From assembly GCA_012719415.1 (NCBI GenBank), contig JAAYAK010000267.1:1-32202 (forward strand): 32,202 bases of DNA, in the 5' to 3' direction. Within the stretch, counting starts at the first letter, position 1, and the number at the start of each line of letters is the position of its first letter. The notes under the pieces were generated by a model that worked only from the letters and a program-made list of their open reading frames with translations, was not told the DNA's origin and did no database searches. Position numbers and translations under genes: made by a program. The DNA comes from Syntrophorhabdus sp. GTDB lineage: Bacteria; Desulfobacterota; Syntrophorhabdia; Syntrophorhabdales; Syntrophorhabdaceae. Below, piece by piece: positions 1-32,202 of the stretch.

Positions 1-672
1 AAAGAGATACATAACGGCATTTATCTCGTCGGCAGTTCAGATATGACCGATGCAAAGGACTGCTGCGTCTATCTCCTCAACCTCGGGGAACTCGTCCTGA
101 TCGATGCCGGGGCCGGCTCGAGCGCGGGCGCCATCGTCCGCAATATCGAATCTCTCGGCTTCGACGCCGCCCTGGTTTCCACGATCGTCCTCACCCATTG
201 CCACATCGACCACGTCGGCGGCGCGGCAGCGATCAAGGACCGGACAGGGGCTCGCATCATCATGCACGAGCTCGACGCCGTGCCTGTCGAAAACGGCGAT
301 CAGAGGATGACAGCCGCCCACTGGTATGGGGTCAGGTTCCAGCCTCTGCCGGTGGACCTCACGTTCTCCGGCCATAGTGAGACGCTCTCCGTCGGGGGGC
401 GCAATCTCGTTCTGCTTCACACTCCCGGTCACACACCGGGCTCGCTCTCCGTCTATTGTGACACCGACGGCAAACGCGTTCTTTTCGGTCAGGACATACA
501 CGGCCCTTTTCTTGCCGATTTCGGGGCCAACATGTCCCACTGGCAAAGGTCGATGGAGGAGCTCCTCGCCCTCAACGCCGATATCCTCTGCGAGGGCCAC
601 TTCGGCATCTATCAACCGAACAAGAAGGTCACGGCCTACATCGAGCGGTATCTCGAGGAATATGGGGAATAA
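1..672 (+). CDS. MBL-fold metallo-hydrolase, 5' end outside window
   Basis: The reading frame is open from base 1, so the start lies upstream; the first ATG visible at 43 sits inside the fold and is probably not the start. The protein is a metallo-beta-lactamase-superfamily hydrolase. The metal-binding motif HxHxDH is seen as THCHIDHVGG, followed by the HTPGHTPGS motif and a late GHFGIY histidine, so the full set of zinc ligands looks present. Family members include glyoxalase II-like thioesterases, lactonases and sulfur dioxygenases; the sequence alone does not choose between them. There is no membrane segment in the visible part, so it is probably cytoplasmic. The stop at 670-672 overlaps a possible ATG at 662 of the next gene, suggesting co-transcription. 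Confident on fold, not on substrate. Confidence 0.85.
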   Translation, partial: KEIHNGIYLVGSSDMTDAKDCCVYLLNLGELVLIDAGAGSSAGAIVRNIESLGFDAALVSTIVLTHCHIDHVGGAAAIKDRTGARIIMHELDAVPVENGDQRMTAAHWYGVRFQPLPVDLTFSGHSETLSVGGRNLVLLHTPGHTPGSLSVYCDTDGKRVLFGQDIHGPFLADFGANMSHWQRSMEELLALNADILCEGHFGIYQPNKKVTAYIERYLEEYGE

Positions 673-1312
673 ACACCGTCTCAGGTCTCAGGTTCCAGGT
701 CTCAGGTTCCGCGCCTTGCCCGCCTTGCCACCCCTGTCCTCCCAACACCGGGCCCGGCAGTCCCGCTCAAATGCCGCGGCAGCGACGGAAAAAGCCCCAA
801 ACAACATCTCATCCTTTCACGGCAGGGCGCCCGTCATCGACGATGCCGCCTTCATCGACCACTCCGCCCGCGTGATCGGCGATGTCCTTGTCGCTCAGGG
901 GGTCAGCATCTGGCCGATGGCGGTCGTCAGGGCCGATGAGGCCTCGACGGTCATCGCCGAAGGGTCCGCCATCCTCGACCTCTGCCTCCTGGAGTCACCG
1001 GCAGGGTCTCCCGTCACCATAGGTTCGGGCTCCGTCATTAGCCACGGCGCCATCGTGCACGGAGCCCGCATTGCCTCCGGCGTCCTCGTCGGTGCCGGCG
1101 CCATAGTCCTTGACGACGCCGTCGTGGGCGAAGGGTCCATCGTCGCCGCCGGCGCCCTCGTCACGCCCCGGACCGTGATACCCCCCAATTCGCTCGTGCT
1201 TGGCTCCCCGGCCAGGATAGCCCGCGAGACAACCTCCGAGGAGCGTGACGGCATCACGGAACAGGCCCGGGGGCTTTTCCGCAAGTCGAGGGCCTATCTT
1301 GCGGGGATGTGA
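662..1312 (+). CDS. Gamma-carbonic-anhydrase-like left-handed beta-helix protein
   Basis: From about base 815 the product reads as a gamma-carbonic-anhydrase/YrdA-type hexapeptide-repeat protein: repeated [VI]GxG-type turns, the VIGDV start of the helix, the ISHGAIVHGARIA segment with two histidines, and the LGSPARIARE end followed by a C-terminal helix. In Cam and YrdA-type proteins zinc is bound by three histidines. The second and third appear conserved, but the first (VLH in the family) aligns by eye with LLE, a glutamate at 992-994, so zinc binding or anhydrase activity is doubtful. The start is uncertain. ATG 662 overlaps the upstream stop but makes an atypical basic extension of about 50 residues encoded partly by a CAGGTCTCA repeat. 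No ATG, GTG or ribosome site lies nearer to the domain; TTG 716 or 725 are alternatives. Confidence 0.75.
   Translation: MGNKHRLRSQVPGLRFRALPALPPLSSQHRARQSRSNAAAATEKAPNNISSFHGRAPVIDDAAFIDHSARVIGDVLVAQGVSIWPMAVVRADEASTVIAEGSAILDLCLLESPAGSPVTIGSGSVISHGAIVHGARIASGVLVGAGAIVLDDAVVGEGSIVAAGALVTPRTVIPPNSLVLGSPARIARETTSEERDGITEQARGLFRKSRAYLAGM
680..710 (+). repeat. Short direct repeat of CTCAGGTTCC / CAGGTCTCA type
   Basis: CTCAGGTTCC occurs at 687-696 and again at 701-710, and CAGGTCTCA at 682-690 and 696-704, giving a 14-bp period. The same 9-mer recurs near the right end of the window in both orientations (32105-32113 and 32182-32190). This suggests a dispersed intergenic repeat; here it lies where the next gene's N-terminus would be. 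Confidence 0.6.
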
Positions 1313-1433
1313 GGCGGGTTGCGGGTTGCCACAAAAGGACGCCCAATGGGAATGGGTTCTCAACGCAGTTCCCGGACACGACCAGGCATTCTTCTCCGGC
1401 AGCAAGAATCTTCTAGACCAGAGAGTCCCTTTT

Positions 1434-1467
1434 CCGGCACACTGGCAGGGAGTCCCGTTTGTGCCGG
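1434..1467. other. Inverted repeat upstream of the AraC gene
   Basis: CCGGCAC at 1434-1440 and GTGCCGG at 1461-1467 are perfect inverted copies separated by 20 bases, 23 bases before the chosen AraC start. It could be an operator for the regulator or simply a hairpin. The rest of the 1313-1489 gap shows no clear promoter or terminator. Confidence 0.25.
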
Positions 1468-1489
1468 GGCTCCGGGTAGGCTAGGTGAA

Positions 1490-2347
1490 ATGGAATTGCA
1501 GGGTAGCGGCGATATCGTCAGGTTTCAACGGGCTCCCGACCTTGATGGGCTGGAGTTCCTCCACGCCACCTTCGTGCGGCATTCCTTTCCCCGGCACACC
1601 CATGATACCTTCGCCATAGGTGTCATAGAGGGTGGCGTCCAGGCAACGTACTACAAGGGTTCCACCCATATCGCCACCTCCCGCGACATCTGCCTCATCA
1701 ACCCCGGCGAGGTCCACACGGGGTTCTCCCCCCACCCCTCGGGTTGGACGTATCGCGTCTTCTACCCCCAAACCTCGCTTCTTGAGACCATCGCCTCCGA
1801 GATCTTGCCCTGCGGATGCGGACTTCCGCACTTTTCCTCGCCCGTCATCAAGGACCCCCCGGTCTCCGCCGGTATCCTTCGCTTTCTCAGGGCCCTTGAG
1901 CTCTCCGATATCACCATCGAGCGGGAGACCCTCCTCTACTCCGTCATAGCACACATGATCTCGCGCCACGCCGACAGAAAAGGGGTGTCCCCGGCCTCAG
2001 AGGATGTCGAAAGGAGGGTCATCCGGCTGCTCCTTGAGTATCTCGACCATCATTTCACCGAGAACATCACGCTTCACGACCTTTCCCGCCTGGCCGGTTT
2101 GAGCCCCTTCCATCTCCTCCGCGTGTTCCGCGCAACCGTGGGCCTGCCCCCCCACGCCTATGTCATACAGAGGCGCGTCGACCGCGCCCGACGCCTTCTC
2201 CTCGCGGGCCTGCCTATCGCCGACGTTGGCCTGGAAGCGGGTTTTGCCGACCAGAGCCATTTCACCCGCGCCTTCAAAAGGATCGTCGGGGTCACGCCCG
2301 GCTGCTACCGCTCCAGCAATTCCGTTCAAGACTTCCCCGACCTTTGA
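1490..2347 (+). CDS. AraC-family transcriptional regulator
   Basis: A 285-residue regulator. The N-terminal half is an AraC-type cupin sensor: HSFPRHTHDTFAIGVIEGG near residues 31-49, then INPGEVHTGF. The C-terminal ~100 residues carry the two helix-turn-helix motifs of the AraC/XylS family, from NITLHDLSRLAGLSPFHLLR to the second helix DVGLEAGFADQSHFTRAFKR and the closing VGVTPGCYR. The frame is open further upstream to 1319, but those residues are low-complexity and unlike the family. ATG 1490, preceded by a modest AGGTGA, matches the usual length and is preferred. The GNAT and MFS genes follow on the same strand, so it may regulate the transporter; this is inference from position. The ligand is unknown. 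Confidence 0.85.
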   Translation: MELQGSGDIVRFQRAPDLDGLEFLHATFVRHSFPRHTHDTFAIGVIEGGVQATYYKGSTHIATSRDICLINPGEVHTGFSPHPSGWTYRVFYPQTSLLETIASEILPCGCGLPHFSSPVIKDPPVSAGILRFLRALELSDITIERETLLYSVIAHMISRHADRKGVSPASEDVERRVIRLLLEYLDHHFTENITLHDLSRLAGLSPFHLLRVFRATVGLPPHAYVIQRRVDRARRLLLAGLPIADVGLEAGFADQSHFTRAFKRIVGVTPGCYRSSNSVQDFPDL

Positions 2348-2419
2348 GCCTTACACTCTAACCAGGCGCGAGCGCCCCCGCTACCCGGCGCCTCCCGCAG
2401 CCGCCAAGGAGGGACCATA

Positions 2420-2914
2420 ATGATCAGGATCTGCACCGATCGCGACTTTGATTCGATCCTCGACATAATCAACGACGGGGCCCAGGCCTACAAGGGCATC
2501 ATACCCCAGGACCGCTGGCACGAACCTTACATGGACCGTCTCGAGCTCAGACGCGAGATCGAGGACGGCGTGGTCTTCTACGGCTGCGAGGAAAAGGACG
2601 CTCTCGTCGGCGTCATGGGAATACAGGACCGCGGCGACGTGTCTCTCATCCGCCACGCCTACGTCCGGACCACGCATAGAAACCATGGCATCGGCTCGAG
2701 GCTCCTTGAGCTTCTGGGATCCACCACAGCAAAGCCGCTCCTTGTCGGCACATGGGCGGCCGCTTCCTGGGCGATAGCCTTCTACGAGAGCAAAGGCTAC
2801 ACGCTCCTTCCCGCGCGCGAGAAGGAGCGCCTCCTCAGGAAGTACTGGTCGATACCCCAGCGCCAGGTGGATACCTCTGTTGTGCTCGCCGGCCCCGGGT
2901 GGCCCCTCCCGTGA
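2420..2914 (+). CDS. GNAT-family N-acetyltransferase
   Basis: 164 residues, a single GNAT domain that transfers an acetyl group from acetyl-CoA to an unidentified amine. The acetyl-CoA pyrophosphate-binding motif A (RxxGxG) is seen as R87-N-H-G90-I-G92 within YVRTTHRNHGIGSRLLE, after a central strand LVGVMGIQD. The end of the domain is marked by AIAFYESKGYTLLP, the usual late FYExxGF motif. A good ribosome site (AAGGAGGG) precedes ATG 2420. The last codons overlap the start of the MFS gene (GTGA at 2911-2914), so the two are translationally coupled. Family assignment is secure. An acetyltransferase coupled to an exporter can indicate a shared small-molecule substrate, but that is only a suggestion. 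Confidence 0.88.
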   Translation: MIRICTDRDFDSILDIINDGAQAYKGIIPQDRWHEPYMDRLELRREIEDGVVFYGCEEKDALVGVMGIQDRGDVSLIRHAYVRTTHRNHGIGSRLLELLGSTTAKPLLVGTWAAASWAIAFYESKGYTLLPAREKERLLRKYWSIPQRQVDTSVVLAGPGWPLP

Positions 2915-4167
2915 GGTCCCCACGGCGGCCTCCGCTGTTCTACGGCCATTTTCTCGTTGCAGCCGGCTATATCATCATGCTCCTCATGTATGGCACGCTC
3001 TATTCTTTCGGCGTCTTTCTCAAACCCCTCCTCGCGGAACCGGGCTGGACGAGGACGTCCCTTCTCGGTGCATATTCTCTCTGCTTCTTCCTCAGCGGAG
3101 CTCTCGCGGCACCGGCGGGATGGCTGACCGACAGGGTCGGCCCCGCGGCCGTCATCTGCACCTCCGGCATTTTCCTCGGCCTCGGCTACCTTCTTCTCTC
3201 CCATGCCAAGAGCGCTGCCGGACTTTTCCTCTCTCTCGGCCTCGTCGTTGGGGCAGGGATGAGTGGCGGCATCGCCCCGGTCCTCTCCACGGTGACGCGA
3301 TGGTACCGGGCCAGGAGGGGCTTGATGGCGGGGCTTGTCGTGGCGGGCGTGGGCTCGGGGACATTCGTCGTGCCCTCGATAGCGAGCGTCATCATTGCCG
3401 CCCTCGGCTGGCGCGCCTCCTTTCTCCTCTTCGGCATCGTCGCCGGAGGCGCCGTGGCGGGGCTGGGCCTTCTCTTCCGCCGTGACCCCCGGGGCATGGG
3501 CCTTCTTCCCTACGGCTGCCAACCTCGCGACGTCAACGCGGACGCGAGTCCGGCCCAGGGCCTTTCCGTCACCGAGGCGTCCCGCACACGTGAACTGTGG
3601 ATACTCATCGGGCTCTACGCCTGTGCCGGCTTCTTCATACAGATCGCCCTCGTGAGCACCACCATATACGCCGTCGACCTCGGCGCACCGGAGTTCCGGG
3701 CTGCGTCACTGCTCTCCGTCATGGGCCTTGGCAGCATAGCGGGCAGGCTCATCGGGGGTTTCGCATCCGACAGGTTCGGCACAAGGCCTGTCCTCGTTGC
3801 CGCCACCCTCATGATGGCCGCCCAGTTCGGCCTTCTTCTCGTCTCCCGGGATTTCCGGGCTCTCTTGTTCTTCGCCGGACTTTTCGGCATCACCTACGGA
3901 GAGATCCTCTGCGCGATGCCGCTTCTGCCCGCGGAAACCTTCGGTTTGCGCCATCACGGCGCCCTTCTCGGCGTCATCACCTTCGCCAGCACTCTCGGGG
4001 GCGGCATGGGGCCCCTCGCGGCGGGCTTTCTTTTCGATTTCTTCCGGAATTACAATGTCGTGTGGAGCGTCTGCCTGGCCGTCTCGCTCATGGCATTCGT
4101 CCTTTCCTTGTCGGCGGGAAGGGTCCGCCGCACCGATCTGAGGGCGGTCCGCGAAAGAGCGGATTGA
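2911..4167 (+). CDS. MFS transporter, monocarboxylate/oxalate-formate-like
   Basis: A 418-residue, 12-segment major facilitator transporter in the inner membrane. The first half has the loop 2-3 motif A as AGWLTDRVGPAAV; the second half repeats it as GRLIGGFASDRFGTRPVLVA. The opening GYIIMLLMYGTLYSFGVFLKPL, followed by GWTRTSLLGAYSL, and the WYRARRGLMAGLVVAGVGSG segment resemble the monocarboxylate porter and oxalate:formate antiporter families, so a carboxylate substrate is plausible. The frame is open back to 2752, but those residues are out-of-frame shadow of the GNAT gene. GTG 2911 overlaps the GNAT stop (GTGA) and places the first membrane segment near residue 12. No obvious intrinsic terminator follows; the parS-like site begins 6 bases after the stop. 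Confidence 0.87.
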   Translation: MRSPRRPPLFYGHFLVAAGYIIMLLMYGTLYSFGVFLKPLLAEPGWTRTSLLGAYSLCFFLSGALAAPAGWLTDRVGPAAVICTSGIFLGLGYLLLSHAKSAAGLFLSLGLVVGAGMSGGIAPVLSTVTRWYRARRGLMAGLVVAGVGSGTFVVPSIASVIIAALGWRASFLLFGIVAGGAVAGLGLLFRRDPRGMGLLPYGCQPRDVNADASPAQGLSVTEASRTRELWILIGLYACAGFFIQIALVSTTIYAVDLGAPEFRAASLLSVMGLGSIAGRLIGGFASDRFGTRPVLVAATLMMAAQFGLLLVSRDFRALLFFAGLFGITYGEILCAMPLLPAETFGLRHHGALLGVITFASTLGGGMGPLAAGFLFDFFRNYNVVWSVCLAVSLMAFVLSLSAGRVRRTDLRAVRERAD

Positions 4168-4172
4168 CCCCA

Positions 4173-4188
4173 TGTTTCACGTGGAACT
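4173..4188. promoter_or_regulatory. parS: parS-like centromere site (ParB binding)
   Basis: The 16-mer TGTTTCACGTGGAACT matches the widely conserved bacterial parS palindrome TGTTTCACGTGAAACA at 14 of 16 positions, including the central CACGTG and all of the left half. It lies in the 71-bp gap between convergent genes, about 14.5 kb from dnaA. parS sites are typically clustered near the origin, where ParB loads to segregate sister chromosomes. No parA or parB gene is in the window. Sequence match and location are direct observations; ParB binding is inferred. Confidence 0.7.
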
Positions 4189-4238
4189 ATCCTTTTATCC
4201 TATGATATCAATATGTTGTGTGGTTACCGCGAAGGCGG

Positions 4239-4919
4239 TCATCGCGCGCTGTGGACTTCCTTGTAGCGCATCTCCCTCTCTACGTCGCGAATCTTGCGCG
4301 CCAGGACATTCTTCAGGTGGGCCTCCATGTTCGTGAACTGGACCGACGCCAGGGCGACGGTCTTCCGTATCCGCTCGTTCTCCGGTTCCCACACCCTGAG
4401 CACCTTGGCCTCCACAGCGTAAGGAACGTCGTTCACGTACAGGCTGAGGTTCACCGGTTCGCCGATCACAAAGGGGAAGACCTTCTCGTGGCTGAACTTC
4501 GCCCCTCCGATGGATATGTCGATGAGGTTCACGCCCTTGCCGCCGACTGCTATCCTGATGCCGCAGTCCGTTGGGGGTTCAAGCCTGTAAAACATCCTCA
4601 GGTTGTACTCCTCGAAGCCTCCCGCCCTTCTCAGGACCAATGCCTGGACCTTGAGAGAGGACGAAAGCTCGAATTCCTTCAGGAACTCGACAACGATCGC
4701 CGGGAAACCGAAGCGGCGCGGCTGTCCGGCCGACCTGTCAATGAAGGTCACAAAAAGCTCCTTACCGAGGTGCGTCCTCGATATGGGAGGATCCGTCTGG
4801 GCGACGATCATCCTTTCGCCCACCATCTCGTGGACCGTCGAGTTCCCGACGTCAACGGTCTCCCTCATATGGTCTATGTTTACGATAATATTGATATTAA
4901 GGCCTGGTCTGATGTTCAT
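4239..4919 (-). CDS. PilZ-domain protein with YcgR-like N-terminal domain
   Basis: 226 residues. The C-terminal half is a PilZ domain, the cyclic-di-GMP receptor fold: RxxxR is seen as R108-M-F-Y-R112 and the D/NxSxxG motif as D134-I-S136-I-G-G139, both intact, so ligand binding is expected. The N-terminal ~105 residues (strands such as ELFVTFIDR and VQALVLRRAGG) look like the PilZN/YcgR-N beta-barrel found in flagellar brake proteins. It is soluble. It follows the cupin gene by 33 bases on the same strand and may share the glnA transcript. The ribosome site is weak (AGGCGA). The GGDEF protein encoded at 9241 may contribute to the c-di-GMP pool it senses. Its output partner is not evident. 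Confidence 0.85.
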   Translation of the reverse strand: MNIRPGLNINIIVNIDHMRETVDVGNSTVHEMVGERMIVAQTDPPISRTHLGKELFVTFIDRSAGQPRRFGFPAIVVEFLKEFELSSSLKVQALVLRRAGGFEEYNLRMFYRLEPPTDCGIRIAVGGKGVNLIDISIGGAKFSHEKVFPFVIGEPVNLSLYVNDVPYAVEAKVLRVWEPENERIRKTVALASVQFTNMEAHLKNVLARKIRDVEREMRYKEVHSAR

Positions 4920-4952
4920 CTTCGCCTGCGGACAGGAAAACGTCCTTCCTGC

Positions 4953-5321
4953 CTATTTCTCGGCCGTCTGCAGCAATCTCTTAAAGGGATACGCCGCTAT
5001 CACGAGGACGAATGTCTCCTCGTCCCTCGTGTTTTCCAGCGCGTGCGGCTCACCGGCAGGTATGAAGATCGAATCCCCTTCCTTTACCTCCCGGATCTCC
5101 TCCCCGACCTTCATGTTCCCGCCTCCCCGGAAGATCATGTATATCTCTTCGACCTCGTCGACGTGCTCCTCGATGGTGTTGCCCGGGGGCAGTATCGCAT
5201 AGGCCAGGAACTCTATGCCCTCGAGGATGCGGCTTGTCATGATCATCCACGCCGTCGCCCCCCAATGAGCCCTGTACCTCGTCGCCAACACTTCAGGATC
5301 GTTGAAATTCCGGACTATCAT
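4953..5321 (-). CDS. Small cupin-domain protein
   Basis: 122 residues forming a single Cupin_2-type barrel. Cupin motif 1 is visible around LPPGNTIEEHVDEVEEIY, with H53 and acidic residues at 57-59; the second histidine of the usual HxH is an aspartate (D55). Motif 2 is GDSIFIPAGEPHALEN, with H93. A metal site is therefore plausible, with an H-D-E-H ligand set. The start is well supported by AAGGAG seven bases before the ATG. It lies 77 bases after glnA and 33 before the PilZ gene on the same strand. Single-domain cupins serve as sugar isomerases, dioxygenases or ligand sensors; nothing here selects one function. Confidence 0.82.
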   Translation of the reverse strand: MIVRNFNDPEVLATRYRAHWGATAWMIMTSRILEGIEFLAYAILPPGNTIEEHVDEVEEIYMIFRGGGNMKVGEEIREVKEGDSIFIPAGEPHALENTRDEETFVLVIAAYPFKRLLQTAEK

Positions 5322-5382
5322 CTGACTCCTTTCCCGTCTGCGGTCCCGCCGCTTTTCAGCTCAAACCGCACCAACGACTCAA

Positions 5383-5396
5383 GCGGCTCCAGCCGC
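5383..5396 (-). terminator. Weak hairpin after glnA
   Basis: GCGGC and GCCGC form a 5-bp stem around TCCA (sense shown for the plus strand) directly beyond the glnA stop. There is no real U-tract on the glnA side, so it may only attenuate read-through into the cupin gene, or do nothing. Confidence 0.2.
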
Positions 5397-5398
5397 GT

Positions 5399-6721
5399 TT
5401 ACAGAACAGGCAGGTACGTCTCGATCTCGTAGTTCGACACGTGCGCCCTGAACCTGTCCCATTCTATCTTCTTGTTCTCGATGAGCTTCTCGAAGACATG
5501 GTCGCCCAGGGCTTCCCGCACCAGCTTTGAACCTTCCGTTAACTCTATGGCTTCGAACAGACTTCCCGGAAGGGACCCTATGCCCAGCTCCTTCCTTCGT
5601 TCCGGGCTCATATCGTAGACGTCTTCTTCAACGGCGCCGGGGAGAGGGTACTTGTTCCTTATCCCTTCAAGACCCGCCCTCAGCATGCAGGCAAACGCCA
5701 GGTAGGGATTGCATGCCGGATCGGGGCTTCTGTACTCCACCCGTGTCGCATTCTCCTTCCCCGGTTTGTAGAGAGGCACCCTGACCAGCGTCGACCTGTT
5801 GCGCCTCGCCCACGATATGTATACAGGCGCTTCGTAGCCGGGCACGAGCCTCTTGTAGGAGTTCACCCACTGGCTCGTCACCAGGGTTATCTCCCGCGCG
5901 TGCCTGAGCAGGCCGGCGATGTACCACTTTGCCACGTCGGAAAGGAAGTGCTTGTCCTTTTCGTTGAAGAAGGCGTTCTTCTTACCCTTGAAAAGGGACT
6001 GGTGCACATGCATCCCGCTGCCATTGACGCCGAATATCGGCTTCGGCATGAAGGTCGCGTACACGCCGTACTTCCTCGCCACCTCCTTCACGACGATCCG
6101 GTAGGTCATGGTGTTGTCCGCCATGGCGAGGCCGCCGGCGTACTTCAGGTCTATCTCGTGCTGGGACGGGGCCACCTCGTGGTGGCTGTACTCCACGCTT
6201 ATACCCATCTTCTGGAGCATGAGCACCGTGTCCCTCCGAAGGTCCACGGCCTCGTCGAGGGTGGTGATGTCGAAATAACCCCCCTTGTCGAGGGTCTGTG
6301 TCGCCGAATCGGACTTGAAATAGAAGTATTCCAGTTCGGGGCCCACGAAGAACTCGAACCCCATCTCCTGGGCGGCCTTGAGGTTCCGCTTCAGCACATA
6401 CCGGGGATCTCCCTTGTAGGGTGTCCCATCAGGTTCGAAGATGTCGCAGAACATCCGCGCCACCGATGCCTCCCCCTGGGGCCTCCAGGGCAGGACGGTG
6501 AAGGTCGACACGTCCGGCTTCGCCACCATGTCGCTCTCGTCGATGCGGGCAAACCCCTGGATGGAGGACCCGTCGAAACCCATGCCCTCCTCGAGGGCGC
6601 TCTCGAGCTCGTCGATGGTGATGGTGAAGCTCTTCGCGAACCCGAGCAGGTCGGTGAACCAGAGCTTTATAAAAGTGACACCCCTCTCCCGGGCATATTT
6701 CACCACCTGCGTCTTCGTCAT
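5399..6721 (-). CDS. glnA: Glutamine synthetase type I
   Basis: 440 residues. It makes glutamine from glutamate, ammonia and ATP, and is a cytoplasmic dodecamer. GSI signatures are all visible: MGFDGSSIQGFARIDESDM near the N-terminus, the catalytic ELEYFYF, the NGSGMHVHQSLF metal/ATP loop, and KENATRVEYRSPDPACNPYLA. At 440 residues, and with DVYDMSPERRKELGIGSLPGS in place of the NLYxLPP adenylylation loop, it resembles the shorter GSI-alpha form rather than the ~470-residue adenylylated GSI-beta form. ATG 6721 is chosen because AAGGAGGG lies just upstream and because the -35 element of the promoter overlaps the longer alternative start at 6784. It is divergent from the aminotransferase gene. 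Confidence 0.96.
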   Translation of the reverse strand: MTKTQVVKYARERGVTFIKLWFTDLLGFAKSFTITIDELESALEEGMGFDGSSIQGFARIDESDMVAKPDVSTFTVLPWRPQGEASVARMFCDIFEPDGTPYKGDPRYVLKRNLKAAQEMGFEFFVGPELEYFYFKSDSATQTLDKGGYFDITTLDEAVDLRRDTVLMLQKMGISVEYSHHEVAPSQHEIDLKYAGGLAMADNTMTYRIVVKEVARKYGVYATFMPKPIFGVNGSGMHVHQSLFKGKKNAFFNEKDKHFLSDVAKWYIAGLLRHAREITLVTSQWVNSYKRLVPGYEAPVYISWARRNRSTLVRVPLYKPGKENATRVEYRSPDPACNPYLAFACMLRAGLEGIRNKYPLPGAVEEDVYDMSPERRKELGIGSLPGSLFEAIELTEGSKLVREALGDHVFEKLIENKKIEWDRFRAHVSNYEIETYLPVL

Positions 6722-6755
6722 CGATCGCCCTCCTTCGCGTTCCGCAATTTCCTCC

Positions 6756-6784
6756 ATTATGAAGAGGTGGGCCTTCAAAGTCAA
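6756..6784 (-). promoter_or_regulatory. Sigma-70 promoter for glnA
   Basis: On the minus strand TTGACT (6779-6784) and CATAAT (6756-6761) are separated by exactly 17 bases and point at glnA, giving a leader of roughly 28 bases before ATG 6721. No sigma-54 -24/-12 element was seen here, so NtrC-type control of this promoter is not indicated. Confidence 0.65.
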
Positions 6785-6817
6785 TGCTTTTCCTTGGCTT
6801 GCCGGGCGCTCATTCCG

Positions 6818-6847
6818 TTGACAGGCCCGGCCCCGTTCTGGTACATT
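6818..6847 (+). promoter_or_regulatory. Sigma-70 promoter for the aminotransferase gene
   Basis: A perfect TTGACA at 6818-6823 and TACATT at 6842-6847, 18 bases apart, lie 53 bases before the aminotransferase ATG. It is back-to-back with the glnA promoter, the two -35 elements being about 33 bases apart. Confidence 0.6.
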
Positions 6848-6899
6848 TCCTTAACGTCGATCCGGCAGATCCCGGGGGGGACTCAATGAGGCACAGACC

Positions 6900-8039
6900 A
6901 TGAACATCTCCAGAAGGGCCAGCGAGATATCACCCTTCTATGTCATGGAGCTTCTCGAAAAGGCCCGGTTGATGGAAGCCGAGGGACACAACATCATCCA
7001 TATGGAGGTCGGTGAGCCCGGCTTTGAGACCCCGGGCGTGATACGGCGGGAGGCGCTCAAGGCGCTCGAGGGCGGCAAAACGTTCTATACCCACAGCCTC
7101 GGCATCCCGGAGCTGAGGGAGGCCGTTTCCCGCAACTATCGCGACCGGTACGGCCTTCACGTTTCCCCTGAGCGCGTGATCATCACCAACGGCTCGTCGG
7201 GCGCCTTCATCCTTCTCTTCGCGGCGCTCCTCGAGCAGGGTCGCACCCTTGCCATAGCCGACCCCGGGTACCCCTGCTACCGGAACATCGCCCTCCTCAC
7301 CGATTGCGCGGTGCGGCCCCTTCCCGTGTCGGCCGGGACCAACTACGAGGTCCTCCCCGAGCAGCTCGATGGCCCATCGACGCTCGACGTCCTTGTCGTC
7401 GCCAACCCCTCGAACCCGACGGGAACCATCTACCGTCCCGGGTCCCTGAACGCCCTGTATGAAAGGCTATCCTCGCGGGGAGGCGTCCTTGTCGTCGACG
7501 AGATATACTCCGGCCTTGTTTACGATGCCCTTTTCTCTTCGAGCGCCTCCATCTCCGAGGACGTCATCGTCGTGAACGGTTTCTCGAAGGCCTTCGCGAT
7601 GACCGGGTGGCGCCTCGGCTGGATGGTGGTCCCCGGGGGTCTCGTCCGCCCTATTCAGAAACTGGCGCAGAACCTTTTCATCGCACCGCCGTCCATCTCG
7701 CAGTACGCGGCGCTGGCCGCCTTTGACGACGCCGAGGGACTCGCCCGCATGTGCGGTCTTTACAAGGAGCGCAGGGATTTCCTCCTGCCCCGGCTTCAGG
7801 GTCTTGGGTTCGACGTTCCCGTCAAGCCCGACGGCGCTTTTTACATCTACGCCGGCATCGACCGCTTCGCCATGGACAGCATGCTCTTCGTCGAAAGGGC
7901 GCTTGCGGAGGCGAAGGTGGCCATCACACCAGGGTACGATTTCGGCCGTTTCGGGGCCGCCTCTCACGTGCGCTTCTCCTACGCCGACAGGCTGGAAAAC
8001 CTCGTGGAGGGCTGTGACAGGCTTGAACGGTGGCTGTAA
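6900..8039 (+). CDS. PLP-dependent class I/II aminotransferase
   Basis: 379 residues, fold-type I aminotransferase in the AspC/AraT group. The catalytic lysine is K230 in NGFSKAFAMTGWRLGW. Cofactor-binding residues are seen at N172 (NPSNPTG), D200 and Y203 (VVDEIYSG), and the substrate-carboxylate arginine is likely the one in HVRFSYADRLE near the C-terminus. The N-terminal HMEVGEPGFETP matches aromatic/aspartate aminotransferases. The amino-acid substrate cannot be fixed by eye. A promoter with TTGACA/TACATT precedes it and it is divergent from glnA, so amino-nitrogen metabolism is the natural context. ATG 6900 is preceded by GAGG at 6888. The signalling operon starts 79 bases downstream after a separate ribosome site. 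Confidence 0.93.
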   Translation: MNISRRASEISPFYVMELLEKARLMEAEGHNIIHMEVGEPGFETPGVIRREALKALEGGKTFYTHSLGIPELREAVSRNYRDRYGLHVSPERVIITNGSSGAFILLFAALLEQGRTLAIADPGYPCYRNIALLTDCAVRPLPVSAGTNYEVLPEQLDGPSTLDVLVVANPSNPTGTIYRPGSLNALYERLSSRGGVLVVDEIYSGLVYDALFSSSASISEDVIVVNGFSKAFAMTGWRLGWMVVPGGLVRPIQKLAQNLFIAPPSISQYAALAAFDDAEGLARMCGLYKERRDFLLPRLQGLGFDVPVKPDGAFYIYAGIDRFAMDSMLFVERALAEAKVAITPGYDFGRFGAASHVRFSYADRLENLVEGCDRLERWL

Positions 8040-8118
8040 GGGCCCGAGGGCTCCACGATCGGCATCCGGGTATTACGTTTTTCCGGTTTCGACCGATATT
8101 ACATCTAGGAGGATTGTT

Positions 8119-8415
8119 GTGCCGAAGATCGCCCCCGGCAGTCTTGAACCAGGAATGAAGGTCGCGAAGCCCGTCGTCAACACGAGCGGCATGGTCCTTC
8201 TCGGAGAGAACACGGAGCTCACCCCGGAGCTTATCGACAGGATCAGGAACATGGAGGTCGACGGGGTGTGGGTCCAGGGCCTGTCGAAACCGTCGGTCCC
8301 GATCGAGGAAGCCGTCGCGGAGCTTGACAGACGCTTCCGTCTCGTCGCCGGCCAACCCCACATGGATACCATCAGGAACGCGGTCCGAAAACACATCGAG
8401 GGCCTCTATGAATAG
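8119..8415 (+). CDS. Small protein resembling the leader domain of HD-GYP/HDOD proteins
   Basis: 98 residues. The start is GTG 8119, fixed by a perfect AGGAGG at 8107-8112 six bases upstream; longer frames run back inside the aminotransferase and are shadow. The N-terminal KIAPGSLEPGMKVAKPVVNTSGMVLL, followed by ENTELTPELIDRIRNMEVDGVWV, resembles the short beta-rich DUF3391-like segment that often precedes HD-GYP domains; here it is a separate protein. The C-terminal ~35 residues look helical. Its stop codon overlaps the start of the HDOD gene (ATG 8408), so the two are translationally coupled and probably interact. I recognise the domain type only loosely, and the biochemical role is unknown. 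Confidence 0.75.
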   Translation: MPKIAPGSLEPGMKVAKPVVNTSGMVLLGENTELTPELIDRIRNMEVDGVWVQGLSKPSVPIEEAVAELDRRFRLVAGQPHMDTIRNAVRKHIEGLYE

Positions 8416-9244
8416 CATGGACGTCAGGGTGGTCAGGGAGAAGATCGAGCACGTGAACGCCCTTCCCACCATTCCCAAGGTCTTGAACAGGCTCCTTGCG
8501 GTCATCGAGAACCCGCGGGTGTCCCTCAACGAGATCTCGAGCTTCATCTCCTCGGACCCCGCCCTCACCACGAAGGTGCTGAGGATGGTGAACTCGCCGG
8601 TGTACGGTTTTCCCGGAAGGATCTCTTCCGTGAACCAGGCCGTCATACTCCTCGGGCTCACCGTGGTGAAGGGCCTCCTGCTCGGCGTTTCCGTCTTTGA
8701 GCTCATGCAGAAGACCATGATCGGGCTCTGGGAGCATTCCGTCGGGACGGCCCTGTTCTCTCGTTTGATCGCCCTGCGCAAGGGCCACAGGGAACCTGAC
8801 GAGGTGTCCGTGGACGGCCTTCTCCACGATATCGGCAAGGTCTTCCTCGTCCTCCAGTTCCCCGAGGAATACGAAAGGGCCCTGACACAGACAAGACAGG
8901 ACGGCATCATCATCCACGAGGCCGAGAAGAACCAGTTCAGCACAACGCACGCCAGTGTGGGAAGCTGGATGGCCAGAAAGTGGCGCTTTCCGGCAAAGCT
9001 CATCGACGTCATAGAATACCACCACAAACCGCATCTGACGAAGAGCACCCCCGTTGAATCCGCCATCGTCCATGTCGCCGACATCCTCGTGCGCGCCCGG
9101 GGTTTCGGCTTTCCCGGCGACGCCCTCATGACGCCCGTCCAGCCCGAGGCATGGGACATTCTCGGGCTCACCGAGAAAGACCTTCTCGAGATACTCGACG
9201 AGGCCGAAGATTCCCTGCAGATCACGGAAGACCTGACCCTATGA
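8408..9244 (+). CDS. HDOD-domain signalling protein
   Basis: 278 residues. An HDOD domain (a degenerate HD-phosphohydrolase relative used in bacterial signalling) covers about residues 14-215: LPTIPKVLNRLL, SDPALTTKVLRMVNSPVYG and INQAV-type VNQAVILLGL are typical. Metal-ligand-like residues remain: H110, H140-D141 in LLHDIGK, H181, H205-H206 and the aspartate of HVADILVRA. Hydrolase activity therefore cannot be excluded, though HDOD proteins usually act as scaffolds. ATG 8408 has GAGG five bases upstream; ATG 8417 is an alternative without one. The gene overlaps both neighbours (8 bases upstream, ATGA downstream), forming a tightly coupled three-gene unit with a receiver-GGDEF protein. Confidence 0.88.
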   Translation: MNSMDVRVVREKIEHVNALPTIPKVLNRLLAVIENPRVSLNEISSFISSDPALTTKVLRMVNSPVYGFPGRISSVNQAVILLGLTVVKGLLLGVSVFELMQKTMIGLWEHSVGTALFSRLIALRKGHREPDEVSVDGLLHDIGKVFLVLQFPEEYERALTQTRQDGIIIHEAEKNQFSTTHASVGSWMARKWRFPAKLIDVIEYHHKPHLTKSTPVESAIVHVADILVRARGFGFPGDALMTPVQPEAWDILGLTEKDLLEILDEAEDSLQITEDLTL

Positions 9245-10176
9245 ACGAGAAGAAGACCGTCGTCGTCATATCCCAGGATGTTGTCCTCTCGGGCATAATA
9301 GACCGGATCCTCTCCCGGGACTACGGTGTTTTCCTCTTCAGGAACATACAGTCCGCCATCGACTACATCTACAATTCGCCGCCGAACCTGATCATCCTCG
9401 ACACCTCGGAAGAGGACGTCTACTCCATGGACGTCATCAACAACCTCAAGAGCGATCCCATTTTTTACCAGTTGCCCGTTCTTGTCGTCATCGACGATAT
9501 CCCAAGCGTACCCGTTTGGAAGGACCTTTTCGTCGAAGACTACCTGAAAAGGGTCGACATCGAACAAGAGGGTGTGACCCGCGTGGCCCTGGCGATACTG
9601 CGCTCGGAGCGCATCGTGGAGGTGAACCCCCTTACCAAGCTGCCGGGCAACATCTCAATAAGCAGACAGATACAGGCGAGGATAGAGGCGGGGGACACCT
9701 TCGCCCTCGCCTACGCGGACCTCGATCACTTCAAGCCCTTCAACGACCACTACGGCTTCACGAGGGGCGACGAGGTGATACGCATAACGGGCAGGCTCAT
9801 CCTCAACATCGTCAAGAGCAAAGAGCCCCAGAACGCTTTCGTCGGACACATAGGCGGCGACGATTTCGTTTTCATAACATCCGTCGACGTCGTCGAGGAG
9901 GCCTCGGCCGACATCATCGACGCGTTCGACAGGATCACCCCCACCCTGTACGACAAGAAGGACCGGGACGCCGGCTTCATAGAAACCCTCGATCGCCAGG
10001 GGAACACCAGGAAGTTCCCCATAATCGCTCTTTCCATAGGTATCGCCACCAACAGGACACGCTCCTTCACCCACTTCGGGGAGATTACCGAGGTCGCCTC
10101 GGAAATGAAGAAGCTCGCCAAGCAGTCCTGGGGAAGCTGCTACCTTACGGACCGCAGGGGAGTCAATCCGGCGTAG
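9241..10176 (+). CDS. Receiver-like domain plus GGDEF diguanylate cyclase
   Basis: 311 residues. Residues 1-~110 have receiver topology: phospho-acceptor candidate D54 (LIILDTS) and K103 (DYLKRV), but the usual acidic pair at the first strand reads VVISQD, so it may be degenerate. Residues ~128-305 form a GGDEF domain: LTKLPGN start, metal-binding YADLDHFKPFND, YGFTRGDEVI, and active-site GGDDF at 205-209. The product would be cyclic-di-GMP. The RxxD inhibitory site expected just before GGDEF reads PQNA, so product inhibition through it is not expected. ATG 9241 overlaps the HDOD stop (ATGA); the frame upstream of it is shadow. A strong terminator follows at 10302. The PilZ protein at 4239 is a potential local receptor. 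Confidence 0.9.
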   Translation: MNEKKTVVVISQDVVLSGIIDRILSRDYGVFLFRNIQSAIDYIYNSPPNLIILDTSEEDVYSMDVINNLKSDPIFYQLPVLVVIDDIPSVPVWKDLFVEDYLKRVDIEQEGVTRVALAILRSERIVEVNPLTKLPGNISISRQIQARIEAGDTFALAYADLDHFKPFNDHYGFTRGDEVIRITGRLILNIVKSKEPQNAFVGHIGGDDFVFITSVDVVEEASADIIDAFDRITPTLYDKKDRDAGFIETLDRQGNTRKFPIIALSIGIATNRTRSFTHFGEITEVASEMKKLAKQSWGSCYLTDRRGVNPA

Positions 10177-10219
10177 GCAGAATTGATGCCGACGGGCATA
10201 CGGGTCTGCGCGCTCCGCA

Positions 10220-10388
10220 CGCACACGGGCACACGAGGAAAAACACAACATTCCTTCATAACGAGGCGCTTGCGCTCATCACCGCGCTTGAGGGGACGAA
10301 CAGGCTTTCGCGGTGCCAGCGGAAGCCTTTTTCTTTTGCCTCGTCCTCCCGTTAGGTGCGCGAGCGCCGACGCGTGTGCCCGTTTGCG
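10220..10388. repeat. Nested inverted repeats flanking the terminator
   Basis: The outer arms are CGCACACGGGCACACGAG (10220-10237) and the inverted copy at 10371-10388, agreeing at 16 of 18 positions. The inner arms are GGCGCTTGCGCTC (10265-10277) and its inverted copy at 10356-10368, agreeing at 11 of 13. The order outer-inner-hairpin-inner-outer means the whole 169-base segment could fold as one long branched hairpin in RNA or extrude as a cruciform. It is more structure than a terminator needs. Confidence 0.5.
10302..10337 (+). terminator. Intrinsic terminator of the signalling operon
   Basis: AGGCTTTCGC pairs with GCGGAAGCCT (nine Watson-Crick pairs and one T-G wobble) around a 7-base loop, followed by TTTTCTTTT. 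It lies 125 bases after the receiver-GGDEF stop and reads on the plus strand, so it ends the 8119-10176 operon. Confidence 0.85.
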
Positions 10389-10414
10389 CGCCGAAGGCGC
10401 TAAGGGTGCTCTTT

Positions 10415-10630
10415 GTGTTGGAAGAGGGTCATGATGCCGCGGGCCTCGCCCGCTCCGTGAAGGCGGTGGTAACAACGATGAAGGGAGGTCCTGACCTCGA
10501 ATACGTCAGGAAAGGCGATCCCAGGACGGGGATCGTGGAGGTTGCAGCCAACGTGAAGGGGGTCCTTTCCGGGGAAAGCTCTAGTTGTCCTCCTTCCAGA
10601 CCATTTCCTTCAGTTCTTTCCCGACCTTGA
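10415..10630 (+). other. Possible small ORF or gene remnant, unknown
   Basis: From GTG 10415 (AAGGG at 10402-10406 upstream), or GTG 10406, a frame runs to 10630, about 71 codons. Up to about 10575 its codons look like those of neighbouring genes (gcc, ctc, gtg, aag at third positions), and the peptide GLARSVKAVVTTMKGG then EYVRKGDPRTGIVEVAANVK looks protein-like. The last ~16 codons run antisense into the ihfB-like gene and look random. I do not recognise the family. It may be a decayed gene whose 3' end was lost, or chance; both remain open. Confidence 0.25.
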
Positions 10631-10865
10631 AATAGGGAAGCCGCTTCGGCTCGACCTGAACGGTCTCGCCGCTCTTCGGGTTCCTGCCCCTGTATGCCTT
10701 GTATTCCCTGAGCGTGAAGCTCCCGAAACCACGTATCTCCACGCGCTCATTGTTGATGATCGCTTTTTTGATGCTGTCGATGATCGTGTCCACGGCGATC
10801 TTCGCTATTTTCTGGTTGACGTTTATATCTGCGGCGAGCTTGTTGATAATATCCATTTTGTTCAT
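10581..10865 (-). CDS. ihfB: HU/IHF-family DNA-bending protein, IHF-beta-like
   Basis: 94 residues, a complete HU/IHF protein that binds the minor groove as a dimer and bends DNA. The helical N-terminus MNKMDIINKLAADINVNQKIAKIAVDTII leads to the beta saddle VEIRGFGSFTLREYKAYRGRNPKSGE. The DNA-intercalating arm contains GRNPKSGE and the C-terminus is PYFKVGKELKEMVW. The arm and tail (KRLPYFKVGKELKE) resemble IHF-beta more than HU. ATG 10865 is preferred because AAGGAGG lies seven bases before it; a TTG at 10871 is too close to that site. It is the last gene of the cytochrome c/ccs/purQ operon, 17 bases after purQ. IHF at an origin can assist DnaA, so its closeness to oriC is notable but not proof of a link. 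The symbol is a best guess within the family. Confidence 0.88.
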   Translation of the reverse strand: MNKMDIINKLAADINVNQKIAKIAVDTIIDSIKKAIINNERVEIRGFGSFTLREYKAYRGRNPKSGETVQVEPKRLPYFKVGKELKEMVWKEDN

Positions 10866-10882
10866 GGACAACCCTCCTTAAA

Positions 10883-11701
10883 TCAGCTTTCTGATATATA
10901 TTTACAGGCGTTCCTGAAGATCTTAAGTCCGTCCCCTTCTGTCGGGACCTCTTCCCGGGTCCAGCGGGGATGCTGCGTCCGATGCACAAAGGCCTCGGGG
11001 TGCGGCATGAGCCCGAAAACCCTTCCCGTGTCGTCGCACATGGCGGCAATGGCCTCCGTCGAACCATTCGGGTTATCGGGATAGCCCATCGACACCTCAC
11101 CCGCGGCGTCGGCATATTGCAGGACGATATTGCCCCCCTTTTTCATGGCGGACAGGGTCTCCGTCGAATCGACGATGCACTTGCCTTCACCATGTCGCAC
11201 AGGGAGATAGATTTTATCCATATCGTTCGTAAATATGCAATGAGAAAATCGATTTGCCTTCAGATAGACCCAGCGGTCCTCGAACCGGCCCAGGTCGTTT
11301 GCCGTCAGGGTTGCCGACTGTTTTCCGTATGTCTTTCCCAGCGCCGGCAGGAGGCCCGTCTTGACGAGGAGCTGGAAACCGTTGCAGATCCCCATGATGA
11401 CCTTTCCCTCATCAACGAACTTCACGAGCTCGTCGAGAAAACGTCTGCCCGTGTCCGCCATTTTCTGGTATTTCCACTTCACCGCCTGCGCCTTTGCCGA
11501 CCCCAGGTCGTCACCGTCGAGAAAACCCCCGGGAAAATTGATGAAGCTGTACCCGTGGATCAGCCCCGGCCGATCGACGAACTCGTCGATGTGGACGAGC
11601 TCCGGCTCGAAGCCCGCCAGGCGGTTCGCGTGTGCCGTCTCGTTCTCACAGTTGATCCCGTTGCCGAAGACAACAAGGCTCTTTGGTCTTTGTCGTTTCA
11701 T
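10883..11701 (-). CDS. purQ: Phosphoribosylformylglycinamidine synthase, glutaminase subunit PurQ
   Basis: 272 residues, a class I glutamine amidotransferase that releases ammonia from glutamine for PurL in the fourth step of purine synthesis. The nucleophile is C106 in GICNGFQLL; H234 and E236 (LMPHPEAF) complete the triad. The N-terminal VVFGNGINCENETAHA and FPGGFLDGDDLGSAKAQA are typical of PurQ/PurL-glutaminase. It is longer than the ~225-residue Bacillus PurQ. ATG 11701 overlaps the ccsB stop (ATGA), so it is translationally coupled to a cytochrome maturation gene, a functionally unexpected neighbour. No purL or purS is in the window. Confidence 0.92.
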   Translation of the reverse strand: MKRQRPKSLVVFGNGINCENETAHANRLAGFEPELVHIDEFVDRPGLIHGYSFINFPGGFLDGDDLGSAKAQAVKWKYQKMADTGRRFLDELVKFVDEGKVIMGICNGFQLLVKTGLLPALGKTYGKQSATLTANDLGRFEDRWVYLKANRFSHCIFTNDMDKIYLPVRHGEGKCIVDSTETLSAMKKGGNIVLQYADAAGEVSMGYPDNPNGSTEAIAAMCDDTGRVFGLMPHPEAFVHRTQHPRWTREEVPTEGDGLKIFRNACKYISES

Positions 11702-12510
11702 GTCGCGTAACTATGCAATCCAGCAAGAAAAAAATTGACGCCGAAATAGGTGATGATAACGCTCGCAAAACCGATGATCGACAGGATCGCTGTCCTCCTC
11801 CCCCTCCAGCCCCCCGTAAAGCGAAGGTGAAGGATCAGGGCGTAGACGATCCAGGTTATGAGCGACCACGTTTCCTTCGGGTCCCAGCTCCAGTACGACC
11901 CCCACGCGTAGTGGGCCCATACAGCTCCCGTTAGTATACCAGATGTGAGCATGGAAAAGCCAATAATAATGCTCCTGTAATTGATGTCCTCCAGGGTTCG
12001 GCCCGGCGGTACGATCCCGCGGGACCCAAAGAAATAAAGCCCCCCGCACGTGAAGGACACGAGGAACGCGGCGTAGGCCAGGAAGCAGGTTATGACGTGC
12101 ACATGCAGCCAGTTGCTCTGCAAGGCCGGGATGAGGGGTTGAATGCCCCGTTCGACCCCGGGGGAGAGGGAGGCGTAGGCCATGAGCGCGAGCGACGCGA
12201 TGGCGGCTGCGAAGGTTATGACCGGGAACAGCCTCCTTCTCATGACGATCACGAGAGCGCTTATGGACCAGGAAAAGAATATGAGGGACTCGTAATAGTT
12301 TGAGAGCGGCGCGTGCCCCATCCCCAGTCGGTACGACTCGACCCAGCGCAGGCCGATACCCGCCGTTTGAAGGGCAAAGGTGAGGAGGAGACAATACCAG
12401 GCGATCGTCAGGACGGCCTTCTTTCCCGTAACGAAATAGAGGATGTACAGGAAGAAGAGGGCGAGGTAGAGGATCGTCGAGATCCCGAGGATCATGTCGT
12501 GCGTTATCAT
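11698..12510 (-). CDS. ccsB: System II cytochrome c biogenesis protein CcsB/ResC (CcsA family)
   Basis: 270 residues, polytopic with about eight membrane segments. It works with the ResB/Ccs1 partner to carry haem across the membrane and attach it to apocytochromes outside. The haem-handling tryptophan-rich motif is WGSYWSWDPKETW at 203-215, with flanking candidate ligand histidines H136/H138 (NWLHVHVITCF) and H200. ATG 12510 overlaps the ccs1 stop (ATGA), and its own stop overlaps purQ. The frame is open upstream of 12510, but that part is a shadow of ccs1. Together with ccs1 it forms a complete two-subunit System II synthetase, immediately downstream of a probable substrate cytochrome. Confidence 0.93.
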   Translation of the reverse strand: MITHDMILGISTILYLALFFLYILYFVTGKKAVLTIAWYCLLLTFALQTAGIGLRWVESYRLGMGHAPLSNYYESLIFFSWSISALVIVMRRRLFPVITFAAAIASLALMAYASLSPGVERGIQPLIPALQSNWLHVHVITCFLAYAAFLVSFTCGGLYFFGSRGIVPPGRTLEDINYRSIIIGFSMLTSGILTGAVWAHYAWGSYWSWDPKETWSLITWIVYALILHLRFTGGWRGRRTAILSIIGFASVIITYFGVNFFLAGLHSYAT

Positions 12511-13817
12511 GCGAGGTCCTTTGAGAGCCTGCGGAGCTCTTCGAGAAAGCCCTCCCTGTTCCTCGCGGCCACACCGCCAACGTGTATCTCGGCACCATCG
12601 CTCACGACGTATATCCTCCGGTGGAAGGTGAAGAAGTTTATGTAGAGCCCGACGAGCATGAGGGCGAACCCCGCGAGCACCACAGGCACGCCGGGGTCGC
12701 GCGATACCTCGAGACCCGTGTAATATCCGCCGGTTATCCCCTCGAGGGAGATCCGCGAGCCCTCGATCACGCGCGTCCTCATCCTTTCGACATCCCGCAG
12801 GAACCAGAGCGTCTTCGGCTCTTCCCCGTCCATGTAGGCGACCATCACCCCGGGGCCGAAATCGTGGACCTCGGCGGCGTAGCGCACCACCATGAAGGGG
12901 GTCCTGCCTGCCTTCGCGACCTCTTGCTCCGCAAGCACGACCTCCCTGCCGTCCACACGGAAGGCGTACCTGTTCGATGTCCCGTAACTCGACTGGTACA
13001 GCCTGACCCCGTTGTAGGACAGGGGCTCGTTGACCCTGATCCTGCCCTCCTTCACGACCTTTCCCGCGGCGTCGAGGATCTCGATGTCGCTCGCGTACTC
13101 TTTCGGCTGCCCCCCGGGGTAAAGACTGATGGTGAAATCCTTGCACCTCACGGTAAAGCCCAGCGGCACCGGGGGCCGCCCCCTTTCGCGTTTGACGGCT
13201 GCCTGCGCCGTCTCGCCCACCCTCAGGACGATAAAGCCCCTGTCACCGCCGACAAGCCCGATGAGGCCGCCGAGAAGCACGGCGAGGATGCTTGCGTGAA
13301 TGACGACGACCCCGTATCGTGCGAGAGATCCTTTCTCATAGAGCGCCATCGTTTCCGACAGCTCTTTCTTCCTGTACGAGGACGCGCCAAGCCGGCGGGA
13401 GACCTCGTCGAGGGCCCCTGCTGTCGCGGTGAAGCCGGAGCCTGCGGCCACGAGGCCCTTCACGTCCGCCGGGGCCTTTGCCGTTCGCCCCTTTTCCGCC
13501 GTCAGGCTTCGTATCCGCTGCACAGTGCAGGCAACGAGGTTGACGGTAAAAAGGGCGAGGAGAAAATAGAACCACGGCGAATGGTAGGTGTCGTCGAACC
13601 CGAAGAGCTTTATGAAGTGATACGCCCTCTCGCTGTAAAGGGAGAGGTACTCCTCCTCGGTGCCCCCCTGCTTGATGACGGTTCCCAGGATGGATGTCGC
13701 CGCGATGAGCGTGAGCGACACGATGCCGAGGCGCACCGACGCAAGGTGCCGCAGGAGACGGGGTGCCCGTGAGCCTGGTACGGCCTTCTTTTCCCTATTG
13801 CTTTTTGTGGCAGTCAT
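12507..13817 (-). CDS. ccs1: System II cytochrome c biogenesis protein Ccs1/ResB
   Basis: 436 residues of the ResB family. Expected layout: two early membrane segments (LGIVSLTLIAATSILGTVI near 30-48 and FYFLLALFTVNLVACTV near 83-99), a third near 170-190 (VVVIHASILAVLLGGLIGLV), a large extracytoplasmic domain of about 190 residues, and a fourth segment near residue 385 (PVVLAGFALMLVGLYINFF). It is thought to hold apocytochromes reduced and to receive haem with CcsB. The conserved early IKQGGTEEEYLSLYSE is typical. The start overlaps the end of the cytochrome gene by 23 bases and lacks a clear ribosome site, so translation probably depends on coupling. The stop overlaps ccsB by 4 bases. Confidence 0.92.
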   Translation of the reverse strand: MTATKSNREKKAVPGSRAPRLLRHLASVRLGIVSLTLIAATSILGTVIKQGGTEEEYLSLYSERAYHFIKLFGFDDTYHSPWFYFLLALFTVNLVACTVQRIRSLTAEKGRTAKAPADVKGLVAAGSGFTATAGALDEVSRRLGASSYRKKELSETMALYEKGSLARYGVVVIHASILAVLLGGLIGLVGGDRGFIVLRVGETAQAAVKRERGRPPVPLGFTVRCKDFTISLYPGGQPKEYASDIEILDAAGKVVKEGRIRVNEPLSYNGVRLYQSSYGTSNRYAFRVDGREVVLAEQEVAKAGRTPFMVVRYAAEVHDFGPGVMVAYMDGEEPKTLWFLRDVERMRTRVIEGSRISLEGITGGYYTGLEVSRDPGVPVVLAGFALMLVGLYINFFTFHRRIYVVSDGAEIHVGGVAARNREGFLEELRRLSKDLA

Positions 13818-14178
13818 TACACTTCGTCGGCGCCTTCACTCCTTTCGCCGATGACTGTTTGTGACATTCTATACAGTTCTTGTGGTACGCATCCTTGATC
13901 GGCATCGCGCCGTTCTTCGCATCCTTGAGGTCGTGGCAGGGCATGCATCCCCCGGGCTCCTTCGGGTTCTTGTCCTTGTGGTGACATTCGGCACAGTCTA
14001 TCTTGGCCTTCTCCGTGTGCAGCGGATGGGAAAAGGGCACGGGAGGGAACTTCGCTCCCTCGAGCTTCAGCATCATCGATTCCGGCGCCTTCTTCTGGGC
14101 AAAAGCGCCTGTGAGCAACACGAGGACGAAGACCGCGACCATTGCCAGTCCGAGTGCGATCCTTGTTTCTTTCTTCAT
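13795..14178 (-). CDS. Periplasmic tetrahaem class III cytochrome c
   Basis: 127 residues with a cleavable signal peptide: MKKETR, a hydrophobic stretch to about 24, and a likely cut after AFA27. Four CxxCH haem sites are present at 62-66 (CAECH), 78-82 (CMPCH), 102-106 (CIECH) and 120-124 (CNDCH). Further histidines at 51, 54, 67 and 99 can act as distal ligands. This fits the cytochrome c3 (four-haem) pattern rather than the three-haem c7 form. Such proteins shuttle electrons from hydrogenases or formate dehydrogenases to membrane complexes in anaerobes. ATG 14178 is preferred to 14193 because AGAGGTG lies between them. It has its own promoter and is the first gene of the maturation operon. 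Confidence 0.92.
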   Translation of the reverse strand: MKKETRIALGLAMVAVFVLVLLTGAFAQKKAPESMMLKLEGAKFPPVPFSHPLHTEKAKIDCAECHHKDKNPKEPGGCMPCHDLKDAKNGAMPIKDAYHKNCIECHKQSSAKGVKAPTKCNDCHKKQ

Positions 14179-14213
14179 ATCACACCTCTTCATCGGGTTT
14201 TCAAATACTCAGA

Positions 14214-14243
14214 ATGTTATCGCAAGTTTGGGAGATAAGTCAA
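14214..14243 (-). promoter_or_regulatory. Sigma-70 promoter for the cytochrome c operon
   Basis: On the minus strand TTGACT (14238-14243) and TAACAT (14214-14219) are 18 bases apart, ending about 35 bases before the cytochrome start. The -35 element overlaps the stop codon of the Nudix gene, so the downstream operon can be transcribed independently of it. Confidence 0.6.
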
Positions 14244-15262
14244 GCGAAGGACGCACCCCCGGTCCGGGCGTATCCCACCGCCGTGTGGTATGCGGCACGG
14301 TCGAAGAAGTAGACCAGGCGTTCCCCCAGCTCGAACATGCGGTAGATGTCGACGGCCTTTTCCCAGACACCGAAGGAATAGGTAAACATCCACACGTGTT
14401 TCTTGAGCAGGCTCAAGGAGCTGATGGCCTCTTCCAGCGGCACCCCTCCCTCCTTGCGCTCGCTGCCCAGGCTGCGGTAGAAGGAGGTGAACTCGCTCTC
14501 GCTTTTCTCCTTTCTCAACCAGGCGCCGAACTGGCCCATGATGACCATGGCCCTCGCGTGCAGGGCCTGCCTGTCAAGGCGCCGATAGGAGCGTGTCGAG
14601 GGGTTGGTCGTGATATCGTCGAGCCACAAGCTGACGATCTTCCCCGAGTTCTCCTGCACGGCATTCGCGAGTTCGTCGGACAGAAGGATGACGGGGTAGC
14701 CGATCCTGTCCTTGACGGTGCTCTCCACGAAGGTCTCAAAAGAGTCGTGCATGCTCCAGAGGTCCTTCTTCAGCTCCACGAACTTCGCCAGCGCCTTCTC
14801 CTGGGAGTCAAAGGCAAGCTTCGGGAGGTTCATGACGGGGAAATACCTCGCCTCCGAGGCGTCATCCCCGGCCTTTTCGTGTCCGCCTGTCTTTTCGACC
14901 TCGAAGGTCACGATGACGAGCTCGCCGTAGAGCGGGTTCACGTGGGAACCAACGTCGAGGAGCTGCACGATCCTGCCCTCGACCCCGGCCTCCTCCTTCA
15001 ACTCGCGAAGGGCGGCGTCCTCTATGCTTTCCCCCGTTTCCGCGAAACCGATGGGGCAGCACCACATGCCTTTGAAGGGCTCCTTCGCCCGGCGCACGAG
15101 CAGTATCTCACGCTTCGCGTTCGCAAGGATCACCGACGCTACGGGCAGCGGGTTCTCGTAATACACGGTGTCGCATCCGGCACACACCTGCCTGTGCTTG
15201 CCGTCAAGGAAGTCGGTGCCGAGAACCATGCCGCAATGGGCGCAATAGACCTTCTTTTTCAT
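14240..15262 (-). CDS. Zinc-ribbon Nudix hydrolase fused to an RsbRD-like helical domain
   Basis: 340 residues in three parts. Residues 1-35 form a zinc ribbon (C7, C10, C27, C30). Residues ~38-160 are a Nudix domain with a complete Nudix box G72-x5-E78-x7-R86-E87-x2-E90-E91-x-G93, so hydrolysis of a nucleoside-diphosphate-linked substrate is expected. Residues ~175-335 are almost all helical: SDELANAVQENSGKIVSLWL, then LDRQALHARAMVIMGQFGAWL, then SLLKKHVWMFTYSFGVWEKA. This resembles the RsbRD N-terminal/globin-like sensor fold of stress-signalling proteins, although I am only moderately sure. Most zinc-ribbon Nudix proteins stop after the catalytic domain, so the fusion is unusual. ATG 15262 overlaps the methyltransferase stop (ATGA). 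Confidence 0.82.
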   Translation of the reverse strand: MKKKVYCAHCGMVLGTDFLDGKHRQVCAGCDTVYYENPLPVASVILANAKREILLVRRAKEPFKGMWCCPIGFAETGESIEDAALRELKEEAGVEGRIVQLLDVGSHVNPLYGELVIVTFEVEKTGGHEKAGDDASEARYFPVMNLPKLAFDSQEKALAKFVELKKDLWSMHDSFETFVESTVKDRIGYPVILLSDELANAVQENSGKIVSLWLDDITTNPSTRSYRRLDRQALHARAMVIMGQFGAWLRKEKSESEFTSFYRSLGSERKEGGVPLEEAISSLSLLKKHVWMFTYSFGVWEKAVDIYRMFELGERLVYFFDRAAYHTAVGYARTGGASFA

Positions 15263-16038
15263 TTTCCTGCCAGGAATATCCTGTCGTTCTTGTTGAAGCT
15301 GAGCTCGCCCTTCCGGCTGAGCTCGGAGAGCATCTTGTCCCGGACGACGCGGGGGTCCACATCCTTTTCGATGAATTCCCTCTTGAAATCGATGTACAGG
15401 GCGAGGGACTCTTCGTCGCCCTCGCGAAAGACGAGCGCGTTCGGGTAATCAATGCGGTCCACCGTCGCAAAGTGCCGCCCGAGGAGCGCCTCGCCGTTCT
15501 CGGCGGAAAACCGCTCTATGACCTTTCTCAGGTTCCTGAAATCGAAGTAGTGCTGCCCCTCTTCAAGCATGGAAACGCTGTGGGTCAGGGACAGGAACAG
15601 CCCCCCGGGCTTGAGGACCCGGGCCATCTCACCGACGGCACCGGGGAAGAAATACAGGGAATAGAGGGACAGCACGAGATCGAAGTGGTTGGACGGCAGT
15701 CCCGTCGGCGCGGGCAGCGTCACCACCCGGAAGGCGGCATCGCGGGCCCGGGCGGCCGCGACCGCGAGGAAAGGGGCCTCATTCTCCGCAAGGCAGTCCA
15801 CTCCGACGATGAGGTCGAGCCCCTCGGGCATCACCTGCTCGAACCAGCCGTACCCGCAGCCGACATCGAGAACGCTCTTCACCCGGGGCCAGGGCACCGC
15901 GTCGCGGACAACGCTCCTGATATCCCTTCTGTTGCGGGAATGCTCCCGTATGATGGTCCCGACCCGCGCGTGAAGGTCGTGGTCCCTGTAGCTCCCGATT
16001 ATCCCGGCGCTCCCTTCCCACGCGTCCGTCTCGGCCAT
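15259..16038 (-). CDS. Class I SAM-dependent methyltransferase
   Basis: 259 residues. The SAM-binding motif I is VLDVGCGYGWFEQV; motif II is the acidic VGVDCLAENEAPF, and motif IV is NHFDLVLSLYSLYFFPGAV, followed by ARVLKPGGLFLSLTHS. This is the Methyltransf_11/25 type of fold. The C-terminal ~90 residues (YFDFRNLRKVIERF onward) carry no recognised domain and may determine the substrate, which is unknown. ATG 16038 with AGGGGG upstream is preferred; the frame extends to 16071 but would overlap the previous gene. It sits between the Sua5/YciO/YrdC gene (10 bases upstream) and the Nudix gene (4-base overlap), so it belongs to the same polycistronic message. Confidence 0.85.
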   Translation of the reverse strand: MAETDAWEGSAGIIGSYRDHDLHARVGTIIREHSRNRRDIRSVVRDAVPWPRVKSVLDVGCGYGWFEQVMPEGLDLIVGVDCLAENEAPFLAVAAARARDAAFRVVTLPAPTGLPSNHFDLVLSLYSLYFFPGAVGEMARVLKPGGLFLSLTHSVSMLEEGQHYFDFRNLRKVIERFSAENGEALLGRHFATVDRIDYPNALVFREGDEESLALYIDFKREFIEKDVDPRVVRDKMLSELSRKGELSFNKNDRIFLAGK

Positions 16039-16048
16039 TCTCAACCCC

Positions 16049-16663
16049 CTACCGGGAGATGCGGTCCTCAAGGGCGCCCTTCCCTTCCCTCAGCAGCTCC
16101 ACGGCCTCGTCGGCGAGCCTTACCACCGTCGATGGTTCGCTTACCAGGACCCCACCGTCGACCACGAGGGAGATGTTGTTCCCAAAGGTCTTTTCGATGA
16201 CCCGCGGGTCCGTCATGACCTCGTCCCCGGAGATCCGGGCGCTCGTATTGATGACGGGCCGGCCGCAGAGCGCCGCTATGGCCACCGGCGCCGGGTGGGC
16301 CGGTATCCTCACCCCGACCTCTTTTCTGTCCGTCATGAGAAGCTTGGGGATGATCTTCCTCGCCTTGAGGACAAAGGTGAAGGGTCCCGGCAGGTACCAT
16401 TTTACAATGTCAAAGGAGAAATCGCTCAGGACGGCATAGGTGCTTATGTCCTTCATGTCCCTGCAGATGATGCTGAGCGCTCTCTTGGGGTCAAGGCGCT
16501 TCATCGCGTAGAGTTTCCGAATGGACCTTATGTTGAAAAGGTCGCACCCGATCCCGTAGTGCGTGTCCGTGGGGTATGCGATGACACCGCCTTCCTGCAT
16601 CGTCCTCACGATGAGGTCCGTCACCTTCTTCTTCGGCCGCTCCGGGTTCCACTCAACGATCAT
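16049..16663 (-). CDS. Sua5/YciO/YrdC-family protein (threonylcarbamoyl-AMP synthase type)
   Basis: 204 residues forming one YrdC-like domain. Proteins of this fold that act as TsaC/Sua5 make threonylcarbamoyl-AMP for the t6A modification of ANN-decoding tRNAs. Visible signatures are GGVIAYPTDTHYGIGCDLFN near the N-terminus, KRLDPKRALSIICRDM, LPGPFTFVLKA, and VGVRIPAHPAPVAIAA. The basic nucleotide/RNA-binding residues around KR...K are present. The length and the DPKRALSIICRD stretch are closer to the YciO subgroup, whose role is less clear, so tsaC is not assigned. The gene overlaps the upstream methyltransferase by 4 bases (ATGA). Family certain, precise function not. Confidence 0.87.
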   Translation of the reverse strand: MIVEWNPERPKKKVTDLIVRTMQEGGVIAYPTDTHYGIGCDLFNIRSIRKLYAMKRLDPKRALSIICRDMKDISTYAVLSDFSFDIVKWYLPGPFTFVLKARKIIPKLLMTDRKEVGVRIPAHPAPVAIAALCGRPVINTSARISGDEVMTDPRVIEKTFGNNISLVVDGGVLVSEPSTVVRLADEAVELLREGKGALEDRISR

Positions 16664-17241
16664 GTCTTCCTCGCCACCAGTTGTGCTGTCGCACGCTTTC
16701 TCCCCTTGTGTTCCCTGATCCCTTCGTGGTAGTGGATGGGCTCGAACCCCGGGAAAAGGGCCGGAAGTTCTCCCTCATCAAGAAGAAAGGCGGGGTTCCT
16801 GGGATGGTCCACATCACCGCCCGCCCTGAGGAATGTCTCATACATAAGTATACCACCCCTGTCGAGGACCCCTGCGATGTCCCTGGTGATCTCCCGGAGC
16901 AGGAAGTAGAAGACGATGACCCCTCGGAAAGAACCTTTCCTGAACGGCATGCCTGCCGCGTCGCCCTGCACCATCGCGATGCTGAGGCCCCGTGCCACCG
17001 CGGCCTGCCGGGCGATCTTCAACCCCTCCCACGAGCGTTCAAGGCCCGTCACCTGAATGCCCTTCGACGCGAGAAAGAGGGCGTCTCTCCCGCTGCCCAT
17101 GGCAATGTCGGCCGTGGGCCCGGTGAAAAGATGGTGGTACTCCACAAGGAGATCGTGGGCGTCGTCGGCACCGTCGTAGAAACCCTTTCGATACTTGTCG
17201 TCCCAGTCGGGTGTCTCGTGGTCCCCGCTTTCCTTCCTCAT
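16660..17241 (-). CDS. Small TehB-like SAM-dependent methyltransferase
   Basis: 193 residues. A class I methyltransferase core begins with DWDDKYRKGFYDGADDAHDLL, then the SAM-binding segment ADIAMGSGRDALFLASKG with motif I as MGSGRD and acidic end GLERS. This is followed by MVQGDAAGMPF and FRGVIVFYFLLREI. The order and sizes resemble TehB/thiopurine-type methyltransferases and other small soluble enzymes of that group; the substrate cannot be read from the sequence. It is the first gene of the minus-strand unit, beginning 90 bases from the divergent HAD phosphatase gene, and its stop overlaps the next start (ATGA). Confidence 0.83.
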   Translation of the reverse strand: MRKESGDHETPDWDDKYRKGFYDGADDAHDLLVEYHHLFTGPTADIAMGSGRDALFLASKGIQVTGLERSWEGLKIARQAAVARGLSIAMVQGDAAGMPFRKGSFRGVIVFYFLLREITRDIAGVLDRGGILMYETFLRAGGDVDHPRNPAFLLDEGELPALFPGFEPIHYHEGIREHKGRKRATAQLVARKT

Positions 17242-17266
17242 CCGCCCCGGATTCCTCCACGGTACT

Positions 17267-17272
17267 ATTATA
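17267..17272 (-). promoter_or_regulatory. Possible -10 element for the methyltransferase operon
   Basis: A perfect TATAAT on the minus strand lies 26 bases before the methyltransferase ATG. No convincing -35 hexamer is found 16-18 bases upstream, so this is a partial promoter at best or needs an activator. No clear plus-strand promoter for the divergent phosphatase was found in the same 89-base gap. Confidence 0.35.
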
Positions 17273-17330
17273 GTCCATCGGCGGCCCTTAAAGGATAGCT
17301 TTTTTTCGCTGTCGATGATATATAAGACCC

Positions 17331-17969
17331 ATGGCCACCAGGATAGTCTTCCTCGACTGCGATGGCACCCTCACCACCGTCAAGAGCAGCTGGGAGTATC
17401 TCCACCGGCGCCTCAACCTGTGGAACGGCAATGCCGATGAGTACCAGACCCTCTTCAGGCAGGGCGTGATCGACTACCGCGAGTTCTGCAGACGGGACGC
17501 GCTCCTGTGGAGGGGCCTTTCCGTGGGTGATCTCAAATCCATGATCGGTGAGATACCATACCAGCCCGGCGCGAAAGACCTCGTCGCGTCCCTCAAGGGG
17601 GCCGGGATCATCACTGTCATCGTTTCAACCGGCCTGTCCTTCCTAGTTGAAAAGGTGCGCGGCGAGCTTTCCATCGATCTGTCCTTTTCCAACGACCTCC
17701 TTTACCGGGACGGCCGCCTGTCGGGGGAAATATCCATAAACGTCGATCACGACCTGAAGGGCCCTGTTGTCCGGCGGACCCTTGAGCGGCTCCGTTTGTC
17801 CCCGGCGGAGGCTTCGGCCATCGGTGACGGGGAGGGGGACAGTGGCATGTTCGAGGAGGTTGGCCTGCCCATCGGTTTCAACACGAACGGTTCGCCGCGT
17901 CGTTTCCCGCCGCGGACGGTGTACATTGACGAACTCCGTGAAGCAAAACCCTTACTGGGGGTTGTCTGA
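17331..17969 (+). CDS. HAD-superfamily phosphatase, SerB-like (subfamily IB)
   Basis: 212 residues. HAD motif I is FLDCDGTLT with nucleophile D9 and acid D11; motif II is VIVSTGLS; the motif III lysine is in DHDLKGPVV; motif IV is IGDGEGDSGMF. Together these give a complete active site for a phosphomonoesterase of the phosphoserine phosphatase (IB) type, with a four-helix cap between motifs I and II (about residues 18-85). The real substrate may be phosphoserine or another small phosphate ester. The gene overlaps the following NlpC/P60 gene by a single base (TGATG), indicating translational coupling and perhaps a shared envelope-related role. Confidence 0.87.
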   Translation: MATRIVFLDCDGTLTTVKSSWEYLHRRLNLWNGNADEYQTLFRQGVIDYREFCRRDALLWRGLSVGDLKSMIGEIPYQPGAKDLVASLKGAGIITVIVSTGLSFLVEKVRGELSIDLSFSNDLLYRDGRLSGEISINVDHDLKGPVVRRTLERLRLSPAEASAIGDGEGDSGMFEEVGLPIGFNTNGSPRRFPPRTVYIDELREAKPLLGVV

Positions 17970-18433
17970 TGAAGATGTTGGCCGCGCGGTGCGCCGTGCT
18001 CATGTGCATCTCCCTTATGTTCCTCATCCCCTCCTGCGCTCCGAAGAAGGTTCGGATATATGACATGCCGGAAGGGGCCCGAAGCGATCTCGTGCAGATC
18101 GCCCTGGCGCAACAGGGCAAGAAATACCGCAGCGGTGCGAAGGGACCGGACTACTTCGACTGCAGCGGGCTCGTCTATTTCACCTACAGGCAGGCGGGCA
18201 TCTCTGTGCCGCTCACGGCCGAGGCACAGGGACGCTATGGCGCCGAGATATCCCGGGGGGAGACCCAACCCGGGGACCTCGTTCTCTTCAGGATCAAGAA
18301 CGACGACCATATCGGGATTATGGTCAACGGCTCTGATTTCGTTCACGCCTCCAAATCGAGGGGGGTGGCCATCGACTCCTTGGAATCAACCTACTGGCGC
18401 AGGTACCTGATAGGGTTCAGAAAATTGATGTAG
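17969..18433 (+). CDS. NlpC/P60 peptidoglycan hydrolase lipoprotein
   Basis: 154 residues. A short basic start and hydrophobic stretch end in LIPSC, a plausible lipobox with acylated C23, so the protein should be membrane-anchored outside the cytoplasm. The NlpC/P60 catalytic domain follows: C65 in DYFDCSGLV, H114 in DDHIGIMV, and a polar third residue nearby (H126 in FVHAS). Such enzymes cleave D-glutamyl-meso-diaminopimelate bonds in stem peptides. The domain is compact and complete, without SH3 or LysM repeats. It ends 212 bases before dnaA, and no strong terminator was seen between them. Confidence 0.9.
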   Translation: MKMLAARCAVLMCISLMFLIPSCAPKKVRIYDMPEGARSDLVQIALAQQGKKYRSGAKGPDYFDCSGLVYFTYRQAGISVPLTAEAQGRYGAEISRGETQPGDLVLFRIKNDDHIGIMVNGSDFVHASKSRGVAIDSLESTYWRRYLIGFRKLM

Positions 18434-18491
18434 GGGCAGGGGAACGGGGAACAGCTTGCGGGAGGATGGCCAAAAGGGGCGAGGAAAACTA

Positions 18492-18520
18492 TTGACTTGC
18501 AGAAAAATGTTCTGTAGAAT
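18492..18520 (+). promoter_or_regulatory. Sigma-70 promoter for dnaA
   Basis: TTGACT (18492-18497) and TAGAAT (18515-18520) are exactly 17 bases apart, 125 bases before the dnaA ATG. The ~120-base leader contains the three DnaA boxes, so DnaA can repress its own synthesis. A further TTGACA at 18549 lacks a good -10. Confidence 0.65.
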
Positions 18521-18604
18521 TGGATACACGTTACCCGGCACATTACTGTTGACAAGATTCTCAGTTACATTAGGGTCAATTCCAAGCCTCTGGGGTACTA
18601 CTAG

Positions 18605-18635
18605 TTTTCCACATATGTTGAAAAGTTGTTGAAAC
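18605..18635. promoter_or_regulatory. Three phased DnaA boxes before dnaA (oriC, left part)
   Basis: TTTTCCACA (+, 18605-18613), TTTTCAACA (-, 18616-18624) and GTTTCAACA (-, 18627-18635) begin at exact 11-bp steps, so they face the same side of the helix. They match the TTWTNCACA-type consensus with one or two substitutions. The last ends 10 bases before the dnaA ATG and covers the place where a ribosome site would be; no Shine-Dalgarno sequence is seen there. TACTACTAG, a trinucleotide run, abuts the first box on its left. Confidence 0.6.
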
Positions 18636-18645
18636 AATCCATACC

Positions 18646-19962
18646 ATGTCTGACATCCTTTCCGAAATAAAGCCCAAAATAGCCTCCATTGTCAGTGAGG
18701 ACAGCTTCAAGACGTGGATAGAACCGCTCAGTTTCATAGACCTTACGAACCACAACTGCCGAATCGGGGTACCCAACGCCTTCTTCCGGGACTGGGTTTC
18801 GGAGAACTTCGAGCCCATCATCGTTACCCTCCTCAAAGACGTGACGAACGAGGATGTGAAGATCGAATATGTGCTGAGAAAGGACGAGAAGGCGGACGAC
18901 AAGAAAAGGTCTGTCGCAAGGAAGCAGGTCCCCTACAGTCAGTTCAATCCAAAATATACCTTCGAGAACTTCGTGGTGGGCACAAGCAACCAGTTTGCCA
19001 ATGCCGCCTGTCTGGCCGTATCGACGAACCCGGGCAAGACATACAATCCTCTTTTCATATACGGTGGGGTAGGACTCGGCAAGACACATCTTCTCAACGC
19101 CGTCGGTAACTTCCTTGTCAAGCACGGGACGACCAATCCCGACCGCATATGCTATATCACCGCGGAGACCTTCACCAATGAACTCATCAATTCCATACGG
19201 TATGAGAAGATGGATGATTTCCGGAACAGGTTCAGGAAGATGGACATTATTCTCATCGATGATATTCAGTTCATTGCCGGGAAGGAGAGGACACAGGCGG
19301 AATTCTTTCACACCTTTAACACGCTGTACGACAACATGAAGCAGATCGTCGTTACAAGCGACAAATTCCCCAGGGATATCGAGAATTTCGAGGAGCGTCT
19401 CAAATCGCGCTTTGAGTGGGGCCTCGTCGCGGATATACAAACACCGGACATAGAAACAAAGGTCGCCATTCTCAACAAGAAGGCCGAGGCTGAAAAGATC
19501 AATCTGCCCCTCGACGTTGCCTTCTTCATAGCAAACAATTCCGAGGATTCGATCCGGTCCCTGGAGGGCACCCTCATCCGTGTCGGCGCGTATGCATCAC
19601 TCAACAACACACCTATCACCACGGACCTCGTCAAACAGATCATGAGCCATATCATCAGGGACAAGAACAAGGAGATCACCATTGATATGATCCTCAAGGA
19701 GGTATGTTCGCACTTTTCCGTCACCATCGGTGATATACGGTCAAGCAAGCGGATCAAATCCATTATGGTTCCGCGTCAGGTGGCAATGTACCTCTCGAGG
19801 AAGATGACCGATTCTTCCCTCGTCAGCATCGGGGAGAAACTGGGTGGAAAGGACCACGCCACCGTGCTCCACTCCATAAAGAAGATAGATGGTGAATTAA
19901 ATGTTAAAAAGGAGTTGAAAAGCAGTGTTGAAAAGATCGTTCAGAGATTGAAGTCAACATGA
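18646..19962 (+). CDS. dnaA: Chromosomal replication initiator DnaA
   Basis: 438 residues. Domain I (1-~78) starts SDILSEIKPKIASIVSEDSFKTWIEPL. Domain II is very short, only about 20 charged residues (KDEKADDKKRSVARK). The AAA+ domain III begins at NPKYTFENFVVG, with Walker A GGVGLGKTH near 140-148 and Walker B IILIDDIQF ending at 210. Domain IV carries the DnaA signature GKDHATVLHSIKKI near 402-414, which reads DnaA boxes. The protein melts oriC and loads helicase. No clear ribosome site precedes ATG 18646, and DnaA boxes press against it, which suggests tight autoregulation. dnaN follows after 117 bases that hold more boxes. Confidence 0.98.
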   Translation: MSDILSEIKPKIASIVSEDSFKTWIEPLSFIDLTNHNCRIGVPNAFFRDWVSENFEPIIVTLLKDVTNEDVKIEYVLRKDEKADDKKRSVARKQVPYSQFNPKYTFENFVVGTSNQFANAACLAVSTNPGKTYNPLFIYGGVGLGKTHLLNAVGNFLVKHGTTNPDRICYITAETFTNELINSIRYEKMDDFRNRFRKMDIILIDDIQFIAGKERTQAEFFHTFNTLYDNMKQIVVTSDKFPRDIENFEERLKSRFEWGLVADIQTPDIETKVAILNKKAEAEKINLPLDVAFFIANNSEDSIRSLEGTLIRVGAYASLNNTPITTDLVKQIMSHIIRDKNKEITIDMILKEVCSHFSVTIGDIRSSKRIKSIMVPRQVAMYLSRKMTDSSLVSIGEKLGGKDHATVLHSIKKIDGELNVKKELKSSVEKIVQRLKST

Positions 19963-20079
19963 TTCAACAGTTACCATAGTTTTTTGCACAGCGTCCATTT
20001 TCATTTAATCCTGTGAAGTCAGTTGGTTGCACGTTTTTCAACATTTTAACATCACTTATCTGTTATGAGGAGTTAATCT
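19926..20079. other. oriC: Right part of oriC: DnaA boxes and AT-rich stretch
   Basis: TTTTCAACA occurs on the minus strand at 19926-19934 (inside the dnaA 3' end) and on the plus strand at 20035-20043; TTTTGCACA lies at 19982-19990. The 117-base dnaA-dnaN gap is markedly richer in A/T than the rest of the window (for example 20041-20079), a candidate unwinding region. dnaA-dnaN gaps are common origin locations. Which of the two flanks of dnaA unwinds is not decidable from sequence. Confidence 0.55.
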
Positions 20080-21165
20080 ATGAAAATAATACTAGATAAG
20101 AACACCATCCTGCAGCCAATATCGAAGATCGTCTCAATAACGGAAAAAAGGTCACTTATGCCTATCCTTTCAAATATCCTCATCGATTTTGGGAAAGAGA
20201 GGACAACCGTATATTCTACGGATCTGGAAGTGAGTGCCATCACACATATAGATTTTGTAACTGACATGGAAAGGAAGATCGTTGTCCATGGGAGGAAGTT
20301 CCTGGAGATACTCAAAGAGTTGGACCATGGTGAGATAGAATTTGTTTTCGAGGACAATGTGATGACGATCCGGCAGAAGATGACGGAGATATCCCTGAGC
20401 CTTCAGGATCCTGAGGAGTTTCCCGAAACAAAGGAGATATCGGCAGGAGAAGAATTCACGATTCCGGGCAGTATCCTGCTGGAGATGATAGACAAAGTGG
20501 AATTCGCGGTTTCCATCGACGAGACACGCTACATATTGACCGGTATGTTCATGAAAGGCCAGGAGGGCAAGGTCGTCGTTGTGGGCACTGACGGTTTCCG
20601 GATGGCACTCTATCAGAGGGATGTCGACGGATTGAAATCATTTCAGGGGATGACGATCCCGAGAAGGTCGGTATCCGAGGTGGAGAGGATGATCGGGGAG
20701 GATGAGGACGTGCGTATCGTGATAGATGAGAAGCACGTCCAGTTCAGCACCGAAAAGATGAGAATAATCTCGCGGATCATCGAGGGGAATTTCCCGGATT
20801 ATGAGAACGTTCTTCCCTCAGGCAACACGAACATCGCCGAGGTGGAGAGGGAAGCGCTCTTTAAGGGTCTCAAGAGGGTGTCTTCCATCATAGGGAGATC
20901 GGAGCCGGTGAAGATGACGTTCTCCGGGAATATGATGACGATAGAGGCTGAGTCCGACATCGGCAGGGCCCGCGAGGTCGTTGACGTGGTATACGATGGT
21001 GAAGAAACTACAATGAACTTCAACGTGAAGTTCCTGACAGATGTCGTAACCCATCTGACAGGGGATGCCGTGACGATAGCGGCGCCGAAGGCGTATGGCG
21101 CAGTCCTCTTCAGGTCCGGGGATGTGGAGGGTTACAAGAACATAGTCATGCCTATAAGGATATGA
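20080..21165 (+). CDS. dnaN: DNA polymerase III beta sliding clamp
   Basis: 361 residues, the usual clamp length. It forms a ring-shaped dimer that tethers polymerase III to DNA. The three repeated beta-clamp domains are recognisable: MKIILDKNTILQPISKIVSITEKRSLMPILSNILI opens domain 1, FTIPGSILLEMIDKVEFAVSIDETRYILTGMFM domain 2, and the third ends VVTHLTGDAVTIAAPKAYGAVLFR with the C-terminal VMPIRI. The protein-binding cleft residues around TDGFRMAL and the C-terminal MPIRI are present. A good ribosome site (AGGAG) lies eight bases before ATG 20080. gyrB begins 3 bases after the stop; the recF gene that often lies between them is missing here. Confidence 0.97.
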   Translation: MKIILDKNTILQPISKIVSITEKRSLMPILSNILIDFGKERTTVYSTDLEVSAITHIDFVTDMERKIVVHGRKFLEILKELDHGEIEFVFEDNVMTIRQKMTEISLSLQDPEEFPETKEISAGEEFTIPGSILLEMIDKVEFAVSIDETRYILTGMFMKGQEGKVVVVGTDGFRMALYQRDVDGLKSFQGMTIPRRSVSEVERMIGEDEDVRIVIDEKHVQFSTEKMRIISRIIEGNFPDYENVLPSGNTNIAEVEREALFKGLKRVSSIIGRSEPVKMTFSGNMMTIEAESDIGRAREVVDVVYDGEETTMNFNVKFLTDVVTHLTGDAVTIAAPKAYGAVLFRSGDVEGYKNIVMPIRI

Positions 21166-24124
<2,959 letters not shown>

Positions 24125-24143
<19 letters not shown>

Positions 24144-25378
24144 AAAGCAAGAAAATCGGCGAATTAACACAGATCGCGCGGGACCTCAACATCGAGAACG
24201 CCTCGGGGCTGAGAAAACAGGAGCTCATCTTCTCCATCCTGCAGGCATACGTCGACAAGAACGAGAACGTGTACGGAGAAGGGGTCCTCGAGATACTCTC
24301 CGAGGGGTTCGGGTTCCTGCGGTCCACGGACTCCAATTATCTTCCCGGCCCCGACGACATTTACGTTTCCCCCTCGCAGATAAAGAAGTTCGGCTTGAGA
24401 ACGGGGGACACGACGTCGGGCCAGATACGGCCGCCAAAGGACAACGAGAAGTATTTTGCCCTCCTCAAGGTGGAGTCGATAAACTTCGACGACCCCAGTG
24501 TGGTGCGCGACAAGATCATCTTCGACAACCTTACGCCCATCTACCCTAACGAGAGGGCGAAGCTCGAAACGGTGCACGACAGCCTCTCGACGAGGGTCAT
24601 GGATCTCTTCACACCCATAGGCAAGGGACAACGCGGGCTCATCGTCGCGCCCCCGAGAACGGGCAAGACGATGCTCCTCCAGTCCATCGCGAACAGCCTG
24701 ACGAAGAACCACAAGGAGATATACCTCATCGTCCTTCTCATCGACGAGCGGCCGGAAGAGGTGACGGACATGATGCGTTCCGTCAAGGGCGAGGTCATAA
24801 GCTCCACCTTCGACGAACCGGCGACACGGCACGTGCAGGTTGCCGAGATCGTTATCGAAAAGGCCAAGAGGCTTGTCGAACACAAGAAGGACGTGGTCAT
24901 CCTTCTCGACAGTATCACACGTCTCGCCCGTGCCTATAACACGGTGGTGCCCTCGAGCGGCAAGATACTCTCCGGCGGCATCGACGCGTCGGCCATGCAG
25001 AAGCCGAGACGCTTCTTCGGCGCCGCGAAGAACATCGAAGAAGGGGGAAGCCTCACCATCATCGCCACCGCCCTCATCGACACGGGTTCCCGCATGGACG
25101 AGGTCATCTTCGAGGAGTTCAAGGGGACAGGCAACTGCGAGATATACCTCGACAGGAAGCTGGCGGAGAAGAGGATATTCCCCGCCATAGACATCAACAA
25201 ATCGGGCACCAGGAAGGAAGAGCTCCTCCTCGAGTCGAGCGATCTGCAGCGCATCTGGCTCCTGAGGAAAGTACTCCAGCCAATGAACACAGTGGAGGCC
25301 ATGGAATTTCTCCTTGAAAAATTGGCCGATACGGATTCTAATAAAGACTTTCTCTATTCGATGAGCAAAGGAGGATAA
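24125..25378 (+). CDS. rho: Transcription termination factor Rho
   Basis: 417 residues, a hexameric RNA-dependent ATPase that ends transcription. Residues 1-43 are the Rho N-terminal helical domain ([20 protein letters not shown]). An S1/cold-shock RNA-binding domain follows with GFGFLR at 61-66 and [13 protein letters not shown]. The RecA-type motor has Walker A APPRTGKT at 175-182, Walker [17 protein letters not shown], the Q-loop [12 protein letters not shown] and the R-loop. ATG 24125 starts where the family usually starts and has GGAGG 10 bases upstream; ATG 24107 would add six residues (MGGKNS) and is the alternative. No long Asn/Gly-rich insert is present. Confidence 0.97.
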
Positions 25379-25383
25379 GAGAC

Positions 25384-25590
25384 ATGAAAAAGGGCATCCA
25401 CCCGGAACTGAAGACCGCGACGGTGAAGTGCGCCTGCGGCCACACCTTTGAGACCCTCTCCGTTAAAGACAAGATCACCGTCGAGATATGCGCCAAGTGC
25501 CACCCCATCTTCACGGGCAAGGAAAAACGCCTTGATTCCGCCGGTCAGGTCGAGAAGTTCGAAAGGAAATACGGAAAGAAACAGAAGTAA
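25384..25590 (+). CDS. rpmE: 50S ribosomal protein L31
   Basis: 68 residues, bacterial L31 of the zinc-binding (C+) type: C16 and C18 in [10 protein letters not shown]36 and C39 in [13 protein letters not shown]. Its start [10 protein letters not shown] and end [18 protein letters not shown] are typical. Zinc-containing L31 can serve as a zinc store; no zinc-free paralogue is present in the window. It begins 5 bases after rho, and its stop codon shares one base with the prfA start (TAATG). Confidence 0.96.
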
Positions 25591-26654
25591 TGTTCGGGAA
25601 ACTCATTGAGCTTGAAAAACGCTTCGAGGAAATAGAGGCGGAGATGGCAAAGCCCGAGGTGCTCTCCAACATGGAGGAGTACAAGAAGCTTGCCAAGGAG
25701 CGCACCGACCTCAAGGAGGTCGTCGACCCCTACCGCGAATGGAAGGCCGCGAAGGCGGAGCAGGAGAAAACATCGGAGCTCTTGAAAGAGGAATCCGACG
25801 AGGAGATGAAGTCCCTTGCCCGCGAGGAACTTGCAGACCTTGAGAAGGAGATGGAACGGATCGAGGGGGTCCTCACCGACAGCCTCCTGAGGAAGACGGA
25901 GAAGCAGGCGAAGAGCATGTTTCTCGAGATACGGGCCGGCACGGGGGGAGAGGAAGCCGCCCTCTTCGCGCGGGACCTTTTCGCCTCCTACATGAAGTTT
26001 GCCGAGCGCATGAAATGGAAGACGGAGATCATGAGCTCGAGCCCCTCCGACCTCGGGGGGTTCAAAGAGGTGATCGTCGTCATCGAGGGGAAGGACGCCT
26101 TCAATGCCCTAAGGTACGAGAGCGGCGTCCATCGCGTTCAGAGGGTCCCCGAAACGGAGGCCCAGGGAAGGATCCACACCTCCACGATCACCGTTGCCGT
26201 GCTCCCCGAGCCGGAGGAACTGGAGATCGCCATCAATCCCGACGAGATACGCGTCGACCTCTTCCGTTCCAGCGGCCCCGGCGGCCAGCATGTGAACACC
26301 ACCGACTCGGCGGTGAGGCTTACCCACATACCGACAGGCATGGTCGTCACATGCCAGGACGAGAAGTCTCAGCACAAGAACAAGGCAAAGGCCATGCGCG
26401 TGCTCAGGGCTCGGCTCAAGGAAAAGATGGAAGGGGAGAAGGAGCAGGAGATATCCGACGAACGTCGAAAACAGGTAGGCACCGGGGAGCGCAGCGAGCG
26501 CATCAGGACCTACAACTTCCCCCAGGGACGCGTCACCGACCACAGGATCGGCCTCACCCTGTACAAGCTTCAGGACATCCTCAACGGGAACATAGAAGAG
26601 ATAACGGGTCCCGTGACCGCGCATTTCCGCTCAGAGGCGCTCAAAAAAGGATAA
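25590..26654 (+). CDS. prfA: Peptide chain release factor 1
   Basis: 354 residues, releases the finished peptide at UAA and UAG codons. An N-terminal coiled helical domain (residues 1-~105) leads to FLEIRAGTGGEEAALFA. The codon-reading tripeptide, PxT in RF1, is P187-E-T189 in RVPETEAQGRIHTS; the middle residue varies among bacteria, and absence of SPF supports RF1 rather than RF2. The catalytic GGQ is at 231-233 in RSSGPGGQHVNTTDS. The glutamine there is normally methylated by PrmC, encoded immediately downstream after 6 bases, a common pairing. Confidence 0.97.
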   Translation: MFGKLIELEKRFEEIEAEMAKPEVLSNMEEYKKLAKERTDLKEVVDPYREWKAAKAEQEKTSELLKEESDEEMKSLAREELADLEKEMERIEGVLTDSLLRKTEKQAKSMFLEIRAGTGGEEAALFARDLFASYMKFAERMKWKTEIMSSSPSDLGGFKEVIVVIEGKDAFNALRYESGVHRVQRVPETEAQGRIHTSTITVAVLPEPEELEIAINPDEIRVDLFRSSGPGGQHVNTTDSAVRLTHIPTGMVVTCQDEKSQHKNKAKAMRVLRARLKEKMEGEKEQEISDERRKQVGTGERSERIRTYNFPQGRVTDHRIGLTLYKLQDILNGNIEEITGPVTAHFRSEALKKG

Positions 26655-26660
26655 AGGGCA

Positions 26661-27479
26661 TTGAGGATCAGGCAGATCATCACCGGCGAGAAGCGTCTAT
26701 TGAGGACGGACGTCGTGGCGGTCCTCTGTCACGCCTTGAGCCTCACGAAGGAACAGGTCTTCTCCGATATGGACCGCGAAGTGGCCGGAGATGACCTCGA
26801 CACCCTGCGGAGGGTCCTCGAGGAGCGCGCCGCGGGCAGGCCGCTCGCATACATGACGGGGACGCGGGAGTTCTTTTCCGAAACCTTTTCCGTGAATGAG
26901 GCGGTGCTGATCCCGCGCCCGGAGACGGAGGTCCTCGTGGAAGAGGCCATCGCCCTCATCGGAGGCAGGCAGGACCTCGCGGTCCTCGACATGGGCACCG
27001 GTTCCGGAGTGATCGGTATTATCGTCGCGAAACACACGGGCAACAGGGTCGTCTGCGTCGACATATCCGAGGCGGCCCTTGCGGTGGCCCGCGGGAACGC
27101 CCGGTGCATGGGGGTCGGGGAGAGGACGCGCTTTGTGTGCAGCGACCTCTTCGCCGCACTCGGTGACGGAGCGCGGTTCGACATGATCCTGTCGAATCCT
27201 CCCTACGTGGCCGACGAGGAGTGGGACGGTCTCATGACGGACGTAAGGGATTTCGAGCCGCCCCGCGCCCTCAAGGGCGGCGCGGAGGGCCTCGAGGTAT
27301 ACCGCCGGATAGCCGCGGAGCTTCCCCGGCGCCTCACCCCGGGCGGATGGGTCCTCCTCGAGGTGGGCTCGGCCGCTCAGGTCCGGGTTGTCGGCGCCCT
27401 GCTCGAGGGGGCGGGTCTGACGGTGAGCGTGAAGAAAGACTATTCAGGCAGGGAAAGGGTGCTCGCGGGACATGGATAA
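26661..27479 (+). CDS. prmC: Release factor glutamine methyltransferase
   Basis: 272 residues. PrmC methylates the glutamine of the GGQ motif of release factors with SAM. The helical N-terminal substrate domain is present (LRTDVVAVLCHALSLTKEQVFSD, then GRPLAYMTGTREFF). The catalytic domain has IPRPETEVLVEEAI, SAM motif VLDMGTGSGVIGI at 108-120 and the diagnostic SNPPYVADEEW with NPPY at 179-182. The start is a TTG at 26661, with AAAGGA upstream in a 6-base gap after prfA; no ATG is closer. The stop overlaps the murA start by 8 bases. Confidence 0.95.
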   Translation: MRIRQIITGEKRLLRTDVVAVLCHALSLTKEQVFSDMDREVAGDDLDTLRRVLEERAAGRPLAYMTGTREFFSETFSVNEAVLIPRPETEVLVEEAIALIGGRQDLAVLDMGTGSGVIGIIVAKHTGNRVVCVDISEAALAVARGNARCMGVGERTRFVCSDLFAALGDGARFDMILSNPPYVADEEWDGLMTDVRDFEPPRALKGGAEGLEVYRRIAAELPRRLTPGGWVLLEVGSAAQVRVVGALLEGAGLTVSVKKDYSGRERVLAGHG

Positions 27480-28746
27480 GTTCATTATTGAAGGCGGAGA
27501 GAGACTGAAAGGGAAGGTCCGGATAAGCGGCTCCAAGAACGCCGTTCTGCCCGTCCTTGCCGCCACGCTGCTCGAGAAGGGCAGGTACAGCATAGGGAAC
27601 GTGCCCCGTCTCATGGATGTCACCACGATGATGCGGCTTATCGACCTCCTCGGCGCCAGGTGCGCCTGGCGGGACGAGCACACCATCGACATCGACACCA
27701 CGGCGGTGGACAACCACGTGGCGCCCTACGAACTGGTGAAGAAGATGCGGGCCTCCGTCCTCGTCCTCGGGTCCCTCATCGGCGGCCTCAGGAAGGCGAC
27801 GGTGTCCTATCCCGGTGGGTGCGCCATCGGGGAGCGGCCGATCGACCTCCACCTGAAGGGCCTCTCCGCGCTGGGGTGCGAAGTCGCCATCCGTGAGGGT
27901 TACGTCGATGTCACGGCAAAGAGGCTCAAAGGGGCGCGCATCGTCTTCGACAACGTCACCGTCGGCGGGACGGAAAACCTCCTCATGGCGGCGGTGTTCG
28001 CAAAAGGCGAAACGCTCATAGAGAACGCCGCGCGGGAACCGGAGGTGGTCGATCTCGCGCGGATGCTCAAGAAGATGGGGGCGCGCATCGAAGGGGAAGG
28101 GACGGCGGTCATACGCATAGTAGGCGTGGGCGAGCTTACACCCTGCTCCTGGGACGTCATAGAGGACAGGATCGAGGCGGGGACGTTCCTTGCCGCCTGC
28201 GGCATGACGCGGGGAAACATTGTTCTCGAGAACTGCGTTCCCGAACACATCAAGGCGGTCATCGACAAACTGACGGAGACGGGCATGGAGATACACTGCG
28301 ACGGGCGGACGATCAGGGCGTCCATGTCGAAGAGAAGACCCCTGGCCGTGGATATCAGGACCGTGCCGTACCCGGGGTTCCCGACGGACATGCAGGCCCA
28401 GCTCATGGCCAGCATGACGACCTCCAAGGGGGTGAGCGCCATAACGGAGACCATCTTCGAGAACAGGATGATGCACGCGGCGGAGCTTCGGCGGATGGGC
28501 GCCGACATCAGGGTCGTGGGCAACACGGCCATCGTCCACGGGGTCGAATCGATATCGGGGGCGAAGGTGATGGCCACGGACTTACGGGCCAGCGCGTCGC
28601 TCATCATCGCGGGCCTTGCCGCCTACGGTAAAACGGAGGTCTCGCGCATATACCACATCGACCGGGGCTATGAGCGCATCGAAGAGAAGCTGAAGAACCT
28701 CGGGGCCAGGATCGAAAGGGTGAAAGATGAAAGTATGGGAGCTTGA
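27472..28746 (+). CDS. murA: UDP-N-acetylglucosamine 1-carboxyvinyltransferase
   Basis: 424 residues. It transfers enolpyruvate from PEP to UDP-GlcNAc in the first committed step of peptidoglycan synthesis in the cytoplasm. The two-domain EPSP-synthase-like fold starts MDKFIIEGGERLKGKVRISGSKNAVLP with the PEP-binding KN pair. The catalytic cysteine, target of fosfomycin, is C117 in PGGCAIGERPIDLH, so intrinsic resistance by a Cys-to-Asp change is not present. Other marks are MDVTTMMRLIDLLGA, WDVIEDRIEAGTFL, GFPTDMQAQLMA and ATDLRASASLIIAGLAA. The start overlaps prmC by 8 bases and the 3' end overlaps hisD by 20, unusual for a single essential enzyme but in keeping with the crowded cluster. 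Confidence 0.97.
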   Translation: MDKFIIEGGERLKGKVRISGSKNAVLPVLAATLLEKGRYSIGNVPRLMDVTTMMRLIDLLGARCAWRDEHTIDIDTTAVDNHVAPYELVKKMRASVLVLGSLIGGLRKATVSYPGGCAIGERPIDLHLKGLSALGCEVAIREGYVDVTAKRLKGARIVFDNVTVGGTENLLMAAVFAKGETLIENAAREPEVVDLARMLKKMGARIEGEGTAVIRIVGVGELTPCSWDVIEDRIEAGTFLAACGMTRGNIVLENCVPEHIKAVIDKLTETGMEIHCDGRTIRASMSKRRPLAVDIRTVPYPGFPTDMQAQLMASMTTSKGVSAITETIFENRMMHAAELRRMGADIRVVGNTAIVHGVESISGAKVMATDLRASASLIIAGLAAYGKTEVSRIYHIDRGYERIEEKLKNLGARIERVKDESMGA

Positions 28747-30007
28747 CCGGGAATTCGACGGCCTCATGTCCTTCGTGAAGACCGGCAGGGAAGGCAAGAA
28801 GCGCGACGTCCGCGAGGCGGTCCTGAAGATACGCGAGGCCGTGCTCTCCCGCGGGGACAGCGCTCTCGTAGACTTCTCCATTGCCTGGGACGGCTGGGAG
28901 AGGCCGCACCCTCTCAAACTGACGCCCGAGGAGATCGACGAGGCGGCATCGAGGGTCCCGGCAAGGGACCTTTCGGTTCTCAAGGGGATGATCCGGAACG
29001 TCGTTTCCTACCACAGGGGACAGAAAATGCCGAAGAGGGCCTTCCGGAAGAAGGGCCTCGTCGTGGAGGAAGCCCCGGTGCCCGTGGAAAGCGTCATGGT
29101 CTACGTCCCCGGGGGAACGGCGTCGTATCCGTCGTCGCTGATCATGGGAGTGGTGCCGGCACAGATAGCGGGGGTCAGGAGGATCTGTGCGGCCACGCCC
29201 GGCCGGGGGGGCGCCATAAATGGCCACGTGGCGGCCGCGGCGAAGCTCCTCGGCATCGGTGAGATCTACCGCGTCGGCGGCGCACAGGCCGTCTACGCCT
29301 TCGCGTTCGGCACGGGCTCGGTGCCGAAGGTGGACATGATCGTCGGACCGGGGAACGCCTACGTGGAAGAGGCCAAGAGAGAGGTCTACGGGTCCGTCGG
29401 CATCGACATGCTCGCGGGGCCGACGGAGCTCGTCATTCTCTGTACCCGGGCCCATTCGCCGGAGCACGTGGCCCTCGATATGTTCTCCCAGGCGGAGCAC
29501 GACGAACTCGCATCGGTGGGGCTCTTCTCCTCTTCGCGGGAGCACCTCGAGGCCGTCGTCAGGACGATGGAAGGTCTTCTCGCTGCCGCCCCGCGCAGGG
29601 AGACCATCAGGAAGGCCCTCGATGACAACGGGTATATGGTGCACTACACCGACATCGGCCGCGCCGTCGAGGCGATAAACAGGATCGCGCCGGAGCATAT
29701 GGAACTCATCGGCGATGAAAGCTGCCTGCCTTCCATCCTGTATCCCGGCGTCATCTATGTCGGCCCCCACACGCCCGTTGCCATGGGCGACTACTATATC
29801 GGGACGAACCACGTCCTGCCCACGGCGGGCGCGGGACGGTTCACGGGGGGACTTTCCGTCGACCGGTTTACAAAGCGGAAGGTTGTTGTTACAATAGACC
29901 GGACCTTCATCGAAAGATATGGCGACAGGGCGGAGAGGCTCGCGAGGATAGAGGGTCTGCCTGCCCACGGCGACGCAATAAAGGCGCGAAAGGAGTCCCC
30001 GAAATGA
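28727..30007 (+). CDS. hisD: Histidinol dehydrogenase
   Basis: 426 residues. It oxidises histidinol to histidine in two NAD-dependent steps, using zinc. Conserved blocks: [75 protein letters not shown], the zinc-site [20 protein letters not shown] with the catalytic glutamate-histidine pair, and [19 protein letters not shown] near the end. Length is normal for the family. ATG 28727 lies inside the murA 3' end (20-base overlap) with AAAGG just upstream. The gene is the first of four his genes here; its stop overlaps hisG (ATGA). Confidence 0.96.
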
Positions 30008-30873
30008 AACTGAAGATCGGCCTGCCCAAGGGCAGCCTGCAGGAATCGACATTCCGGCTTTTCAAGAACGCCGGTTACACCATCAAACTCCGGGAGCGTT
30101 CCTACGTCCCCGTCATCGACGACAACGAGATGGAAGGGCTCGTCATCCGGGCGCAGGAAATGGCACGCTACGTGGAGGACGGCATCCTCGATATGGGCAT
30201 AACGGGGGCCGACTGGGTCCTGGAGCAGGACGCGAAGGTTGTGGAGCTTGTCCGCCTGCGCTACGGCAAGGTGGGCTTCCGGGGCGTCAAGTGGGTGGTG
30301 GCCGTTCCGAACAATTCGCCCATCAAGAAGGTGAAGGACCTCGAGGGGAAGAAGATCGCCACCGAGCTCGTGGCCTTTACAAAACGATATTTGAGGAAGC
30401 AGGGCATCGAGGCCTCGGTGGAGTTCTCCTGGGGTGCCACGGAGGTGAAGCCGCCCCTTCTAGCCGACGCCATCGTGGAGGTGACGGAGACGGGGGCATC
30501 GCTCGTGGCCAACAACCTGCGGATAGTGGAGACCATCCTCGAGTCCGAAACGGTCATGATCGCGAACAGGAGCGCCTGGAAAGACCCCTGGAAAAGGCGG
30601 AAGATGGAGAACCTGATCATTCTCCTGAAGGGGGCGCTCCTTGCCGAGGAGAAGGTCGGGCTCAAGATGAACATTCCGAGGAACAAGCTCGGCAGGGTGA
30701 CGGAGATCCTTCCCTCACTGCACACGCCGACGGTATCGAACCTTTCCGATGAAAAATGGGTGGCCATCGAGGTCATCATCGACCAGAAGGTCGTCCGGGA
30801 CATAATCCCCGACCTGAAAAGGGCCGGGGCCCAGGGGATAGTGGAATACCCGCTGAACAAGGTCATCATGTAG
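30004..30873 (+). CDS. hisG: ATP phosphoribosyltransferase, long form
   Basis: 289 residues, the first and regulated step of histidine synthesis: ATP plus PRPP to phosphoribosyl-ATP. The catalytic bilobal domain is seen as [53 protein letters not shown], and the PRPP loop [15 protein letters not shown]. At 289 residues it is the long form with a C-terminal ACT-like regulatory domain (from about 210: [21 protein letters not shown]), expected to be hexameric, histidine-inhibited and independent of HisZ. ATG 30004 overlaps the hisD stop by 4 bases; hisB follows after 8 bases. Confidence 0.95.
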
Positions 30874-30881
30874 GGGGGAAC

Positions 30882-31466
30882 ATGGCGAGAAAGGCCGAAG
30901 TGGAAAGGACCACGAAAGAAACGTCCATCTCTGTATCCTGGAACCTCGACGGCTCGGGTGAGTACAGCATCTCCACGGGGATACCCTTCTTCGATCACAT
31001 GCTCGATCTCTTCGCGAAGCATGGCCTCTTCGATCTTGGCGTAACGGCGGAGGGAGATACCGAGGTGGATAACCACCACACCGTCGAAGACGTGGGGATC
31101 GCCATGGGGAAGGCCCTGAGGGATGCCCTGGGCGGCATGGAGGGGATAAAGCGGTACGGCAGCGCCCTCGTCCCCATGGACGAGACGCTCTGCATGACGG
31201 CCGTCGACATATCGGGGCGTTCGTCTTTCGTCTTCCGGGGGCGTCTCCAGGGAAGGACGGGAGGGTTCGACGTCGACGTGGTGAAGGAATTCCTCCAGGC
31301 CTTTGTGAACGAGGCGAGGCTGACCCTTCACGTCAACCTCCTCTATGGAAGCAACCTCCACCACAAGGTGGAGGCGGTGTTCAAATCCTTCGCCCGGGCC
31401 TTAAGGGCCGCGGTGGAGAAGGACGACCGCATAAAGGGCGTGCTCAGCACGAAGGGCGTGCTTTAG
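30882..31466 (+). CDS. hisB: Imidazoleglycerol-phosphate dehydratase
   Basis: 194 residues, a monofunctional IGP dehydratase without the phosphatase domain fused to it in enteric HisB. It uses two manganese ions. The two halves show FFDHMLDLFAKHG, DNHHTVEDVGI with the metal-binding histidine pair, RYGSALVPMDETL, and in the second half NLLYGSNLHHKVEAVFKSFARAL with another pair. ATG 30882 is fixed by AGGGGGG just before it; the frame upstream is a hisG shadow. The stop is directly adjacent to the hisH ATG. Histidinol-phosphate phosphatase must be encoded elsewhere; the HAD phosphatase at 17331 is one conceivable but unsupported candidate. Confidence 0.95.
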   Translation: MARKAEVERTTKETSISVSWNLDGSGEYSISTGIPFFDHMLDLFAKHGLFDLGVTAEGDTEVDNHHTVEDVGIAMGKALRDALGGMEGIKRYGSALVPMDETLCMTAVDISGRSSFVFRGRLQGRTGGFDVDVVKEFLQAFVNEARLTLHVNLLYGSNLHHKVEAVFKSFARALRAAVEKDDRIKGVLSTKGVL

Positions 31467-32075
31467 ATGATCGTCGTTGTCGATTACGGGATGGGTAACC
31501 TGAAGAGCGTCCTTAACGCCTTCACGAAGCTCGGGGCCCGGGTGACCGTGTCCGGGGATCCGCGGGCAGTCGAGGAGGCCTCCGCCATAGTCGTGCCCGG
31601 GGTGGGAGCCTTCGGCAGGTGCATGGAGAACCTCGAGGGGAGGGGTTTGGCCTCTGCCATCAGGGAGCACATCCGCAGGGACAAACGGTACCTCGGCATA
31701 TGCCTGGGGATGCAGGTGCTCTTCGAATCAAGCGAAGAAGCGCCGGGGGTCACCGGTCTCGGTGTCATGAAGGGGAGCGTGCCGCGTTTCAAGGGTTCCA
31801 TGAAGGTGCCCCACATGGGCTGGAACAGCGTCACCATCCGCAAGGAGAGCCCCATCCTCAAAGGGGTAGGCTCGGGCGATTTCTTCTACTTCGTGCACTC
31901 CTATTACTGTGCCCCCGAGGACGGATCCGTCATTTCCACGACCACGGACTACGAGGGCCCCTTCACCTCATCCATCGAGACGGGCCCCCTCTTCGCCTGC
32001 CAATTTCACCCCGAAAAGAGCCAGCAAGTGGGCCTCACGCTCCTCAAGAACTTCCTCGCCCTGGCCGGGTGTTAG
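31467..32075 (+). CDS. hisH: Imidazole glycerol phosphate synthase, glutaminase subunit
   Basis: 202 residues. HisH supplies ammonia from glutamine to HisF. The start MIVVVDYGMGNLKSVLNAF is diagnostic; PGVGAFGRCMENL forms the oxyanion region; the nucleophile cysteine lies in YLGICLGMQVLFESSEEAPGV; the triad is completed in CQFHPEKSQQVGL. It begins with zero bases between it and hisB. The partner hisF and hisA are not in the window. A repeat-rich segment follows the stop rather than another his gene, so the operon ends here or is interrupted by this element. Confidence 0.95.
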   Translation: MIVVVDYGMGNLKSVLNAFTKLGARVTVSGDPRAVEEASAIVVPGVGAFGRCMENLEGRGLASAIREHIRRDKRYLGICLGMQVLFESSEEAPGVTGLGVMKGSVPRFKGSMKVPHMGWNSVTIRKESPILKGVGSGDFFYFVHSYYCAPEDGSVISTTTDYEGPFTSSIETGPLFACQFHPEKSQQVGLTLLKNFLALAGC

Positions 32076-32098
32076 AAGCGTCACAAGTCCCAGGTTTC

Positions 32099-32196
32099 AG
32101 GTCACAGGTCTCACGTCTAAAAACCAAAAAAGATCAATGCTGTTGACAGCCAATATCTGCTTTTGTCTTTAACCTGTGACTTGAGACCTGCGACCT
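32099..32196. repeat. Inverted repeat made of CAGGTCTCA-like units
   Basis: The 19-mer at 32099-32117 and the inverted copy at 32178-32196 agree at 17 of 19 positions, 60 bases apart. Related CAGGT-type units surround both arms (32090-32117 and 32172-32202). The core CAGGTCTCA is shared with the repeat at 680-710. The A/T-rich spacer holds TTGACA at 32143 but no good -10. The element probably continues past the window. It follows hisH, where it could act as a transcription barrier. Confidence 0.55.
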
Positions 32197-32202
32197 GCGA
32201 CA

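What the first reader, a model, noticed from the sequence alone, without database searches (positions are those of the whole stretch)
14240..15262. Nudix hydrolase fused to an RsbRD-like helical sensor domain
A zinc ribbon and complete Nudix box are followed by ~165 residues of helices with no Nudix function, resembling stress-signalling sensor domains (RsbRD N-terminal, globin-like). A catalytic nucleotide hydrolase under a sensor domain would be a direct signal-to-nucleotide-level switch. It is co-translated with two methyltransferases and a Sua5/YciO/YrdC protein.
Basis: partly seen in the sequence, partly recalled or inferred. Interest (0 to 1): 0.55.

Follow-up and report, generated by a model that had tools for sequence, protein, structure and literature searches.

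The report
Globin-sensor Nudix hydrolase with methyltransferase partner
In a group of anaerobic bacteria, an enzyme that cuts nucleotide-type molecules carries a haem-free globin domain of the kind used as a sensor, and it almost always travels with one particular methyltransferase, which points to an undescribed sensor-controlled enzyme pair.

Summary
Window 15262-14240 (-) encodes a 340-residue protein: zinc ribbon, complete Nudix box, long helix, all-helical C-terminal domain. Profiles and structure comparison make that domain a globin-fold relative of the RsbRD_N/HisK_N non-haem sensors; the haem-ligand region has no conserved histidine. The fusion is real: 34 of 37 genomes of its family, 39 of 395 sampled from the phylum, both halves under purifying selection. 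The methyltransferase directly upstream (MT2) occurs in those 39 genomes plus three, and in the three MT2 and the Nudix are one polypeptide without the globin. MT2 is adjacent in 37 of 38 testable genomes. Best reading: a sensor-regulated Nudix hydrolase working with a dedicated methyltransferase. Substrate, ligand and regulation are inferred, not shown. All domains are known; five searches of the held papers found nothing on the combination. New variant of a known kind.

The parts
14240..15262 (-). Nudix-globin fusion gene, 340 aa
15155..15247 (-). zinc ribbon, residues 6-36, four invariant cysteines (7, 10, 27, 30)
   Evidence: (below Pfam cut-off)
14792..15145 (-). NUDIX domain, residues 40-157
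   Evidence: 81.1 bits; 3cng Z 18.2 over residues 4-169, rmsd 8.2
14981..15049 (-). complete Nudix box, residues 72-94
14711..14809 (-). long helix between the two domains, residues 152-184
   Evidence: AlphaFold2 model; pLDDT falls to about 65 towards the end of the helix and below 50 at 185-190
14267..14695 (-). non-haem globin-fold domain (RsbRD_N/HisK_N type), residues 190-332
15259..16038 (-). MT2, class I SAM methyltransferase, conserved partner; its stop overlaps the fusion start (ATGA). The longest ORF starts at 16071 (TTG); the ATG at 16038 is the likelier start (inference)
16049..16663 (-). Sua5/YciO/YrdC, L-threonylcarbamoyladenylate synthase; in the operon, not a conserved partner
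16660..17241 (-). MT1, class I SAM methyltransferase; first gene of the operon, not a conserved partner

Best explanation
The protein is a cytosolic zinc-ribbon Nudix hydrolase whose C-terminal non-haem globin domain is a regulatory sensor, and it works together with the methyltransferase encoded directly upstream (MT2). Most likely steps: (1) the globin domain binds a small, probably hydrophobic ligand in the pocket that haem fills in other globins; (2) the bound state is passed through the long helix 152-184 to the Nudix domain; (3) the Nudix domain hydrolyses a diphosphate-linked nucleotide or cofactor (NDP-X) with its metal-binding Nudix box; (4) MT2 methylates the same compound, its precursor or its product, so the two enzymes act as one functional unit. 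Shown here: the domain make-up, the globin fold (by prediction and profile), an intact Nudix box, purifying selection on both halves, and a near-obligate link to MT2, including single-polypeptide MT2-Nudix proteins. Inferred: ligand binding, regulation of catalysis, the class of substrate, and the common substrate with MT2.
For: Globin fold with nearest neighbours pXO2-61 and pXO1-118 (the full-length model also matches DosC and pXO1-118 there); profile match to pXO2-61 at E 1.3e-4. Stand-alone homologues pass the Pfam cut-offs of RsbRD_N (L052, L053) and HisK_N (L052, L054), and in this genome the other RsbRD_N domain is the N-terminus of a PAS protein. Nudix box and zinc cysteines invariant. 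MT2 in 42 of 395 genomes = the 39 with the fusion plus 3 (Fisher p 9e-51, not corrected for ancestry). MT2 directly upstream on the same strand in 37 of 38 testable fusion genomes of that sample, within 20 nt in 36, with a 4-nt overlap in 24. MT2 absent from 21 of 21 distinct stand-alone globin loci, from 24 of 24 Nudix-only loci and, at E 1e-25, from the 37 Nudix-only and 31 globin-only genomes of the sample. MT2-Nudix in one ORF in G272, G310, G329. Nudix and MT2 distances over 39 loci correlate, r 0.91 against at most 0.22 in 2000 permutations. MT2-linked Nudix domains fall in one group, 100/98.
Against: No ligand, substrate or activity is known. The fold alone does not prove sensing. G041 (79% complete) has the fusion, no MT2 beside it and none found in the genome; G369 has MT2 on another contig; the three MT2-Nudix polypeptides do without the globin. 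Several fusion homologues score below the RsbRD_N cut-off (L058 19.2, L061 18.6 bits) or give no match at E 1 (L047, L064). The tool warns that mostly helical models without a clear match had a typical best Z of 14, so Z 15-16 alone is not strong, and Foldseek's best E-value is 0.004. The relative position of the two domains is uncertain (pTM 0.47). The MT2 profile was built from MT2 genes beside fusions, so more distant unlinked relatives may lie below the threshold.
Confidence: 0.55

Rival explanations
1. The globin domain is a docking module, not a sensor: it holds MT2 next to the Nudix domain so that the two enzymes channel a compound.
For: Where MT2 and Nudix are one polypeptide the globin is missing (3 of 3 genomes). 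In G013, 99% complete, globin and MT2 are both gone although its Nudix domain nests among fusions; G043, 75% complete, shows the same.
Against: G041 keeps the globin without a detectable MT2; in G369 MT2 is encoded elsewhere; 31 of 395 genomes have the globin domain with neither the fusion nor MT2 at the thresholds used, so the domain family does not depend on MT2.
Confidence: 0.25
2. The globin domain binds haem and senses oxygen or redox state, like globin-coupled sensors.
For: High structural similarity to the globin domains of DosC (Z 15.1), BpeGReg (14.1) and AfGcHK (13.6); stand-alone homologues lie beside a radical SAM/SPASM gene and an ALAD gene that look like haem synthesis; H289 is present in 51 of 65 sequences.
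Against: The proximal histidine of DosC is H98 (PMC5549716, passage); the aligned ranges 191-330 and 20-154 place it at about residues 269-274, where the window has R-K-E-G-G-V and the 65-row alignment has 3 histidines in 390 cells. This is a mapping from the ends of the alignment, not residue by residue. H289 lies on the next helix and is Ser, Glu, Val or other in 14 of 65 rows.
Confidence: 0.06
3. The Nudix domain no longer catalyses and only binds a nucleotide, as in NrtR/AraR-type regulators; the protein is a two-ligand regulator of MT2.
For: Nudix domains of solved regulators also match here: 3gz8 (NrtR with ADP-ribose, titled) and 5bs6 (AraR).
Against: The metal-binding and catalytic positions of the Nudix box are invariant in the 39 rows; Pfam finds no DNA-binding domain.
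Confidence: 0.1
4. The fusion is an assembly or annotation artefact or a chance read-through.
For: The named relatives are metagenome assemblies; one relative (G316) is split over two frames.
Against: One-ORF fusion in 37 of 395 genomes, full-length match in 35 of 60, similar constraint on both halves.
Confidence: 0.01

Closest known systems
Non-haem globin sensor domains pXO1-118 / pXO2-61 (PDB 3pmd, 3pmc; HisK_N-type) and the RsbR/RsbRD N-terminal domains
   Same: Globin fold, Z 16.0 and 15.7; profile match E 1.3e-4 to pXO2-61, 0.98 to pXO1-118; RsbRD_N and HisK_N Pfam matches in the family; no histidine in the haem-ligand region.
   Different: RsbR joins its sensing domain to a C-terminal STAS domain (PMC4976288, passages), and pXO2-61 resembles the sensor part of a kinase (PMC5862856, passages); here the domain is C-terminal and fused to a hydrolase. 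The ligand is unknown; PMC4976288 says a B. anthracis domain of this type was crystallised with a fatty acid.
Globin-coupled sensors (DosC, BpeGReg, AfGcHK)
   Same: Globin domain joined to an enzyme; in DosC a diguanylate cyclase (PMC5549716, passages); Z 13.6-15.1.
   Different: DosC binds haem through H98; here no histidine in that region. The globin is C-terminal here (N-terminal in those proteins, recalled), and the enzyme is a Nudix hydrolase.
Nudix hydrolase of Nitrosomonas europaea (PDB 3cng)
   Same: Best PDB sequence match, E 2.4e-17 over residues 5-163, ribbon region included; Z 18.2 over residues 4-169, though rmsd is 8.2.
   Different: The 3cng chain is 189 residues long, so it has no globin domain; its substrate was not established from any call here.
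E. coli NudC, NADH pyrophosphatase
   Same: Match covers the ribbon and Nudix regions (1vk6, 5iw4, E about 1e-9, residues 3-111).
   Different: Scores far below the NCBIfam cut-off for NAD(+) diphosphatase (43.5 against 158 bits).

Membership tests
Nudix hydrolase superfamily | Nudix box GX5EX7REUXEEXGU | tested here: met
   Residues 72-94, invariant at catalytic positions; Pfam NUDIX 81.1 bits
Nudix hydrolase superfamily | hydrolysis of NDP-X | not testable with these tools
   needs an assay
RsbRD_N (PF14361) | profile match above the curated cut-off | tested here: inconclusive
   Window protein 22.8 bits against 24.3, 25.6 in the DNA-level search; homologues L052 28.9 and L053 26.8 are above it, L058 19.2 and L061 18.6 below, L047 and L064 no match
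Non-haem globin sensor domains | globin fold | tested here: met
   AlphaFold2 pLDDT 88, pTM 0.83; best PDB matches 3pmc, 3pmd, DosC; profile match to 3pmc. Predicted, not solved
Non-haem globin sensor domains | no proximal haem-ligand histidine | tested here: met
   Residues 269-274 by the ends of the structural alignment, 3 His in 390 cells
Non-haem globin sensor domains | binds a ligand and regulates its output domain | not testable with these tools
   needs purified protein
Haem globin-coupled sensors | proximal histidine for haem | tested here: not met
   as above
NAD(+) diphosphatase NudC | NCBIfam NF001299 cut-off 158 bits | tested here: not met
   43.5 bits
Stressosome RsbR proteins | C-terminal STAS domain | tested here: not met
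   No STAS match at E 1; the globin domain is the C-terminus
Class I SAM methyltransferase (MT2) | methyltransferase profile and SAM motif I | tested here: met
   Methyltransf_11 44.4 bits, Methyltransf_23 43.4; G71 and G75 in the GxGxG-like motif invariant in the 38 rows; no NCBIfam model among the listed hits reached its cut-off

The most novel reading that the evidence does not exclude
MT2, the Nudix domain and the globin form one undescribed signalling or surveillance unit of anaerobic bacteria: MT2 makes or marks a methylated nucleotide (a signal, a damaged cofactor, or the 5' cap of an RNA) and the Nudix enzyme removes it, with the globin setting the balance in response to a small hydrophobic signal. 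That would be a writer-eraser pair with a built-in sensor.
Probability: 0.1. Interest if true: 0.85.

Novelty: new variant of a known kind. Interest (0 to 1): 0.52.

Why it matters
Sensor globins are known to drive kinases, cyclases and partner-switching complexes; a globin sensor on a Nudix hydrolase would be another kind of output and would put nucleotide or cofactor breakdown under direct ligand control. The near-perfect link to one methyltransferase, with natural MT-Nudix single-chain proteins, makes a concrete two-enzyme pathway testable in anaerobes known mostly from metagenomes.

Tried and rejected
Haem/oxygen sensing: considered because DosC and other globin-coupled sensors are close structural neighbours; set aside because the proximal histidine region has no conserved histidine.

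Artefact or chance read-through: rejected.

Defence system: PADLOC was run on three proteins only and gave generic hits, PDC-S07 on the Nudix part (37.4 bits) and mad2 on both methyltransferases (30.5 and 43.3 bits); the neighbourhood was not scanned for defence genes; not pursued.

MT1, Sua5, cytochrome c3/ResB/CcsA and the MFS transporter as functional partners: rejected as core parts because they change between genera. Neighbours tested near the pair in other families differ too: RpiB, a 4Fe-4S protein, a 2-hydroxyacid dehydrogenase, a GGDEF protein, MTHFR, a HisA/HisF-type and a PurQ-type gene (ten proteins).

Substrate from genome context: among 24 Nudix-only loci mapped, a PurQ-type cluster lies directly upstream in 4 and upstream with one small opposite ORF between in a fifth (L172), and a class II aldolase-like gene directly upstream in 6 (families run on L159, L163 and L160 only). 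Among fusion loci, L099 has a PurQ-type gene two genes upstream of MT2's neighbour; a gene of about 990 residues beside it, shared with L102, was not identified. This hints at purine-type compounds but is too weak to name a substrate. The window's purQ label is mine, by eye.

Substrate from MT2: best PDB and NCBIfam matches are generic methyltransferases; no answer.

Distribution outside the phylum: not tested in genomes. The one genome-contig scan uses exact peptides of the query, so it sees close relatives only; in plasmids 26 records matched and none covered 80% of the query.

Not listed by structure searches: the B. subtilis RsbR domain 2bnl is not among the 50 rows; that is no evidence against it.

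Papers: RsbRD+Nudix 0; Nudix+globin sensor 0 (43); Nudix+methyltransferase+fused+Desulfobacterota 0 (75); Nudix+'methyltransferase fusion' 0 (76); Nudix+sensor domain+allosteric+methyltransferase+zinc ribbon 0 (89). RsbRD alone: 17 papers, listing seen only, by title mostly on Bacillus or Listeria stress responses (80). One search was seen as a listing. One search was badly framed and uninformative.

Full report
What is there. The ORF at 15262-14240 on the minus strand is intact and 340 residues long. From the N-terminus: a zinc ribbon with four cysteines, a Nudix domain with a complete catalytic box, a long helix (152-184) and an all-helical C-terminal part, seven helices when modelled alone. 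It is the last gene of MT1-sua5-MT2-fusion; MT1/sua5 and MT2/fusion overlap as ATGA, and MT2 has an ATG 10 nt after the sua5 stop. A class III cytochrome gene follows on the same strand after a gap, then genes I read by eye as ResB and CcsA. The genome is probably a Syntrophorhabdus relative (inference): a same-genus genome, G001, has its copy on a contig of 23,791 bases, the length of the contig of Syntrophorhabdus sp. PtaB.Bin184 found.

What the C-terminal part is. In Pfam the window protein scores 22.8 bits against RsbRD_N, just under the cut-off of 24.3, and 25.6 in the DNA-level search. Of nine relatives with this domain scanned (L006 apart), stand-alone homologues L052 and L053 pass the RsbRD_N cut-off and L052 and L054 that of HisK_N; L055, L058 and L061 score below, and L047 and L064 show no match to these models at E 1. 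A profile of 65 such domains finds pXO2-61 in the PDB at E 1.3e-4 over nearly its whole length and pXO1-118 at 0.98; the other nine sequences listed, from E 0.005, are designed repeats and others that I take for chance. The window domain alone found nothing useful. The predicted structure of the domain has pLDDT 88 and pTM 0.83. Foldseek puts pXO1-118 and pXO2-61 first, with E-values of only 0.004-0.005; VIA-align gives Z 15.7 and 16.0 for them, 15.1 for DosC and 12.9-14.2 for other globin sensor domains. The tool warns that mostly helical models without a clear match had a typical best Z of 14, so Z alone is not decisive. But by title 49 of the 50 rows are pXO proteins, globin domains, phycobiliprotein or phycobilisome chains, or smURFP (the exception is a designed protein, 8j98), and the sequence match agrees. 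MabR's N-terminal domain, another non-haem globin sensor, has the same kind of neighbours: phycocyanin-family proteins, RsbR (2bnl) and pXO1-118 (3pmd) (PMC11617747, passages).

Haem. PMC5549716 names H98 as the proximal histidine of DosC in 4zvb (passage). The aligned ranges 191-330 and 20-154 place it at about 269-274. The window has R-K-E-G-G-V there; in the 65-row alignment histidine fills 3 of 390 cells in these columns. This uses the ends of the alignment, not a residue-by-residue map. PMC4976288 (passages) describes the Bacillus RsbR domains as non-haem globins and says one B. anthracis domain was crystallised with a fatty acid. That is the basis, by analogy only, for proposing a hydrophobic ligand.

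Is the fusion real and old. Full-length relatives occur in 34 of 37 genomes of the family, own genome included (the exceptions are G013 with the Nudix part only, G031 at 86% completeness with no match, and G033 with distant Nudix matches only), and in 1 of 7 other genomes of the order; 35 of 60 in all. In 395 genomes of at least 80% completeness drawn from the phylum, the fusion is one ORF in 37, split by contig ends in G297 and over two frames in G316: 39 of 395. They lie in families f1, f32, f34, f35, f68, f70, f95 and f106. Within the family, identity to the window is close for the two halves; in the most distant rows the globin is less conserved. dN/dS in five same-genus pairs is 0.06-0.11 for the Nudix half and 0.06-0.08 for the globin half. 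The C-terminal domain without the fusion is found in 31 further genomes of the 395 (70 minus 39).

The partner. The methyltransferase directly upstream, MT2, was searched as a 38-row profile in the 395 genomes (the handles and tallies show the same draw): 42 have it at E 1e-25 or better. Thirty-nine are exactly the fusion genomes. In the other three (G272, G310, G329; families f89 and f98) MT2 and the Nudix domain with its zinc ribbon are one polypeptide of 458-512 residues, without a globin. All full matches lie at 2.2e-85 or better; one further partial match (7.6e-55, G192) is a second, short copy. None of the 37 genomes with only the Nudix relative at E 1e-35, and none of the 31 with only the globin domain, has MT2 at that threshold. 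The profile was made from MT2 genes beside fusions, so very distant kin could be missed. In 38 of the 39 fusion genomes the neighbourhood can be read (in G017 the fusion's contig ends 152 nt upstream and MT2 sits at the start of another contig). MT2 is next to the fusion on the same strand in 37, within 20 nt in 36, and overlaps it by 4 nt in 24 (for G297 and G316 I computed the gap). G369 has MT2 on another contig, and G351 has a gap of 349 nt. Outside this sample, G041 (79% complete) has the fusion without MT2 beside it or found in the genome, while the distant named relative L047 has MT2 with a 4-nt overlap. MT2 was absent from 21 of 21 distinct stand-alone globin loci (22 genes; duplicates of the same place not counted) and from 24 of 24 Nudix-only loci. 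The flanks of the pair differ between families, so the link is not a by-product of a conserved region. Nudix and MT2 distances correlate with r 0.91 over 39 loci; 2000 permutations reached 0.22 at most. That is expected of vertically inherited partners and is not proof of contact. The Fisher value ignores ancestry.

History. In a tree of 65 Nudix domains, 38 fusions, 3 MT2-Nudix proteins and 2 Nudix-only proteins (L056 from G013, L057 from G043) lie on one side of a branch with support 100/98, the other 22 Nudix-only proteins on the other (midpoint root). The two Nudix-only members nest among fusions (L057 with L058 at 100/97, L056 with L067 at only 93/55), so the globin was probably lost there. 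MT2 is missing from both genomes too (G043 is only 75% complete). Whether the MT2-Nudix chains branched off before the globin was gained is not settled (84/43).

How it most likely works. A ligand-sensing globin controls a Nudix hydrolase that acts with a dedicated methyltransferase. The pair MT2-Nudix is the core, because nature has fused it; the globin is the added part. Whether the globin senses, docks MT2, or both, cannot be decided here: its absence in the three fused proteins and its joint loss with MT2 fit docking, while its family, its presence in G041 and its many stand-alone forms fit sensing. I give 0.55 to the sensor reading and 0.25 to docking. The substrate is open. Nudix-only relatives have a PurQ-type gene upstream in 5 of 24 loci (in one with a small ORF between) and an aldolase-like gene in 6 of 24, and one fusion locus, L099, lies behind a PurQ-type gene, which hints at purine-type compounds.

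Novelty. Every domain belongs to a known family. The combination of a non-haem globin with a Nudix hydrolase, and its tie to one methyltransferase family, was not found in the held library; subscription papers are mostly not held, so this is a limited statement. I rate it a new variant of a known kind.

Noticed in passing
L147 4887-6425 (-), L148 5556-6932 (+), L149 4977-6467 (-): MT2 and zinc-ribbon Nudix in a single polypeptide of 458-512 residues in three genomes of families f89 and f98.
   Followed up: yes
L130 5251-5850 (+), L131 5203-5778 (-), L129: Stand-alone globin (RsbRD_N-like) genes near a radical SAM/SPASM gene; in L130 and, by clustering, L131 also an ALAD (HemB) gene, possibly an alternative haem-synthesis cluster (families run on L130 only).
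   Followed up: partly
L053 4949-5419 (-), L124, L125: Stand-alone globin gene followed by a gene with NAD-binding and Fe-S domains (same cluster in all three loci) and, in L053, a Fer4_20/pyridine-nucleotide oxidoreductase gene (NfnAB-like, name recalled); L053 and L125 also have a sigma-54 response regulator on the other side.
   Followed up: no
L129 5161-5697 and 5843-6325 (+): Two stand-alone globin genes in tandem; the match positions suggest the same in several other genomes, such as G167, G278 and G297.
   Followed up: no
L157, L159, L163, L167, L172: Nudix-only relatives downstream of a PurQ-type gene (in four loci also a PurL-type gene) and next to or near a thiC-type gene.
   Followed up: partly
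window 11698-14193 (-): Class III cytochrome c gene followed by ResB- and CcsA-like cytochrome maturation genes (the last two named by eye).
   Followed up: no
window 18646-23529 (+): DnaA-, DnaN- and GyrB-like genes (named by eye) start about 1.4 kb beyond the operon, so it may lie near the replication origin; a dnaA relative is also near the fusion in same-genus loci L037-L039, L045 and L046.
   Followed up: no
L006 1465-2664 (+): The only other RsbRD_N match of the window's genome is the N-terminus of a PAS-domain protein that looks like part of a sensor kinase.
   Followed up: partly
L152 6139-7175 (+): In G316 the fusion is split over two reading frames next to an intact MT2: assembly error or broken gene.
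   Followed up: no
G192:C298:8330-8743: A second, partial MT2-like ORF away from the fusion locus in one genome.
   Followed up: no
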